Position numbers and translations under genes: made by a program
In this document: piece after piece, positions 1 to 64,000 of the stretch
Position numbering within the stretch: position 1 is the stretch's first letter
How the letters are laid out: each line of letters opens with the position of its first letter
The notes under the pieces: model-generated
The model's database searches: none
What the model saw: the letters and a program-made list of their open reading frames with translations, nothing else
Told to the model about the DNA's origin: nothing
Origin: Parvularcula sp. IMCC14364
Lineage (GTDB): Bacteria > Pseudomonadota > Alphaproteobacteria > Caulobacterales > Parvularculaceae
Assembly: GCF_030758415.1 (NCBI RefSeq)
Contig: NZ_CP132334.1
Span: forward strand, 2,554,001 to 2,618,000
Length of the DNA: 64,000 bases
Direction of reading: 5' to 3'

Positions 1-2
1 AC

Positions 3-3000
3 TCAGGTCAGGATGCAACGTGCACTTTCACAAATTCCGAGCTGACTGGCTCTATCACCATCACCAAGGCTTCCGACTTTGCCGGTGACTTTGACTTCAC
101 CAGTGACATTCCAGGTCTTGATGCATTCACGCTATCCCCGGATGCTGGCTCTACCGCTTCCACAGCCCAGATAACCGACCTGGCGGCAGAAGCCTATACG
201 GTAACAGAGCTTACCAACATGGATTTCAACATTACCGATATCAGCTGCACCAACGGGGACACCGGCGATACGTCAACTGGTTCTCTAGAGATCAACCTCG
301 ATCCTGGAACGGACGTTGAATGTACCTTCATTAATGCGCAGAAAACCGGCTCGATTAGTATCATGAAAACATCTGATGCCGATGGGACATTCAACTTCGC
401 CGGCGGTCTCGGAGTTTTTTCAGTTGATGTTACCGGTGGCACAGGCGAGAGAGAATTCTTGGACCTGGCAGCATCGTCCTATACAATCATTGAACTACCA
501 GACAGTGATTTTACGCTGGAAGATATCACTTGCACAGGTGATATAGATAATGGTTCTGATGTTGACGTTCCCAATCGTACTATAACAATTGATCTCGATC
601 CGGGTGAATCGATTGTCTGTACATTCGAAAACCTGCAAAGCCGCGGTTCAATTACGATTGTAAAAAATACAGATGTAGATGGAACGTTCAGCTTCACAGG
701 CACCGACCCTATTGGCAGTTTTGACCTTACTACAAGCGGCGGCACTAACGCTCGAATAATCCCTGACCTTGCCGCAGGCACTTATACGATAACCGAACGT
801 GGCAATCCCGAATTCGACCTGGCCAGCATTTCCTGCAATGACAGTACTACCGGTAATACGGATACGGGTGCAGTTACTGTCTCCTTGTCACCTGCACAGA
901 ACCTGACTTGTACCTTCAACAACACACAGAAAACCGGTTCCATTACCATAACAAAAGCTTCGGACGTTGCCAGTGACTTCAGCTTTACCAGCGATATTCC
1001 AACCCTTGAGTCGTTCATATTATCCCCGGCAGCTGGTACGACCGACTCTACTTCACCTGTATCTGGTCTTGCCGCGGGGACATACACAGTAACAGAATTA
1101 CCGAATGTGGATTTCACCATTACAGATATCAGCTGTGACAACGGTGACACAGGCAGCCTCTCTACAGGCGTTCTTGAAATTAACCTCACTGCAGGTGCTG
1201 ATGTTGAATGTACCTTCAATAATGCGCAATTGCGCAGTTCACTCACTATTACGAAAGTTTCTGACGTGGAAGGAACCTTCGGCTTTACCGGTGACTTCGG
1301 CAGCTTCAACCTGATGCCAAGAGCATCACAACCAGCCTCAATATCTTTTACTGATCAGACCGCGGGGACGTTTACTGTTAGCGAAACACTGAATACTGAC
1401 TTCGACATTACAGATATCTCCTGTGACAATGGTGACAGCGGCGACACCACAACAGGGATCCTGTCAGTCACCTTAGCACCAGGTTCTAATGTCATCTGTA
1501 CCTTTACGAACCAGCAGCGACCAGGGTCGATCACAATCATAAAGCAGATCGATAATGATGAATCTGTTTTCAGTTTCTCATCGAACAATCTCGGCTTGTT
1601 CTCTATTCAGACCGTCAATCAAACCGGAAGCGAAGCTTTCTCTGACCTGGCGGCAGACACATACATTGTGACACAGGCGGTGAATGAGGATTATGGCCTG
1701 GTCAGAATAAATTGTGTGGGTGACGCAGATCAAGGAAGCAGCACAAGCCTCGATAATCGCCGGGCGACTATTGACCTTGATCCGAACGAGGAAATAATCT
1801 GTACCTTCATCAGTGAAGACCTGGTTGATGAAGATCGTGTGCGGCATATGAGTATGAAGGCCACAAAAGGGTTCGCTTATCGTCGCGCCCGTAACATGCT
1901 GAACGCAGAACCGGATAGGACAAACTTCTATCGCCGTAACCCTGAAGTTCTCTGGGAAAACAATGACAGCGTTTCTACAAAAAACAGCAAGCCTGTTCGT
2001 TACGCCATGAATGCTACAGGCGGCAATGTGCAATTCGATTTTGCCGCCTCAACCGAACGCACAGACGCGATCACCCCGGAAAAGGGCCTGCAATTGTGGG
2101 TCGAGGGACATTATACCAAAGCTGATGACGGTGTTGCCGGGTTCGGTACACAACTGGATATCGACAGTGAGTATGGCATAGTTCACCTGGGAGCTGACTT
2201 CCATGTGAGTGATAACCTAATCCTCGGGGCTCTAATCAGTTTCGACCGTGCCAACGACGAAATAAACTTCTTCGATGACGAAACACAGGAGCGACTGTTT
2301 CAGGAAGTAGATGGCACCGGATGGATGGCCGGCCCTTACTTGTCAGCACGCTTGTCCAAAAACCTTTTTCTGAATGCCCGCGCGGCCTTAGGGTCTTCCA
2401 GTAATAACCTGACCATCGAAGAACTGGTAGAGGACGACAAATTCGATACCGACAGAACCCTCGGTCGCATTGCATTGACAGGTAACAAGGTATTCCAGGA
2501 AAACTGGCGGATAACCCCAACGCTGTCCGTTTCCTATTTTCGGGAGAGCATCAATGATTACATAAGCAAAACTGGCGTAGCTATTCCCTCTCAAACGCTG
2601 GAGCTGGGGCGCGCCGAGTTCGAACCAGAGCTTGCCTATCGCCATGCGTTCCCGGATGGAACAACTATCGAGCCACAATTCTCAGTCGCTGCGATTTGGG
2701 ATTTTGAGGCGCCGGACGACATCGCCTTCTCTAACATTCCCGTACCGAATGAAGCTCTACGCGGACGATTTGAAAGTGCGGTTCAACTAAACTGGGCAAA
2801 TGGTAATTCTGCACGGTTCGCCGCTTCATATGATGGTTTTGGCGCACAGGAATACAATGCCTATACCGTTGAAGCCTGGGTTGACATTCCACTGGGGCGT
2901 CCAATGCGCCGCAGTAATCCTGTTGCTGCCACGTCTGAGCCTTATATAGAACCTGTACAGTATAAAGAGTGCCCCGATGGTAGACGGGTTGAAATGATGG

Positions 3001-3377
3001 ATGAATGTCCAGTAGTTCTAGTTGACATGCCACCACCTGAGCCGGTTGACTTTATAATCTATTTTGATTTCGATAAATCCAATATCCTGCCCGAAGAGAT
3101 GGCAAAGATTGATGATGCGATTGCCCGCACGAACGGCCTCAGCTTCAAAATAGTCATCCTGGAGGGCAACACGGATAGAGCGGGCAGCAATGCCTATAAT
3201 GATGCTCTGTCAGTACGACGTGCCGTGTCAGTACGCAAAGCGCTGGTGGCACGCGGCATCCCAGAAGAGCTCATCACGTATGATGCGTTCGGTGAAGAAA
3301 ACCCGGCGATACAGACGAAAGACGGTGTACCGCTACGTGCAAATCGCCGCACGGAAGTCCGTATCCGCTTCAACTAG
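3..3377 (+). CDS. Large repeat adhesin with outer-membrane barrel and OmpA domain (5' end outside window)
   Basis: The frame is open to the left edge, so this is the 3' part of a longer gene; the ATG at 219 lies inside a repeat and is not the start. From about 45 to 1818 it encodes tandem ~98-residue beta-rich repeats, each opening with GSITI-K-like sequence, containing AGTYT-TE, and carrying an ISC...CTF cysteine pair. They resemble prealbumin-like/SpaA-type surface domains. About 2085-2900 looks like an outer-membrane or autotransporter-type beta barrel (alternating strands, LWVEGHY start). About 3040-3377 is an OmpA-like peptidoglycan-binding domain (YFDFDKSNI, LEGNTDRAG, ANRRTEVRI). Inferred topology: repeats outside the cell, barrel in the outer membrane, OmpA domain in the periplasm. 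Codon use looks AT-richer than in the genes to the right. Confidence 0.8.
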   Translation, partial: SGQDATCTFTNSELTGSITITKASDFAGDFDFTSDIPGLDAFTLSPDAGSTASTAQITDLAAEAYTVTELTNMDFNITDISCTNGDTGDTSTGSLEINLDPGTDVECTFINAQKTGSISIMKTSDADGTFNFAGGLGVFSVDVTGGTGEREFLDLAASSYTIIELPDSDFTLEDITCTGDIDNGSDVDVPNRTITIDLDPGESIVCTFENLQSRGSITIVKNTDVDGTFSFTGTDPIGSFDLTTSGGTNARIIPDLAAGTYTITERGNPEFDLASISCNDSTTGNTDTGAVTVSLSPAQNLTCTFNNTQKTGSITITKASDVASDFSFTSDIPTLESFILSPAAGTTDSTSPVSGLAAGTYTVTELPNVDFTITDISCDNGDTGSLSTGVLEINLTAGADVECTFNNAQLRSSLTITKVSDVEGTFGFTGDFGSFNLMPRASQPASISFTDQTAGTFTVSETLNTDFDITDISCDNGDSGDTTTGILSVTLAPGSNVICTFTNQQRPGSITIIKQIDNDESVFSFSSNNLGLFSIQTVNQTGSEAFSDLAADTYIVTQAVNEDYGLVRINCVGDADQGSSTSLDNRRATIDLDPNEEIICTFISEDLVDEDRVRHMSMKATKGFAYRRARNMLNAEPDRTNFYRRNPEVLWENNDSVSTKNSKPVRYAMNATGGNVQFDFAASTERTDAITPEKGLQLWVEGHYTKADDGVAGFGTQLDIDSEYGIVHLGADFHVSDNLILGALISFDRANDEINFFDDETQERLFQEVDGTGWMAGPYLSARLSKNLFLNARAALGSSSNNLTIEELVEDDKFDTDRTLGRIALTGNKVFQENWRITPTLSVSYFRESINDYISKTGVAIPSQTLELGRAEFEPELAYRHAFPDGTTIEPQFSVAAIWDFEAPDDIAFSNIPVPNEALRGRFESAVQLNWANGNSARFAASYDGFGAQEYNAYTVEAWVDIPLGRPMRRSNPVAATSEPYIEPVQYKECPDGRRVEMMDECPVVLVDMPPPEPVDFIIYFDFDKSNILPEEMAKIDDAIARTNGLSFKIVILEGNTDRAGSNAYNDALSVRRAVSVRKALVARGIPEELITYDAFGEENPAIQTKDGVPLRANRRTEVRIRFN
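45..1818 (+). repeat. Six tandem ~290-299 bp coding repeats
   Basis: In-frame repeats start near 45, 342, 640, 930, 1229 and 1519, judged by the recurring GSITITK-like opening; the tail of another copy precedes position 45. Spacing is about 290-299 bp. Copies have diverged at both DNA and protein level, so this is an old domain array rather than a recent amplification. Each copy keeps two cysteines (ISC and CTF), which suggests an intradomain disulfide. Confidence 0.85.
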
Positions 3378-3438
3378 GATTAGAACTGCAATACCGGTAT
3401 AGCTTTAGTATTTTTCAGGTTTGATCTATCAGGATGTC

Positions 3439-4452
3439 ATGCAACCTGACAGCAGCTCTTCAGACGGTCATCTGGTTATTGGTCTCAATGCCGTTCTTGC
3501 CGCTGTTGAGGGCGACACACCGCTGGTCCTTTGCGCACGCTCTGATGAAGGTTTCTGGGGTCTGCCCTATGGTCCATTCGATCCGCAACGGCACCGGACA
3601 TTTGAGTTGGGCCTGCGCGCTTTCGTAACCGAGCAGACGCGGATGCATCTTGGCTATGTGGAGCAACTCTACACCTTCGGGGACAAAGGCCGCGAAGCGC
3701 CCAGCGCTGTCTTGCGCGGCGGCAGTGAGGCCGACAGGATCGTTTCAGTGGGGTATCTGGCGCTTGCGCCGGGCGCTAACCCGATTGAGATGGAAGCCAC
3801 AGCCTGGCGCAACTGGTACGATCATTTTCCCTGGGAAGACTGGCGCAATGGCGAGCCGCCAATTCTTGCCGCACAGATCATACCAGCCCTGCAGGACTGG
3901 ATAACCAGCATTGAAGATACAAGCCAGCAGCGCCTGCGTCTGGACCGGGTAAGACTGGCCTTTGGCTATGAAGCCACTGGCTGGGAAGAAGAGCGCACGC
4001 TCGATCGCTACGAGCTTCTTTATGAAGCAGGCATTGTCTCCGAAGCAGCCCGCGATGGTCGGGTCACAACACCGACTTTACAGGTTGCGGACGCAGCCAT
4101 GAGTTCTGACCACCGCCGCATTCTGGCCACCGCGATTGGCCGGTTGCGTGGCAAGTTGCGGTATCGCCCGATTATTTTTGAAATGATGCCCGCCAGCTTC
4201 ACGCTGCTGGACCTGCAACGCAGCGTGGAAGCGATCATCGGCTTTCCCCTGCATAAGCAGAACTTTCGCCGGGGTATTGATAATGCGGGCCTCGTGCGCA
4301 AAACCGGCAATGTCAGCGCTGAAACGGGCGGGCGCCCGGCGGCCCTGTTCACCCTTGATCGCAACAGCACCAGCGGCAAAACGGCACAGGATCGCACGAT
4401 CAAGGGTCTGACTTTACCCAGATTGCGCCAGACCCCGTCGCCCGACCTGTAG
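3439..4452 (+). CDS. nadQ: NadQ-type NAD biosynthesis regulator (Nudix-like plus winged helix)
   Basis: Predicted transcriptional regulator of de novo NAD synthesis. The N-terminal half is a degenerate Nudix-like sensor domain resembling NrtR, with the hallmark YVEQLYTFGDKGR; no intact Nudix catalytic box is visible. The C-terminal half is a winged helix with the wing motif GRPAALFTLD. The family is known in Alphaproteobacteria as the NAD regulator (COG4111). I chose ATG 3439 (337 aa), preceded by AGGA, over the in-frame TTG at 3421. It lies directly upstream of nadABC in the same orientation, and a palindrome overlaps the nadA -10 region, which fits control of that operon. Confidence 0.8.
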   Translation: MQPDSSSSDGHLVIGLNAVLAAVEGDTPLVLCARSDEGFWGLPYGPFDPQRHRTFELGLRAFVTEQTRMHLGYVEQLYTFGDKGREAPSAVLRGGSEADRIVSVGYLALAPGANPIEMEATAWRNWYDHFPWEDWRNGEPPILAAQIIPALQDWITSIEDTSQQRLRLDRVRLAFGYEATGWEEERTLDRYELLYEAGIVSEAARDGRVTTPTLQVADAAMSSDHRRILATAIGRLRGKLRYRPIIFEMMPASFTLLDLQRSVEAIIGFPLHKQNFRRGIDNAGLVRKTGNVSAETGGRPAALFTLDRNSTSGKTAQDRTIKGLTLPRLRQTPSPDL

Positions 4453-4535
4453 ACAGAACCTCTTAACTCATTGATTTTTATGGCATATTGTTTTCTTGAC
4501 TTAAGATATTCCGCAGCTATTTTCTGCCTTTGCCC

Positions 4536-4564
4536 TTGATGGGCTGTTTTTTGGTTCCTATATA
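4536..4564 (+). promoter_or_regulatory. Candidate sigma70 promoter of nadA
   Basis: TTGATG (4536-4541), a 17-nt spacer and TATATA (4559-4564) form a good -35/-10 pair about 85 bp upstream of the nadA start. An inverted repeat begins at the last base of the -10. Inferred from sequence only. Confidence 0.55.
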
Positions 4565-4580
4565 TGCTCTAGTTGAGCAT
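4564..4580 (+). promoter_or_regulatory. Inverted repeat ATGCTC-N5-GAGCAT, candidate NadQ operator
   Basis: A perfect 6-bp inverted repeat with a 5-nt centre spans the -10 edge and likely transcription start of nadA. Its position suits a repressor, and the nearest regulator gene is the NadQ-type gene ending at 4452. The assignment to NadQ is inference from position. Confidence 0.55.
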
Positions 4581-4649
4581 TAAAGATAATCCGCGCATCT
4601 GCGGCGTTTTTCCAGATGCTCCGAACACTAAAAGGGAATGGAGGCGCCA

Positions 4650-5753
4650 ATGCCTGCTTTTGGGAATGAAATTGATCTGGACCACCTGCCATATACGGCC
4701 GAGGTGAAATCCAAAACCGATCACCTGTATCCGCTGGTCGAGAAACTGATCCCGCAACTGGAATGGGAGCAACATGCGCCCTACATCGCCGCGATCAACG
4801 ATCTCAAGACAGAACTGAATGCGGTGATCCTGGCCCATAATTACATGACGCCGGAAATTTTCGCTTGTGTCGGCGATTTTCAGGGCGACAGTCTGATGCT
4901 GGCCAAAGAAGCCGCGAAAACTGATGCGGAAATTATCGTCCAGGCCGGCGTGCATTTCATGGCCGAGACGTCAAAAATCCTGAGCCCTGAAAAAACCGTC
5001 CTTATACCTGACCTTGAAGCGGGATGTTCGCTTGCCTCTTCCATTACGGGTGCCGATATTCGTCTGCTCAAGGAGAAATATCCGGGCATACCTGTTGTGA
5101 CTTATGTGAACACCACAGCCGATGTAAAAGCGGAAACAGATATCTGCTGTACATCATCCAATGCAGTTGAGGTTGTCGAGGCGATTGCCAGAGAATGGAA
5201 TGTCGACAAGGTCATGCTGCTGCCAGATCAGTATCTGGCTAAAAATGTCGCGGCCATGACAGATATCAAGATCATTACCTGGGCCGGTGCCTGCGAAGTG
5301 CATGAGCGATTTACCGCTGACGACATTCGTGAAATTCGCGCTGGCAATCCGGATGTTGTTGTTCTGGCGCACCCGGAATGCCCGCCGGATGTTCTGGCAG
5401 AAGCTGATTATGCGGGCTCTACGAGCGGCATGAGCGGCTATGTAAAAGATAACCAGCCGCACAATGTTGTTCTTATTACGGAGTGTTCCATGTCCGATAA
5501 TGTGGCTCTGGAAAACCCGGAAGTGAATTTTGTGCGCCCCTGCAATCTGTGTCCGCATATGAAGCGCATCACGCTGCCGGGCATCCTGAAAGCGCTGCAA
5601 AATATGGAACATCAGGTTGAGGTCGCGCCAGAAATTGCCGAGAAGGCAAAACGCGCCGTACAACGCATGATCGATCTGCCGATGAAGAAAGGCCAGTCGA
5701 CTTACATGCATGTCGGGAAGCCGGAAGTTATGGCTATTGAAGCCAGAGTTTAA
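4650..5753 (+). CDS. nadA: Quinolinate synthase
   Basis: Condenses iminoaspartate with dihydroxyacetone phosphate to give quinolinate, the second step of de novo NAD synthesis in the cytoplasm. The three 4Fe-4S cysteine regions are visible: [16 protein letters not shown] and [12 protein letters not shown]. Other family motifs are [12 protein letters not shown] and [10 protein letters not shown]. Start ATG 4650 (367 aa) is preferred over the in-frame ATG 4638 because GGAGG (4640-4644) sits 5 nt upstream, whereas 4638 has a purine stretch directly against it. It is the first gene after the NadQ promoter/operator and is followed by a terminator before nadB. Confidence 0.95.
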
Positions 5754-5788
5754 TGTCATTGGTTTCTCCTGATACAATGACAAAACTG

Positions 5789-5822
5789 GTGCCGTCAGGG
5801 ATTATCCCGGCGGCACTTTTTT
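5789..5822 (+). terminator. Intrinsic terminator between nadA and nadB
   Basis: GTGCCGTC pairs with GGCGGCAC (one G-U), with an inner GGGAT/ATCCC stem, followed by TTTTTT at 5817-5822. It lies inside what would otherwise be a nadABC operon, so it should lower nadBC expression relative to nadA or act as an attenuator. nadB starts only 14 nt after the T-run. Confidence 0.75.
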
Positions 5823-5836
5823 ACGCGTAGGACCAG

Positions 5837-7438
5837 ATGGCTTCCCTGCCCACAACATATAACCTGCCAGACGAAAGTGTGCTGATTGTCGGCGCAGGCA
5901 TCGCAGGCCTGTTTACCGCTCTCAAACTGGCCCCGCGACCGGTGACAATCGTAACCGCTGCGCCGCTGGGGCGCGGTGGCTCCTCCACTTGGGCGCAAGG
6001 TGGCCTTGCGGCAGCCATGGGCACAGAAGACTCCCCTGCCCTTCATCTGCAGGACACACTGACCGCTGGCGCCGGACTGGTTGACGCGCCCGCCGCCAGC
6101 CTGCTGACCAGAGAAGGACCTGCGCGAGTCGAGGACCTGATCCGGCTCGGCATCTCTTTCGATACGGATGATGAAGGCAAACTCAAGCTCGGGCGCGAAG
6201 CCGCACATGGCCGCGACCGCATCGTTCACGCCTCGGGCGATCAGGCTGGTGCGGCCATTATGGCTGGTCTGACAAAAGCGGCGCAAAAGGCAACTCATAT
6301 CACGATCAGGGAACGGATTGTCGCAGAGGAAATCCTGCGTGACAGCCAGTGCAGCGCTGCCGGCATACTGGCTGTCGATATTGCCAGAGGCGAACGCCTG
6401 ATGATGACGGCAACGCAAACGGTGCTGGCGACAGGCGGCCTTGGCGGCCTTTATGCCGTCACCACCAATCCTGTACGTGCGCAAGGCCATGGCATGGCTA
6501 TGGCATGGCTCGCCGGGGCTGAAATCATGGACCCGGAATTCGTCCAGTTCCACCCAACTGCGCTGAATGTGGGTGTTGACCCTGCTCCGCTCGCCACGGA
6601 AGCCCTGCGCGGCGAAGGGGCACTTCTGGTGACCGGATCCGGGCAGCGCCTGATGCAGGGCGTGCATGATGATATGGAACTGGCACCAAGAGATATTGTG
6701 GCGCGCGCCGTCGCCTCGGCTATTGCGTCAGGTGATGGCGCCTATCTTGATGCCAGATCATCTGTCGGGGCACGCTTTCCCGAAATGTTTCCAACTGTTT
6801 ATCAAGCCTGCCGCAACGCTGACATTGATCCCGTCACGGATTTGCTGCCAATCGCCCCCGCTGCACATTATCATATGGGCGGTGTGCGCACGGATCTGGA
6901 TGGTCAGACGACGCTTTCCGGATTATGGGCCGTGGGCGAAGTTGCCTGTACCGGCATTCATGGGGCGAACAGACTGGCATCCAATTCCCTGCTGGAAGCG
7001 CTGGTTTTCGCAGAGCGCGCGGCCATCGCCATATCACACAGCACTGCCAGTACTGATGCCATTGAAATCAGTCAACTGACGAACCGCCTGGGCCTGCCCT
7101 CAAAACCGGCAGACAATGCACTCGCAACATCTCTACGCAACAACATGGCCCACAAGGCAGGTATTCTACGCGACGCAGAGGGCCTGACTGACCTCACATC
7201 CACTATCAGGGATGACCTTGCTACAAATGAGATGACGAGCGGTGGGCTCAATATGTTGATCGCCGCTCATCTGATCGCTGAAGGTGCCCTCAAACGGCAA
7301 GAAAGCCGGGGCGCACATCTGCGTACAGATTTTCCAGATGAAACAGCGCCCGCACACAGCATCATGACACGACGCGGCCAACAGCTTTCCGTCGAGGTCA
7401 CCACAATGCCCGTAACCCAGCTGTACGAGGAGACTTGA
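5837..7438 (+). CDS. nadB: L-aspartate oxidase
   Basis: FAD enzyme that oxidises L-aspartate to iminoaspartate, the substrate of NadA. The N-terminal dinucleotide fold VLIVGAGIAGLFTAL is followed by family motifs GGSSTWAQGGLAAA, QFHPTAL, RGEGALLV and, near the FAD-binding C-terminal part, TGIHGANRLASNSLLEAL. Length 533 aa is normal for NadB. The start ATG follows AGGA by 4 nt. It is separated from nadC by one base, so the two are surely cotranscribed and probably translationally coupled. Confidence 0.95.
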   Translation: MASLPTTYNLPDESVLIVGAGIAGLFTALKLAPRPVTIVTAAPLGRGGSSTWAQGGLAAAMGTEDSPALHLQDTLTAGAGLVDAPAASLLTREGPARVEDLIRLGISFDTDDEGKLKLGREAAHGRDRIVHASGDQAGAAIMAGLTKAAQKATHITIRERIVAEEILRDSQCSAAGILAVDIARGERLMMTATQTVLATGGLGGLYAVTTNPVRAQGHGMAMAWLAGAEIMDPEFVQFHPTALNVGVDPAPLATEALRGEGALLVTGSGQRLMQGVHDDMELAPRDIVARAVASAIASGDGAYLDARSSVGARFPEMFPTVYQACRNADIDPVTDLLPIAPAAHYHMGGVRTDLDGQTTLSGLWAVGEVACTGIHGANRLASNSLLEALVFAERAAIAISHSTASTDAIEISQLTNRLGLPSKPADNALATSLRNNMAHKAGILRDAEGLTDLTSTIRDDLATNEMTSGGLNMLIAAHLIAEGALKRQESRGAHLRTDFPDETAPAHSIMTRRGQQLSVEVTTMPVTQLYEET

Positions 7439-7439
7439 G

Positions 7440-8294
7440 ATGGCACCACATCTGCCCCTACCCCGCCGCCTGATTGAAACAAGCGTCCAGTCTGCTCTGG
7501 TTGAAGATCTGGGTGATGCCGGTGATGTGACCACACTGGCCACCATCCCGACTGATGCGCAGGGCAAAGCCGTCATCCGGGCACGTAAAACAGGCCGCTT
7601 GGCTGGCATGGAGTTGGCGGAGGCTGCCTTTACCCTGGTGTCCCCTGGCGTGACACTGACCCGGCACTGTGCAGATGGGGCGATGCTCAACACAGGCGAT
7701 GATATTCTGGAAATTACAGGGTCAGTTCATGCCATCCTGAGCGCAGAACGCGTCGCGCTTAACTTTCTGGGGCACCTGTCCGGCATTGCCACGGCAACGC
7801 ATGAACTGGTCGAAGCTGTGGCTGGTACGAACGCAAAAATCGTCTGTACCCGCAAGACGCTGCCAACCTTGCGCGCCTTCCAGAAATATGCCGTGACTTG
7901 TGGTGGCGGCTTCAATCATCGCTTTGGCCTTTATGATGCTGTGATGATCAAGGATAACCACATTGCCGCGTGTGGCGGCATCACCAACGCTCTCAAGGCT
8001 GCAAAATCCCGCATTGGACATATGGTCAAGGTGGAGATCGAAGTGGATACACTCGCGCAACTGGAGGAAGTGTTGCGGGAAGGCGCAGACGTGATTCTGC
8101 TCGACAACATGTCCACGGATCAACTTGCACAAGCTGTGAAACTGACAAAAGGACGGGCCACTCTCGAAGCCTCCGGCAACATCACTGTCTCAACCGTGCG
8201 GGCAATCGCCGAAACGGGGGTAAACGTCATATCTTCTGGCTGGATCACCCATTCAGCACCAAATCTCGATCTGGGCCTGGACTATATTGCCTGA
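7440..8294 (+). CDS. nadC: Nicotinate-nucleotide pyrophosphorylase (quinolinate phosphoribosyltransferase)
   Basis: Converts quinolinate and PRPP to nicotinate mononucleotide, CO2 and PPi, completing the three-step NAD precursor pathway encoded here. Family motifs: CTRKTLPTLRAFQKYAV, GGGFNHRFGL, MIKDNH, EVDTLAQLEE and the C-terminal ISSGWITHSAP. 284 aa is typical. The ATG starts one base after the nadB stop, with GAGGAG inside the end of nadB as ribosome-binding site. It converges on the wall hydrolase gene with an 8-bp gap. Confidence 0.95.
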   Translation: MAPHLPLPRRLIETSVQSALVEDLGDAGDVTTLATIPTDAQGKAVIRARKTGRLAGMELAEAAFTLVSPGVTLTRHCADGAMLNTGDDILEITGSVHAILSAERVALNFLGHLSGIATATHELVEAVAGTNAKIVCTRKTLPTLRAFQKYAVTCGGGFNHRFGLYDAVMIKDNHIAACGGITNALKAAKSRIGHMVKVEIEVDTLAQLEEVLREGADVILLDNMSTDQLAQAVKLTKGRATLEASGNITVSTVRAIAETGVNVISSGWITHSAPNLDLGLDYIA

Positions 8295-8302
8295 GAACAG
8301 CG

Positions 8303-9049
8303 CTACTGAGCGGCGTCGGTGATGGCGAGTCTGTTTTTGTCAGGATAGCGGTAGAAGCGATGCGCACCAATCTCGGCGGTTTTTGTCAGCTTCGGTGCCC
8401 AGTAAGGTGAGACATAATCCGCATGGTAATGCGTAGCTTCGTTACTGACCGGGATATGCACACCGGCAAGAATGGCACCCGCCATCTTCTGGGAAGTCGC
8501 ATAGGTTGGCTCGTGACGGCCACGGTTCAATGACCCATCACAGGTGAAAGAGAACTGGCACCCGGTCTTGCGATGCGAGCCCTGATAGACAACGCCGCAG
8601 ACTGTATTGGGATAATAGCTGCTCTCAACCCGGTTGAGCACAACGTCAGCCACGGCCATCTGGCCGATCACCGGTTCAAACCCGGCTTCATAATAGATCG
8701 CCTGTGCCAGGCATCTCTGTTCTTTGGCGCTCACTTGTGCACGGTCAATAACAGAAAAATCAAAGGAGACGAGCTCGGTCAGCCCTTTCGACGTATCCTG
8801 CACCAGGTCGATAAAATTAGTAGCGGATGGCGCGGCGTCGCTTTTTGCTTCCTGCCAGGCAGTGAATTCCTGGGCGACGGCAGCAAGCGCAGCTTCTTCT
8901 TCGTTCTGGATGTCTGCTGCGACAGCTTTCTGATAGTCAGCATGGCCAAGGAAAACGAACAGCATCAGGCACAGGGTGACACCGAATGATGCCATCCAAC
9001 CGCGCATGGCCCAGTTCAGGCCCGAGTTATTTTCTGCGTGCAATATCAT
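8303..9049 (-). CDS. SleB-type cell wall hydrolase, membrane-anchored
   Basis: Predicted peptidoglycan hydrolase of the Hydrolase_2/SleB family. An N-terminal membrane anchor (FGVTLCLMLFVFLGHA) is followed by an Ala/Glu-rich linker and a C-terminal catalytic domain with LAQAIYYEAGFEP, the conserved family signature containing the likely catalytic Glu, and DVVLNRVES, CQFSFTCDG and THYHADYV. I chose ATG 9049 (248 aa); the same frame continues up to a TTG at 9109 but that adds no recognisable signal. The catalytic domain should face the periplasm. Role inferred: wall remodelling. Confidence 0.8.
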   Translation of the reverse strand: MILHAENNSGLNWAMRGWMASFGVTLCLMLFVFLGHADYQKAVAADIQNEEEAALAAVAQEFTAWQEAKSDAAPSATNFIDLVQDTSKGLTELVSFDFSVIDRAQVSAKEQRCLAQAIYYEAGFEPVIGQMAVADVVLNRVESSYYPNTVCGVVYQGSHRKTGCQFSFTCDGSLNRGRHEPTYATSQKMAGAILAGVHIPVSNEATHYHADYVSPYWAPKLTKTAEIGAHRFYRYPDKNRLAITDAAQ

Positions 9050-9238
9050 ATCACATCGTCCCGGACTTAACGCCCGATCAAAACCTTCTTTGGGAGAACC
9101 CCAATTCAACCCACGAAACTCTTAACGCAACAAGGATCGCAAAACTACCCCAACAAGTTGTAAACTCGCGAATTCGAAAGCGGCTTATGCCTTTCTGAAA
9201 AAGCCATGCCAAGCATTTTCTGCAAATTATGCAGCATT

Positions 9239-9251
9239 GTTAATGGTTAAC
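9239..9251 (-). promoter_or_regulatory. CtrA-like site TTAACCATTAAC
   Basis: On the minus strand GTTAACCATTAAC contains TTAACCAT, a known CtrA half-site form, and is nearly palindromic (GTTAA-N3-TTAAC). It lies about 190 bp upstream of the wall hydrolase start, inside the 286-bp gap between that gene and ppdK. Weak evidence by itself. Confidence 0.3.
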
Positions 9252-9335
9252 GTGGCACCCACTCAGCACATTTCAACAGGCGTGACTTTTTTGCAACGCA
9301 CAAAATTTTTAACCCACTGAATCATAAGGGATTTT

Positions 9336-12002
9336 TTATTTTGCCAACGCCGACTGTGCTGCTGCCAAGCGCGCAATGGGCACCCTGTATGGCGAGCAGG
9401 AAACATAGTCCAAACCCACTTTTTCGACGAAATGGATCGAATCGGGGTCGCCGCCATGCTCCCCGCAGATACCCAGCTTGATATCCGGTCTGGTTTTGCG
9501 CCCGCGCTCTGCCGCAATCTCCACCAGCTCGCCAACCCCTTCCTGGTCGAGCGTGACGAAAGGATCCCGCTCCAGAATGCCATGACGGATATAATCCGGC
9601 AGGAAAGTGCCGGCATCATCGCGTGACAGACCAAAGGTTGTCTGTGTCAGGTCGTTGGTTCCGAAAGAGAAAAACTCTGCATCCTCCGCAATCTTGTCAG
9701 CCGTCAGCGCAGCGCGCGGTAATTCGATCATGGTTCCAACCATATAGTCGAGTTCCTGCCCCTTCTCTGCCAGCACCGCCTTTGCGATTGCATCAACACG
9801 TTCCTTCAGGAGGCTGAGTTCTTTTTTCTGCGCCACCAGCGGAATCATGATTTCCGGCGTCACCGGATCACCCCCGGCAGACACGTCGCAAGCCGCTTCC
9901 ATAATGGCGCGCACCTGCATTTCATAGATTTCCGGGTATGACACGCCAAGACGACACCCACGATGACCAAGCATCGGGTTGAATTCTTTCAGACTGTGTG
10001 CCCGCGCCTTCAGCTTCTCTGCATCCATGCCGGAAGCCTTGGCGACCTCTTCAATCTCGTTATCCGAATGCGGCAGAAATTCATGCAGTGGCGGGTCAAG
10101 CAACCGCACGGTTACCGGAAAGCCTGACATAACCTCGAATAATTCCTTGAAGTCACCCCGTTGCATTGGCAGCAACTTGGTGAGTGCAGCTTCGCGCCCG
10201 GATTTGCTCTCAGCCAGTATCATTTCACGCACTGCAATGATGCGCTCGGCATCAAAGAACATATGCTCCGTGCGACAAAGGCCAATCCCTTCCGCACCAA
10301 AATCAAGAGCGGTGCGGGCATCAAGTGGCGTTTCTGCATTGGCCCGCACTTTCATGCGGCGGCATTTATCTGCCCAGGTCATGACTTTCGCAAAATCACC
10401 GGAAAGCTCCGGCTGCACCGTTTTCACCTCGCCAAAGAAAACCTGCCCTGTATTGCCATCAATCGTAATTTTCTCACCCTTGGCAACCTGCCGTCCGGCG
10501 ACGGAGAAACTGGAGCCGTCTTTTTCAATACGCAGCTCGCCCGCGCCACAAACACACGGGCGCCCCATGCCACGCGCGACAACGGCCGCGTGAGAGGTCA
10601 TGCCGCCGCGCGCGGTCACAATACCTGTCGCAGCATGCATACCGTGTATATCTTCCGGGCTTGTCTCAACACGGACAAGAATGACCTTGTGGCCTTCCTG
10701 CGCAAGGCGCTCTGCTTCATCTGAATTGAACACCACTTCCCCGGAGGCTGCACCGGGGGAGGCTGGCAGCCCTTTGGTCAACTGATCACGCGGCGCATCA
10801 GGGTCGAGCGACGGGTGCAGCAACTGGTCGAGCGAGCCAGGTTCGACACGCATCACAGCTTCTTCTTCCGTGATCAGCTTTTCATCACACATATCAACAG
10901 CAATTTTCAGCGCTGCCTTGGCGGTGCGCTTGCCGTTGCGGGTTTGCAGCATCCACAATTTGCCCTGCTGGATGGTAAACTCGATGTCCTGCATATCCCG
11001 GTAATGCTTTTCCAGTTTCTGGAAAACAGCCTCAAGCTCCTTATATGTCTCCGGCATGGCCTCTTCCAGAGACGCGGCATCATCGCCCATGGCTTCACGT
11101 GCGCGCTTGGTCAGTGCCTGCGGCGTGCGAATGCCGGCGACAACATCCTCGCCCTGGGCATTGATGAGAAATTCTCCGTAATAGGCATTTTCACCCGTGG
11201 ATGGGTCGCGCGTAAAGGCAACGCCTGTGGCGGAGCTTTCGCCCATATTACCGAACACCATGGCTTGCACATTGACCGCGGTGCCCCAGCTTTCGGGAAT
11301 ATTGTGCAGTCGGCGATAGGTGTTGGCGCGGTCATTACGCCATGAGCCAAAAACGGCATCAATCGCGCCCCGCAACTGCTCGCGCACATCCTGCGGGAAG
11401 GGGCGACCAAGTTCCTGCTCCACTGCCTGTTTGTATGAAGCAATAACCTGTTTCCAGTCTGCCGCTTTCAGATCCGTATCCAGAAAGAAATCATTTTCCT
11501 CCTTATAGGTATCAAGAAGGTCTTCAAATGTATGGTGGCCGACGCCCAGCACAACATCAGAATACATCTGAATGAAGCGACGGTAACTGTCATAGGCAAA
11601 ACGCTCGTCGCCGGAAAGGGTCGCCAGGCCGGCAACTGTTTCATCATTGAGACCGAGATTCAGGACCGTATCCATCATGCCGGGCATGGACGCACGCGCG
11701 CCCGAGCGAACTGAAACAAGCAGCGGGTTCCCGGTGTCACCAAAGACCTTGCCGACAACCTCGCCAATTCTGGCGACAGCATTATCAACCATCTGCTCAA
11801 GGCCATTCGGCCACTTGCGGTCGTTCTGATAATACAGGGTACAGAGGTCTGTGGTAATCGTGAAACCCGGGGGCACCGGCAGGCCGAGGCTGGCCATCTC
11901 GGCAAGGTTCGCGCCCTTGCCGCCTAGCAGGTTCTTGAGGGAAGCGTCCCCGTCAGATGACCCACCGCCAAAATTATACACCCATTTCTGTTCCGTCGTC
12001 AT
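9336..12002 (-). CDS. ppdK: Pyruvate, phosphate dikinase
   Basis: Interconverts pyruvate + ATP + Pi with PEP + AMP + PPi, linking glycolysis and gluconeogenesis. Order of domains: N-terminal ATP-grasp nucleotide-binding part (LLGGKGANLAEMASLGLPVPPGF), central phosphohistidine domain with GGMTSHAAVVARGMGRPCVC holding the swivelling His, and C-terminal PEP/pyruvate barrel (GCRLGVSYPEIYEMQ, GICGEHGGDP). ATG 12002 (888 aa) is chosen because GAGGG lies 7-8 nt upstream; a longer frame would extend into glyS. It starts 4 bp after the glyS stop, so the two genes form an operon, an arrangement also found in other Alphaproteobacteria. Confidence 0.95.
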   Translation of the reverse strand: MTTEQKWVYNFGGGSSDGDASLKNLLGGKGANLAEMASLGLPVPPGFTITTDLCTLYYQNDRKWPNGLEQMVDNAVARIGEVVGKVFGDTGNPLLVSVRSGARASMPGMMDTVLNLGLNDETVAGLATLSGDERFAYDSYRRFIQMYSDVVLGVGHHTFEDLLDTYKEENDFFLDTDLKAADWKQVIASYKQAVEQELGRPFPQDVREQLRGAIDAVFGSWRNDRANTYRRLHNIPESWGTAVNVQAMVFGNMGESSATGVAFTRDPSTGENAYYGEFLINAQGEDVVAGIRTPQALTKRAREAMGDDAASLEEAMPETYKELEAVFQKLEKHYRDMQDIEFTIQQGKLWMLQTRNGKRTAKAALKIAVDMCDEKLITEEEAVMRVEPGSLDQLLHPSLDPDAPRDQLTKGLPASPGAASGEVVFNSDEAERLAQEGHKVILVRVETSPEDIHGMHAATGIVTARGGMTSHAAVVARGMGRPCVCGAGELRIEKDGSSFSVAGRQVAKGEKITIDGNTGQVFFGEVKTVQPELSGDFAKVMTWADKCRRMKVRANAETPLDARTALDFGAEGIGLCRTEHMFFDAERIIAVREMILAESKSGREAALTKLLPMQRGDFKELFEVMSGFPVTVRLLDPPLHEFLPHSDNEIEEVAKASGMDAEKLKARAHSLKEFNPMLGHRGCRLGVSYPEIYEMQVRAIMEAACDVSAGGDPVTPEIMIPLVAQKKELSLLKERVDAIAKAVLAEKGQELDYMVGTMIELPRAALTADKIAEDAEFFSFGTNDLTQTTFGLSRDDAGTFLPDYIRHGILERDPFVTLDQEGVGELVEIAAERGRKTRPDIKLGICGEHGGDPDSIHFVEKVGLDYVSCSPYRVPIARLAAAQSALAK

Positions 12003-12006
12003 ACGT

Positions 12007-14091
12007 CTAACCCTCAATGCGTGAGAAATCTGCGACCTGTTCACAGGTCTGTTTTATGGAGGAAAGCAGCGCCAGCCGATTGCGGCGCAGCTTATCATCG
12101 TCAGCGTTGACCGTCACATCCTCAAAGAACGCATCAAGCGGCCCGCGCAAGGCCGCAAGGGCCGTCATCGCCGTGCTGAAATCTTCCTGCTCAATGGCAG
12201 GGCCAAAGGTAGCTTGCGCTCTGGTCATCGCTTCATGGAGCGATTTTTCCGCTGGTTCCTGCAACAGGCCTGCGTCCACGGCAGGCGCAAATGAGGCGCC
12301 CTCTTTCTTTTCTTCCGCCTTCAGAATATTGCCCGCGCGCTTATAGGCGGCAATCAGGTTCGCCCCGTCTTCTGCTTGCAGGAAAGCCTCAAGGCCTTCG
12401 AGTTTTTTCACAATCAGGACCAGGTCATCTTCAAGCGTACCATCCGGGCGGTGACGCACAGCATCCACATGATCGTGTCTGTGGCCCTTGTCCTTGAGAT
12501 AAACTTTCAAGCGGTCATGGAAGAAGGGCAACAGTTCGCTCACTGAACCTGGACCGAATGATTCTGAAAGATTATTTTTGTACAGTTGTAAGGATGGTTG
12601 CAGCCTTTCCCCCAACCGAATGCGTAGAGTGTTCTCTAAAACAATACGTATAACGCCCAAAGTTGCCCGGCGAAGGGCAAAAGGATCTTTAGACCCGGTC
12701 GGTTTTTCGTTGATGGCAAAAAAACCTACCAACGAATCCAACTTGTCAGCCAATGACAAAGCAGCGCTTACTGACCCTGAAGGAATTTCATCACTTTGGC
12801 CAACAGGCTTATAGTGGTCGACGATTGCTTTGCTTATCTGGTCTGGTTCATTCTGTGCTTCAGCATAATACCGGCCCATCAGGCCCTGCAATTCAGGGAA
12901 CTCATAGACCATGCCAGTGACGAGGTCAGCCTTGGCAAGGCGGGCTGCTTTTTCGGCCAATCCCGGATCAGCCCCGACCGTCGGCGCGATCTCGCGCGCC
13001 AGTGCCGCCACACGATCAACCTTGTCACCGATCATGCCTAGGCCTTCAAAGAACGTCACCTCATGCAGTTTCTTTGCATGATCTTCCAGCGGCGTCTTCA
13101 GGTCCTGGCTGTAGAGGAACCAGGCATCCGACAATCTGGCTGTCAGCACACGCTCATAGCCGGCGCGCATGGCCTTGCCGCCATCTGGCGCTTCGATATT
13201 TGAGACAAAGATGAACCGGTTGGTCAGCGCACCGGTTTTCGGGTCACGCACAGAAAAATATTTCTGGTGCCCTTTCATGGTGGCTGTCAGCACCTCATCC
13301 GGCAGCTTGAGAAATTTCTCGTCAAAGCTGCCCATCAGGGTCACGGGCCATTCGGCAAGGCCGGCAACTTCGTTCAGCAATCCCTGATCCTCGACCAGTT
13401 CCAGGCCCTGCGCGGCACAGAGGCCCTTCGCTTCTTCCAGAATCTGCTCAACCCGGCGCTCGCCATCCAGCACGACCTTGGCGCGGGACAGGGCCATTTC
13501 ATAATCTTCAAAACTGCGCACCTGAATTTCAGCCGGGGCCATGAAGCGATGGCCATAAGTGCGATCCCCGGCGATAATGCCTTCCACCTCGAAGGGCACA
13601 ATTTCGCTGTCAAACGTACACAGAATGGAGTGCATGGGGCGCACCCAGCGCAAATCTCCGTCGCCCCAGCGCATGGATTTCTGCCAGGGGAACTTCCGGA
13701 TTAACTCCGGGAGAAAACCGGCGATCACCGACGCTGTGGGCTTGCCCTTCTCGTCGATGACGGCGACATAGAATTCGCCTTTTTTGTCGGCACGCTTTTC
13801 ACACTGATTGAGGCTGTAGAGCCCGGCAGATTTCAGAAAGCCTGCGACCGCTTTGTCGGGTGCCCCGACACGGGGACCCTTTTTCTCTTCCTTGCGATCT
13901 GGCTGCGCGCCCGGCAGGCCCGTCACGACCAGCGACAGGCGTCGCGGCGTGGCAAATGCCTTGGCCCCTTCTGGCATGAAACCGGCACCAAACAGCGCAT
14001 CCTGCACCAGTTTCTGCAGATCAGTGGCGGCGCGCGACTGCATCCGGGCCGGGATTTCTTCCGAAAAAATTTCTAGCAGGAGGTCTGGCAT
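12007..14091 (-). CDS. glyS: Glycyl-tRNA synthetase beta subunit
   Basis: Beta chain of the bacterial heterotetrameric glycyl-tRNA synthetase. It begins MPDLLLEIFSEEIPARMQ, the typical GlyS opening, and shows family segments FATPRRLSL, GPRVGAPDKA, FPWQKSMRWG and DPFALRRATLGVIRI. The 694-aa length is normal. The alpha subunit gene glyQ is not next to it: the upstream neighbour on the same strand is a small lipoprotein. It is immediately followed by ppdK. Confidence 0.95.
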   Translation of the reverse strand: MPDLLLEIFSEEIPARMQSRAATDLQKLVQDALFGAGFMPEGAKAFATPRRLSLVVTGLPGAQPDRKEEKKGPRVGAPDKAVAGFLKSAGLYSLNQCEKRADKKGEFYVAVIDEKGKPTASVIAGFLPELIRKFPWQKSMRWGDGDLRWVRPMHSILCTFDSEIVPFEVEGIIAGDRTYGHRFMAPAEIQVRSFEDYEMALSRAKVVLDGERRVEQILEEAKGLCAAQGLELVEDQGLLNEVAGLAEWPVTLMGSFDEKFLKLPDEVLTATMKGHQKYFSVRDPKTGALTNRFIFVSNIEAPDGGKAMRAGYERVLTARLSDAWFLYSQDLKTPLEDHAKKLHEVTFFEGLGMIGDKVDRVAALAREIAPTVGADPGLAEKAARLAKADLVTGMVYEFPELQGLMGRYYAEAQNEPDQISKAIVDHYKPVGQSDEIPSGSVSAALSLADKLDSLVGFFAINEKPTGSKDPFALRRATLGVIRIVLENTLRIRLGERLQPSLQLYKNNLSESFGPGSVSELLPFFHDRLKVYLKDKGHRHDHVDAVRHRPDGTLEDDLVLIVKKLEGLEAFLQAEDGANLIAAYKRAGNILKAEEKKEGASFAPAVDAGLLQEPAEKSLHEAMTRAQATFGPAIEQEDFSTAMTALAALRGPLDAFFEDVTVNADDDKLRRNRLALLSSIKQTCEQVADFSRIEG

Positions 14092-14157
14092 AATCCGGGC
14101 TGTTTAGGCGCGCACGTTGTGCAGCGCAACCGAATTCAGGCAGTGATGGCAGCTAAC

Positions 14158-14565
14158 TCAGCCGTCCAGCAGATCGTCAAGATCATCGCCGGTGGATGTC
14201 TTGCCGAAGAAGGACGAGATATCGAACGTCACCATCACATCGAGGCCATTGCGATCACGCAGGGTGATGACTTCGGCCTGCTTGCCATTACACTGGGTCA
14301 GGCGCCGCGCGATTGTCTGGCTACCGGGATAATTTCGGGCAATCCACTGATCCTCTTTCGCGATACCCTCTGCCGTGTTGCGCGCCATGATCGGGATGAC
14401 ACGATCACAGTCCGTCATACGCGGGGCGCGGGCCGAAACAGCCGGTGCCGTCTCACCCGGTCCGGCTACAGGCACATCGGCCACAGGACGGCTGGGCGCG
14501 GGCGTGACACAGCCAGCCAGCAGCAGCACAAAAGAAGTCATCGCGATTGATTTGAAAACACTCAT
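14158..14565 (-). CDS. Small lipoprotein of unknown function
   Basis: 135-aa protein starting at ATG 14565, chosen because GGAGAG precedes it and because it gives a clean lipoprotein signal, MSVFKSIAMTSFVLLLAGC, with lipobox LAGC. A Pro/Ala-rich linker follows, then a small domain with two cysteines (MTDCDRV, LTQCNGK). The frame continues upstream but has no better start. It sits 66 bp upstream of glyS on the same strand, the place often taken by a small gene between glyQ and glyS in Alphaproteobacteria. Function unknown; location inferred as an envelope membrane. Confidence 0.6.
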   Translation of the reverse strand: MSVFKSIAMTSFVLLLAGCVTPAPSRPVADVPVAGPGETAPAVSARAPRMTDCDRVIPIMARNTAEGIAKEDQWIARNYPGSQTIARRLTQCNGKQAEVITLRDRNGLDVMVTFDISSFFGKTSTGDDLDDLLDG

Positions 14566-14664
14566 CGGGGCTCTCCAGATTTTCCCGAAGCATAAAACCC
14601 GCCGCCGGGACAGGCCAGTGAAATTCTGCACACCAGTGAAATACTGCACAATGGTCTGCCGTAT

Positions 14665-15375
14665 CTAGTAGATACAGGTATCAAGCCCATTGCGCCGCAC
14701 AGTCGCCATACGCTTGCGCAATGTTTCGGCCCGGCTGGCCACATAAGGCCCCGGCGGATTGGCCGACCATCGGTTCGGGCTTGGCAACACAGCGGCCAGC
14801 AGCGACGCCTCATAGGCGGTCAGCTCTAATGCCGGTTTGCCGAAACGGGCCTGTGCTGCGGCTTCTGCCCCGAAATTGCCGTCGCCCCATTCCGCCACAT
14901 TGAGATAGACCTCCATGATGCGCCGCTTGGACCAGATCAGTTCCTGCAGGCCCGTGAACCACACTTCCGCCAGTTTGCGCAGCGGGTCCCGGCCATGCCA
15001 CAAAAAGGCATTCTTGGCGGTTTGCTGGGATATGGTGGACGCCCCCCGCCAGCCGGACCCAGCCCGCGCATCTGCAATCGCGACTTTTATAGCTTCGACA
15101 TCAAACCCGATATGCTGGCAAAATCCGGTATCCTCGGCGGCGATGACAGCACGCACGAGTTGCGGTGAAATATCGTCCAGCGGTACCCAGTCGCGGCTGA
15201 TGGCCTGCCCCTGCATACTGCGCCAACCCATCAGGGTTGTCCCCGGTACTGGCACAACGCGGTAGAGCATCACCCATAAAATGGTGAGGGCGATGCCAAG
15301 CGCTATCAGGCGCGCGCCCAGTGACAGAACACGCCGCAAAAGGCCGTGATCTGTCTGTGATGGCGAAGCCTTCAT
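14665..15375 (-). CDS. mtgA: Monofunctional biosynthetic peptidoglycan transglycosylase
   Basis: Polymerises lipid II into glycan strands at the outer face of the inner membrane (GT51 family). One N-terminal membrane helix (residues about 20-40) is followed by the GT51 domain with AAEDTGFCQHIGFD (catalytic Glu motif EDxxFxxHxGxD), RGASTISQQTAKN, and KRRIMEVYLNVAEWG. 236 aa is the expected size for MtgA with no transpeptidase domain. It lies in a minus-strand run with the DUF1761 gene upstream and the small lipoprotein downstream. Confidence 0.93.
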   Translation of the reverse strand: MKASPSQTDHGLLRRVLSLGARLIALGIALTILWVMLYRVVPVPGTTLMGWRSMQGQAISRDWVPLDDISPQLVRAVIAAEDTGFCQHIGFDVEAIKVAIADARAGSGWRGASTISQQTAKNAFLWHGRDPLRKLAEVWFTGLQELIWSKRRIMEVYLNVAEWGDGNFGAEAAAQARFGKPALELTAYEASLLAAVLPSPNRWSANPPGPYVASRAETLRKRMATVRRNGLDTCIY

Positions 15376-15417
15376 GGTAAGACAGCCTCTTTCAACTCTT
15401 CTGGCACCGGTTTTTTT

Positions 15418-15840
15418 CTAGCGCATCAACGTAATGATGACCGCTGCAGCAGACATGCCAAGATAATTGTACCCGATATCAACAAAGAAACCGGCCCAGT
15501 CATGACGGGGCACATAGACAAGATCATAGCCCAGCATGGTCACGGCAAAGAACGCCCAGAGCAGGAAAGCGGTTCCAAGGGCACCAGGCAAATTCGGCCA
15601 GCCGCGCCATTTCAGCACATACGCCACACCTTTTGTGATCGTCAGAGAGATGACAAAGCCACCAACCATCCACCACATGCCACCGGGGGCCGCCGCCGCG
15701 GCTTCGGCCTCTGCAAGACTGACACCTTCTGCCTTCATCCAGACATCGGTGAACAGAACGCCGTAAAAAATAAACCCGAAAAACCAGTAGACGAATCCGC
15801 CCAGTAATATGCCCCATACGGGCAATCCATTAACTTTCAT
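15418..15840 (-). CDS. DUF1761-type four-helix membrane protein
   Basis: 140-aa hydrophobic protein with about four membrane segments and the short motif FYGVLFTDVWMK near the first helix, as in DUF1761 proteins, whose function is unknown. An in-frame GTG at 15846 also exists, but AAGGAGGG is spaced 9 nt from ATG 15840 and only about 3 nt from the GTG, so ATG is preferred. It follows the thioesterase gene and precedes mtgA on the same strand. Confidence 0.7.
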   Translation of the reverse strand: MKVNGLPVWGILLGGFVYWFFGFIFYGVLFTDVWMKAEGVSLAEAEAAAAAPGGMWWMVGGFVISLTITKGVAYVLKWRGWPNLPGALGTAFLLWAFFAVTMLGYDLVYVPRHDWAGFFVDIGYNYLGMSAAAVIITLMR

Positions 15841-15901
15841 GATCACGACCCTCCTTGCGTTTTCTCTCTGGTTTACGCGCTTTCCTGGCAGACAGCAAAC
15901 G

Positions 15902-16336
15902 TCACTCGGGCTGCGTGCCCACAGGCGGAATAGCGTATGTTATATTGGCCCGGGCGACCGGCGCCGGGTCCCCTTCCGAATAGACGAGCACATCCATGAC
16001 ACATAATGTCCGGCCCAGTTTCAGCAGCCTGAAGTCGCCAATGATGTCGCATTTTGCCGCAGGCTTGCGCATATAGTCTATCGAGCAGTTGCTCGTCACT
16101 GTCATGGCCTCCCGGCCAATATGAGCCATCGTCAACAGATAGGCACCGGCATCCACCATGGCGAAAACAGCGGGCCCCGAAACCGTGCCACCAGGGCGCA
16201 GATGCCGTTCCTGCACAAACATTTTCAGTTTCATACCCTGCTCATCGAGCGACAGGACATCATAATATTTGCTCCAGCCGGGGAACAACTCAATCAGGAA
16301 ACTGCTGACTTCCTCTGCGGTCAACTTCAACGGCAT
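15902..16336 (-). CDS. PaaI-family (hotdog) thioesterase
   Basis: 144-aa single hotdog-fold domain, predicted acyl-CoA thioesterase. Family signature: LRPGGTVSGPAVFAMVDAGA, with the helix that carries the catalytic acidic residue, followed by SNCSIDYMRKPAA and LKLGRTLCVMDV. ATG 16336 is selected because GGAGGTGA lies 4-8 nt upstream; the GTG inside that ribosome-binding site (16342) is the longer alternative. Substrate unknown. First gene of the minus-strand run; divergent from the GIN-domain gene at 16557. Confidence 0.8.
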   Translation of the reverse strand: MPLKLTAEEVSSFLIELFPGWSKYYDVLSLDEQGMKLKMFVQERHLRPGGTVSGPAVFAMVDAGAYLLTMAHIGREAMTVTSNCSIDYMRKPAAKCDIIGDFRLLKLGRTLCVMDVLVYSEGDPAPVARANITYAIPPVGTQPE

Positions 16337-16556
16337 ATTCACCTCCGTACAGGGATCAAAATAAAATTCAGATCATGATCCAGGGACATATAATCGAAAA
16401 CACCCCGCCCCGACAGGCAAAGCAGCAGCTATGCTGCGGCGCAACATTGCGGCTGTTGCAGCTTTCAGACCCTCGAACCTTACCGATTTGCATATTGCAA
16501 AATCACAGCCGATCCTCTCACATGCTGACAAAGGGTGATCTGAGAGGAGAATATCA

Positions 16557-17639
16557 ATGCTGCAATCAGCCAGAATATACGTCACGCCGCTGCATCTGAA
16601 AGCGTCCAGCCTGTTGGCAGGGCTTACCCTGCTGCTGGTATCCGCGATCAGCCCTGCTGCGTCAGCGACAGAAACCTTCACCGGCAGTGACCGGATCGTG
16701 CTCGAAGATTTCATTGCAACCGTCAGTATCATGACAGGCGATGGTGCAGATATATCCGTGACGATCGACAACGGCAGTGCGGACAAGGAACCGGTTCAGG
16801 CAGAACAGAATGGCAATGCTGTGCGCCTGTACAGCAATGAAAAGCCGGACCAGCGCACATTCTGGCGCAAAATGGATTGGCAGCGTCACGGCAAGGACGC
16901 CTTCAAGGTATTCCTTGAAGACTACCCGGTTATACAGATCACCGTCCCGGAAGGCACAGACCTCAGCCTTGCAGGGGCGGCTGTTCATCTGACCGTCGGG
17001 AATATCAATGGCGATGTTCAGATTGGCAATACGCTTTATGTGCAAGGGACTGTAGGCAATGTTAAAGCTGCCGATATTCGCATTACCGGCGGTGGTGACC
17101 TGATCTTCGCTTCTGTTGCGGAAGACCTTGAGGCCAGAATTGCCGGATCAGGTAGCCTTGCCTTCAACAATGTTCAGTCTGCTGACTTAAGCATTGCCGG
17201 ATCGGGTGATATAGATGTCAAGAAAATCGCCGGCAACTTCAGGGCAGATATCCGCGGCAGCGGTGACATCATTACCGGAGATATTGAGGGGGAGAGCATT
17301 TTCCAGATTGCCGGTTCCGGCGATATTGAGGCTGGTAATGTCAACGGCGGTGCGGATATTTCCATTCGTGGCTCTGGCGACATCGTCATCAATGAGCTCA
17401 ATGGCCCATCTGAAATTGGTATCACCGGCAATGGCGATGTGGATATCCGCCGGGGGCGCGCCGAAGACCTGCGAGTGCGTATCTCAGGGTCAGGCGACTT
17501 CAAATTCAATGGTCTTGCCACAAATCCAGATGTCAGTATCTCTGGCAGCGGTGATGTGTTCATCCGTGAATATGAAGGCAGTGTACGCACAAGTGGCAGC
17601 GGTGACATCATAATCGGTGATATCCGCATTGATGACTGA
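16557..17639 (+). CDS. Secreted GIN-domain (DUF2807-like) beta-helix protein
   Basis: 360-aa exported protein. The N-terminal signal peptide ends about ASATE near residue 38. The rest is a repetitive beta structure in which the motif GSGDI/GSGSL recurs roughly every 18-20 residues (IAGSGSL, IAGSGDI, IRGSGDI, ISGSGDF, TSGSGDI), typical of the putative auto-transporter adhesin head GIN family. Function is unknown; such proteins are envelope-associated or secreted. ATG 16557 follows AGGAG by about 9 nt. The dead SDR fragment directly follows it. Confidence 0.75.
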   Translation: MLQSARIYVTPLHLKASSLLAGLTLLLVSAISPAASATETFTGSDRIVLEDFIATVSIMTGDGADISVTIDNGSADKEPVQAEQNGNAVRLYSNEKPDQRTFWRKMDWQRHGKDAFKVFLEDYPVIQITVPEGTDLSLAGAAVHLTVGNINGDVQIGNTLYVQGTVGNVKAADIRITGGGDLIFASVAEDLEARIAGSGSLAFNNVQSADLSIAGSGDIDVKKIAGNFRADIRGSGDIITGDIEGESIFQIAGSGDIEAGNVNGGADISIRGSGDIVINELNGPSEIGITGNGDVDIRRGRAEDLRVRISGSGDFKFNGLATNPDVSISGSGDVFIREYEGSVRTSGSGDIIIGDIRIDD

Positions 17640-17670
17640 GCACGAACAGCAGAAGTCAACATGACGACCA

Positions 17671-17973
17671 ATGATGATAACCTTAACCGCCGCCCTGAAA
17701 GACCGCAGCGAAGAGGAGCGGCTGGCAGCATAACCCGACCTGATCCCCCGCATGGGCACAGAGGACGGCAGTGGCCGAAACACTGATCCCATGGATGTGC
17801 CTGAGGCGATTGCCGAAATCATTACCCTGGCGCCCGGTCAAAGACCTTTGCGCCGTGCCGTCCACCCGAGTTTCAGACCCCAGGAAGAGATCAACAGGGT
17901 ATCAGCACAATCGCAGCTCACCTTCCTTGGTGAAACACCCTATGGGCCGTGGTTGCGTGATGTGCTGGAATAG
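17671..17973 (+). pseudogene. C-terminal remnant of an SDR-family oxidoreductase
   Basis: One reading frame from 17671 reads MMITLTAALKDRSEEERLAA, then an in-frame TAA (17731-17733), then continues PDLIPRMG... to a stop at 17973. The downstream part matches the C-terminal tail of short-chain dehydrogenases (DPMDVPEAIAEIITLAPGQR, PLRRAVHP, YGPWLRDVLE). The Rossmann domain and active site are missing: the GIN gene ends at 17639. The nonsense codon and missing 5' part point to a decaying fragment. A short ORF from ATG 17752 (73 aa) could still be translated but has no clear ribosome-binding site. Confidence 0.5.
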
Positions 17974-17993
17974 CGCCCGGAACTCGGACCAAT

Positions 17994-18029
17994 AAAAAAC
18001 CGGACCGCGCTTGAAGCAGCAGGTCCGGT
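17994..18029 (-). terminator. Intrinsic terminator reading leftwards
   Basis: ACCGGACC (17999-18006) pairs perfectly with GGTCCGGT (18022-18029) around a 15-nt loop. The plus-strand A6 at 17994-17999 gives a U-run after the hairpin on the minus strand only. No minus-strand protein gene ends here; the nearest is the hybrid kinase at 18808, beyond efp. Confidence 0.7.
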
Positions 18030-18055
18030 AATTATCGCAGGAAGTCTCCTACCCT
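17994..18055 (-). ncRNA. Candidate ~60-nt small RNA
   Basis: On the minus strand a perfect TATAAT (18067-18062) lies just upstream of a short stretch that ends in the strong leftward terminator at 17994-18029. The predicted transcript would start near 18055 and contain a small AGGA...TCCT hairpin plus the terminator. A TTAA-N6-TTAA element with TTAACCAT (18103-18116) sits upstream. No -35 consensus is evident and no known RNA family was recognised, so this is a hypothesis. Confidence 0.25.
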
Positions 18056-18150
18056 CTTATTATTATATATCGGCGTTCGTTTATGATATTTTTGTGAAGC
18101 CGTTAAGAATGGTTAAAGCTGAACCGCCGCTTTGAGACAACCCTAATTCG

Positions 18151-18167
18151 TTGCTGCGGCGCAGCAA
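18151..18167 (+). promoter_or_regulatory. Palindrome TTGCTGC-GGC-GCAGCAA upstream of efp
   Basis: A perfect 7-bp inverted repeat with a 3-nt centre lies about 95 bp before the efp start in a 287-bp non-coding gap. It could be an operator or an RNA hairpin in the leader; no regulator is implied by neighbours. Confidence 0.35.
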
Positions 18168-18260
18168 TTCTTTGCTGTAACATCTCTGTCAGTGGTTGCG
18201 GGTCCTGCCTGAACGTGCCAAAAGCCTGCAAATTCAAGGCTTTCAGCAAAAGGGTGCTGT

Positions 18261-18824
18261 ATGAAAATCAATGGAAACGAAGTCCGTCCCGGTAATGTTA
18301 TTCAGCATCAGGACTCTCTCTGGGTTGCTGTCAAGACAGACGCTGTCAAACCGGGCAAGGGCCCTGCCTATGCGCAGGTTGAGCTGAAGAACCTGCTTGA
18401 CGGGCGCAAGCTGAATGAGCGCTTCCGCGCTTCAGAAACAGTTGAGCGGGTCCGCCTTGAACAAAAGGATCACACTTATCTCTATCCGGAAGGTGATAGT
18501 CATGTGTTCATGGACGCAGAGAACTATGAGCAGATCAATATCAGCGCCGACATGCTGGGCGACCGGGCTGCTTTCCTGCAGGACGGCATGCAGGTTATTG
18601 TTGAAAGCCATGAGGGACGCCCGCTGACGATACAGCTGCCTGAGCATGTTGTCCTGGAAGTTGTGGAAACGGAGCCAACCGTAAAAGGGCAGACTGCGTC
18701 TTCATCCTACAAGCCGGCCATGATGGATAACGGTTTGCGCGTGATGGTGCCCCCATTCATGACAACAGGTGAGCGGATCGTGGTCAACACCACGACAGTC
18801 GAATACGTCAAGCGCGCTGACTGA
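18261..18824 (+). CDS. efp: Translation elongation factor P
   Basis: Binds between the P and E sites and rescues ribosomes stalled at polyproline. Three beta-barrel domains are expected across 187 aa. The KOW-like N-terminal domain contains [16 protein letters not shown]; Lys33 in KPGKG aligns with the lysine modified by EpmA/EpmB in E. coli. The OB-fold ends with [17 protein letters not shown], the family signature. No modification enzyme genes were recognised in this window. Its 3' end overlaps the convergent hybrid kinase gene by 17 bp. Confidence 0.95.
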
Positions 18825-21255
18825 CTGCTTTTTGCCCGCCATTTTTCTGGTGGCTTGCATTCTGCCCCATCTGCAGAACATTCATGAGCGCATCCATGCG
18901 GATTGGCTTGGTGAGGTGACCGTCAAAACCGATGCTCATATATTCGTCGATCTGATGAACCATGGCATTGGCAGTGGCCGCAATGATCGGCGTTGGCACA
19001 AGCTCTTCGCGCGCTTCGATTTCGCGGATTTTCGCAAGCGCTTCTGTCCCGTCCATGACCGGCATCTGGATATCCATCAGTATAAGATCAAACCGGTCTG
19101 CCTGGAACGCCTCGACTGCTTCCTGGCCATTCTCAACACAGGTCAGAGACAGATCAAACGGCTTCAACAGAGCTTCAAGAACCATCCGGTTTGTCACATT
19201 GTCTTCTGCCAGCAATATTTTCTGCGCCAATTGACCGACAACACATTCATTTTCCTCGTCGGCCTCTGCCTCTGCCCCCTCGGCAAGCGGCAGCGCCAAG
19301 CGGATATAGAATGCCGTGCCGCGCCCTTTTTCTGACTCGCATTCAAGCGTACCCGACATCGCCTCGACCAGACTCTGGATAATCGACAATCCAAGACCGG
19401 TGCCGCCATAATTGCGGGTTGTGGAATCATCAGCCTGCGCGAATTTATCGAAGACATATTCTTTTTCTTCAGGCGTCATGCCGATGCCGCTGTCCTCGAC
19501 CGTAATCAGTATAGCGGCTTTTTCCGGGTCATTGTCATCCTCTTGTGCCTGCACATTCAGCCAGACACCGCCTTCATGGGTGAACTTGATGGAATTGGAA
19601 ACAAGGTTATGAAGAATTTGTGCGAGCCGGTGCGAGTCACCAACCAGTTGGTCAGCGACACCTTCTTCCACAGCCACCGAGAATTCAAGTCCGCGGTCAG
19701 CCGCTTTCAGGCCGTGCACAGACTCAACTTTTTCAATCACAGACCGCAGAGAAAATTTACTTTGCTCAATACTGACCTGTCCCGCCTCAATCTTGGAGAA
19801 ATCCAGAATATCATTGAGCACGGTCATCAGCGAATCGCCGGATCCGTGGATAATATCGACCAGATTCGCCTGGTCTGCATCAAGGTCGGACCCTTTCAGA
19901 GCGGCGGCCGCCCCCAGAACACCGTTCATAGGCGTGCGGATCTCATGGCTCATATTGGCCAGAAAAGATGACTTTGTGGCACTGGCATGTCTGGCTTCAT
20001 CAAGCGCCAGACGCAGGCTTTCCGTCATGGCGTCTGCTTTGTCCGCCATCAACAGCATACCAATGAACTGGGCGATAGAGCCGGAAAAAGCCACTTCGTC
20101 CGGCGTCCAGCTTCGTTGCTCGGTCGTCGCCTCAAAACAGATCACACCACGGCGGGATTTACCGTCCACAATAGGCGCATCAAGCAATGACTGAATCCCA
20201 AGCGGGACCAGATAATCCTCCGCCAGGCATCTGGTGCGCGGGTCAGCACAGGAATCACTTGCATCGACCACACGATTTTCTGATATCGCCTGAAAATAAC
20301 TTGGGCATTGTGAAATCTCGATACGCTGCGGCGTCCGGTCAACATGCCGGCGATCATGAAAGAGCCTGTATCTCTCAAGTGCTTTCTGGTCATCCGTAAA
20401 CAGCCAGATACTGGCCCGGCTGACATCAAGAGCATTTGCTGAGCGGCGCAACAATACGTCGAACACATCCGAGTCGCTGCGTTCGCGCTGCGCCAGAACG
20501 TCCTTGGTAATCATTTCAAGACTGAGATTAACCCGCTGGCTGCGCGCAAGCGTGTTTTTCAACTCTTCTTCTTTCTGTTTGCGCCGGATGACTTCGTCTT
20601 TCAGCGCCGCTTCTTTTTCATTCAGTTCCTGCTCGCGCGTCTGGGCCGCAATCCCGTTGGTGACGGCATGCGACAAGACCTCACTGGCGCGCCGCGACAA
20701 GCTCAGCGTGGCAAAGAAATATACCGCCAGCACCGCGCACATGACATAATCGCCGGCTTCGCCACGCAGCAAATGGAACCAGGCAAGAAGCGACAGCGCA
20801 GGCAAATTGAACGCGATAACCGAGCGAATATGCGATGCATAGGAAAGCGCCGCCCCAGCGGTCATGCCAGCGATCATGAACACAACCAGTTCTCTGGAAA
20901 TGCCTTCCGCACTGGCCGGCAGCAGAAACGGCGTCAATCCCCAGCAGATACCACTGAGGGCACTAAATGAATCGAGAGTGACACGGTGCACAGATGACAG
21001 GCCGGGCTTGATGTTCGAAGCAACCCTGCCGAAAGCATATCTGAGAATTGTCAGTGAGACGACGGCAATAATCCAGACAAAAAGATGGCTGGACGGGCTT
21101 TGGTTGATCAGCAGAATAGCCAGAATAATAGCATTCGCGACAGAAACATGCTGCGAATTGATCGTATTATGCAGCAGGATTTTGTCGCGGCTATTCTGGT
21201 AAGCGCGTTGTGCGATATCAGACATCTCTTTTGCTGGCTTGGTCAGCCCCGTCAC
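18808..21255 (-). CDS. Membrane hybrid histidine kinase with GAF and receiver domains
   Basis: 815-aa hybrid sensor. Order: N-terminal membrane region with several helices (about residues 35-195), a coiled coil (about 200-250), a GAF-type sensor domain (about 260-400, with RASIWLF and RRGVICFEA), HisKA with [11 protein letters not shown], HATPase_c with [15 protein letters not shown] and GGTGLGLSI, and a C-terminal receiver with [12 protein letters not shown] and phosphoacceptor in [16 protein letters not shown] 21255 is chosen as start because GGGAGGT lies just upstream. No partner regulator is adjacent. The signal is unknown. Its end overlaps the end of efp by 17 bp. Confidence 0.88.
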
Positions 21256-21387
21256 GCCTTACCTCCCGCCGTCAGACACAATCCATCACGGTCACGGCTT
21301 TGCTATATCAGAGTATCGTTAACGAAAGGTCTTTGCGGGCGCACGCGACTGACGAATGCAGCACATGCTTGCCTTTTGGTTTATGTT

Positions 21388-21403
21388 AACTAAATTTATA
21401 GTT
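21388..21403 (+). promoter_or_regulatory. Inverted repeat AACTA-N6-TAGTT upstream of the BlaI gene
   Basis: A 5-bp inverted repeat with a 6-nt centre overlaps a -10-like TATAGT about 50 bp before the BlaI start. Autoregulation by the adjacent repressor is likely in this family, but the arms are short. Confidence 0.3.
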
Positions 21404-21449
21404 TGAAATGTATCCGCATGAGGGTACTATCTTCGGAAAGCAGGTATTT

Positions 21450-21839
21450 ATGCCAAGAAAACCATCTGTTTCACTGACTGAAGCCGAGCAGAAAGTGATG
21501 CTCATCCTCTGGGAAGCCGGTAAGGCCTCGGTGCGCGATGTGCATGAGCAGCTTAATCAGAAGAAGAAGCTGGCCTATACAACGGTGCTCACCATCCTGA
21601 AAATTCTGGCTGACAAGGGGTATGCCGGTTACGAGAAAGAAGGGCGGGCATTTATCTATTATCCCCTCATCTCCCAGGCTGAAGCACGGCAGAAAGCCCT
21701 GTCCAATCTTGTGACACGGTTTTTCGGGGGATCATCCCAGGCATTGGCACAACATCTTGTCGAGATCGAAGGCATCGATCTGGAAGATCTAGCAGAATTG
21801 CGGCGTGAGCTCAGCGAGCACGAAACAGAACAAAACTGA
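21450..21839 (+). CDS. BlaI/MecI/CopY-family repressor
   Basis: 129-aa winged-helix repressor. Motifs: LTEAEQKVMLILWEAG and AYTTVLTILKILADKGYA, the helix-turn-helix and wing of Penicillinase_R proteins, followed by a C-terminal dimerisation helix region. ATG 21450 is preferred because AGCAGG lies 6 nt upstream and the protein then begins MPRKPSVSLTEAE; an upstream in-frame ATG at 21408 would add 14 residues. It is paired with the downstream M56 protease (20-bp gap), the usual partner that removes such a repressor after sensing a signal. Regulated genes are unknown, probably including this operon. Confidence 0.88.
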   Translation: MPRKPSVSLTEAEQKVMLILWEAGKASVRDVHEQLNQKKKLAYTTVLTILKILADKGYAGYEKEGRAFIYYPLISQAEARQKALSNLVTRFFGGSSQALAQHLVEIEGIDLEDLAELRRELSEHETEQN

Positions 21840-21859
21840 TAATCTGAAGGGGTCGAGGG

Positions 21860-23566
21860 ATGGAAGGATTGCAGTGGATTGCCGAAATAGCCTTCCGGCA
21901 TGTCTGGCAGGGCGTTCTCATATTTTCCATTGTGGGCCTGCTGCTCTATCAGAAAGATAAATGGAGCGCCGAGCATCGCTCATGGATCTGGGCGGTTGCA
22001 GTATTCCTTCTGGGGGCCATGCCCATCCTGACACTTCTGCCGACACCAAGCCTGAACTTCATGCCAAGCCTCATGGTGGGCCAGGAAATCGCGATCACCG
22101 AAGGCAAAACAGGGCCGCTGGCATCGGCGCTCAACAACGCCTATCGCTATGACCCGGCACTCGTTCAACCTGTCACACAGACGATTGATAACAGTTTCCT
22201 CAGCAGATCCCTGATTATGGCCGTTCTTGTCGGGCTCTGGTTTTTCGTTTCTGTACGCGCCCTGTGCGGCCTTTTCATGTCGTGGAAAACCACCAGAAAG
22301 CTTCGCGCTGATAGCAAACCGCTTGAAAATGCTGCCACTATTCTGCCACCGGACTGGCCGGAATATGCCCGTGTTGGCGTGACCGACAAGGTCAACGGCC
22401 CCATGGCTGTGGGCTTGTTGAGGCCCAGCATTCTGCTGCCAACGCATCTGGTCAAAATTCTGCCCCGTGAACAGTTACGCCATGTGCTTGCCCATGAACT
22501 TGCGCATATTGAACGCGGTGACCTTTTGTGTGCCTTTGGTCAGCGCGTCCTGCTGGCGCTCTACTGGTGGAGCCCTTTCATGCACGGCGCCTGTAAAAAT
22601 CTGCGCACGGAGCGGGAAATGGCCTGCGATGATCGGGCGGTGCGCAAAGCAGGTTGCTCGCGGCACTATGCCAGCTCTCTGCTGGACAGCGTAGAAGCGC
22701 TCATCCGTGAACCCGACGCAAACAAAAACCTGCTCGCCGTTGGTGCGTTTGAAAGCGGCCGTGGTAATTTTTTCTCCCACCGTATCAAGAGGCTGATCAA
22801 TGCCGATTATCAGAGCCAGCTGCGCCTCGGCAGGCCACAACTGACCAATCTTGTGGGCGCGATGGCGGTTATTGTGCTGCTGTTTGTTCTCTCCCCCCGG
22901 ACGGCTTTTTCCGCGGTATTGCCGGTGGTTGAAGAAGCATATGAATACACCTTGCATAGACAGAAAGATCTGGAAATCAAGGCAAGCTATGCCAGTACCC
23001 GGTCCGCCCTTGGGGTGCCTGCCTATAATTATGATACCCGTACGTCATACAGCAGTAGCAAGGCTGATAGTGAATTCTGCTGTAGCGACTTTATGGAGGC
23101 TATCTATGATAAGGACCACAAAACCAAACTTGAGCTGTTTCGGAAAGGCGCAAACCTCAACTGTCAGGAGGGCGAGGAAACACCGCTGATCGCCGCGACA
23201 CATAACAGTGACCTTGCAACCATGATGTGGCTGCTCGACAAGGGAGCCGACATCAATCTGGTTGCTGATGGCCACAGTGCCCTGATGGAAGCAGTCTCAC
23301 ATGGCTATGTTTCTGCTGCCAAAAAACTGCTTCAACATGGCGCTGATCCGAATTACGTTTCTGACCAACATGGCAGTGTACTGATGGCAGCCATTGATAA
23401 AAACAATGTGGAACTGGTCAAGTTGCTGGTCGAGAACGGGGCGTCCCTGAACTACACCAGTTATCATCATGGCAAGAAACTGACGGTGATCGAGTATGCT
23501 GACCATCACGATCAGGAAAAGATTTCTGCCTATCTTAACTCGGTCAAACCCCGCAGCCGGGGCTAA
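21860..23566 (+). CDS. BlaR1-like M56 metalloprotease fused to ankyrin repeats
   Basis: 568-aa membrane protease/sensor. Helices near the N-terminus and around 115-140 flank a cytoplasmic zinc protease domain with HELAH (residues 212-216) and EREMACDDRAV, as in BlaR1/MecR1. After another helix (LVGAMAVIVLLFVLSP, about 330-345), where BlaR1 has a penicillin-binding sensor, this protein has a linker and ankyrin repeats (about 407-560: TPLIAATHNSDLATMMWLLD, SALMEAVSHGYVSAAKKLLQ, SVLMAAIDKNNVELVKLLV). By BlaR1 topology the ankyrin part would be outside the cytoplasm. It likely cleaves or inactivates the adjacent BlaI-type repressor. The end overlaps kdsB tail to tail by 4 bp. Confidence 0.85.
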   Translation: MEGLQWIAEIAFRHVWQGVLIFSIVGLLLYQKDKWSAEHRSWIWAVAVFLLGAMPILTLLPTPSLNFMPSLMVGQEIAITEGKTGPLASALNNAYRYDPALVQPVTQTIDNSFLSRSLIMAVLVGLWFFVSVRALCGLFMSWKTTRKLRADSKPLENAATILPPDWPEYARVGVTDKVNGPMAVGLLRPSILLPTHLVKILPREQLRHVLAHELAHIERGDLLCAFGQRVLLALYWWSPFMHGACKNLRTEREMACDDRAVRKAGCSRHYASSLLDSVEALIREPDANKNLLAVGAFESGRGNFFSHRIKRLINADYQSQLRLGRPQLTNLVGAMAVIVLLFVLSPRTAFSAVLPVVEEAYEYTLHRQKDLEIKASYASTRSALGVPAYNYDTRTSYSSSKADSEFCCSDFMEAIYDKDHKTKLELFRKGANLNCQEGEETPLIAATHNSDLATMMWLLDKGADINLVADGHSALMEAVSHGYVSAAKKLLQHGADPNYVSDQHGSVLMAAIDKNNVELVKLLVENGASLNYTSYHHGKKLTVIEYADHHDQEKISAYLNSVKPRSRG

Positions 23567-24351
23567 TGCCCCTCACTGGCTTGCTGCTGTCGGCGGACAA
23601 ACGCCGCATAGTCTTCTGGCGTATCCACGCCCGGCGGGGCGGAACTGATCACCCCGGCGGCGACTTTGTGACCTGCCTCCAGAATGCGTAACTGCTCAAG
23701 TTTCTCAGTATGCTCCAGCGCGCTGGCAGGCAAGGATGAGAAAGCCTGCAAACTGTCCATGCTGAAAGCATAGACACCCAGATGCAGATAATAAGCTGTT
23801 GGGTCACTGATGCGTCCATTATCATCACGCGGGAACGGTACAAGAGCGCGTGAAAAATACAGCGCCCTTCGATAACCATTCTGCTCGCCTGACAACACAG
23901 CTTTCACACAGGACGGGTCTTCCGGTGAGCCGGGGCCTGTCACTGGCTCAGGGCTGAAAGGGCAAACCAGTGTCGAGACAAAAGCTGGCTCAGCCACGGA
24001 CAATGCCCGCTCATGTACATCTATCAGATGGTTGAGACTGTCCGGCTCCGTCTCTGGTTCATCGCCCTGCATATTGACAATAATATCAGCTTCCAGATCA
24101 CGCGCAGCTTCTGCGACGCGCGCTGTACCACTTTCATGGTCTGCTGATGTCATGGCAACCCTGCCGCCAAACGCCTGAACCGCCGTTGCGATACGCTCAT
24201 CATCTGTCGCGACGATCACCTCATCGGCTTTTGACGCCGCTGCCTGCTCGTAAGTATGCTGAATGAGCGGCTTGCCTGTTTCTGCCAGTAATGGCTTGCC
24301 CGGTAACCGGCTTGACGCATAGCGTGCAGGGATGATGATGACCGCCCTCAT
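23563..24351 (-). CDS. kdsB: 3-deoxy-manno-octulosonate cytidylyltransferase
   Basis: Makes CMP-Kdo from CTP and Kdo for lipopolysaccharide inner core synthesis in the cytoplasm. Family motifs: IIPARYASSRLPGKPLL at the N-terminus (nucleotide binding), VATDDERI, NMQGDEPE and SALEHTEKLEQLR. 262 aa is slightly longer than the usual ~250. Its ATG overlaps the stop of the upstream VanZ-like gene (ATGA), indicating translational coupling in a galE-like/vanZ-like/kdsB operon. Confidence 0.93.
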   Translation of the reverse strand: MRAVIIIPARYASSRLPGKPLLAETGKPLIQHTYEQAAASKADEVIVATDDERIATAVQAFGGRVAMTSADHESGTARVAEAARDLEADIIVNMQGDEPETEPDSLNHLIDVHERALSVAEPAFVSTLVCPFSPEPVTGPGSPEDPSCVKAVLSGEQNGYRRALYFSRALVPFPRDDNGRISDPTAYYLHLGVYAFSMDSLQAFSSLPASALEHTEKLEQLRILEAGHKVAAGVISSAPPGVDTPEDYAAFVRRQQQASEGH

Positions 24352-24800
24352 ACAGTAACGGGCTTGCGTTTCGTTTGCTGATGCGCAACGGCCAGCAGCA
24401 GGCCGGCAACAATCGCTCCGCCTGTCACGCCGACAAGATTGGCGACGAAATCCATCAGGTCTGGTGTTCTTGCCGCAACAGCGCCCTGCCCGAACTCAAG
24501 CAGCCCGCTGAGCAATAACATGGCCAGTGGCATGAACAGCCAACGGCCCAGCGGGCGAATAATCCCGAGCATCCCGACACAGGTGATCGCAGCATATGCG
24601 GCCACATGCGTAATCTTGTCTGCATAGTCTGCACTTCCAAGAAGTATTTTTGCGATAAAGCCAAATATGAGATTGCCGCCCGGTATCGCGTCCTCTGTCG
24701 GCAGCAGACTGAGCACAATGATCAAAACGAGGAGAATTCCATAGGCTAGACGCATAAGCCTGATCCACCAGCTTTTGAGTAGGAATTTCAGGGAAATCAT
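24348..24800 (-). CDS. VanZ-like membrane protein
   Basis: 150-aa protein with about four membrane helices and VanZ-family features: a first helix ending LSLLPTED, KITHVAAYAAI after it, and LLEFGQ and PDLMDFVANLVG towards the end. VanZ homologues are known from teicoplanin resistance in Gram-positives, but most proteobacterial members have no known role. The start is ATG 24800, overlapping the stop of the galE-like gene by one base (TGATG); GTG 24803 is an alternative. Coupled to kdsB by a 4-bp overlap, so an envelope role is inferred. Confidence 0.75.
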   Translation of the reverse strand: MISLKFLLKSWWIRLMRLAYGILLVLIIVLSLLPTEDAIPGGNLIFGFIAKILLGSADYADKITHVAAYAAITCVGMLGIIRPLGRWLFMPLAMLLLSGLLEFGQGAVAARTPDLMDFVANLVGVTGGAIVAGLLLAVAHQQTKRKPVTV

Positions 24801-25786
24801 CACTGCACTGATTCGTCCTTGCAGTGCTGTTCCCAGTCGATCGCTGACTGTACGATATAGTCTAGGTCATCAAAACGCGGGGCCCAGTCCAGAACGGTCC
24901 GGATCTCTGCATTATCGGCAATCAGCAAGGGCGGATCGCCTGCGCGCCGGTCGGCGACTTCGGTATCAATCTTGCGCCCGATGACACGTTCTGCGGCTGC
25001 CACCACATCCAGAACTGAGGCACCATATCCATACCCGACATTGAGCGTGACGGTCTGCGCGCCCTTGCGCAGATAATTCAATGCCGCCAGATGCGCATCT
25101 GCCATGTCAGAAACATGCACATAATCCCTGACACAGGTGCCATCCGGCGTCGAATAATCATCTCCATAAATCTGTAATTTTTCCTGCCGGGTGCCAACGG
25201 CAATCTGGGCGACAACCTTTATCAGGTGGCGCGGGCGCCCGCGCTCCCCTGCCCGGCAGGCGGGGTCTGCGCCCGCAAGATTGAAATAGCGCAGCACCAC
25301 AATGTCGAGATTGCTGACCGCCGCCACGTCAGCCGCAATCCGTTCAGCCATCGCCATGGAAGCACCAAAAGGTGAAATTGGTGAGACCGGTGCCGTTTCA
25401 TTGATCGGCATACGCTCCGGCACGCCATAAACGGAGGCGGTCGATGACAGAACCAGCCGTTTCACCCCGGCACGCATACAGGCCGATATCAGCGTATAGG
25501 CTGTCAGTGTGTTATCTCGATAATAGGTAAGCGGATCATCGATTGACAGAGGCACGAATCCACCACCGGCAAAATGGATAACCTCCGTCACCTCCCTGTC
25601 TTTGAACTTCTGTGCCAGCCCCTCAGGGTCTGCCAGTGGATCAACTACAAGCTGTTCGATATTACCCGAAGTGCGTTGAAGCATCCGGGCGGTATCAAAA
25701 GGAACATAGGCCTCTTCTGCTTCTGCCAGGGAAAGCAGCATGTGAGAGCCAGGATATCCGGCAGCGCCTGTAACTGCTATGACCAT
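24800..25786 (-). CDS. GalE-like NAD-dependent sugar epimerase lacking the catalytic Tyr and Lys
   Basis: 328-aa extended short-chain dehydrogenase resembling UDP-glucose 4-epimerase. The dinucleotide loop TGAAGYPGSH (usually GGAGYIGSH), VIHFAGG, SSTASVYGVPE, LRYFNLAGADP, IYGDDYSTPDGTCVRDYVHV and LNVGYGYGASVLDV all match GalE. The catalytic pair YxxxK, expected in PYGxSK, reads PFGASM: Phe140 (TTT) replaces Tyr and Met144 (ATG) replaces Lys. Each is one base change from the usual codon. Normal epimerisation should be impaired, so the protein may be inactive, regulatory or altered in chemistry. First gene of the operon with vanZ-like and kdsB; divergent from the phosphatase gene. Confidence 0.82.
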   Translation of the reverse strand: MVIAVTGAAGYPGSHMLLSLAEAEEAYVPFDTARMLQRTSGNIEQLVVDPLADPEGLAQKFKDREVTEVIHFAGGGFVPLSIDDPLTYYRDNTLTAYTLISACMRAGVKRLVLSSTASVYGVPERMPINETAPVSPISPFGASMAMAERIAADVAAVSNLDIVVLRYFNLAGADPACRAGERGRPRHLIKVVAQIAVGTRQEKLQIYGDDYSTPDGTCVRDYVHVSDMADAHLAALNYLRKGAQTVTLNVGYGYGASVLDVVAAAERVIGRKIDTEVADRRAGDPPLLIADNAEIRTVLDWAPRFDDLDYIVQSAIDWEQHCKDESVQ

Positions 25787-25915
25787 TTCTCATACCTTCC
25801 AACGCACACAGCATTAGATGATTGCCCGATAACATGAAAGCCCCGTTGCGTCTGGTAATGCCAGCAGAAAACGAGGCAACAGAAACTATTAACTATAGGC
25901 TGCTATTTCTTGCAA

Positions 25916-26698
25916 ATGCAAAAGAAGCAAAAAGCAACAGACGGCAAGGCGGAACAGGAAATTCACGCCCCTGATGGCAAGAGACTGTTCGCCATCGGGG
26001 ACATCCATGGCCGTGACGATCTGCTGCAACAGCTTTTGATAAAATGCCAGGCCGACTTCGCTGGTGACCCGGATGATGATTTTGCCGAAGCGCCTGATGT
26101 CGATCCGCAATTCATCTTTTTAGGGGATTATGTTGACCGGGGGCCAGCATCAGCAAAGGTCCTGCAGACCCTTATGGATTTCAGTCTTCAGTTCCCGGAT
26201 ACGGTCTTCCTGCGCGGCAATCACGAGGAGGCCATGGTCGATTTTCTGGCTGACCCGGACGACATGGAAGGCTGGATTGACTGGGGCGGGCAGCAAACAC
26301 TCGAAAGCTATGGCCTTGAAGGGGTCGAGGGGCGCTCCCCTGAATCATTGCGCACCGAGCTGGCAGAGAAACTGCCGGACGAGCATCTCGACTTCCTGAT
26401 CTCGCTTGAAAACATGTATATTGCCGGTGATTACATTCTTGTACATGCCGGTCTGCGCGCGGGCATTGAGATAGAAAAACAGCGCCAGCGCGACCTCCTA
26501 TGGATACGCCGTGAGTTTTACGAAGCAAATCCGGATAACTGGCCTAACCGCTGCATCGTGCACGGTCACACCCCGAGAGACAAACCGGAAAACATCAGCT
26601 GGCGTATCAATGTTGATACGGGTGCCTTCAATACCGGCAAGCTGACAGCTGTTGTTCTGGAAGGCAGTGACCGCCGGTTCATCACAACCGGCAGATAG
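25916..26698 (+). CDS. PPP-family serine/threonine phosphatase
   Basis: 260-aa cytoplasmic calcineurin-like metallophosphatase. All metal-binding motifs are present in order: GDIHGRDD, GDYVDRGP, RGNHEEAM, HAGLRAG and VHGHTPR, followed by NVDTGAF. This set is typical of bacterial PrpA-like or diadenosine tetraphosphatase-like enzymes, so the substrate (phosphoprotein or nucleotide) is not fixed. The start is uncertain: ATG 25916 or TTG 25910, neither with a strong ribosome-binding site. It is divergent from the galE-like gene and convergent with the methyltransferase gene. Confidence 0.82.
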   Translation: MQKKQKATDGKAEQEIHAPDGKRLFAIGDIHGRDDLLQQLLIKCQADFAGDPDDDFAEAPDVDPQFIFLGDYVDRGPASAKVLQTLMDFSLQFPDTVFLRGNHEEAMVDFLADPDDMEGWIDWGGQQTLESYGLEGVEGRSPESLRTELAEKLPDEHLDFLISLENMYIAGDYILVHAGLRAGIEIEKQRQRDLLWIRREFYEANPDNWPNRCIVHGHTPRDKPENISWRINVDTGAFNTGKLTAVVLEGSDRRFITTGR

Positions 26699-26709
26699 CT
26701 TTTTTGAAA

Positions 26710-28050
26710 TCAGGCTTCCAGCGCCGTGTTGACAGCAACCAGGCGTGGTCTGCGTACCGTAGACAGAACAGCTTTCAATGTATCAACGCTGCCAGGCCCA
26801 TCAGTAACCGCCAGCGCCTTGCCAAGCTCAGCACCGTAATTGCGGTCATCGATGATTTCGACTTCCGGTGTCAAAAAGACAACCTTTACGCCATTGAAAA
26901 TCGCATCGCGCCAGTGCTCCAGAATTTCGCGTCGTTGCGATGCACAGCCAAAGAGGTAGTCCGGTTGGGCAAGACGCACATCTTCTTCTGCAACAACCTC
27001 GACAAACCCGTCTCCGACCGGCAGGTTCCGGGGGGTGCGCCCTTCATCTGGCCCACGGCCGATGACGAAGGAAACATGGTTCCCATTGATACCATATGTG
27101 TCGAGCAGCGCCCGCATCGCAGTGTCTGCGCCGATAACATGGGCGTGCAGATTATAGCGTTCCATGTTATCGAGAATATCAGCCATCTCGCTTTTATTCC
27201 GTTCGACACGTTGAATAAATGCCTGGAATGTTGCGCGGTTGGCCAGGTTGAGGACAGATTCTTCATCCCACAGGCGCGCAAGTTGCTCCAGCCACGGAAC
27301 ATAATCATGGCCTGCATAGCCATCATGGGCAAGGAACAGGCGTATTGACCCGCCATTCGTTTCCGTCATCGCCCCGCGCACAATCTTGAGACCAGCCTTG
27401 CGCACTTCTGCTTCAAGGTTTGTCAACGTATAAACAGCTTCTGCCTGTTCATGAAAAGCATCCACATGGTTGCGCATCAATGCCAGAGAGGCATAGGTTG
27501 TCTCAACAATGGCAATCCCGTCATCCACCAGTTGCTCGCGTATTGCCAACAGGAACTGACCGGGTGCTGACTGTTCGCCAAGAACAGAAATCGCCGTAAT
27601 AATATCAAACTTGCGATTGCCTGCATGTTTGCGAATGGCGGACAGGGCCGGTTTTTCGGGGAACGCCCCTGTGACCACCTTGGCCCAGTCGCTGGCCCCC
27701 TCAACCGGCGTTACAACGTCAACACTGACAGCTTCTATCCAGCGTGGATAGAAAGACGTCAGCGTGCCATCGCCGCAGCCAATATCGAGCGCAAGCCCAT
27801 CACGCGTCGTGACCATCTCCATAGCCTCGGAGACGGCAGCGCGCAGTCTGTGACGATGCGACCGCGAGACGCCTTCACACACAGCGTTGTCATCCCTTTG
27901 CGTCATAGTTGCCTGTTGCAGCAGGCCACAGGCTGTCACATCCTTGTCCGGATCGCAGAAAACATAATCCCGTCCATCGCCGAGGGAAAAAGCCGGTGAG
28001 AGTGATTTGGAACCACAGGCCCGGCATCGTGTTACAAGTTTACCCGTCAC
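26710..28050 (-). CDS. C-methyltransferase-like SAM-dependent methyltransferase
   Basis: 446-aa protein of the TcaB9/NovU-like sugar C-methyltransferase type. An N-terminal degenerate zinc-binding part (CRACGSKSLSPAF, then TACGLLQ, with one Cys of the second CxxC pair lacking) precedes a Rossmann methyltransferase core with SAM motif ALDIGCGDGTL and FHEQAEAVYTL, which matches the conserved His-Glu region. GGSIRLFLAHDG and a C-terminal domain follow. Start GTG 28050 is chosen because AGGAG sits 6 nt upstream; the longer frame to 28125 has no ribosome-binding site. Substrate unknown, possibly an NDP-sugar of the envelope. Confidence 0.75.
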   Translation of the reverse strand: MTGKLVTRCRACGSKSLSPAFSLGDGRDYVFCDPDKDVTACGLLQQATMTQRDDNAVCEGVSRSHRHRLRAAVSEAMEMVTTRDGLALDIGCGDGTLTSFYPRWIEAVSVDVVTPVEGASDWAKVVTGAFPEKPALSAIRKHAGNRKFDIITAISVLGEQSAPGQFLLAIREQLVDDGIAIVETTYASLALMRNHVDAFHEQAEAVYTLTNLEAEVRKAGLKIVRGAMTETNGGSIRLFLAHDGYAGHDYVPWLEQLARLWDEESVLNLANRATFQAFIQRVERNKSEMADILDNMERYNLHAHVIGADTAMRALLDTYGINGNHVSFVIGRGPDEGRTPRNLPVGDGFVEVVAEEDVRLAQPDYLFGCASQRREILEHWRDAIFNGVKVVFLTPEVEIIDDRNYGAELGKALAVTDGPGSVDTLKAVLSTVRRPRLVAVNTALEA

Positions 28051-28223
28051 TATTTTCTCCTGAGCAAAGACAGTTCGTTCAGGTGAACCTGCGCCAGCAG
28101 GATTAAGTGCAGGTAAAAACTGCATCTTTTTTACTCAGCTTCCGGATTTTTTTTCGTAACCAAATGATTAAAGTACCCCATATTTTCATACCTTGTTGAG
28201 ACAGGTGAAAGAGGTCTTAAATT

Positions 28224-29381
28224 TTATCCCCTCAGGCGCGCGATAAGTCGGCGCATGAAAGCCGTGCCAGCCTCGACCTGCGCCAGCGAAATGAACTCGT
28301 TCGGCTGATGCGCCTGGTCGATTGACCCGGGCCCGCAGATGACTGTATGAAAATTGGCTTCCTGAAACTGCCCGCCTTCAGTTGCGTAAGAGACAACCTC
28401 CGTGTGGTTCTGCCCGGTCAGCGCCTGCGCCAGCTCCACCGCCCTGTTGCCGGGTTTTGGCGCAAGATGCGGCGCGCGGGTCATCCAGTCGGTTGTGATG
28501 GCACAGCTCTCATGCTTTGCCCTCATTTCCGTTTCAACCTGCGTCATAAAAGACTGCACGCGCCCAAACACTTCCCCCACGTCATCCCCCGGCACACTGC
28601 GCATGTCCCAGTCAAACGAACAGGCACCCGCCATGATGTTCAGTTGCGTACCGCCCTGCACCACATTCACGGTCATGGTTGTGTGCGGCGGGTCAAATGT
28701 GCTGGCTGGCGGGGCATTCTCTTCCAGCTCCCGCGACAGTCCTTCAATGAAACTGATGATCCGTGCCGCCATCATCACGGCAGAGACACCACGATTTGCC
28801 TGACTTGAATGGGTCGTATACCCTGTAACTTGCGTCCTGAAAGAAGAGATGCCCTTGTGCCCGTCTATCACTTTCATCATTGTCGGCTCCCCAACAATCA
28901 CGGCTGAAGGCGCGGGGACTTCCCGGGCAATTTCATCAATCATATCCGGCGCTCCAAGGCAGCCAACTTCCTCATCATAGGAAAGCGCGAAGATCAGGGG
29001 ATGGGTCAAATTCGCTGCCAGCATTTCAGGCACCAGTGACAGACCGATCGCAGAGAACGCTTTCATGTCACATGTGCCCCGCCCGTAGAGCCGTCCGTCT
29101 TTTTCCGTCAGGACAAACGGGTCCGTCAGCCAGTCCTGCCCGGCTACGGGTACGACATCCGTATGACCTGACAGAACCACACCGCCTTCAACCGCTGGCC
29201 CGACAACCGCATAAAGATTTGTCTTGCTGCCATCCTCATTGGCCACACGTTTCGTCGTCACACCAAGTCCGTGCAGGTATGCCTCCACATCCTCCACGAG
29301 GCAGAGATTGGATTTCGAGGATGTCGTATCATGGGCAACAAGACGGGCGAGCCAGTCAATCTGGGGGGAAATATCTGTCAT
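28224..29381 (-). CDS. argE: Acetylornithine/acetylcitrulline deacetylase
   Basis: 385-aa M20-family zinc amidohydrolase. Motifs: VLSGHTDVVPVAGQ (metal His/Asp), YGRGTCDMKAF (bridging Asp), SYDEEVGCLGA (catalytic and metal Glu), VGEPTMM and the C-terminal CGPGSIDQAHQPNEFI. These match ArgE. Start ATG 29381 follows GGGGTGG; an upstream in-frame start at 29417 lacks support. The window also holds an N-acetylornithine carbamoyltransferase gene (32639-33649), whose product N-acetylcitrulline must be deacetylated by an ArgE-type enzyme, so acetylcitrulline may be the main substrate. Confidence 0.9.
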   Translation of the reverse strand: MTDISPQIDWLARLVAHDTTSSKSNLCLVEDVEAYLHGLGVTTKRVANEDGSKTNLYAVVGPAVEGGVVLSGHTDVVPVAGQDWLTDPFVLTEKDGRLYGRGTCDMKAFSAIGLSLVPEMLAANLTHPLIFALSYDEEVGCLGAPDMIDEIAREVPAPSAVIVGEPTMMKVIDGHKGISSFRTQVTGYTTHSSQANRGVSAVMMAARIISFIEGLSRELEENAPPASTFDPPHTTMTVNVVQGGTQLNIMAGACSFDWDMRSVPGDDVGEVFGRVQSFMTQVETEMRAKHESCAITTDWMTRAPHLAPKPGNRAVELAQALTGQNHTEVVSYATEGGQFQEANFHTVICGPGSIDQAHQPNEFISLAQVEAGTAFMRRLIARLRG

Positions 29382-29530
29382 GCACCACCCCTTAGCCCAG
29401 TGCACCACTTGCGTCACCTCACTTCCCGGAAAGAGCGGACCTTCGGGGGCCGCAAGGCAGGTTTTATTACAGGCATTATATTTGCCGTGAAATCTGCAGG
29501 CGCCTAGACTTGATAAAACGGGAGCAAATC

Positions 29531-30565
29531 ATGGCTATTTCGAACACTAACGTTACGCGGCGGTCATTCACTTATGGCGCAGCGCTTTGCCTAACCGGGA
29601 TGCCCGGCTTCAGCCGCGCCGCAGAGGCTGGTGAGACAAGCTGGCAGACCCGCGCGCCGCTGCCGCTCAAATTGCAGGAAATCTATCCGACCGTCCTGAA
29701 TGGCAAAATCCACCTGGCCGGTGGCTATATGGCAGAGGTTGATCGCATTACCGGCGTTTCGGATATGCACATCGTGTACGATCCTTCTCTGGACAAATGG
29801 GATCTCGCTGCCAGCTTACCCGAAGCGCGCCATCATCCCAATCTGGTTGGCCATCAAGGCAAGATATATGCCCTTGGTGGCTTTAAGGCACTGACGGCGC
29901 AGGAGCGCTGGGCAGCACAGGATCAAAGCTGGGTGTATACGCCCGGTGGCGATCAGTGGGATACGCTGACGCCAGCCCCTGAGGTGCACGGAGAGACAGT
30001 CTGCGCCAGCATCGGCGATCTGATCCATGTGGTGGGCGGGCGCAAACCGGGCGGCGACAGGAACCAGACCTGGAATGATCATGTGGATACAGACAGACAT
30101 CTTGTGTTCAACCCGGCCACTGATCAGTGGCAGCGTGCGGCCCCTGCCCTTACCAGACGCAACAGCGCCGCAGGCGTTGTCATTGATGGACTGCTGTATG
30201 TCGCTGGCGGGCGCACGGTTACCGGCGGGAACGTGACGGACCTAGAAATTTACGACCCGGTGGAGGATCGCTGGCGCACTGGCAGCCCGATGCCGCAGGG
30301 TCAGGGCGGTCTTGCTGCTGCCACTGTACAGGGGCGTCTTTATGCTTTTGGGGGCGAGTATTTCAATAATGGCGGCGGTGTTTACCGCGAATGCTGGGTT
30401 TATGATCCGCAAACAGATGAATGGGCAGCTTCAACCGACATGCGCACTCCCCGTCATGGCCTTGGCGGGGTGGCGATCGACGGCTGGATTTATGCCATCG
30501 GCGGCGCAACGCAAGCAGGCGGGGTCGGCACCAGCAACCTCCTGGAGCGCTTTCGCCCCACATAA
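29531..30565 (+). CDS. Exported kelch-repeat protein
   Basis: 344-aa beta-propeller protein. A twin-arginine signal (NVTRRSFTYGAALCLTG) suggests Tat export in folded form. About six kelch repeats follow, each with a Gly pair and W/Y spacing (KIHLAGGYM, KIYALGGFK, IHVVGGRKP, LYVAGGRTV, LYAFGGEYF, IYAIGGATQ). Possible relatives include NanM-type mutarotases, but no active-site assignment can be made. Start ATG 29531 has GGGAG 7-8 nt upstream; TTG 29510 is an extension. Divergent from argE. Confidence 0.78.
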   Translation: MAISNTNVTRRSFTYGAALCLTGMPGFSRAAEAGETSWQTRAPLPLKLQEIYPTVLNGKIHLAGGYMAEVDRITGVSDMHIVYDPSLDKWDLAASLPEARHHPNLVGHQGKIYALGGFKALTAQERWAAQDQSWVYTPGGDQWDTLTPAPEVHGETVCASIGDLIHVVGGRKPGGDRNQTWNDHVDTDRHLVFNPATDQWQRAAPALTRRNSAAGVVIDGLLYVAGGRTVTGGNVTDLEIYDPVEDRWRTGSPMPQGQGGLAAATVQGRLYAFGGEYFNNGGGVYRECWVYDPQTDEWAASTDMRTPRHGLGGVAIDGWIYAIGGATQAGGVGTSNLLERFRPT

Positions 30566-30656
30566 TTCATGCCCACCATCAGCAGCGCCAACTGCGCAAG
30601 CATTTTGACAGTCCGAGCCCATGGGTCATAGCCTCCCGCAAACAAGGAGATACCTC

Positions 30657-31106
30657 ATGAACATGCGCGACGCGATGAAAATACAGCTGATTGAAATGGT
30701 GCCATTTGCCAAAAGCATTGGTGTCGTCCTGACCGACATGGGGGACGGCACCGCAGAGGGCACGCTTGAGTTAAGGCCTGACTTGATGAACCACATCCAG
30801 ACGATGCACGCAGGCGTCATGTACTCCCTCGGCGAGACGGTTTCTGGCGCAGCCATGACCGGCGCTTTCGCTGATCAGATTCTTGGCCTGACCCCGGTCG
30901 CCGCTGAAGCCAGCATTCAATATACAAAAAAAGCGAAGGGCGGTCTGCGCGCAACCGGCAAAACCGACCAGAGTGGCGAGACTTTACGGGCGCTTGTGGA
31001 AAAAGACGGCAAGGCCCGTTTCAGGGTCACGGTCACATTCTTCGATGAAACAGATGCCGAAGTCGGCAATATGAATGTTGAATGGGCAATCCGGAAAAAC
31101 GGCTGA
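30657..31106 (+). CDS. Hotdog-fold PaaI/DUF4442-type thioesterase
   Basis: 149-aa single hotdog domain, probable acyl-CoA thioesterase. Visible features: NHIQTMHAGVMYSLGETVSG, the turn and helix carrying the usual catalytic acidic residue, AEASIQYTKKAKG and RFRVTVTFFDE. ATG 30657 is selected because AAGGAG lies 7 nt upstream; the frame extends to 30621 without support. It follows the kelch gene by 91 bp and may be cotranscribed. Substrate unknown. Confidence 0.72.
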   Translation: MNMRDAMKIQLIEMVPFAKSIGVVLTDMGDGTAEGTLELRPDLMNHIQTMHAGVMYSLGETVSGAAMTGAFADQILGLTPVAAEASIQYTKKAKGGLRATGKTDQSGETLRALVEKDGKARFRVTVTFFDETDAEVGNMNVEWAIRKNG

Positions 31107-31421
31107 GTCTCGCTAAATTAATACCAGTAAAAGCAACATCTTGCGCCGCGCCCTGCGCACTCATGCGAGCCACACACGACCAGAGCCCCGGTTTCAGGCT
31201 GTGACGCACATCACAGACCATTGCCCACGCACCAGCTAGTATCAGATACAGGAACAAGTCTTCCCTGATTGTTCCTGCTGACACCTTGCCAGTCGGGCAC
31301 TGCCCTGTATTCGTCTGGCTGGCAACAGATAGCCGGGAACGGGACAGCCCTCGAATTCAGGCTGTGCACCACCTGCCACTTGAAAACGAACCCTTCCCGG
31401 CTCATCTGGTCTGCACGATAC
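31107..31421. other. 315-bp gap between convergent genes
   Basis: No coding region recognised. It contains a perfect 9-bp inverted repeat CAGGAACAA-N11-TTGTTCCTG (31249-31277) and, further right, TTGCCAG/CTGGCAA arms. Neither hairpin has a U-run, so they are at best weak transcription end signals for the thioesterase (plus) and aspartyl protease (minus) genes. Confidence 0.5.
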
Positions 31422-32513
31422 CTACTCCACCATCACCTCGGGCATGACCGTCACGGATTGTTCCACGCCCTCCCGGCGATAAACCAGTTTCACGGGACGC
31501 GGCGCAGCACCGACCTGACTACAGCCACGGTCAAAAACAGGCTGGTCATTGATAGAGGTGATGACATCACCTGATTGCAGGCCCGCCCCCATGGCTGCAC
31601 TGCCCGGAAAGACGTCGCCCACAAGCAGACCGTCTTTACTCACTGTCATGTTCGCGCCGAGGCCATAATCGGACGGAAAGCTGATCGGTGTATCTTCAGG
31701 GCGCGTAATCCGGACCCGCCTGTTCGGCACGTCAAATGTCCAGACGAAATGCCGCATCACCTGTTCGCCGATCAACTCCGTGCGCGGAAACCCGTGCAGG
31801 ATCGGCTGGGGCAAATCATAGCCGCCAATGCGCGCAGTGCCGTCAAAACGGGCGCTTGAAATATATTCAACCCGGTCAAGCCGCTGCGCAACCCGCGTTG
31901 GCACCGGCTCTGTCAGCGTATCGTATCGCTCCAGCCGGTTGACCCCGAACGATGTACCAGACCCGGAGTCGATCAGCATACGACGCTTGCGCCCGTCAAA
32001 ATACACATCCAGCCAGGGGCGTTTGTCCGGGCCGCGTGTTGAAAAGACTTCCCGGTTGTCTGGTGACGGCAGGCTCATGTCGGTTGTTACCCGCATTTCT
32101 CCCGCCGGATAATCCAGTGTCAGCAGGAATTTCTGGAACGTGTCATATCCCATGATGCCATCAATAGGTCGACCAAACGCCCCGATGATATGATCCAGCT
32201 CCTGCACCCGTGCCCGAAAGACATTGAACTTCAGCGCCCCTGAGCGCGCATCACTCATCCGCGCCGTTTGCCCGGGTTTGACAAGGGTGGTCGAAACCCG
32301 CGCGATAGAATCGGGGTCAACAATAGTACGTGAGGCGCCTGTGTCATAAATGAACCAGAGCGTTGAGTCTTCCCGTTCCTCATTCAGGGTGACGGGGACC
32401 AGAAAATAGCCACGGCATAATTCGCCCGGCACAACATAGTCGTCGGCAAAGGCCGCCGGAGAAAGCAGAAGGGAAAGAAAAAAGGCCGCGACATACCTGA
32501 TGAGTGGAAACAT
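31422..32513 (-). CDS. Periplasmic retropepsin-like aspartyl protease with PDZ domain
   Basis: 363-aa exported protein. The signal peptide (FPLIRYVAAFFLSLLLSPAA) ends near residue 23. Two retropepsin-like lobes follow with FIYDTGASRTIV and RMLIDSGSGTSFG, the DTG/DSG active-site motifs, so a single chain carries both aspartates. The C-terminal ~85 residues resemble a PDZ domain (DGLLVGDVFPGSAAMGAGL, SGDVITSINDQPV). ATG 32513 with GAGGG upstream is preferred to the longer frame from 32573. Role inferred: regulated proteolysis in the periplasm. Divergent from the carbamoyltransferase gene. Confidence 0.78.
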   Translation of the reverse strand: MFPLIRYVAAFFLSLLLSPAAFADDYVVPGELCRGYFLVPVTLNEEREDSTLWFIYDTGASRTIVDPDSIARVSTTLVKPGQTARMSDARSGALKFNVFRARVQELDHIIGAFGRPIDGIMGYDTFQKFLLTLDYPAGEMRVTTDMSLPSPDNREVFSTRGPDKRPWLDVYFDGRKRRMLIDSGSGTSFGVNRLERYDTLTEPVPTRVAQRLDRVEYISSARFDGTARIGGYDLPQPILHGFPRTELIGEQVMRHFVWTFDVPNRRVRITRPEDTPISFPSDYGLGANMTVSKDGLLVGDVFPGSAAMGAGLQSGDVITSINDQPVFDRGCSQVGAAPRPVKLVYRREGVEQSVTVMPEVMVE

Positions 32514-32638
32514 AAATACCCTCACTAATCCTGAACACGCCCTCACGCACCCTATCAGCAGGTAAACCGGCACAGCAAGGTTTTACTTGTCGGCCACACT
32601 TGGTATCGTCCTGCTTCCTTCGCGGTCAGGAACCATTC

Positions 32639-33649
32639 ATGAAACACTTTCTCAATACCGGGGACTATACGCGCAATGAGTTGCAGGCAATGCTTGATGA
32701 TGCCCGCCGCCTGAAAGAGTCCCCTTATGGCAAGGCGCTTGAAGGCAAGACTGTCGCACTCCTGTTCCTCAATAACTCCCTGCGTACACGCACCTCTTTT
32801 GATGTGGGCGCACAGCAACTGGGCGGCCATGCCGTGGTACTGTCCCCATCGGGCGGCATGTGGCCACTTGAGTTTGAAGATGGCGTGGTCATGGATGGTG
32901 AAGCTGAAGAACATGTCGCGGAAGCCGCCGGCGTTCTGTCTCGCTATTGTGACATCATCGGCATACGCGCCTTCCCGAAATTTATCGACTGGCAGGTAGA
33001 CCGACAGGACAGGATTCTGAACAGCTTCGCCAAATATGCCAGCGTACCGGTGATCAACATGGAAACCATCACCCACCCCTGTCAGGAAATGGCCCATATT
33101 CTCACGCTGCAGGAACATTTTGAGAAACAGGGGCGCGGCGCGCTTGATGGCAAGAAATTTGTCCTGACCTGGACCTATCACCCCAAGCCCCTGAACACCG
33201 CTGTTGCAAATTCTGCGCTCGTTATTGCAGCCAAGTTCGGCATGGATGTGACGCTGCTCTGCCCCACGCCGGAATACATTCTGGACGAGCGCTATATGTC
33301 ACAGGCGCGGGCTGATGCAGAGGCTCAGGGGCACACTGTCACCATCTCGCATGACATCACCGACGCCTATCAGGGCGCTGATGTCATTTACGCCAAAAGC
33401 TGGGGCGCCTTGCCCTATTTCGGCAACTGGGAGCCGGAAAAACCGATCCGCGACGCCCACAAGCATTTCATCGTCGATGAACCGAAAATGGCGCTGACCA
33501 ATGAGGCACTCGTCAGCCATTGCCTGCCCATGCGCCGGAACGTGAAGATGACCGACGCCGTATTCGACTCGCCCGCCTGTATCGCCTATGATGAAGCGGA
33601 AAACCGCCTGCATGTGCAAAAAGCAATCATGAAGGCGCTGGTGCGTTAG
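32639..33649 (+). CDS. argF': N-acetylornithine carbamoyltransferase
   Basis: 336-aa transcarbamylase that transfers carbamoyl phosphate to N-acetyl-L-ornithine, giving N-acetylcitrulline in arginine synthesis. It matches the Xanthomonas AOTCase rather than ordinary OTCase: NNSLRTRTSF replaces STRTR, and LVFxN-like FLNNS, RAFPKFIDW, INMETITHPCQEMAH, LTWTYHPKPLNTAVANSAL, WGALPYFGNWEPEKPIRD and SHCLPMRRNVK are nearly family-specific. In MDGEAEEH, Glu90 corresponds to the Glu (92 in Xanthomonas) that distinguishes acetyl- from succinyl-ornithine enzymes. ATG 32639 follows AGGA. A periplasmic protein gene follows 10 bp later. Confidence 0.92.
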   Translation: MKHFLNTGDYTRNELQAMLDDARRLKESPYGKALEGKTVALLFLNNSLRTRTSFDVGAQQLGGHAVVLSPSGGMWPLEFEDGVVMDGEAEEHVAEAAGVLSRYCDIIGIRAFPKFIDWQVDRQDRILNSFAKYASVPVINMETITHPCQEMAHILTLQEHFEKQGRGALDGKKFVLTWTYHPKPLNTAVANSALVIAAKFGMDVTLLCPTPEYILDERYMSQARADAEAQGHTVTISHDITDAYQGADVIYAKSWGALPYFGNWEPEKPIRDAHKHFIVDEPKMALTNEALVSHCLPMRRNVKMTDAVFDSPACIAYDEAENRLHVQKAIMKALVR

Positions 33650-33659
33650 GAGTTGTAAG

Positions 33660-34004
33660 ATGGTTTTCCCGATCCTGTTTGCCGGAATGGCCTTTGTGAC
33701 AATGGCGCAGGCCGATACCCCTGACGCCAGTTCCACTGACCCACGTAGCTCTGAAGCAGGAGCCCCAACACTCGAAGAACTGTGCACACAATATGAGACT
33801 CTGTCGGATCAGCTGACGCAGGACTATGCCGCAATTCAACAGGCCACCCTGCAAGCTGAACGCGAAGAAAACCTGCTGCCGGAAATCAAGGCCAATTCGA
33901 CCTATACAAAAACCCGCATCGCCTTCAAGGATGTCGTGACGGAACTTGGCACTCGCAGTTGCCCGGTTGATCTGGACTCGGATTTTCCGCCACTGGTGGA
34001 ATAG
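33660..34004 (+). CDS. Small secreted protein of unknown function
   Basis: 114-aa protein with an N-terminal signal peptide (MVFPILFAGMAFVTMAQA) and a predicted helical mature part rich in Glu/Gln with two cysteines (EELCTQYE, TRSCPVDL) that may pair. No family recognised. GGAG precedes the ATG by 7 nt. It lies 10 bp after the carbamoyltransferase gene and 7 bp before the ATP-grasp gene, so the three are probably one transcript; no functional link is obvious. Confidence 0.6.
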   Translation: MVFPILFAGMAFVTMAQADTPDASSTDPRSSEAGAPTLEELCTQYETLSDQLTQDYAAIQQATLQAEREENLLPEIKANSTYTKTRIAFKDVVTELGTRSCPVDLDSDFPPLVE

Positions 34005-34011
34005 ACTTCCC

Positions 34012-34866
34012 ATGCACATTACCCTGGTGACCTGCCTGGAAATGCCAGCGCTGATCCCGGAAGACGCATTGTTCCGCACAGCTCTTGAAACCCGTGGAGC
34101 AACCGTTTCCATCGCTCCCTGGAACGGTCCTTTTTCGCCATTTCAGAAAACAGATCTGGTGGTCATCCGCACACCATGGGATTACACAGCGCACGCCACT
34201 AAGTTCAAACGCTGGCTTGACGATCTTGAGGCAGATAACATGCCTGTCAGCAATCCTGTGCCCTTGATGCGCTGGAACATGAACAAGACCTATCTCATGG
34301 ACCTGCAGAAGAAGGGCGCGCCCTTGCCGCCGACCCTGGTCGCCAGGCCAGAAGTTGCAGAGATTCAAGCAGCAGCGGCAAATCTTGGGCTTGAAGAAAT
34401 GGTCATCAAGCCGATCATCAGCGCCAGCAGCAAGGGGCTGGCCCGGCTGGCCACGCACAACACGAGAATGCTCGAGCAGGCCTTGACGGGCATCACCTGC
34501 GACATGCTGGTGCAGGCATTGGTGCCGGAGATTGAAACACTGGGAGAAACCTCTCTTGTGTTCCTTGCGGGTGAATTTTCACACGCCGTTTGCAAACGCC
34601 CCAAGGCAGGTGACATCCGCTGTCAGGAAGAGTTTGGCGGCAGCGCCGAATTGGTCACGCCCCCATCATGGGCTGTTGCCAGGGCGAAAGAGCTCCTCAC
34701 ACTCCTCCCTGCTCCCGCTGATTATGCCCGCGTTGATGTTATCATCCGCGCGGATGATCTGATCCTGATGGAAATTGAACTGATCGAGCCAGAGTTGTTC
34801 TTCCGCCTCGCCCCTGAAGCCGCAGAGCTTTTCGCAAGACAGATTACGCAGGGCCGTCAGGCCTGA
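34012..34866 (+). CDS. ATP-grasp domain protein (RimK/glutathione synthetase-like)
   Basis: 284-aa probable ATP-dependent carboxylate-amine ligase. The N-terminal pre-ATP-grasp part (HITLVTCLEMPAL, VVIRTPWDYT) is followed by ATP-binding sequence (EEMVIKPIISASSKGLARL) and the C-terminal metal-binding stretch ADYARVDVIIRADDLILMEI. The layout resembles DcsG-like and prokaryotic glutathione synthetase-like ATP-grasp proteins; substrate cannot be assigned. ATG 34012 gives a compact protein beginning at the first beta strand; the frame extends upstream into the previous gene without reason to use it. Confidence 0.7.
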   Translation: MHITLVTCLEMPALIPEDALFRTALETRGATVSIAPWNGPFSPFQKTDLVVIRTPWDYTAHATKFKRWLDDLEADNMPVSNPVPLMRWNMNKTYLMDLQKKGAPLPPTLVARPEVAEIQAAAANLGLEEMVIKPIISASSKGLARLATHNTRMLEQALTGITCDMLVQALVPEIETLGETSLVFLAGEFSHAVCKRPKAGDIRCQEEFGGSAELVTPPSWAVARAKELLTLLPAPADYARVDVIIRADDLILMEIELIEPELFFRLAPEAAELFARQITQGRQA

Positions 34867-34958
34867 GGGCAGGTTGCCGGAACAACTGAGTGTTCTGCTT
34901 GTCAAAAAGCGGCAGCCCGCACAAGGTGGGTAAAAAATGAAGACAGGGAGATTTACGG

Positions 34959-35744
34959 ATGACCGACTACAGAAACCTTTTTGACATTTCAGGCAAAACC
35001 GCCGTTGTCACCGGCGGTACGCGCGGCATTGGTGAAATGATCGCAACCGGCTTTGTGAATATGGGCGTGAAAACATATGTCACGTCACGCAAGGCAGATG
35101 CCTGCGCGGCCATTCAGGAAAAACTCGGTTGTGAAGCTGCTCCCTTCGACCTGTCAGAAAACGAAGGGGTGAATGCCTTTGGTGACTGGATTGCCGCGCG
35201 CGAAGACAAGATTGATATTCTCATCAACAATGCCGGCGCGCTCTGGGCGGAACCACTTGAGACATATACTGAAGAAGGCTGGGACCGGACGATTGACCTC
35301 AATGTGAAGTCAATCTTTTTCCTCACCCAGAAACTCCTGCCTCAACTCCGGGCAGCCGCAAAAGACAATGGCACCGCGCGCGTTATCAATATCGGCTCGG
35401 TAGAAGGCCTGACAACACCCGTCTGGGAAAACTACGCCTATCCAATCTCGAAGGCAGCCGTGCACCAGATGACCAAAGTGCTGGCCAACAAGCTGGCGAA
35501 AGACCAGATCACTGTGAACGCCATTGCGCCGGGACCATTTGAGAGCAAGATGACAGCTTTTGTTCTCGGCAGCGACCAGGGCAAGTCTGCCGTTGGTTCC
35601 GCGATGCCACTGGGCCGCATTGGTCAACCCGAAGACATCATCGGTTTGTCGGCATTCCTTTCCTCACCAGCAGCCAATTATATCACAGGCACTGTGATCC
35701 CGCTGGATGGTGGATTTGTGATCGGGGCAAAAAGCTGGGATTGA
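34959..35744 (+). CDS. SDR-family oxidoreductase (RhlG/FabG-like)
   Basis: 261-aa classical short-chain dehydrogenase. NADP(H)-binding loop VVTGGTRGIGEMIA, NNAGALW, catalytic Ser in INIGSVEG and catalytic Tyr/Lys in YPISKAAVHQM are all present; the C-terminal NAIAPGPFESKM and GTVIPLDGGFVIGAK are also typical. Closest by eye to RhlG-like 3-oxoacyl reductases, but substrate is open. It is followed 33 bp later by the GST-like gene, so a redox or detoxification pair is plausible. Confidence 0.85.
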   Translation: MTDYRNLFDISGKTAVVTGGTRGIGEMIATGFVNMGVKTYVTSRKADACAAIQEKLGCEAAPFDLSENEGVNAFGDWIAAREDKIDILINNAGALWAEPLETYTEEGWDRTIDLNVKSIFFLTQKLLPQLRAAAKDNGTARVINIGSVEGLTTPVWENYAYPISKAAVHQMTKVLANKLAKDQITVNAIAPGPFESKMTAFVLGSDQGKSAVGSAMPLGRIGQPEDIIGLSAFLSSPAANYITGTVIPLDGGFVIGAKSWD

Positions 35745-35777
35745 TCAGCATACAGCTTGAAGGCAGGCAGGTTTCTG

Positions 35778-36872
35778 ATGACTGACAGCTACACTCTTTA
35801 TGGTCAGGAAATCTCCCTGTTTACCGGCAAGGCGCGTGCTTATCTGCGCTGGAAAGGCGTGCCCTTTGAGGAAATCCGCTCAACCATGGCGGTCTACACG
35901 TCCACAATCGTGCCAAGGGTCGGATATCCGATCATCCCGATTGTGACCACGCCTGAAGACGAGACTCTGCAGGACACAACAATCATCATTGACTGGTTTG
36001 AGGAAAAACTTGGCGGTCCGTCCGTGTACCCCTCTACGCCGAAGCAGAAACTTGCTGCCTTGCTGCTCGAAATCTATGGCGATGACTGGCTGGTTATCCC
36101 GGCCATGCATTATCGCTGGCAGTACAACCGCGACTGGGCAATGGCACAGTTCGGCAAGAATGCCATGCCCGAAGCCACAGAGGCAGACCAGTTGGCTCTT
36201 GGCGAAAAATTGTCAGAGAAGTTTCGCGGCTTCTGTTTGCCCCTTGGCATCACCGAGGAAACAGCGCCGGCCATAGAGCAATCCTATGAGGCGCTGCTGC
36301 ACGATCTTGATGCTCATTTTGCTGACTATCCCTATCTGTTTGGCACGCGCCCCTCTATCGGGGATTTTGGCCTGACAGGCCCATTATATGCGCATCAGTA
36401 TCGCGACCCCGCTTCTCGACGGATCATGGAAGAGCACGGGCCGAATGTCGCGCGCTGGGCAGAACGGATTCAGGAGCCGGCTGAACCGCTGAGCGGAGCG
36501 TTCCTGCCTGACGATGAAATACCACAGACGCTTCTGCCGGTTCTGAAGCGCATGATGGCAGAGCAACTTCCCGTTCTGGCCAGCACTGTCAGCCATCTTG
36601 ATACATGGTTACAGGAAAACCCGGATACTGACATTCCGCGCGGCATCGGCTTTCACGACTTCAGTGTGGAGGGCGTTACAGGCACCCGCGTCATCATGAC
36701 GTACACGCAATGGATGCTGCAACGGGCGCTCGGGTTTTATCACAGTTTGGTGGGCGATGAGAAACAGTCGGCAGATGAGCTGCTGGCGTCTGTTGGCGGT
36801 ACCGCCCTGACACAAATCACGATCAATCAGCCATTGACCATCGAAAACTACCGCCTGACGCGGGCATCCTGA
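35778..36872 (+). CDS. Glutathione S-transferase-like protein
   Basis: 364-aa protein with an N-terminal thioredoxin-like GST domain (YTLYGQEISLFTGKARAYLR, VPRVGYPIIPIV with the cis-Pro region, TTIIIDWFEE) and a long C-terminal helical part containing FGTRPSIGDFGLTGPLYAH, the GST C-domain signature. It is much longer than standard ~210-aa GSTs, having an extra ~150 residues of unknown fold (FHDFSVEGVTGTRVIMTYTQ). No obvious catalytic Cys or Ser was assigned. Start ATG 35778 has GGCAGG upstream. Likely cotranscribed with the SDR. Confidence 0.72.
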   Translation: MTDSYTLYGQEISLFTGKARAYLRWKGVPFEEIRSTMAVYTSTIVPRVGYPIIPIVTTPEDETLQDTTIIIDWFEEKLGGPSVYPSTPKQKLAALLLEIYGDDWLVIPAMHYRWQYNRDWAMAQFGKNAMPEATEADQLALGEKLSEKFRGFCLPLGITEETAPAIEQSYEALLHDLDAHFADYPYLFGTRPSIGDFGLTGPLYAHQYRDPASRRIMEEHGPNVARWAERIQEPAEPLSGAFLPDDEIPQTLLPVLKRMMAEQLPVLASTVSHLDTWLQENPDTDIPRGIGFHDFSVEGVTGTRVIMTYTQWMLQRALGFYHSLVGDEKQSADELLASVGGTALTQITINQPLTIENYRLTRAS

Positions 36873-36891
36873 AAGCTGCAAGCCTGACTTG

Positions 36892-36932
36892 CCTGTATTC
36901 TGGCCCTGTATTCTGGCCGCATATTCTGGCCC
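36892..36932. repeat. Three imperfect 13-14 bp tandem repeats
   Basis: CCTGTATTCTGGC occurs at 36892-36904 and 36905-36917 (phase shifted by one C), followed by GCATATTCTGGCC at 36919-36931. They sit between the GST-like gene stop (36872) and the metH1 palindrome. Confidence 0.7.
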
Positions 36933-36955
36933 GGGGCCTCTGGCCGGATGCTTGC

Positions 36956-36983
36956 AATCATATAAAGATATCTTTATATGATT
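36956..36983. promoter_or_regulatory. 28-bp perfect palindrome upstream of metH1
   Basis: Half-site AATCATATAAAGAT followed directly by its reverse complement, with no spacer, 25 bp before the metH1 ATG. It is the most perfect operator-like element in the window. ATATAAAG-type palindromes are associated with ArsR-family methionine-cycle regulators such as SahR in some Proteobacteria, so an operator for methionine/SAH control is the leading inference. The AT-rich centre may also overlap promoter elements. Confidence 0.7.
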
Positions 36984-37008
36984 TGTCCAAGAAACAGGTT
37001 GCCCTCCC

Positions 37009-38079
37009 ATGTCCGATTCCAGTTCCCGTGACTCCCGCTTCAACGCGCTCAAAACTGCGCTGGAACAACGCGTTCTGGTGCTCGATGGGGCCGCTGGCAC
37101 CTTCATTCAGAATTACAAGCTGACGGAAGAAGATTTTCGCGGCGACTGCTTCAAGGACTGGCAGAAAGAGTTGCGCGGCAATAACGACCTGTTGCAGTTG
37201 ACCCGTCCCGACATCATTCGCGACATGCACCGCGCCTATCTGGAAGCCGGGGCCGATATTATTGAGACCAACACATTCTCATCCACGACCATTGCCCAGG
37301 CGGATTACGCCATGGAAGACATCGCGCGCGATATGAATTTCGAAGGCGCAAAACTCGCGCGTGCCGCAGCAGATGAAGTTGCCACGCAAGAAAAGCCGCG
37401 TTTTGTTGCCGGGGCAATCGGACCGACAAACCGGGCCGCCTCTCTTTCACCGGATGTAAATGACCCCGGTGCCCGCAATGTAGACTTTGATGAACTGAAG
37501 ACAGCGTACAGAGAGCAAATAGATGCCCTCGCAGAAGGTGGCGTAGACCTGTTTCTGCTTGAAACGATTACCGATACCGTGAACGCAAAGGCCGCCATTT
37601 TCGCGCTTGAGGAGAGCAATGCAGAGACTGGTGCCAATCTGCCCCTGATCATATCTGTCATGATCCCGGACCAGTCCGGCCGCACCCTGTCCGGCCAGAC
37701 GCCCGAAGCATTCTGGACCTCGGTGCGTCACGCCAACCCGCTGGCCATTGGCGTTAATTGCTCGCTTGGTCCTGATCTGATGCGCCCTTATGTAGATGAA
37801 CTCTCCCGCATCGCTGACACTTATGTCTCGGCTTATCCCAATGCAGGCCTGCCTAACACGATGGGTGATTATGACGAGACTCCAGAAAGCATGAGCGTCC
37901 ATATCAGTGAGTGGCTGGAAAGCGGCCTGCTGAACATCATCGGCGGGTGCTGTGGCACAACACCGGCGCATATCGCAGCATTTGCCAAAGCTGCGACCGG
38001 CGTGATGCCGCGCAAGCCCGCACAACCAAATATTGCCCTGGCCTTGAGTGGCCTTGAGCCAATGCGCCTTGCGGGATAA
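37009..38079 (+). CDS. metH1: Homocysteine S-methyltransferase module of split methionine synthase
   Basis: 356-aa protein equal to the N-terminal homocysteine-binding barrel of MetH. Motifs: [67 protein letters not shown] and GGCCGTTP; the last two supply the three zinc-binding cysteines. E. coli MetH continues into folate, cobalamin and activation domains. In many Alphaproteobacteria MetH is split in two genes, usually adjacent; here the next gene is an antiporter, so the cobalamin half must be elsewhere or replaced. Preceded by the 28-bp palindrome, which suggests specific control. Confidence 0.88.
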
Positions 38080-38176
38080 AATAGCGTACAGGGATTAAAA
38101 CCCTACAGGGCCTATCAGTGATGGATTTTCCAACAAAACTGCTGTAGGAGACTGTCGAGGAGAGAACACCCCCGAC

Positions 38177-40159
38177 ATGCCCGATACCGGCCCCATATTC
38201 TTCACGCTTGCCCTGTTTGCCGCAGGTGGCATCCTGGTCGGTGCGGCCGGCAGCCGTCTGGGCGCGCCCATGCTGCTCATCTTCCTGATGGCGGGTATGC
38301 TGGCAGGGCGTGAAGGACCAGGCGGCATTGAATTTGATCAGTCTACACTTGCATATTTTCTTGGCAGTGCTGCCATCGCTGTCATTTTGTTTGAAGGGGG
38401 CCTGCGCACCAAACCGCGCATCCTGAAACAGGGGCTGCGCCCCGGCGTCATGCTTGCCGTACCCGGAACGGTGCTGACTGCCTTCATTGTCGCCCCCGTT
38501 GCCATGCTGCTGTTTGACATGAGTTTCATAAGCGCATTGCTGCTTGGGGCCATTGTTTCATCTACCGATGCGGCGGCTGTCTTTGCCCTGGCAGCAAGTG
38601 GTATCAAACTGCCCGAAAAAGTCGTCTCCACACTGGAGGTGGAAAGCGGCTTTAACGACCCGATTGCCATTATTCTGGTGATCGGTCTTGTGGAAACGCT
38701 CGCTGGCCAACCCCTGCAATCCTGGGAATGGGTGGTACAACCGGTATATATGCTCGCGGCGGGAGCCCTTGTCGGCTATGGTGTCGGGCTTCTGTCTGCT
38801 GATCTTTTCCGGCATGTGAAGTTACCTGTCGGCCTGAAAGCCATCCTGACGATTGCCTTGGGTCTGCTGGCTTTTGGCCTTGCGGACCTGTTGAGCGGCA
38901 GCGGCTTTCTGGCGATTTACCTGACAGGCGTCACCCTTGCCTGGCGCGCGCCCGTGGTTGCAGAAGATGCCGCGCCGGGCGTCGACGGACTTGCCTGGCT
39001 GGCCCAGACTGGCCTGTTCCTGATGCTGGGCCTTTACGTTACCCCCTCGCATATCGCTGTCGTGGCCCTGCCTGCTGCGATCACCGCAATTGCTCTTTTC
39101 GCGCTTGCGCGCCCGGCGGCCAGCTTCCTTTTGTTACTGCCCTTCAAGTTTACAGTGCCTGAAAAGGGGTTCATCGCCTGGACAGGCTTGCGCGGTGCCA
39201 CACCCGTTTTTCTTGGTATCCTGCCATTGCTTGGCGGCGCGCCCAATGCCAGTCTTTATATCTCCGTAGCCCTTGCCGTCGTTCTGGTTTCTCTCGTGGT
39301 ACAGGGCTGGACCGCGCCCCTTGTGGCCCGGCAACTGCAATTGTGTGAGGCAACAGCGCCGCCTGATCGGGGAGAGGTTTTCTCGCGTCTCGGTTCCATG
39401 AGCGTGGTGCTGCTGGCAGGCGTCTGGTTTGCTGTCGCCAATTCCCCTGTACGGAACATTTTCATGGAACCGGAGAGCAGCTCGGAGCTGATCGCCATGG
39501 TTGGCGCTGGCGAGATGCTTGGCGCAGGTGAAGACAGTCTCATCGCCACCTTCCCGGCAGACTTTTCAGACCTGTCAGTTGCAGACCGACAGCCCGTCTA
39601 TGCAGATGTGGTCGCCCTTGCCATGACGCAGGTCAATCGTGAGATTGCTGCTGAACGCGAAGAGTTGCTCGCCATGCTGAACAAGGAGGCTGACGGAACC
39701 GCCCTGTCACTGGAAGAACAGACACGCCGCGATATCCTCGCCCGTAAATACAAGGGCCGCTATGAAGAGACCGGCGACCTCCTTGCCCGGATCAACCAGA
39801 TCCCGCCCTCACTGGCGATTTCCCAGTCTGTTCTGGCAACCGGCTGGGGCGGCGCAGACGGCCTGATGCAACGCAACGCCATTTTTGGCGGTCGCGCTGG
39901 GGCAAATTATGAAACCATTATAGATGCCGCACGCGATTATGCTGACCTGTTGAACTCTCACCCGGTTTTTTCAGAATTCCGTACACAAAGCGCTGAAATG
40001 ACAGACGGTGATAAAGACGATGCGTCAGGCGCCGCGCTTGCACAATATGTGGGTGGCTATATTTCCGGTAACGCCGATGAATACATCAACGCGATCAATG
40101 AACTGATCCGCGCCAATGACCTCAACCGCTATGATATCGCCGATCCCGGCACAACCTGA
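38177..40159 (+). CDS. CPA1-type cation/proton antiporter fused to a Bax/glucosaminidase-like domain
   Basis: 660-aa fusion. Residues about 1-395 form a K+(Na+)/H+ antiporter of about 11-12 helices (LFAAGGILVGAAGSRLGAP, AIVSSTDAAAVFALA and VESGFNDPIAIIL, the ion-binding Asp motifs). An extra helix at about 408-425 (SVVLLAGVWFAVANSP) leads to a soluble C-terminal domain (about 470-655) that aligns by eye with E. coli Bax: EIAAEREELLAML, LLARINQIPPSLAISQSVLA, GWGGADGLMQRNAIFG, NSHPVFSEFR and GNADEYINAINELI. Bax has AAAESGWG; here the aligned Glu is Ala554 (LATGWG), so lytic activity is probably lost. The frame is open throughout, with no sign of a merged stop. Confidence 0.82.
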   Translation: MPDTGPIFFTLALFAAGGILVGAAGSRLGAPMLLIFLMAGMLAGREGPGGIEFDQSTLAYFLGSAAIAVILFEGGLRTKPRILKQGLRPGVMLAVPGTVLTAFIVAPVAMLLFDMSFISALLLGAIVSSTDAAAVFALAASGIKLPEKVVSTLEVESGFNDPIAIILVIGLVETLAGQPLQSWEWVVQPVYMLAAGALVGYGVGLLSADLFRHVKLPVGLKAILTIALGLLAFGLADLLSGSGFLAIYLTGVTLAWRAPVVAEDAAPGVDGLAWLAQTGLFLMLGLYVTPSHIAVVALPAAITAIALFALARPAASFLLLLPFKFTVPEKGFIAWTGLRGATPVFLGILPLLGGAPNASLYISVALAVVLVSLVVQGWTAPLVARQLQLCEATAPPDRGEVFSRLGSMSVVLLAGVWFAVANSPVRNIFMEPESSSELIAMVGAGEMLGAGEDSLIATFPADFSDLSVADRQPVYADVVALAMTQVNREIAAEREELLAMLNKEADGTALSLEEQTRRDILARKYKGRYEETGDLLARINQIPPSLAISQSVLATGWGGADGLMQRNAIFGGRAGANYETIIDAARDYADLLNSHPVFSEFRTQSAEMTDGDKDDASGAALAQYVGGYISGNADEYINAINELIRANDLNRYDIADPGTT

Positions 40160-40527
40160 GACTACCTTCGGTGGTAAAACAAACGTACGGCCTCCCCAGA
40201 GGTGCGTCCAAAACACCATCCCTGACCGGATCACGCGCCTCACGCTTGTTGCTCAGGGACGCATTCAGCCTCCCGGGCCTGACCTCAGACCCGCAATAAG
40301 CCGCAGTCCTGCTGGCACAGAGGGACTTTTGCAGGCCAAATACCTGCTGACGGCGATTAAATTCCCGGCATTTGGTCTGGCCGCACCGATTGCCCTGTTT
40401 GCGTCCGGTATGCCACCGCGCGGCGCAAGTCTGGAAAGTCATCCTGAACGATGCCCCGTTTAAGTGTTTTGCCGCAGCAACATTCCTGCTATCAGGGCGT
40501 TTCGCCTTTTGAGAGAGCTAAAACCAG
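40160..40527. other. 368-bp gap with no convincing gene
   Basis: Open frames exist on both strands (plus 40116-40463, minus 40122-40442) but neither has a ribosome-binding site or recognisable composition. No terminator with a U-run or riboswitch was recognised. It probably holds the pepN promoter. Confidence 0.5.
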
Positions 40528-43161
40528 ATGAAAACCGACACTGCCCCGGACAAGGTCAACAAAACCTGGCTGAAGGACTATCAGCAACCCGATTATGGCA
40601 TACGTCATACCCGGCTTGAATTTGAGCTTTCACCACAAAAGACCAAAGTGCTGGCACGCCTGCAGATCGGCCTCGCGCCGGACAGGGCCGAAGGCGAACC
40701 GCTGATTCTTGACGGCGAAGGATTGGAGCTCGTGGCTGTTCGTATTGATGGACAGGCACTGGCGGAAGATCAGTATGAAGTTACTGATACGCAGCTCATT
40801 ATCCCGCGTGTACCAGTCAGTTTTACGCTGGAGACTGAAGTATTCATCAACCCGGCTGGCAATACGGCCCTGTCGGGTCTTTATATGTCAAATGGCATGT
40901 TCTGTACCCAGTGCGAAGCAGAAGGTTTCCGCCATATCACATACTATATGGATCGCCCTGATGTTCTGTCTACCTATGATGTGAGAATTGAAGCCGAAAA
41001 AGCTGCCAATCCCGTCCTGCTTGCCAATGGCAACCCTGTCCAGAGCGGTGATCTGCCTGAGTCCGATGAACGCCCTGGCTGGCACTTTGCCGAATGGTCA
41101 GACCCGCACCCCAAGCCCTGTTACCTCTTTGCGCTGGTGGCTGGTGATCTTGCTCATGTGGAAGATCAATTCCAAACCAAGTCGGGCCGTGACGTTACCT
41201 TGCGCGTTTTCGTGCAACCGGAAAATGTCGGTAAATGTGACTATACCCTGGATGCGTTGAAGCGCTCCATGGCGTGGGATGAAGAAACATTCGGCCGGGA
41301 ATATGATCTCGATATTTTCATGATTGTCGCCGTTGACCATTTCAATTTCGGGGCCATGGAAAACAAGGGCCTGAACATTTTCAATTCAGCCTATGTGCTC
41401 GCCAGTCCTGAAACAGCGACGGACATGGATTACGAGTTGATCGAGGGCATTGTCGCGCACGAATATTTCCACAACTGGTCCGGCAACCGCGTCACCTGTC
41501 GTGACTGGTTTCAGCTCTGCCTGAAGGAAGGCTTTACTGTTTTCCGCGATCAGGAATTTTCTGCCGACCAGCGCTCGCGCCCTGTTCAGCGCATCAAGGA
41601 TGTCCGACGCCTCTGGCAGAGCCAGTTTCCTGAAGATGCAGGCCCGTTGGCACATCCGGTGCGGCCTGAAAGCTATATCACGATTGATAATTTCTACACG
41701 GCCACCGTCTACAACAAAGGCGCAGAACTGGTCCGTATGATGAAAACACTGGTCGGCGCAGATGATTTTCGCCGGGCAACGGACATCTATTTCGACCGAC
41801 ATGATGGCGAGGCGGCCACTGTCGACGACTTCGTGATCTGCATGGAAGAAGCCAGCGGGCGCGATCTGGGTCAGTTCCGCCGCTGGTATTCAGATGCCGG
41901 CACGCCGGAAATTTCGGTGACTGACAACTGGGATAATGGCAACTACACTCTGACCCTGACCCAGAAAACCGCCCCGACGCCGGGACAACCGGAAAAACCG
42001 GCACGGCATATCCCTGTCAAACTGGCCCTGGTTGGCACAGACGGTCCGTTGACAGATGAAGAACTGATTGAACTGGAGGGCGAGGCAAAAACCCTGACCT
42101 TCTCAGGCTTGCCAGAGAAGCCCGTTCCTTCCCTGTGCCGGGGCTTCTCGGCTCCCGTCCGGTTGAAGCAGGCCCTTGATGTGGCAGATCGCCTGACCCT
42201 GATCCAGTCTGATACTGACCCGTTCAATCGCTGGTCGCAGGCACATTTGCTGGCTCAGGATCTCATCAAGAGTTTCGCCGGACAGGGGAAAATCGACCAA
42301 CCGGAAGAAGCTGTCTTCGCCTATGCGAACGCGCTTGGCGTCATCCTGCAGGACGAAACGCTCGAGCCGGCTTTCAAGGCCGAAATCCTTCGGGTGCCGA
42401 CAGAAAGCGATATTGTGCGCAGTGTGGAAATTATTGACCCGGAGGCTATCGGGACCGCCCGCAAGACCTTCCGCTCCATTCTGCTGAAACAACTGCGCCC
42501 GCTGCTGATGCAGGCATGGGAAGCAAACCGCACAGCCCCGCCCTATTCGCCAGCAGCAGAACAGGCCGGGCAGCGCGGACTGAAAAATACGGCACTCGCC
42601 CTGTTGATGGCAGAACCGGATGACGAGGTCATGTCCCTGATCCAGAAACAGATCGAAACGGCTGACAACATGACAGATGAAGCCGCCGCCGTTTCCCTTG
42701 CAGCGTTTGCGGACCGTCCTGAACGGGAGCAGATTCTGGCCGGGTTCTACGCGAAATGGCAGCACGAAACGCTGGTCGTGAACAAGTGGCTGGCCTGGCA
42801 GGCCCTGTCGGGTTTGCCCGGCGCCCTCGCAGAGATTCAGCGCCTCATGGCCCATGAAGCATTTGACCTGCGCAACCCGAACAAAGTGCGCGCGCTGATC
42901 GGCGCATTTGCCATGGAAAACCCCGGCACCTTCCACCTGGCCGATGGCAGCGGTTACGCGTTCTTCTTCGACAGAATCAGGGAGCTGGATCCGGTCAATC
43001 CGCAGGTTGCCGCCAGACTGCTGACAGCAACGGAGAACTGGCGCCGACTGGAGCCGGGTCGCCGCGGCAAGCTCTCAGAAAAGCTGAAAGCCCTGTGTGC
43101 GACAGAAGGTCTCTCCAAGAATGTCTATGAAATGGCTGAACGGCTGGCTGACGGAGAATAG
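40528..43161 (+). CDS. pepN: Aminopeptidase N
   Basis: 877-aa M1-family zinc aminopeptidase, removing N-terminal residues from peptides in the cytoplasm. Exopeptidase motif GAMENKGLNIF, zinc site HEYFHNWSGN (from about residue 311) with the third ligand Glu in LCLKEGFTVFRDQEFS, and catalytic Tyr region NFYTATVYNKGAELVRM are all intact. Length and order match the E. coli PepN type, including the C-terminal helical superhelix. The gene is followed 140 bp later by the PAS histidine kinase. Confidence 0.95.
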   Translation: MKTDTAPDKVNKTWLKDYQQPDYGIRHTRLEFELSPQKTKVLARLQIGLAPDRAEGEPLILDGEGLELVAVRIDGQALAEDQYEVTDTQLIIPRVPVSFTLETEVFINPAGNTALSGLYMSNGMFCTQCEAEGFRHITYYMDRPDVLSTYDVRIEAEKAANPVLLANGNPVQSGDLPESDERPGWHFAEWSDPHPKPCYLFALVAGDLAHVEDQFQTKSGRDVTLRVFVQPENVGKCDYTLDALKRSMAWDEETFGREYDLDIFMIVAVDHFNFGAMENKGLNIFNSAYVLASPETATDMDYELIEGIVAHEYFHNWSGNRVTCRDWFQLCLKEGFTVFRDQEFSADQRSRPVQRIKDVRRLWQSQFPEDAGPLAHPVRPESYITIDNFYTATVYNKGAELVRMMKTLVGADDFRRATDIYFDRHDGEAATVDDFVICMEEASGRDLGQFRRWYSDAGTPEISVTDNWDNGNYTLTLTQKTAPTPGQPEKPARHIPVKLALVGTDGPLTDEELIELEGEAKTLTFSGLPEKPVPSLCRGFSAPVRLKQALDVADRLTLIQSDTDPFNRWSQAHLLAQDLIKSFAGQGKIDQPEEAVFAYANALGVILQDETLEPAFKAEILRVPTESDIVRSVEIIDPEAIGTARKTFRSILLKQLRPLLMQAWEANRTAPPYSPAAEQAGQRGLKNTALALLMAEPDDEVMSLIQKQIETADNMTDEAAAVSLAAFADRPEREQILAGFYAKWQHETLVVNKWLAWQALSGLPGALAEIQRLMAHEAFDLRNPNKVRALIGAFAMENPGTFHLADGSGYAFFFDRIRELDPVNPQVAARLLTATENWRRLEPGRRGKLSEKLKALCATEGLSKNVYEMAERLADGE

Positions 43162-43301
43162 CCCCTAAGTTGTTGGATTTTGGGGAAAACACACCTGAAA
43201 AGTGACTTTTGTTAACCCTTTCACGCGTGACACGAAGCCGCGAATAGGAATAGTTTCAAAAGTGTAAATAGTGCGTTCACTTTCGCAGGTATGCCCCAAC
43301 C

Positions 43302-45704
43302 ATGACGATAAGCAAAACACTTCGCTCTACCCTGAAGCTCGACATCGCTGACAGCGAGCCGGATCAGGCTGCCCACTTGGCCGCTGAGACGGCCCTACCC
43401 ATGCCGGAAACAGACATGCTGGTTGCCGAGCCCTATGAAAGGGACAGCTTGAGCGGGATCGCCCTTCCTTCCGTCAGAATGGCGATTGTTCTTGGCGCGG
43501 TGCTCTTTGTCAGCCTCGCTCTGGTCCTGTTCACCAAGGCCGCGCAGGAGAGCGATTCCCGGCGGATTGAGACAGAACTCACCCAGAATGCCATCGCCAC
43601 AAAGTCAGCCGATATGGTCAGCGCGCTGCGTACGAACGCTGCCATGACGGGCACCGAAGTCACGACAACACAGGTCAAGCGTTTGCTCACAGCCAACGCT
43701 GTGGGTGAGCATACTGCCGTCTATGACATTTCAGCGGACCGGACTTCCTATATCGCTGCCGGAGCCGTTGAAGGTTACGTGGTGCGTCCGACCAATCTGG
43801 AACGCCTTAACCTGTCCGCATCCGGCGTCGCCCTTTTTGACCGTGAAGCCATTGGCATTGCGCCGTTTGGCAAGGTCCTTGCGACATGGAGACCCATGGA
43901 AGATGGCCGTGTCATCCTGGCGCTGTCGCCGGCTGCTGATATACATGACCGCGTACCCGTCTGGACGCTGTACGGCCTTGCATTCCTGGCTATCTGCCTG
44001 ATCGCCGGATCCATGGTGCTGGCTTTCCTGAGACAGGCGCGGGCTATCCAAAATGCCGGTCTGGGGCTGCGTCAGCTTGGTCAGGAGCTTGAGCAGTTCA
44101 GTGAAGCAGGCTGCGGCCATTGGTCTTACGACAAGATTACCGCACAACTGACCCTGCCGGCCAGCCTGATGTCAGAGCTTGGGTTTGAACACACCCCGCG
44201 CATTTGCGCCCTGCGCGAGGCCACTGCCATTGTGCACCCAAAAGATGCGCGCGGGGCGATTGCCCTGTGGTCCGGCAATGAGACGCAAAGCGCGCGGCAG
44301 TTCCGCCTTAGAACAGCAGAGAACGACTGGCAGTGGGTGCTGGCCAGTGTTGACGCACAGGAGTCCGGTGCTGGCGGCCTGATCCTGCCGATCGGGCAGA
44401 CAGCCCTCGGCGATGACCGACTGACGCAGGTTGAAGCACGGATGAAGGATGCCATTGAGAGTATTCCAGAAGCCTTCCTGCTCTGGGACGAACAGGGGCG
44501 CCTGACCGCCTGGAACGGCAAATTCTGTAACATCTGCCGCATTCCGCCGACACGCCTGACAACCGGCATGACCGTCAGCATGATTGCAGAAGCAAGCCCT
44601 GATCCATCTATCAGCCGACTGATCACGCGCAATTTCTCACCACCTGTAAATGGCAGCGAACAGTCCGTTGAGGTTGAGTTGCCGGGTAACCGCTGGGGAC
44701 ATGTGGCCCGCAGGCGCACTGCCGAAAATGGCTGGGTCTGCATCATCACGAATGTCACTGACATGAAGCGCCGCGCCAAAGCGCAGAAACGCAAAGAGCG
44801 CGAACTGGAAATGACCGTGGAGCGTCTCGAGCAGTCACAGGTCGAGCTGCGCGATGCTGTCGAGAGTTACGAACGCGAGAAGCTGCGCGCGGAAGAAGCC
44901 AACCGCTCCAAGTCAGAGTTTCTGGCAAATATGAGTCACGAGCTGCGCACTCCCCTCAATGCCATTAACGGCTTTTCAGAAGTCATGCAGTCAGAACTGT
45001 ACGGCGCACTGGGGCATGCGAAGTATGCAGAATATGTCAACGACATACTGCAAAGTGGCCGTCACCTGCTGGCGCTGATTGATGATGTGCTCGATATGTC
45101 AAAAATCGAAGCTGGCCGCATGGAACTGGAAATTGGCCCGGTAGACCTCGAGCGTATCCTGCAGGAAGGATTGCGACTGGTAGAGCCGCAGACGCGCGCC
45201 CAGGACATCACCCTGACAGCCTCGATCTCGAGCCTGCCATCTGTCTGGGCAGATTCCCGTGCGACCAAACAGGTGTTTATCAACCTGCTTTCCAATGCCG
45301 TAAAATTCACGCAGGAAGGCGGCTCTGTCAGCATCACCGCGCAGGCTGACCTTGATTCAATTACCGTACTGATAGCTGACACAGGCATTGGCATTGAAAA
45401 GGACCGCTTGCCAAAATTGGGCGAACCCTTTGAGTTGCTGGGTGATCATCTGTCAAAGGCCAATCGTGGCTCCGGCCTTGGCCTCGCATTGTGTAAATCC
45501 CTGATGGAGCTGCAGCATGGTATCCTGGCGCTTGCCAGCGAAGCCAACCGCGGCACGGTTGCCGCCTTCACCCTGCCGCGCCGTTCCGGCATCACTGTCA
45601 GCCTGCCCGCGTTGCTGGACGGCAAGACACAGGTGTTGACGAAGGAGCCAACGCCCTCCCCCGGCATCAGCCTCGCTGTTGCCAACGATACCGCAGCTGA
45701 ATAA
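43302..45704 (+). CDS. PAS-containing sensor histidine kinase, PleC/PdhS-like
   Basis: 800-aa membrane kinase. A cytoplasmic N-terminus, helix at about 59-79, an extracytoplasmic region of ~145 residues, helix at about 225-245, two PAS-like regions (the second from about 385: IESIPEAFLLWDEQGRLTAW), a coiled coil, HisKA with SHELRTPLNAINGFSEVM (phosphoacceptor His546), and HATPase_c (NLLSNAVKF, ADTGIGIE, GSGLGLALCKSL). The stretch GHAKYAEYVNDILQSGRHLL matches PleC/PdhS kinases that act on DivK in Alphaproteobacteria. Whether it is the true PleC orthologue is not settled. No adjacent regulator. Confidence 0.8.
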   Translation: MTISKTLRSTLKLDIADSEPDQAAHLAAETALPMPETDMLVAEPYERDSLSGIALPSVRMAIVLGAVLFVSLALVLFTKAAQESDSRRIETELTQNAIATKSADMVSALRTNAAMTGTEVTTTQVKRLLTANAVGEHTAVYDISADRTSYIAAGAVEGYVVRPTNLERLNLSASGVALFDREAIGIAPFGKVLATWRPMEDGRVILALSPAADIHDRVPVWTLYGLAFLAICLIAGSMVLAFLRQARAIQNAGLGLRQLGQELEQFSEAGCGHWSYDKITAQLTLPASLMSELGFEHTPRICALREATAIVHPKDARGAIALWSGNETQSARQFRLRTAENDWQWVLASVDAQESGAGGLILPIGQTALGDDRLTQVEARMKDAIESIPEAFLLWDEQGRLTAWNGKFCNICRIPPTRLTTGMTVSMIAEASPDPSISRLITRNFSPPVNGSEQSVEVELPGNRWGHVARRRTAENGWVCIITNVTDMKRRAKAQKRKERELEMTVERLEQSQVELRDAVESYEREKLRAEEANRSKSEFLANMSHELRTPLNAINGFSEVMQSELYGALGHAKYAEYVNDILQSGRHLLALIDDVLDMSKIEAGRMELEIGPVDLERILQEGLRLVEPQTRAQDITLTASISSLPSVWADSRATKQVFINLLSNAVKFTQEGGSVSITAQADLDSITVLIADTGIGIEKDRLPKLGEPFELLGDHLSKANRGSGLGLALCKSLMELQHGILALASEANRGTVAAFTLPRRSGITVSLPALLDGKTQVLTKEPTPSPGISLAVANDTAAE

Positions 45705-45792
45705 TTTTCCCTGAATAGTGACAGGCAAAAAGGCACATGCGCCTGTCACATTGAGCCGCTATACTGCATGTCTCAAGAGGGAGTTTTGAGTG

Positions 45793-46791
45793 ATGTGTTT
45801 CCGTAACAGGTATCTTCTTGCCCTCGTGACAACTACATGTCTGGTTGCCTGCACACCTGAGGCCGCTCTGACGACTGACCCTGCTGAGCCAATGACGGAA
45901 GTCAGCGCTGAGCAAACCACAGGTGCCGCAAACTCTGAGAGTTTGGCAGCCGGTTTTGAAAATCCGTACACCTCCGTTGCCGAGTACCTAACGTGCTTGC
46001 GTGACAAGGATGTGATGCTTATCAGCGCACATCGCGGAGGACCTGTCCGCGGGTTTCCGGAAAATGCCATAGAGACATTCGAGAACACGCTGGATCACGG
46101 TCCGATGCTGATTGAAACCGATGTCAGGACAACAGCCGACGGTGTCTTCATTCTCCTGCATGACGAAGACCTGGAGCGCACAACCAATGGCACAGGCTTG
46201 GTGTCAGAAACAACCTATACTGAGCTACAGGACTTGAACTTGCGCGATAACCGGGGGCGTCTGACCGATTTTACAATCCCGACGCTTGAACAAGCCCTCG
46301 ACTGGGCAAGAGACCGGGCCATCCTGCAACTTGACGTAAAACGGGGCACTCCAGTTGATGGCGTTGTCGATGTGGTCGCCGCCATGGATGCCCTGCGGCA
46401 CGCAATGGTTATTACCTACACCACAGATGATGCCCTGCGCGCAGCCTCAGCTGACCCGGACGCAACGATATCTGTACAGATTTTTGATACTGGGCGTCTC
46501 GACAGCCTTGAAAGACAGGGCCTGCCCGCCAGCAGGATCACAGCCTGGACCGGCACACAAGGTGAAGAGCCAGCTCTTTGGGCCGCGTTGAATGCGCGTG
46601 GTGTCAGTGCTGCATGGGGGTCTTTTCGCACACTGGATGAAGAAGTCGAGCGCACCGGCGATGCGTCACAATATGCGCGCCTTGCCACTGACGGCCTGAA
46701 CATTCTCTCCAGCGACCTGCATTTACAGGCTTATGATGCTGTTGAAAAACGCCAGAACACAAAAGCCGCCGTTACACGCTGTAACGGCTGA
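45793..46791 (+). CDS. Glycerophosphodiester phosphodiesterase lipoprotein
   Basis: 332-aa lipoprotein with GDPD domain. Signal peptide with lipobox (CLVACTPEA), then an acidic linker, then the TIM-barrel enzyme with HRGGPVRGFPENAIETFENT (catalytic His and metal ligands), IETDVRTTADGV and LLHDEDLERTTNGTG (second catalytic His). It should release glycerol 3-phosphate from glycerophosphodiesters at the envelope. ATG 45793 follows GAGGGAG; GTG 45790 is an alternative. It converges with the sigma/anti-sigma cassette, ending 3 bp from it. Confidence 0.88.
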   Translation: MCFRNRYLLALVTTTCLVACTPEAALTTDPAEPMTEVSAEQTTGAANSESLAAGFENPYTSVAEYLTCLRDKDVMLISAHRGGPVRGFPENAIETFENTLDHGPMLIETDVRTTADGVFILLHDEDLERTTNGTGLVSETTYTELQDLNLRDNRGRLTDFTIPTLEQALDWARDRAILQLDVKRGTPVDGVVDVVAAMDALRHAMVITYTTDDALRAASADPDATISVQIFDTGRLDSLERQGLPASRITAWTGTQGEEPALWAALNARGVSAAWGSFRTLDEEVERTGDASQYARLATDGLNILSSDLHLQAYDAVEKRQNTKAAVTRCNG

Positions 46792-46794
46792 CGT

Positions 46795-47373
46795 TTACTC
46801 TTCCTCGTCTGAGGGTGCGTTCTCTTGCTGCTGCATCCGCTCACGCGCACGCTCGCGCATCCTTTCGCCAACACGCTGGCGCTTCTCTTGATGCTCCAAA
46901 CGCTGCTTCTGGCGATATTCTTCAATACGCTTCAGCAAGGCAATCCGCTCCGCATCCGGTAAATCTGTCAACACTTTCTGAATTGTAGCCGCCGTCAGTT
47001 GCTGCTGCTCAAACTGCTTGCGTTGCAGGGCGTCTACAGCCTGTGCAAACTGCTCCGTATCCAGTTCGGGTTGACGCAGCGCATCACCAACCTTGCCCCG
47101 CAGGCGCGCAATCTCCTGCTGCATCCTGCGGGATTCCGGCAGGGAATCCCGGATGGTTCGCCGGGCCTGCTGGCGCAAATCAGGGGGCAATGTCTCAAGC
47201 GACCTGATCGGCAGAATATCATTACTGCCCGCAACAGCCCATTGCGCAGCAGAAGGCGGACGCTGCCCCTCCGGGCCACGTCGCTCTGCCCCGTTACCGA
47301 TCTTGTCACCGATAAAAAGTCCGACAATGAATATGTTGATCGCCAGTGAGGCGAGAAGCAACAGGTTACGCAT
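46795..47373 (-). CDS. Periplasmic heavy-metal-sensor-like protein (CnrX/CpxP-like)
   Basis: 192-aa protein with an N-terminal signal anchor (NLLLLASLAINIFIVGLFIG) and a periplasmic helical hairpin of the Metal_resist type (LPPDLRQQARRTIRDSLPE, then long Arg/Glu/Gln-rich helices). The C-terminus is a highly charged coiled coil ending in EEE. Its start overlaps the stop of the anti-sigma-like gene by one base (TGATG), third in an operon with an ECF sigma factor. The set resembles CnrH/CnrY/CnrX, in which the periplasmic partner controls the anti-sigma factor. Metal or other stress signal not determinable. Confidence 0.72.
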   Translation of the reverse strand: MRNLLLLASLAINIFIVGLFIGDKIGNGAERRGPEGQRPPSAAQWAVAGSNDILPIRSLETLPPDLRQQARRTIRDSLPESRRMQQEIARLRGKVGDALRQPELDTEQFAQAVDALQRKQFEQQQLTAATIQKVLTDLPDAERIALLKRIEEYRQKQRLEHQEKRQRVGERMRERARERMQQQENAPSDEEE

Positions 47374-47783
47374 CAGTTTGTCCCTTCCGCAGGATCACTA
47401 TCGAATAAGCCGTTATCAGCAAGGGCAACCGCATAATAACCGGCAAGTTCTTCTTCAGGGGTCAGATCAGTATAGGCGGCAGGCGTGCCCATCAGCCCGC
47501 CAAAGACCAGACCGGCCACACCAGCTGCGCCCATGGTACCAAGCGCAAGCGGGCGCAACAATGCTTCAAGACCACCGGAAAAGCGCCGTGACAGATTTTC
47601 CAGAAAGCTGACAGCAACGGAGGCGCGTTCCGGCGCCATGTCTGCGTTGGCTGCAACGGCCTGGACAATGGCATCACGTGCACGATCACTCAAGGCCGGC
47701 ACAGGGTCTTGCCTGGTCAGCAGATCAACACTGGCCGCAACGGCGCTCTCTTCCATCTGACTGTTGTTATCAGGATCACGCAT
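47373..47783 (-). CDS. Putative membrane anti-sigma factor
   Basis: 136-aa protein with a soluble N-terminal part of about 80 residues, one hydrophobic segment (LALGTMGAAGVAGLVFGGLMG, about 80-100) and a short periplasmic tail. No zinc-binding HxxxCxxC motif is visible, so it is not a classical ZAS anti-sigma factor. The assignment rests on size, topology and position: 14 bp after the ECF sigma gene and overlapping the sensor-like gene. Inferred to hold the sigma factor inactive at the inner membrane. Confidence 0.6.
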   Translation of the reverse strand: MRDPDNNSQMEESAVAASVDLLTRQDPVPALSDRARDAIVQAVAANADMAPERASVAVSFLENLSRRFSGGLEALLRPLALGTMGAAGVAGLVFGGLMGTPAAYTDLTPEEELAGYYAVALADNGLFDSDPAEGTN

Positions 47784-47797
47784 TCTCTATATACTCC

Positions 47798-48418
47798 TTA
47801 CACTGCACGCATATCAGTTTCCCGGGTATCATTATCTGCCTCACCTGACAGACCGGTTTGCAAAACCACATCGCCCTTCAAGCCTCGCCGCGCTCGTGCC
47901 AGCAGGGACTCAACAGCCTGCACAGACACTTCCATAATCTCCGCCGCCTCTGCATTGGTCATCTCTTCAAAATGGCACAACACAAGGGCTGTCTTCTGCC
48001 GCTCCGGCAATCGCTCCAGTGCAGCCCGCAACAATACCGCCCGTTCTGCCTCTTCTAGAGACTGCAACCCGTCTGCCCGCGTGTCTGCACTGTCGGGCAG
48101 GTCATCTCCAGCCGCGTGCTCATACCGGGTTGATGCCTTGCGCAGACGATCATAACACAGATTGATCGTCACCCGGTGAAGCCAGGTCGAAAACACAGCT
48201 GTCTCCGGCTGCCAGGTACAGGCATGTTTCCACATGCGGATAAAAGCCTCCTGCACGATGTCCTCTGCAGCATCGCGGGTGCCCAGCATACGATAGGCAA
48301 CAGCCATCAGCCGGTCTCCATAGGCATCGACCAGCACACGCGCAGCAGCGGCGTCCCCTCTGGCAACGCCGCGCACATAGTCAAGGTCAGGATCATGAAC
48401 GACCAAATTGTTACTCAT
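47798..48418 (-). CDS. ECF-family RNA polymerase sigma factor
   Basis: 206-aa sigma factor with region 2 (YRMLGTRDAAEDIVQEAFIR, MWKHACTWQPETAVFSTWLH) and region 4 (LPERQKTALVLCHFEEMTN, AEAAEIMEVSVQAVESLLAR) and no region 3, as in ECF/RpoE-like proteins. First gene of the cassette with the anti-sigma-like and metal-sensor-like genes. ECF operons are usually autoregulated, but no certain -35/-10 was identified in the 77-bp gap before it. Confidence 0.9.
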   Translation of the reverse strand: MSNNLVVHDPDLDYVRGVARGDAAAARVLVDAYGDRLMAVAYRMLGTRDAAEDIVQEAFIRMWKHACTWQPETAVFSTWLHRVTINLCYDRLRKASTRYEHAAGDDLPDSADTRADGLQSLEEAERAVLLRAALERLPERQKTALVLCHFEEMTNAEAAEIMEVSVQAVESLLARARRGLKGDVVLQTGLSGEADNDTRETDMRAV

Positions 48419-48495
48419 CCCAGCGGGTACGTGTCTCTAACGATAGAAGGCCCGGCAACCTGTCGCAATATCCGCCTTTTTTGCTTACTTCCCTG

Positions 48496-51411
48496 TCAAA
48501 ACGGGCCAACAATGTCGCGGAACACGGCTTTTACGTGCTGTGTATGCGTGATGAGGCGGTCTTCGATCTGTTCTGGTTGTTCACCACCAAGGCGCCAGCC
48601 GATGACCTCAAGCAGGGCCTGAGACATATCCTGCCCCTGGCGCGCATAGCCAAGCGCGGCGCGGCGTAACTGCAGCACAATCTCATAATCCTGCCAGGCC
48701 CCCAGAAGCTGAGCCTGGTGCGTGCTGGACATAATCCCCTGCGCAGCGAAAACCGGCAGCATGTCAGCAATATGCCGCGGGAAGCGCCCATGTTCTGCGC
48801 CATGAACAAGCGCCAGATACTGACAGATAAAATCAATATCGGTCAGGCCACCGGCCAGACGTTTGAGGTCAAACCCATGGGCTGGTGGCTTCTCCTTCAA
48901 CAGACGATAGCGCATCGCCAGCACATCGCCGCGCACTTTCTCCGCATCGCGCTTTCGCGTCAGAATGGCCTCTATCTCGGCATCAATAGTCTGCACCAAA
49001 CCGGCATCACCCGCGATGGCGCGGGCCTTGACCATGGCCATTTCTTCCCAGGTCCAGGCATCACTTTCATAATAGCGCCGAAACGTCGGCAACCGTACGG
49101 CAGCCGGTCCCGCCCCGCCGGACGGGCGCAGCGCCATGTCCACATCGTAGAGACTGCCCTCTTCCGTCTGGGCCGAGAGGGCGGTCACAAAACGCCTGAC
49201 ATATCGCGTGAACCAGTTGACCGCATCCAGCGGTCGCTCATGCGACGAACGCGCGCCATCCGGCGTATCGTAAACAAAAATCAGATCAAGATCAGAGACG
49301 ATGGTCAGGCTGTCTGCACCAAGGCGCCCAAGTCCAATAACGGCCAGTTCCCCCGTCACAGGGCCATGATTGCGACACATTTCCACATGAGCGGTTGGCA
49401 GAGCCGCTTCAATGGCAGCATCAGCCAGTCTTGAATAATGCCGCGCCAGATCACGCACAGATGTCTGCGTCATCAGCATACGATAGGTCACGCGGAAACG
49501 CGCTTCGCGCACCTCGCGGCGCAGCGTGTTCAACTGGTCCTCAAAATTCCCGGCTTCCTGCACCAGGGCCAACAGATCCTCAGGTTCTGTATCGCTGCGA
49601 TCATCCTCAACGACGGCACTCACGAATGTTTCACTGACCAGCGACTCAATAAGATGCGCATGGGATGCAAGGCTTTGCCCCAGACGCGGCGACAGCGTAC
49701 ACAGACGGATCAACGTATCCAGGATTTCCACATTGCTCTGCAGTAGGGAGAAAAACTGCACCCCTGCAGGCAGTTGCCTCAACAGAAGGTCAAAGGCCTG
49801 AAACGCCTGCTGCGGCGTGTCTGTCCGCGACAGACTTTGCAGAATGACCGGCACAAGCCGGGTCAGTATCTCACGCGCCCTTGCCGATCTCGTTGCCCGA
49901 ATTCCGCCTGCGTGCCATTTCCGAATGGCCGAGGAAACAGAAGCCGGCGTATCAAATCCCATATTTTCAAGTGTTTTCAGCGTATCAGGGTGATCGTCCA
50001 CCCCGGTGAAAACGAGTGATCCTTTTTCAAGTGTCAGACGTTCGCCTTCTTCAAACAGTTCAGCATAGTGATCATGAACGGTATTCAAGGCACTCAACGT
50101 ATCTGCTTTCAGGCCATCCGCATCATCATACCCGGCAAGATGTGCAACGCGCAAAATATGCGCCGGATCTTTTGGTATCTGATGCGTCTGTGCGTCATTC
50201 ACCATCTGCAAGCGATGCTCAAGGCAGCGCAGAAACAGATAGGCGTCTCTTAATTCGTGCTCCACATCCCAGCGAATATGCCCCGCACTTGCCAGCGCCT
50301 GAAGACCCCCAAGCGTGGTGCGCTCGCGCAATGCAGGATTGCGTCCGCCAAGGATCAACTGCTGTGTCTGAACATAAAATTCAACTTCTCGGATGCCGCC
50401 CCGGCCCAGCTTGATATCATGGTCCGCGAAGTCAAACCCGCCCATACCTTTTACAGCGTGTATCTGCCGCTTGATCGAATGAATATCTTCAATCGCCGCA
50501 AAATCGAGATACTTGCGCCAGATGAACGGCGTCAGAAAAGCCTTTATCTTTTTCTGCACGTCAGCATGACCCGCAATAATCCGTGCCTTGCTGAAAGCTG
50601 CGCGCTCCCAGTTCTGACCGTAATTTTCGTAATAGCGTTCTGCCGCCTCAATCGTCACGGCCGCTGCGGAAGTACCCGGATCAGGCCGTAGACGAAGATC
50701 AGTGCGGAATACATATCCGTCCGCCGTCTGATCCTGCAGAATACTCACAGCCAGTTGCGTTACACGCGCGGCAACTTTTCTGGCATCGCGCAGCCGCTCC
50801 GGCACGCCGTCGCGCTCCAGGAAGGTCTGTAACCGGCCTGCGTCATAAAAAACGACAAGGTCAATATCGCTTGAATAGTTCAGCTCAAACGCGCCATGCT
50901 TGCCCATGGCCAACACCGCCATACCGCTTTCCTGAACTGCGCCCGGCACAGTCACCTGCATCACTTCCTGCAAGGCAGAATTGAATGCAGCAATAACAGC
51001 CGCATCAGCAAAACGGGACAATGTGTCCATGACCTGCAAGTCCGACCAGACACCTGAAAGATCGTACAGGGAAAGTACGATCATCAGCCGATCCTTCAAC
51101 TTGCGTAAATCAGCCTTGACTGTTTCGGCGGGCCCAGTGCAGCAAAGCGCATCATGGATAATGCTCTCCGTCAATTCCTCGGGCGGCGCGGCCAGCAATA
51201 GCGGCAAGTGTGATTGCCATCGGAGAAACAGGCGCTCCAGATATGGCGACCCACTGGCCGCTTTCACCAGCAGGTCGCACACTGATGCATCAAGACTGTC
51301 TAAATTCAGCGCCGTTTCAAGGCGTGCACGAACCATTTCGTCATGCAGCCGTGGCCATTGGGATTTATCAATGTCCCCGATCTGGCTGCTGAATGCGTCG
51401 CTGTCAGACAT
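48496..51411 (-). CDS. glnE: Bifunctional glutamine synthetase adenylyltransferase/deadenylase
   Basis: 971-aa enzyme that adenylylates and deadenylylates glutamine synthetase according to nitrogen status signalled by PII. Two nucleotidyltransferase domains are visible, each with an SDxDL metal motif: N-terminal ELNYSSDIDLVVFYD and C-terminal SLTIVSDLDLIFVYD, plus GRGGIREVEFYVQTQQL and LAGGLTDIDFICQYLAL. ATG 51411 with AAGAG upstream is preferred to the 51435 extension. It sits upstream of the ECF cassette on the same strand. Confidence 0.94.
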   Translation of the reverse strand: MSDSDAFSSQIGDIDKSQWPRLHDEMVRARLETALNLDSLDASVCDLLVKAASGSPYLERLFLRWQSHLPLLLAAPPEELTESIIHDALCCTGPAETVKADLRKLKDRLMIVLSLYDLSGVWSDLQVMDTLSRFADAAVIAAFNSALQEVMQVTVPGAVQESGMAVLAMGKHGAFELNYSSDIDLVVFYDAGRLQTFLERDGVPERLRDARKVAARVTQLAVSILQDQTADGYVFRTDLRLRPDPGTSAAAVTIEAAERYYENYGQNWERAAFSKARIIAGHADVQKKIKAFLTPFIWRKYLDFAAIEDIHSIKRQIHAVKGMGGFDFADHDIKLGRGGIREVEFYVQTQQLILGGRNPALRERTTLGGLQALASAGHIRWDVEHELRDAYLFLRCLEHRLQMVNDAQTHQIPKDPAHILRVAHLAGYDDADGLKADTLSALNTVHDHYAELFEEGERLTLEKGSLVFTGVDDHPDTLKTLENMGFDTPASVSSAIRKWHAGGIRATRSARAREILTRLVPVILQSLSRTDTPQQAFQAFDLLLRQLPAGVQFFSLLQSNVEILDTLIRLCTLSPRLGQSLASHAHLIESLVSETFVSAVVEDDRSDTEPEDLLALVQEAGNFEDQLNTLRREVREARFRVTYRMLMTQTSVRDLARHYSRLADAAIEAALPTAHVEMCRNHGPVTGELAVIGLGRLGADSLTIVSDLDLIFVYDTPDGARSSHERPLDAVNWFTRYVRRFVTALSAQTEEGSLYDVDMALRPSGGAGPAAVRLPTFRRYYESDAWTWEEMAMVKARAIAGDAGLVQTIDAEIEAILTRKRDAEKVRGDVLAMRYRLLKEKPPAHGFDLKRLAGGLTDIDFICQYLALVHGAEHGRFPRHIADMLPVFAAQGIMSSTHQAQLLGAWQDYEIVLQLRRAALGYARQGQDMSQALLEVIGWRLGGEQPEQIEDRLITHTQHVKAVFRDIVGPF

Positions 51412-51452
51412 GATCTCTTGTTGTTTCTGCTTCAATCAGCATTATAGGCAAT

Positions 51453-51487
51453 AAAAAAGCCCGCTGCCATGCTGCATGCGGGCTTTT
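51453..51487 (-). terminator. Intrinsic terminator after the HU gene
   Basis: GCCCGC/GCGGGC stem extended by A-U pairs around a 13-nt loop, with a six-residue U-run on the minus strand. It lies between the HU stop (51509) and the glnE start, so glnE needs its own promoter or read-through. A run of four T on the other side could also serve plus-strand transcripts. Confidence 0.85.
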
Positions 51488-51508
51488 CCACATCGATGTG
51501 CGTGTGCG

Positions 51509-51796
51509 CTACTTACAGCCTGCTGCTTCTTTCAGATTGCTTGCCGGGCGGAAACGCAGGGACTTGGATGCCTTGATCTTGATCTCCTCACCTGTGCGCG
51601 GATTGCGGCCTTTGCGGGCGGCGCGCTTGGTGATGGTGAAAGTGCCGAAAGTACCGATTGTGTACTTTCCTTCTTTCTTGGACTTCTTCAGGCCTTTTTC
51701 TATTTCACCGAAGACAAGTTCTACAACGCGCTTTGCTTCTGCATTGCTCATATCCCCTGCGTCGGCAACATTTGCGATAAATTCTGCTTTGCTCAT
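51509..51796 (-). CDS. hup: HU-family DNA-binding protein
   Basis: 95-aa histone-like protein that bends DNA in the nucleoid. Motifs: MSKAEFIANVADAG, GTFGTFTITKRAARKGRNPR with the beta-arm tip GRNPRTGE, and KSLRFRPASNLKEA. GGAA precedes ATG 51796; the ATG at 51808 would add MERK. The tail after RPASNLKE is a little longer than in E. coli HU. It is followed by a strong terminator, so it is probably monocistronic. Confidence 0.92.
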   Translation of the reverse strand: MSKAEFIANVADAGDMSNAEAKRVVELVFGEIEKGLKKSKKEGKYTIGTFGTFTITKRAARKGRNPRTGEEIKIKASKSLRFRPASNLKEAAGCK

Positions 51797-51927
51797 TTTT
51801 CGTTCCATTCAGTTAAAAAATTGCCGCCCCGAACTCCGTAAGCGGATGCTTGAACAAAGCCCTGATTTTTGCTGGGTTTCAAGAAGGAAATTACATAAAA
51901 TCCAGTAAAAACCTGACAAATAAGAGG

Positions 51928-53568
51928 TCAGGACGATTGAATGCCCGGCGAATCACTGCCCGGTGACGGTCTGGCGGCTTTTGTCGCACTGGTTGCGCGC
52001 GTTTTCGGGGCTACTGGAAAAGCAATCCGGACCCCAAGACCCGCGCCAGCCCCGCCCGCGATCCCATCCGCCTCTGCATCAATCGCAGGACGTGCCAGCC
52101 CGTCACCGATCGTGAGATTGCCGTCATGAAAACTGATAATGGCGGAAACCATGGACAGGCCCAGGCCGGAGCCTTGCGTCGAGCGGCTCTGTTCAAGGCG
52201 TACGAACCGATTGAGGATACGCGCGCGATCAGAGGCCGGGACACCGGGACCATTATCTGCGACGCTCAGCAGCGCACCGCCGCCGGGGCGTGGGGCCACC
52301 TTGATCTCGATACGCGGCGTGATGCGGCTGTCCTTGTTTTCCTGGTCCGGCAGAACGCCGTATTTGAAAGCATTATCCAGAAGATTGGCCAGTGCCTGTG
52401 ACAACAACTCACGCGAGCCCAATACTTCCGGTGCAGGCGTCAGATCAGTGACCAGATCAAACCCCGCCTCCTCGGCGGCTGGTTCATACAATTCAAGGAC
52501 TTCATTAACGACTGAAATCAGATCAACTCTCTGCATACGCTTCTTCGTCTGCTCACCCGCTTCAATGCGCGTGATCGACAACAGGGCATTGAATGTTGCC
52601 AGCAGCCGGTCTACGTCGCCGGCGGTCTTGTGCAGAATGTCCTGCGTATCTGCGTCCGGCTTGGTGATGGCCGTATCCAGCCGGTTGCGAATACGGGTCA
52701 ATGGAGAGCGCAGGTCATGGGCGATATTGTCGCTGACCTGCCGCATCCCGTCCATCAGCCGTTCAATCTGATCCAGCATGGCATTGAGATTCTGGGCGAG
52801 ACTGTCAAATTCGTCCTGTGCACCGGAAAGCGGTACGCGCCGTGAGAGATCACCAGCCCTGACAGCCTCAGCGGTCCGGTTCACCCGGTCAATCCGGACA
52901 AGGAACGACCGGCTCGAAAAGAACGCCAGCAACAGCGCCAGCACCAGCGTGCCAAGCGCCATTGTCAGGATCACATCACGCGCAGCCATCCTGATACTGA
53001 CAAGGTCAGAAATATCGCGTGCCAGAAATATCAGCGCCTCCAGTTCACCAGTCTGCGGATCATAAAATCGCTCGAGACGGCCAATGGCATAGCGCGTTTC
53101 AAAGCTCTCAGGCTCAAGGAAAGTGTTTTCAAGATTGCGCCTGTCGCGCCGATATTCAAATTCGATGGCCCCGTCCGATGTCAGCGCCTCAGAGGGCACT
53201 TCTTCCAGATCGCGCACCGGCAGCTGCTTGGTCTTGCTGTCAATGAGGATATACAGACTATCACTGGAATAGGGATTGAACAGAAGCCGGTTCTCGCTGG
53301 AAGCGCGCGCCTTTACCGTGCCGCGCAGGCTGGCAAGACCGACAAGCTGATAAATCTTCTGCAGATTTTCAAATTCCTCATCAATCTGATCTTCAACCCC
53401 CGTGATGGCAGCTCCGATCGTCGCACGGTAACTGAACGCACCGAGCAACATCACGGAGACCATGAACAAGGAGACTGTAATCAGGGCAAAGCGGAATGAT
53501 GTGGTGCGCGTCAGCCGTCGCAACATGCTGGGCTGGCGCGGCCCTGAAGGTGTGTCTTCATCCATCAT
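51928..53568 (-). CDS. Sensor histidine kinase of the DegP-linked two-component system
   Basis: 546-aa membrane kinase: helix at about 28-50, periplasmic sensor region to about 195, helix at about 197-220 (VILTMALGTLVLALLLAFF), HAMP, HisKA with NIAHDLRSPLTRIRNRL (His284), HATPase_c (NLLDNAFKYG, VADNGPGVP, GSGLGLSMV) with a Gly/Ala-rich insertion near 500, and a Pro/Ser-rich tail. It follows the response regulator by 17 bp, so the two are a cognate pair. An envelope signal is suggested by the neighbouring degP. Confidence 0.88.
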   Translation of the reverse strand: MMDEDTPSGPRQPSMLRRLTRTTSFRFALITVSLFMVSVMLLGAFSYRATIGAAITGVEDQIDEEFENLQKIYQLVGLASLRGTVKARASSENRLLFNPYSSDSLYILIDSKTKQLPVRDLEEVPSEALTSDGAIEFEYRRDRRNLENTFLEPESFETRYAIGRLERFYDPQTGELEALIFLARDISDLVSIRMAARDVILTMALGTLVLALLLAFFSSRSFLVRIDRVNRTAEAVRAGDLSRRVPLSGAQDEFDSLAQNLNAMLDQIERLMDGMRQVSDNIAHDLRSPLTRIRNRLDTAITKPDADTQDILHKTAGDVDRLLATFNALLSITRIEAGEQTKKRMQRVDLISVVNEVLELYEPAAEEAGFDLVTDLTPAPEVLGSRELLSQALANLLDNAFKYGVLPDQENKDSRITPRIEIKVAPRPGGGALLSVADNGPGVPASDRARILNRFVRLEQSRSTQGSGLGLSMVSAIISFHDGNLTIGDGLARPAIDAEADGIAGGAGAGLGVRIAFPVAPKTRATSATKAARPSPGSDSPGIQSS

Positions 53569-53585
53569 GCCCGCACCGTGCCGGT

Positions 53586-54263
53586 CTAATCCTCGTCTGA
53601 AAGTGTATAGCCGGCACCACGCACAGTCTTGAGAAGAGGCGTTTCAAAATCCTTGTCGATTTTGCCGCGCAACCGCGAAATATGCACATCAATAACATTC
53701 GTTTGCGGATCGAAGTGATATTCCCAGACATTCTCCAACAGCATGGTCCGCGTCACAACCTGCCCCGCATGACGGATCAGATATTCCAGCAGACGGAATT
53801 CACGCGGCTGCAGGTCGATCTTTCGGCCATCGCGGCGCACCGTGCGTGACAGAATATCCATTTCAAGGTCGCCAACACTGAACTTTGTTGTCGCATTGGT
53901 CGGTGCACGGCGGCGACCCAGCGCCTCAACCCGGGCAAGTAGTTCCGAGAAGGCATAGGGCTTGACCAGATAATCATCACCGCCAGCCTGCAGGCCAGCC
54001 ACGCGGTCATCAACTTCTCCGAGGGCGGACAGGAACAGGGCCGGCGTTTCGTCACCTGCCTCGCGGCGACGCTCCAGCAATGTCAGGCCATCCAGTTCCG
54101 GCAGCATACGGTCAATGACATAAGCATCATAGCCACCATTCTCTGCCATGTTCAGGCCTGTTGCCCCGTCCAGGACGTGATCGACGGAATGTCCCGCCTC
54201 GCGCAAGCCTTTCACCAGAAAGGCCGCAGCATCTGCATCGTCTTCAATTACCAGAATACGCAT
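53586..54263 (-). CDS. OmpR/PhoB-family response regulator
   Basis: 225-aa regulator. Receiver domain with acidic pocket VIEDDAD, phosphoacceptor Asp51 in VIDRMLPELDG, and conserved Lys in YLVKPYAFSELLAR; C-terminal winged helix with LQPREFRLLEYLIRHAG and TNVIDVHISRLRGKID. Transcribed with the downstream histidine kinase. Upstream lie hairpins and then degP on the same strand, so the regulon may include degP. Confidence 0.93.
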   Translation of the reverse strand: MRILVIEDDADAAAFLVKGLREAGHSVDHVLDGATGLNMAENGGYDAYVIDRMLPELDGLTLLERRREAGDETPALFLSALGEVDDRVAGLQAGGDDYLVKPYAFSELLARVEALGRRRAPTNATTKFSVGDLEMDILSRTVRRDGRKIDLQPREFRLLEYLIRHAGQVVTRTMLLENVWEYHFDPQTNVIDVHISRLRGKIDKDFETPLLKTVRGAGYTLSDED

Positions 54264-54345
54264 TCAGCTCTCCACTTCATCAGCCGGCGCCCTATCCGGT
54301 GAAACTAAGTTCAGCCCTGCACTGAGGGCTGTGTCAACAAAACAC

Positions 54346-54369
54346 TTGTCCGGGCCGCAGCCCGGACAA
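54346..54369 (-). terminator. 10-bp perfect hairpin after degP
   Basis: TTGTCCGGGC-CGCA-GCCCGGACAA, 35 bp past the degP stop. The minus strand continues GTGTTTTG, so the U-run is weak, but the stem is very strong. A second hairpin AGCCCT-N6-AGGGCT (54313-54330) lies between it and the response regulator start. Confidence 0.6.
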
Positions 54370-54403
54370 TGAAAATCATCTCTTATCCGTCAGCCGGATA
54401 GAC

Positions 54404-55906
54404 TCATTCTTCTTCCTCGAGCGGCAAGGCGCGGAAGTCCTTGCGGCCACCAACATGAACACGCAGCAGGAGTGCTTCCTTGCCGGACTTTGTCGCATTC
54501 TCGATCTTCTTCTGAAGATCGGCCGGTGATGTCACCTTGCGACGATCCGCTTCCAGAATAACCGTACCCGGTGTCAACAATGCTTCAGCGCCCAGACTGC
54601 CCGGCAGTACATTGGTGACAACAACGCCGGCCACAGTTGGCTCAAGATTCAGCTCTTCCCGATCATCAGCGGTCAGACTACGGAAGCTGACACCCAGATT
54701 TTCGGCCAGTTCGTCCTCTGCTTCCTGCTGTTCTTCAGGTTCCGGCAACGTGACCCCGGCAAGAGCTGCCTCGTCACGCTCTCCCAGTTTGACTTTCAGT
54801 GTACGGTTGCGCCCTTCACGATACACCAGCATGTCCACTGTCTGGCCCGGCTCAACACCGCCAACGGCCCGTGTCAGCTCACGCGCGTCCGCAACTTCCT
54901 CACCATCAAACTTGAGGACGATGTCGCCGCTTTCCATGCCGGCATTCTTCGCGGGCGTATTGTCCTGAACATTGACAACCAGCGCCCCCTTGGCATCCGG
55001 GAGGCCGACAGCCGCCGCATGATTGTTGTCAAACGGACGGATTTCAACACCCAGCCAGCCACGGGTAACGGAGCCTTTGTCGATCAGTTGACTGACGACA
55101 AACTGTGCCGTCTCTGACGGGATCGCAAAACCGATCCCGACACTGCCGCCTGTCGGAGAATAGATTGCCGTATTGACGCCTACCACCCGGCCATTCAGGT
55201 CAAATGTCGGCCCACCGGAATTGCCCCGGTTAATTGGCGCATCCACCTGAATGTAATCGCTGTAGCTGCTGGCATAATTGGTGCGGCCAATCGCAGAAAC
55301 GATGCCACTGGTGACGGTGCCACCAAGACCGAACGGGTTGCCAACGGCAAGCACCCAGTCGCCAACGCGCAAGTTCACATTGTCTGCAAATTCCACAAAT
55401 GGCTGGCCTGCATCGCTGTCCACTTTCAGCACAGCCAGATCAGTTGCCGGGTCGCTGCCGATCAGTTCAGCTTCCAGTTCAGAGCCGTCATTCAGGCGCA
55501 CGGTGATAGTGTCAGCCCCATCCACCACATGATGGTTGGTGACAATGTGTCCTTCACGGTCGATAAAAAAGCCTGACCCCTGACCAGCGGCACGGCGCTC
55601 CTCGCCCTCCTGCTCTAGCTGGTCACCAAAATCGAACCCGAACCGGCGCTCGAAATATTCGTCAAACCCTTCCGGCATCCGGCGGACCGCGCGCGGCACA
55701 GAGGCTTCTGTGTTCACGCTGACAACAGCAGGGCTGACCTGCTCAACCAGATCGGCAAAAGACAGTTGCCCGCCAATCCCCAGACTTGGCGTCATTAACC
55801 GCGGGGCCTGTGCCTGCACCGGGGCTGACAGCGCAAAGGCCGTCGCCGCAAGGGCCGCAATGGCTGTGGATCTCGACAGTATTTTTGTCACACCGTACTT
55901 GTTCAT
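54404..55906 (-). CDS. degP: Periplasmic Do-family serine protease
   Basis: 500-aa envelope quality-control protease/chaperone. Signal peptide (STAIAALAATAFALSAPVQA), trypsin-like domain with catalytic His in VTNHHVVDGAD, Asp in ATDLAVLKVDSD and Ser in NRGNSGGPTFD, then PDZ1 (MESGDIVLKFDGEEV) and PDZ2 (LGAEALLTPGTVILEADRRK). Between them is a Glu-rich linker. The active site is intact. It is followed by the two-component genes on the same strand, an arrangement suggesting an envelope-stress module. Confidence 0.94.
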   Translation of the reverse strand: MNKYGVTKILSRSTAIAALAATAFALSAPVQAQAPRLMTPSLGIGGQLSFADLVEQVSPAVVSVNTEASVPRAVRRMPEGFDEYFERRFGFDFGDQLEQEGEERRAAGQGSGFFIDREGHIVTNHHVVDGADTITVRLNDGSELEAELIGSDPATDLAVLKVDSDAGQPFVEFADNVNLRVGDWVLAVGNPFGLGGTVTSGIVSAIGRTNYASSYSDYIQVDAPINRGNSGGPTFDLNGRVVGVNTAIYSPTGGSVGIGFAIPSETAQFVVSQLIDKGSVTRGWLGVEIRPFDNNHAAAVGLPDAKGALVVNVQDNTPAKNAGMESGDIVLKFDGEEVADARELTRAVGGVEPGQTVDMLVYREGRNRTLKVKLGERDEAALAGVTLPEPEEQQEAEDELAENLGVSFRSLTADDREELNLEPTVAGVVVTNVLPGSLGAEALLTPGTVILEADRRKVTSPADLQKKIENATKSGKEALLLRVHVGGRKDFRALPLEEEE

Positions 55907-55988
55907 TCTTTCAACGCTCCGTTATCACGATCACTACCGCACTGATGATACAGCACCGGCAACCTTTTCGTATTCTGCATTACCCCCA

Positions 55989-56004
55989 TGGCCCAGTGGG
56001 GCCA
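55989..56004. promoter_or_regulatory. Palindrome TGGCCC-AGTG-GGGCCA upstream of degP
   Basis: Perfect 6-bp arms and 4-nt centre about 85 bp before the degP start, in the 243-bp gap to the next gene. It could be an operator or leader hairpin; the adjacent response regulator is one candidate binder but OmpR-type sites are usually direct repeats. Confidence 0.3.
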
Positions 56005-56149
56005 CGTTCAACATGGAATATGTGTTTTCCTTCATTACCGTGCAGTGGCGAATGGATTAAACATCGGTAATCCGTTTAGCCTTAACCCCATGTTTTAAAA
56101 GGCTTTCTGACAGTACAGGCAACTGAAAACCGCAATTTTCGCCCCCGGT

Positions 56150-57721
56150 TCAGGCTGCCCTGAGGGCAACATCAAACTGCTCACGCACTCTTTCGGCCAC
56201 ATCTGCCCCGGAAAGGTGGCGGACGAGATCTGAAACATGGCCCGTTAACCGTGAGACCTGCTGACGGTTTTCGCTGCCGGCACGGCGAATCGCTTCGGCA
56301 AGCTGCTCGGCAAAGGCGGTCACTTCCTGTGCGGCCCGCTCACGCGCCCTGTCCAGCAGAGCCTGCTGGTCAAATACAGCCGCGGTCGCATCCGCCCCGA
56401 CCAGGAAAATGGCTGCCGCGTTGGCCGCTTCAATAATATCTGCCCGCTGCTGGGAGACCGCCAGCCAGCCGGCATCAGGCTCAAGACGCCCATCAGCGCC
56501 ATCGCGCAATGGCAGCACATCATGGATCGTTGCAAGCGCGCGTTTGACCAGACCGCCAAACAGATCAGCACCGGCTGTACGGGTTGGCGAGAGCCGCTCC
56601 AGAAAATCATGCTTGTCGTCAAGGCTGTCGATCTCAGCGGAAATGCCACTCAGGGTTTCCGCAAACGCCGTGACAGCATCAAGTGTTTCGGGCGTAAAGC
56701 TGCCCTTCAGGATCAGGCGCTCCAGCCATTCCGGCTGGGCCGAGACAAAGGCGATCAGATGATCTGCAATCAGACAGCTTTCAGCGCCGCCCGGCAAATC
56801 CGCCGCCTGCAACGGCACCAGCAAGCGCAACGCCTGCCAGGGCTGCGCAAGGCAGGAAACCGCTGACAACTGCAGATAGCCAGCCAGCGCTGCATTGCCC
56901 CGCGCCTCAGCGGCGATAATATCCACGATGGCAGTCACATTCTTTTCACTCAGCATATGGAGCAGTGGCAACATCCGGGTGAAGGCTTCCTGCAACCGAC
57001 GAGCCAGGGGCAGCAGGGTCTTGAATTCCACCAGGTCACCAAAAATGGCATTGGAGCCGAGGCGACTGATCAGGGCGCGGCGGATTGCCGGGTCTTCGCG
57101 CGAGCGCGCGGTCAGGTCGTCCAGCACACTGCGGGCCGCAAGATGCATCTGATCGGAAATCTCGCGATAGAATTCTTCTTCTTCCGGCTCGTCCAGCATT
57201 TCCGCTTTCAGCCAGGCATCCCGGATGACCCCGCCAGAGGCCTCCTCGTTCAGCAAACGCCATATCGCTGGCAGGGATGTGGAACAGATATAGCCGTCAA
57301 TGCGCGGTAAGAAGCGCGGCGGATCAATAATCAATGGCTCGAAAGCACCAAAGAAAGCGTGCATGGCATTACGCGGCGGTGAGAATACCGGCGGCACATA
57401 AGGTTCGGGGTCAACCCGCGCCTCTTCTTCAAGAACCAGCGGCGCGTCATCTTCAAAGGACTCCGGCTTGAAGACAAGATCAACATCTTCCTCGCCCTCA
57501 CCGGCGCCGGAATCCGTTTCCCGCTCCTGCGCCTGCTCGGAAATGGAGAGACCGCGCTGCGCGGCAACTTCCTCAATCAGGTCTGAGACTTCACCATAGG
57601 GAAAGCTGTCTGCTGCTGACCTCTCTCCAAAAGCCATGGCGACGCGCAACTGCTCTAATACAGGTTCTGGCGCGGCAGCAAAAATTGCGCGCAATTTTTG
57701 TATCTTGGCAGGTGCCGTCAC
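56150..57721 (-). CDS. Hypothetical cytoplasmic helical protein
   Basis: 523-aa protein with no recognised domain. It is almost all alpha-helical, with an acidic segment near residues 65-105 (GAGEGEEDVD) and a C-terminal coiled-coil-like end. No signal peptide or membrane helix is apparent. Start GTG 57721 is preferred because GAGGGGAG lies just upstream; ATG 57757 would add 12 residues that include this ribosome-binding site. A distant relation to DUF2336-type proteins was considered but not supported. The next gene, the YHYH protein, is upstream on the same strand. Confidence 0.65.
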   Translation of the reverse strand: MTAPAKIQKLRAIFAAAPEPVLEQLRVAMAFGERSAADSFPYGEVSDLIEEVAAQRGLSISEQAQERETDSGAGEGEEDVDLVFKPESFEDDAPLVLEEEARVDPEPYVPPVFSPPRNAMHAFFGAFEPLIIDPPRFLPRIDGYICSTSLPAIWRLLNEEASGGVIRDAWLKAEMLDEPEEEEFYREISDQMHLAARSVLDDLTARSREDPAIRRALISRLGSNAIFGDLVEFKTLLPLARRLQEAFTRMLPLLHMLSEKNVTAIVDIIAAEARGNAALAGYLQLSAVSCLAQPWQALRLLVPLQAADLPGGAESCLIADHLIAFVSAQPEWLERLILKGSFTPETLDAVTAFAETLSGISAEIDSLDDKHDFLERLSPTRTAGADLFGGLVKRALATIHDVLPLRDGADGRLEPDAGWLAVSQQRADIIEAANAAAIFLVGADATAAVFDQQALLDRARERAAQEVTAFAEQLAEAIRRAGSENRQQVSRLTGHVSDLVRHLSGADVAERVREQFDVALRAA

Positions 57722-57828
57722 TGCTCTCCCCTCACCGGGTTTAATGCCGAATTTCAACCAGATTACTGGTTACGGGTGTTCGCGTCCGAGTCGCAAGCAA
57801 TGCCCCCCGCGAAAAGGTAAACTTATTC

Positions 57829-59025
57829 TTAACGCGGCAGCGCTCGCCCGCCCGGCCCCAGATCGGCATCGGGATCGGCATCGGGATCGGCATCGGGATC
57901 GGCATCGGGACCGGGATCAGCAAAATCGGCTGAGGGCGTGCCCCGGTAGCAACGCGGAATGACCGGCCAGCCCGGTGTCAGGAAATAGGCATAGGTGCCT
58001 TCCGGAAACTCCGGCGTGCGCATCACCCGGCCATTGCATTCATCAAGCACACCGGCCCCCTCGACATATTCATAATCGCTGACAAACGTCCCGTCGTAAA
58101 AGCCGCCGGGGCTGGCCGCTCCTGCGGGCCGGGCACCCTGCTTCAACCGATAGCTGGAAGTCACGTCGATCACGGCGACACCGTTGGCGCCAAATCCGTA
58201 CAGGGCATAGATCGGGAAACCATCAGCCGCCCAGCCAATCAGGGGCGAATGCTGACCGGGATTGAGGCCCGCGCCTTCCAGATACAGCGCAGGCAAACCG
58301 TGATAATGATAGGCACCGCCAGGCTGCACATGGGCATAATTGGCATCAAGCCCGAGGGCGATAGCGCCGGAAAGCGCTTCATACTGCCAGCCTCCGCGCC
58401 TGTTCCCCAGATAGAATTCCGCCGCCCCCGGATCAAACGGCACACCATTTAGACCAATGCCGAATCTGCCAAGGCCAAGCACGGTGATCCGGCTGGCAAA
58501 ACGCGGCATGGCGGGCACACAAAATTCATGAGGTTGCTCGGTAATACGGTTTGGATTGCCCGGATTGGGAAATGGCCCGGTCTCATGCCCGGCAATGCCA
58601 TTGGCCGTAATCAGGCGGCAGTCACCCTCCATGCGCGCGCGCACATGACTGCGGGTGAGCGGCGGCACCGTTGCGGGATAAAGATCGGGAGTCCCACCAG
58701 ATTGAACAGTGATATGACGGCGCCCACCGCCCTGCGGCGCGCCGCCATCAAGCGCCCTGTTATCATCTGGCCCGCGCACACTGCTTCGCCCGCTGGTCAT
58801 ATGATCAGGAATGCAGGCGCGCTGCTGCTGCCCCGGCGGGGTCCGGCAAACACCCGTATGCGTCCGCCCGGAGACAGTGGCGCGACAGCTCTGGCCTTCG
58901 CCCTTGTCCGCACAAGCCTCAAGGGCTGCCTGTGGCGGTCGTGGCTGCGCCATTTTTTCACCCGGCACATGCGCAAAGCCCGTCAGGGCGAAAAGGCTGA
59001 TCGTGGCAATGGTGACAAACTTCAT
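57829..59025 (-). CDS. Secreted YHYH-domain protein with C-terminal Asp-Pro-Asp-Ala repeats
   Basis: 398-aa exported protein. Signal peptide (MKFVTIATISLFALTGFAHV), a Cys-containing N-terminal region, and a YHYH domain with GGAYHYHGLPALYLEGAG, IGWAADGFPIYALYGFG, FVSDYEYVEGAGVLDECNG and AYFLTPGWPVIPRCYRG. YHYH proteins are extracellular or periplasmic and of unknown biochemistry. The last ~25 residues are a PDADPDAD repeat encoded by a 12-bp tandem repeat, reminiscent of acidic calcium-binding tails. Located between two other poorly known genes. Confidence 0.82.
   Translation of the reverse strand: MKFVTIATISLFALTGFAHVPGEKMAQPRPPQAALEACADKGEGQSCRATVSGRTHTGVCRTPPGQQQRACIPDHMTSGRSSVRGPDDNRALDGGAPQGGGRRHITVQSGGTPDLYPATVPPLTRSHVRARMEGDCRLITANGIAGHETGPFPNPGNPNRITEQPHEFCVPAMPRFASRITVLGLGRFGIGLNGVPFDPGAAEFYLGNRRGGWQYEALSGAIALGLDANYAHVQPGGAYHYHGLPALYLEGAGLNPGQHSPLIGWAADGFPIYALYGFGANGVAVIDVTSSYRLKQGARPAGAASPGGFYDGTFVSDYEYVEGAGVLDECNGRVMRTPEFPEGTYAYFLTPGWPVIPRCYRGTPSADFADPGPDADPDADPDADPDADLGPGGRALPR
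57865..57912. repeat. Four tandem 12-bp repeats in the YHYH gene
   Basis: GGCATCGGGATC is repeated four times with one mismatch in the last copy; read on the minus strand it encodes PDAD units near the C-terminus. Multiples of three keep the frame, so copy number may vary between strains without disrupting the gene. Confidence 0.9.
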
Positions 59026-59205
59026 GCGTTTTCCTGAATTTCTGGGCCGTCCCCGACAGTCACGCGACCAGGCAGACCGTCAAAGGCTTTTTAGTCAACG
59101 CAAATTCTACGCCCAAACTGGCGGGGGCCCATAAGTTTTTTGCAACAGCCCACCTAGCATCAGGGGTGGGGGCGCATCAGGGGGGGCCATCAGGGAGAGC
59201 GTCAA

Positions 59206-59874
59206 TCAATCACGCTGATGACGCTGCCTCGCCTGTGGCAAGTCGAATGTCCCGCTGCGGCCTGACCCCAGAGCGGCTTTGACGTTGAACGTGCCTTCCT
59301 TTTCCTGAGACAGGCTGACCAGATTGGTGATCTTTTCATCCACAACAGCGGGCGGTGTTAACAACGGCTTGAAATCCACCGCAGTCACCAGTTCCTCACT
59401 GACCAGAAACCACTCATTGATCGAGTTTTCAAAAACGCCAAGATTGACCGCGAAGGAGCCGCGTATCATGCCGAAGTCAGCAATCAGGTACCGATTGAGC
59501 AGCACAAACTCATCATTGGCATAAAATGCCTTGGTGTACGGAACAACGCCATTAAAGGCGTTGACGGCATCCAACGTGCTGCTGTCCCGCACAATGGCGA
59601 ACATATCGAGACCAGCGCAGTTGCTGCCATCCCGCTGGCAGGCCCGCGCCTCGAAGAATAACTCCCGGTCATCGCGCGTGGCCCGCAGCACTTTCCTGCC
59701 ATCGTTCAACTGTCCCTGCTCGGTCACATAGCCAAGCTCGTTCAGGAATGGCTCAACGGTCACGAAAGACAGGTTTGGCATCACGCCGTTAAGGTTGTCA
59801 GGCTGTTGTTGGGCGCCGGCAGCCGGCACCAGTATGACAATCGCCAGAATAACGGCGCTGATAATCTTTTTCAT
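59206..59874 (-). CDS. Secreted YbjN-like domain protein
   Basis: 222-aa protein with a signal peptide (ISAVILAIVILVPAAGAQ) and a YbjN/type III secretion chaperone-like fold: FLNELGYVTEQG, ARACQRDGSNCAGLDMF with two cysteines, DAVNAFNGVVPYTKAFYAND and a final helix region before DFKPLL. YbjN-like proteins are common in Alphaproteobacteria and mostly uncharacterised. The tail is basic (QARQRHQRD). It lies 180 bp upstream of the YHYH gene on the same strand. Confidence 0.65.
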   Translation of the reverse strand: MKKIISAVILAIVILVPAAGAQQQPDNLNGVMPNLSFVTVEPFLNELGYVTEQGQLNDGRKVLRATRDDRELFFEARACQRDGSNCAGLDMFAIVRDSSTLDAVNAFNGVVPYTKAFYANDEFVLLNRYLIADFGMIRGSFAVNLGVFENSINEWFLVSEELVTAVDFKPLLTPPAVVDEKITNLVSLSQEKEGTFNVKAALGSGRSGTFDLPQARQRHQRD

Positions 59875-59977
59875 GGGGGTCCCCTCAACTGATCGAGCCT
59901 TGATGACAGGCCGTGAGGAAGCATCACATCGCAGCCGCGCCAGATTGTCAAACCGGGCAGGTCAGTATCACCCTGCC

Positions 59978-60919
59978 TCAGGCTTTCATCCGGGCGCGGG
60001 GGTTCTGGTCTTTGTCGCCCTGCCAGCTGGCGATGAACTGCTCGAATTCCTCATCGGTTGTTTCCGGCAGCACGATTTTCAGGCGGACAATCTGGTCGCC
60101 GGTATTGCCGGTCTTGGCATTCTTCAGGCCCTTGCCTTTCAGCCGCAGGGAGGCACCCGAACTGGTGCCCCGGGGCACACCGACAGACACATCACCATGC
60201 ACCGTTGGCACGACGATCTTCGCGCCCAGCACTGCTTCTGACAGGGTGACAGGCACTTCCAGCATCACATTGTCGCCCTCGACCTCGAAGAACCTGTGCG
60301 GGCGAACGGTTACTTCCACATAAACATCCCCCGCCGGGCCGCCCTTGAAACCGGGCTCGCCCTGGCCGCGCAGACGCAGGGTCTGGCCATCGCGCAGGCC
60401 TTCGGGAATGGTCACATTCAGGGTCTTGCCGTCGGGCATGGTCACACGCTTGGTCACGCCAGTGGCCGCTTCTGCAAACTCTACATCCATGCGGTAGCGC
60501 ACATCGCGCCCCTGCATCGGGCCTTGCCCGCGGCCAGCGCCGCCGCCGAAAATATCCGAGAAAATGTCGCCAATATCGTCATAACCCTGATGACGCCCCT
60601 GCCCGGCACCGGGGCCATAACCGCCATTGGCCTGATGCGGCCCGCCACGCGCCCCGCCCTGCCATCCACCACCGCCCGCAAAAGGCCCGCGCGGATTCCC
60701 GTCAGGGCCAATCTCGCCGCGATCATATTTCGCGCGCTTTTCCTTGTCGCCGACAATATCGAAGGCGGCAGACGCGGCCTTGAACTTGTCCTCGGCCTGC
60801 TTGTTATCGGGGTTGCGATCAGGATGGTATTTCTTGGCCAGCTGACGATAGGCATCGCGGATGGTTTTCTCATCCGCCGACTTGCTGACGCCCAAAACTG
60901 AATACGGGTCTCTGGCCAA
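59978..60919 (-). CDS. CbpA-type DnaJ co-chaperone
   Basis: 313-aa Hsp40 without the zinc-finger region. J-domain (DPYSVLGVSKSADEKTIRDA, with HPD in KKYHPDRNPDN), a Gly/Phe-rich linker (FAGGGGWQGGARGG), and two C-terminal beta domains (TGVTKRVTMPDGKTLNVTIP, GPAGDVYVEVTVRPHRFFEV). It should stimulate DnaK; CbpA of E. coli also binds DNA. No cbpM modulator gene is adjacent. The upstream 142-bp gap probably contains the promoter. Confidence 0.9.
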   Translation of the reverse strand: MARDPYSVLGVSKSADEKTIRDAYRQLAKKYHPDRNPDNKQAEDKFKAASAAFDIVGDKEKRAKYDRGEIGPDGNPRGPFAGGGGWQGGARGGPHQANGGYGPGAGQGRHQGYDDIGDIFSDIFGGGAGRGQGPMQGRDVRYRMDVEFAEAATGVTKRVTMPDGKTLNVTIPEGLRDGQTLRLRGQGEPGFKGGPAGDVYVEVTVRPHRFFEVEGDNVMLEVPVTLSEAVLGAKIVVPTVHGDVSVGVPRGTSSGASLRLKGKGLKNAKTGNTGDQIVRLKIVLPETTDEEFEQFIASWQGDKDQNPRARMKA

Positions 60920-61061
60920 ACCTGGTCCTCTTGATTGCCGGTCATGCGTGATCGGTTACACAGCGCAAGGCGCGCCCAAGACGCACCCAAGGCTCTATGT
61001 CAGGTCATTGAGCGAATTTCGCAAGAGGGGAACAGGTTTTTCGTCGGCTGGACTGCGCGGG

Positions 61062-61562
61062 CTATTGCAGGACAAAGCCCTTGGCGATGATTTTCCATTC
61101 ACCGTCAATCAGTGTCAGGGTCAGCGCATCATAAAACCTGTCGGTTGAACGGAACAGCACCACCGCCAGACGGTCATCCACCACACTGACGCTGAGAATC
61201 TCCCCGTCACGGGTCGCGCCCGGCGGATTGTCATTGCTTGACCAGGCGGTGATGATCTCGCCCATGTCCTTCCACGAGCGCAGCACGGCCTCGCCCGCTT
61301 CATTGGTGGTCACACCGACCATGCTGGCATGATCTGCGGCAAAAGCACGGTTCAGGCGTTCCGCCGAGGCTTCGCCCTGACCATGAAAATAGTCATAGAC
61401 CGCCGCCTTGATGGCCGCATGATGCACACTGTCTTTGGTGGCGAATTCCCCATGGGTCACGACCCGGTCGTGCGCATCCTCTGGTTCTGCCGCCTCTGGT
61501 CCTGCCAAAGCGGCGACCGGCAGCAGGCAATACAGTATCAGGCTGAAAACGGATTTAAGCAT
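61062..61562 (-). CDS. Secreted NTF2-like (lumazine-binding-type) protein
   Basis: 166-aa protein with a signal peptide (MLKSVFSLILYCLLPVAALA) and an NTF2/SnoaL-like cone fold: VHHAAIKAAVYDYFHGQGEA, RLNRAFAADHASM, VSVVDDRLAVVLFRSTDRFYD and LTLIDGEWKIIAKGFV. Such domains in secreted form are often annotated as nuclear transport factor 2 family or putative lumazine-binding; no ligand can be assigned. Monocistronic on the minus strand between the dnaJ-like gene and the small membrane protein gene. Confidence 0.7.
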   Translation of the reverse strand: MLKSVFSLILYCLLPVAALAGPEAAEPEDAHDRVVTHGEFATKDSVHHAAIKAAVYDYFHGQGEASAERLNRAFAADHASMVGVTTNEAGEAVLRSWKDMGEIITAWSSNDNPPGATRDGEILSVSVVDDRLAVVLFRSTDRFYDALTLTLIDGEWKIIAKGFVLQ

Positions 61563-61649
61563 GTCGACCCCTCATTCTTCTCTCCCCTATCAGGGCAGAG
61601 TTGCGCGGGATCGCCAACTTGCAAATTCGTAATCTTTAGTAGTTCAGCG

Positions 61650-61808
61650 CTATTGCTGATTGAGCGTCAGAGCTGCCGGCGCAGCTTCTGAGTCAGCCTG
61701 CGCGTTCGTTTCGCCGCCAGACATGAAATTATACGCCGCCCAAAGCAGCACAAGCCCGATCAGCACGATAAAAAACAGATCAAATACCCGTTTGAGTACG
61801 GATGCCAT
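61650..61808 (-). CDS. Small single-helix membrane protein
   Basis: 52-aa protein starting at ATG 61808, chosen because GGGAGAG lies 6-7 nt upstream; the longer frame to 61949 has no such signal. One hydrophobic helix (FDLFFIVLIGLVLLWAAY) is preceded by basic residues and followed by a short Ala/Glu-rich tail. No family recognised; probably an inner-membrane microprotein. Confidence 0.5.
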   Translation of the reverse strand: MASVLKRVFDLFFIVLIGLVLLWAAYNFMSGGETNAQADSEAAPAALTLNQQ

Positions 61809-62197
61809 AAGTCTCTCCCTGAATGCTCCAGAGCAACCCGCAGCCCGCGGATCAGCATGAAGCGCAATGGATACACAGCGGCTGGCTGCCCAAGCCATAA
61901 GGCGCGCTGAATATCCGGTTTCCCTGACACCTTGATGTCGCGCTGTCACTAGCCCGGTTTTCAGACCCTGTTAAGAGCAAAGCCTGTCGCCAGACGCGGG
62001 TTTCACAAGACTTTCACAAAACCAACCCCCTGTTGACATTTATGCAACAGTCCCTGTCCTGAATTTTCAGGGATGGGCGCGAAACTTACGCGCTGGCCAA
62101 CCCTTTTTTCCCTTGTATGCTTTAGGTAGATATAATCCCACCTGCTACATGCAGCAACGCACTTTGTGCGTATCGCAAGTATACCGCACAAGATGAT
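61809..62197. other. 389-bp gap, no gene recognised
   Basis: Contains a TCCCTG/CAGGGA hairpin near 62050-62075, an isolated plus-strand TATAAT (62131-62136) and an inverted repeat TTGTGCG/CGCACAA (62164-62191). A 62-codon frame on the minus strand (62003-62191) has no supporting features. Confidence 0.4.
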
Positions 62198-62398
62198 TTA
62201 GCCCCTAAATTTCAAAAATGAATCGAGGTTCTGCTTCAGCATTTCTGTCGTGGGATGCTTATCACCAAGCACGCGCTCCCAGGGGCTGTTGCGTTCTTCC
62301 GCCCCGCTCGCGAGTGTCACAATCTGCGTGCGCCGCATTGGCCCGCCTTCCGCACCAAGCGAGATATGGCGTGGAAACCGTATGTCGTGAAAAGCCAT
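62198..62398 (-). pseudogene. Truncated N-terminus of a GTA gp12/DUF2460-like phage protein
   Basis: 66-codon ORF with an AAGGAG ribosome-binding site. Its first ~40 residues (MAFHDIRFPRHISLG, GGPMRRTQIVTLASG, EERNSPW) match the N-terminus of DUF2460 proteins, the gp12-like tail component of gene transfer agents and related phages, normally about 200 aa. After NSPW the sequence no longer resembles the family and stops. No other GTA gene is nearby, so it appears to be a remnant. It may still be expressed as a short peptide. Confidence 0.55.
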
Positions 62399-62464
62399 TT
62401 TTTCTGTCTCCTTCGTTCAAGGGGGAGACACTTTAAGGGCTGACAGAGGGGGGCACATAAATTA

Positions 62465-62472
62465 TTAACCAT
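62465..62472 (+). promoter_or_regulatory. CtrA-like TTAACCAT site
   Basis: Consensus-like TTAACCAT in the 291-bp gap between the divergent GTA-like remnant and the hypothetical gene at 62690. Also in the gap: TCTGGCG (62604-62610) and CGCCAGA (62660-62666), able to pair around the likely start region. Binding by CtrA is inference. Confidence 0.3.
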
Positions 62473-62689
62473 TTTCCTGAAAAAGTGGTTTTTCCGCCAT
62501 TTTTGGCGGTTACAGCACGGTTTGGACGCTTCCGGTGGACCCTGATGACAGGGGTTCCCGCCATATTGCGATACCTGCCCCCTGTCTTCACGAATTATTA
62601 GTGTCTGGCGTGTATACCTCCAGTGTGAATGGTCCGTATGGGCTGTTTACAATTGTTAACGCCAGACGAGCTGGCAGGGAGACATGGTA

Positions 62690-63148
62690 ATGTCAGGTAT
62701 TACAGGCATAAATGGTGGCCTGTTTGCACCGCCCGACAAGGTGCAGGCAGGGGTTATTACAACCATCGCTGCACAGACTGGTTTTTCCAGCGCGTCTTTT
62801 CCGCCGGTTGAACAGGCTGGCAAGCAAAGCGGCATCACTTTCATCACCCAGGACCAGCGACAGGCGGCAGACAGTGCAGCCAGCGCCAGCGACGCCTTCA
62901 CCGGCTTCTCGGCCACGCTGTCTCTTGGCAGCGCGGATGACGGTATCGAGCAGTTGTTGCAGCCGTTCACCCTGCCGGTGAAAACATCCGAACTACTGCC
63001 GGATTATGTGCCATTGCCACCGCCAAGCGAAAACAATGACCCGCTGCAGCAAAGCCCGCAGGACATGCTGAAAGTATTCGCAGAGGCCTATGGCGCGTTG
63101 TCCAACCGCACCGCCGTGATCGAAAGCAGCCTCGATCTGATGATCTGA
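62690..63148 (+). CDS. Hypothetical small protein
   Basis: 152-aa protein of low-complexity composition, rich in Ser, Ala, Gln and Pro, with no signal peptide or membrane helix. It opens MSGITGINGGLFAPPDKVQA, and ends with a helix (DMLKVFAEAYGALSNRTAVI). ATG 62690 has GGGAG 8 nt upstream; ATG 62684 is only 2 nt from it. The opening resembles structural or flagellar-associated small proteins in style only; no family is claimed. It is followed by a clear terminator, so it is likely a real single-gene unit. Confidence 0.6.
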   Translation: MSGITGINGGLFAPPDKVQAGVITTIAAQTGFSSASFPPVEQAGKQSGITFITQDQRQAADSAASASDAFTGFSATLSLGSADDGIEQLLQPFTLPVKTSELLPDYVPLPPPSENNDPLQQSPQDMLKVFAEAYGALSNRTAVIESSLDLMI

Positions 63149-63254
63149 TCCGGATGATCTGGCCCGGTTTATGTGGCCCGGATAATCTGACAAGAGCGCC
63201 CTGCCCGAACTGGCAGGACAAAGCAGATGCAGCAAAATTCAGTCCATCCACAAG

Positions 63255-63279
63255 ACGCCGCAATCAGCGGCGTTTTTTT
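63255..63279 (+). terminator. Intrinsic terminator after the hypothetical gene
   Basis: ACGCCGC-AATCA-GCGGCGT stem-loop directly followed by a run of seven T (63273-63279). It ends the transcript of the 62690-63148 gene. Confidence 0.88.
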
Positions 63280-63604
63280 GTTATCTGCTCAGGTTTTCAG
63301 GCGCAGTCAGAACAACGGGACGGTGCCTGAGAGCAGACTCTGTGTTTTGCCATTTGCGCCTCCATCCATTGATATTTTCGTCGCGACGTCTTTGGCACCG
63401 TACTCTTGCACGACAACCTGGGAGAAAATAGCAAACCGCGAGTTCAAAGTCTAATTCCCGCTCTGTGACCCAATACCGGTCATCCCGTGAGCGGCTTAAA
63501 ATCGCCAAGAACCGTCAATTCCGTGCATACCGCCAATGGCGGTACAGGAGCTTTTATCGGACGAATGCTTTACCGAATAGGCGCGCGCAGGTGAGCTGTT
63601 CAGA
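63280..63604. other. 325-bp gap with a 17-bp palindrome
   Basis: No gene recognised; a minus-strand frame (63281-63508) has no ribosome-binding site or family features. TACCGCC-AAT-GGCGGTA (63528-63544) is a perfect inverted repeat about 60 bp before the next start and may be an operator or leader hairpin. Confidence 0.45.
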
Positions 63605-64000
63605 ATGGGTTTTCCGAAGGAAATAAGTACGCACGAAGATCTCCGCTGCTGTCATGTCTGGCGCAGCATTGGTACACACATATGGTTTGAGTATGGCATT
63701 CCGAAAATTGAGTTGTTAAAAAATGGTCGCCGCACCGTGCACGGAGAACTGACGCTGCATGTCGAGAGTGACAACTGGCGACTTATAGTTGACGGTCAGT
63801 GCCCCCTAAATTCCGACACCGTGTCCGATGGCAATTTTAGAGCTTATGGACCGAGTTGGTTTCTAGACAAACCTCTTCCGCAATTCACCGACGGCTCCTC
63901 GAAACAAGTTGAACTGTCGTTCTCGCCCTCGATTTCACTTATCGTATTTCCAGATAGCTCTGGCGATGTCGATTATGAACTGTCAATCAGGCTTCCTGAC
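63605..64000 (+). CDS. Hypothetical protein, 3' end outside window
   Basis: Open frame of 132 codons to the window edge, starting MGFPKEISTHEDLRCCHVW. ATG 63605 is the first start after an in-frame stop (63578-63580), with AGGTGAG about 9 nt upstream. Visible part is beta-rich and polar (GRRTVHGELTLHVESDNW, VELSFSPSISLIVFPDS), without signal peptide or membrane helix. No family recognised. It looks AT-richer than the core genes and follows a sparse region, which suggests an acquired segment. Confidence 0.55.
   Translation, partial: MGFPKEISTHEDLRCCHVWRSIGTHIWFEYGIPKIELLKNGRRTVHGELTLHVESDNWRLIVDGQCPLNSDTVSDGNFRAYGPSWFLDKPLPQFTDGSSKQVELSFSPSISLIVFPDSSGDVDYELSIRLPD

Follow-up and report, generated by a model that had tools for sequence, protein, structure and literature searches.

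A cation/proton antiporter joined in one gene to a Bax-like domain that lacks the catalytic glutamate

Introduction

Why would a relative of the cell wall glucosaminidases be joined to an ion antiporter, and what could such a domain do there without the residue that cuts? The question is raised by a gene in a 64,000-nucleotide stretch of DNA (hereafter the window, positions 2554001-2618000), taken from a genome of 3,417,277 bases in one contig, where this gene is the sole match to the Glucosaminidase family PF01832. To our knowledge, the way in which turgor and the state of the wall are signalled to ion transport in bacteria is a largely open field. A sequence-only reading of the window had described one uninterrupted frame encoding an antiporter, an extra membrane helix and a Bax-like domain, and this layout is seen in the frame at 38177-40159, whose features are as follows.

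38177..40159, + strand: whole fusion gene, 660 codons plus stop, with an ATG start and no internal stop (one open reading frame)
38237..39325, + strand: CPA1 cation/proton antiporter domain, residues 21-383 (Pfam and NCBIfam matches)
39377..39451, + strand: extra hydrophobic helix C-terminal to the antiporter, about residues 401-425, with a hydrophobic 19-mer
39551..40141, + strand: Bax-like region, proposed to be a periplasmic pseudo-glucosaminidase, residues 459-655
39785..40120, + strand: GH73 / PF01832 match, residues 537-648
39836..39838, + strand: codon of Ala554, the position of the GH73 general acid/base Glu, aligned to the Bax-type Glu
39890..39913, + strand: shortened segment after NAIFG, at the expected site of the GH73 beta-hairpin, residues 572-579

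None of the papers listed in literature searches on antiporter-glucosaminidase or antiporter-Bax fusions, wall-binding antiporters and inactive GH73 proteins, searches that took in few subscription papers, names such a fusion, in agreement with the earlier statement that no system of this kind had been described. A search for Bax together with FlgJ and peptidoglycan found no paper. As far as these searches show, both halves are of known kinds, and what is new is that they are paired and that loss of the catalytic Glu is fixed.

The fusion in other genomes

Among 299 genomes sampled from the order, which we take to be that of Caulobacter, the fusion was present in 24, distributed over three family groups (f5, 14 genomes; f1, nine; f2, one), and the domain pair therefore occurs in genomes other than our own. 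The 24 frames are 649-765 aa long and align to the 660-aa fusion through both domains. Because all of them share the same one-frame architecture without stops, an assembly artefact is ruled out. At closer range the whole fusion was found in 8 of 61 near relatives, namely all six genomes of the genus (our own included) and two of another genus, and the C-terminal profile matched 9 of the 62 genomes in the family sample. Identity is 77-88% for three named relatives, which are Aquisalinus and Parvularculaceae metagenome-assembled genomes.

Within the order, the profile of the fused domain matched the 24 fusions only, the best six or nine candidates per genome being scored, so that a stand-alone Bax could be missed. 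The order may retain the Bax-type domain only in its fused, inactive form. Outside the order, partial samples were searched with the same profile, and matches were obtained in 169 of 385 genomes of the class and 103 of 299 genomes of the phylum; the order sample, as compared with the class, gave no stand-alone Bax-type domain. Besides our own genome, the matches listed from the class and the phylum include one frame of fusion length (750 aa; locus L037 of genome G095), and this candidate was rejected since its first 420 residues look Pro/Ala-rich and not like an antiporter. On plasmids, 60 records match the fusion and none of them covers 80% of the query, and the viral contigs searched with the fused-domain profile gave no match.

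The antiporter half used as query (E ≤ 1e-40), again with the best six or nine candidates scored in each genome, gave 62 matches in 61 of the 299 genomes of the order, of which the 24 fused ones are 49-100% identical to the query and the 38 unfused ones 37-46%. One genome (G493) is the only one with both a fusion and an unfused close antiporter, the latter in a 606-aa frame.

The antiporter half

The N-terminal part of the fusion is a CPA1 antiporter of the YcgO/NhaP2 type (PRK05326). Residues 21-383 match Na_H_Exchanger (PF00999) at 155.4 bits against a Pfam cut-off of 26.2, and the same family was matched in all eight fusions of alignment A1. In NCBIfam, the potassium/proton antiporter model NF003715 was matched at 412.2 bits (cut-off, 309) and NF003716 exactly at its cut-off (355 for both), and the fusion missed the cut-off of NF003714 (328.5 against 471). 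An ND pair and a GLRGA segment are part of the CPA1 transport core, and NDP (residues 160-162) and GLRGA (residues 337-341) are present in 24 of 24 fusions. The fused antiporter is probably active in transport.

The whole antiporter core is common to the fusion and to YcgO, CvrA and NhaP2, and proteins annotated as cvrA on E. coli plasmids are 40.6% identical to the fusion over residues 11-386. The two kinds differ in what follows the core. According to the YcgO study (PMC11808508), the C-terminal part of YcgO consists of an RCK plus a CorC region, whereas the fusion has a membrane helix and the Bax-like domain, and the only families matched in it are those of the antiporter and Glucosaminidase. 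This C-terminal region is variable among unfused relatives as well. Of seven closely related unfused antiporters, four (L015-L018) carry a tail that looks RCK/CorC-like by eye and three (L013, L014 and L019) stop after the antiporter; many unfused relatives in the order are short frames of 396-451 aa, with no room for an RCK/CorC region. This indicates that the RCK/CorC region is not universal and that the antiporter as such needs no tail.

The Bax-like domain

In the C-terminal half, PF01832 was matched over residues 537-648 at 32.2 bits, barely above the Pfam cut-off of 30.2, and at E ≤ 0.01 it was found in seven of the eight fusions of alignment A1, one being unmatched. The NCBIfam model for protein bax (NF007681) aligned residues 469-645 to its positions 74-264 at 32.3 bits, which does not reach the cut-off of 193 for the Bax equivalog. 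In the reverse direction, a profile of the fused domains matches Bax-type proteins with E values down to 6.1e-51, and chains of FlgJ in the PDB were among its matches. The fusion can accordingly be aligned with E. coli-type Bax along residues 469-645, and it has PF01832 in common with Bax, FlgJ, LytB and other GH73 glucosaminidases; it differs from them by Ala or Ser in place of the catalytic Glu, by a mostly shortened hairpin segment and by its junction to an antiporter. One of the FlgJ chains, 3k3t, reads LATGWG where chain 3vwo reads LETGWG, the same exchange as in the fusions. We take 3k3t to be the E185A mutant of Sphingomonas FlgJ, the exchange having been made in the laboratory, and unlike the fused domain it is a single-domain wall enzyme.

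The fold was examined with AlphaFold2. A first model, built from four close sequences, had a mean pLDDT of 47.6 and was set aside. The second had a mean pLDDT of 89.0 and a pTM of 0.86, and contains helices only and no strand; since 42 of the 46 sequences in its alignment were viral GH73-type proteins, it is not independent of the family assignment. On whether the C-terminal part has a lysozyme-like, glucosaminidase fold, the Foldseek results were mixed. By probability, the best among the 50 best PDB rows was a GH73 structure, 4qdn (0.57; rank 16, E = 1.8), with LytB (4q2w) at 0.28, and against the viral library 11 rows (ranks 1-10 and 12) reached a probability of 1.00. Eight of these 11 carry names, of which six are muramidase, N acetylmuramidase or peptidoglycan hydrolase, one is a PlyB like endolysin and one is ORF39. 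Neither the PDB nor the viral library gave a match at E ≤ 0.001 (best E in the latter, 3.4e-03). Viral contigs were also seen to hold at least 537 stretches encoding Bax-type GH73 relatives, of which 80 loci were kept.

Loss of catalytic residues

The Glu of Bax-type proteins aligns to residue 554 of the fusion in a gap-free motif, and the Ala reported earlier at this position was found within QSVLATGWGG. Replacement of the Glu extends to all fusions: 23 have Ala at residue 554 and one (L053; G368:C3) has Ser, and none of the 24 has Glu or any other acid there. By comparison, Glu occupies the equivalent position in all 52 distinct Bax-type domains that are not fused to an antiporter. The latter set was derived from 63 loci by removal of 11 repeats and still includes several near-copies; it is a sample, matches having been found in 169 genomes of the class and 103 of the phylum.

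The general acid/base of FlgJ is a Glu on its central helix; another Glu is located on a mobile beta-hairpin, and the hairpin carboxylate is dispensable in some GH73 enzymes (PMC4752226). In LytB, exchange of the essential Glu for Ala abolished activity and left the CD spectrum unchanged (PMC4633669). The hairpin side is affected in the fusions too. The distance from G571 to residue 579 has a median of 9 residues (range, 5-19) in the 24 fusions versus 25 (11-32) in the 52 unfused domains, and two fusions, with 17 and 19 residues after FG, overlap the lengths of the unfused segment. Much of the beta-hairpin segment, which has the second catalytic residue in GH73 enzymes, is missing in most fusions. 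With the acid/base Glu lost and, in most members, much of the hairpin gone, the fused domain should not cut glycan, and hairpin loss may weaken glycan binding as well.

Could the domain, on the periplasmic side, still hydrolyse its substrate by means of another acid? Column 587 is acidic in 79% of fusions versus 13% of Bax, and column 634 in 75% versus 21%, and the dispensability of the hairpin carboxylate in some GH73 enzymes would leave room for such a change. Neither column is invariant, however, and apart from positions 540 and 653, which are acidic in Bax too, no column is acidic in more than 79% of fusions. Together with the absence of an acid at 554 in every fusion and the inactivation of LytB by the corresponding exchange, this makes hydrolysis by a substitute acid the least probable of the readings considered here.

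Apart from the catalytic Glu and the hairpin segment, the fusions retain most of the Bax core. Conservation is 88-100% in fusions and unfused domains alike at N487, R494, Q550, G556, W557, G558, N567, G571, R602, Y628 and Y636, and five of these (W557, G558, N567, G571 and Y636) reach 100% in the fusions. Six columns (480, 518, 554, 555, 598 and 630) are conserved within each set with a residue that differs between the sets.

Topology

The study of YcgO (PMC11808508) gives an N-terminal membrane domain with 13 segments in a predicted model, a probably periplasmic N-terminus and a cytoplasmic C-terminal region, through the CorC part of which PtsN controls the protein; this two-domain picture is backed by Cys accessibility. 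If the fused antiporter has the same topology, one added crossing places the Bax-like domain in the periplasm. The extra membrane helix described earlier at residues 408-425 was recovered slightly upstream, as a 19-residue hydrophobic stretch at about 401-419, and a hydrophobic 19-mer follows the antiporter in all 24 fusions (mean Kyte-Doolittle, 1.36-2.16). In unfused Bax-type frames a hydrophobic helix was present upstream of the domain in 47 of 52 cases, which fits an exported domain and suggests that the added helix may be the old anchor of Bax. By analogy with YcgO, the Bax-like domain is thus likely to be on the periplasmic side.

The alternative is that the extra stretch does not cross the membrane, or that the number of segments is different, and that the domain is cytoplasmic. 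The counts of Lys and Arg around the added helix are mixed and leave the topology unsettled (more before than after it in 12 of 24 fusions, equal in seven and fewer in five), and the cytoplasmic tail of the relative occupies the same place in the sequence. Since the hydrophobic 19-mer is present in every fusion and the related Bax-type frames mostly look exported or anchored, we consider a cytoplasmic domain highly improbable.

Selection and origin

The Bax-like domain is under purifying selection. In 10 pairs, dN/dS of residues 536-655 was 0.077-0.216, values that are rough because dS was below 1 in only three of the pairs, and dN/dS of residues 1-394 was 0.013-0.063, indicating that the antiporter evolves more slowly. 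These values bear on the possibility that the domain is a relic, an accidental fusion of Bax that lost its activity and is now drifting. Its faster evolution and the fact that both catalytic elements are affected are what a relic would show, but the low dN/dS, the 24 intact copies across three family groups and the fixation of Ala or Ser at 554 next to five fully conserved positions argue against drift, and we regard a relic as very unlikely.

A tree of the C-terminal domains separates the fused ones from the 52 unfused ones by a single branch (SH-aLRT, 100), and the former are thus one clade. When the antiporter halves of 24 fused and 12 unfused proteins were placed in a tree, the fused halves did not fall on one side of a branch and two changes are counted; long branches meet in this tree, and its starred branches are compatible with one fused clade. 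Of 21 splits, 16 are found with both halves; among the supported splits (17 and 15), 11 are common and two pairs conflict.

Gene neighbourhood

Neighbouring genes were clustered for 21 loci, comprising that of the 660-aa fusion and 20 relatives. In the window, the genes flanking the fusion include the following.

37009-38079: homocysteine S-methyltransferase gene (PF02574), upstream, stand-alone, 356 aa
40528-43161: M1 aminopeptidase, downstream
43302-45704: PAS histidine kinase, downstream

The first of these may, as a guess, belong to a methionine synthase that is split into separate genes. Genes upstream of the 660-aa fusion are common to one locus of the same genus (L213), and shared neighbours were confined to such closer relatives except for one cluster, judged by eye to be an ABC-transporter ATPase, which occurs at 10 of the 21 loci, in nine of them within the five listed downstream genes. 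This ATPase-like gene lies downstream on the other strand at L217, L219-L221, L223-L225, L228 and L230, and its recurrence may reflect no more than shared gene order. No wall gene was recognised by eye among the neighbours of the 21 loci.

Discussion

The loss of the cutting residue in every relative examined suggests that the fused domain does not cut the cell wall and serves to hold or sense it. In our main reading, to which we give a probability of about one half, the protein exchanges ions for protons and carries on its periplasmic side a non-lytic pseudo-glucosaminidase; by binding either the wall or a protein of the wall, this domain would anchor the antiporter or regulate transport. The antiporter would be a K+ (or Na+)/H+ exchanger of the CPA1 YcgO/NhaP2 type whose core, as in YcgO, would end on the cytoplasmic side, and the added helix would cross the membrane again. 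The pseudo-glucosaminidase would derive from a Bax-type protein, with the conserved framework of the groove mostly intact, and would grip peptidoglycan or a wall-associated protein. In this way a periplasmic input would take the position that a cytoplasmic RCK/CorC-like tail has in some relatives. Absence of hydrolysis and the periplasmic location are probable in our view; the ligand of the domain and control of transport are hypothetical parts of the reading.

The domain may instead contact proteins. CPA antiporters are dimers, and the pseudo-Bax could be a periplasmic module for self-assembly or protein contact, joining the antiporter dimer or a partner and not touching glycan, with which the shortened hairpin side of the cleft in most fusions would agree. 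The positions of the groove framework are nevertheless still conserved in the fusions. This rival is serious because the endolysin PlyCYU multimerises through its glucosaminidase domain, although that domain is not dead and is reported to become active once the other catalytic domain has acted (PMC12442389). On balance, we consider a contact module unlikely, though the strongest competitor of the wall-binding antiporter.

A more specific form of the wall-binding antiporter is a wall-gated ion valve, in which the domain grips glycan and passes the distance or tension between membrane and wall via the helix to a K+/H+ antiporter; this is speculative and, in our estimate, rather improbable. MotB, ExbD/TolR and FtsEX-EnvC embody the same idea of control as proposed for the fusion: the membrane protein is governed from the periplasm, by a part in contact with the wall or with one of its enzymes. 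The likeness is one of idea only, as the folds and the membrane proteins are unlike those of the fusion.

Across three family groups, in 24 of the genomes sampled, a wall hydrolase seems to have become a permanent component of an ion exchanger, one that no longer cuts. The fusion would give the GH73 family a clear natural pseudo-enzyme. It would also unite wall contact and ion/proton exchange in a single gene, in which the two can be studied jointly. If the wall-gated valve were true, the protein would be a single-protein gauge of turgor or wall integrity that adjusts K+ and pH.
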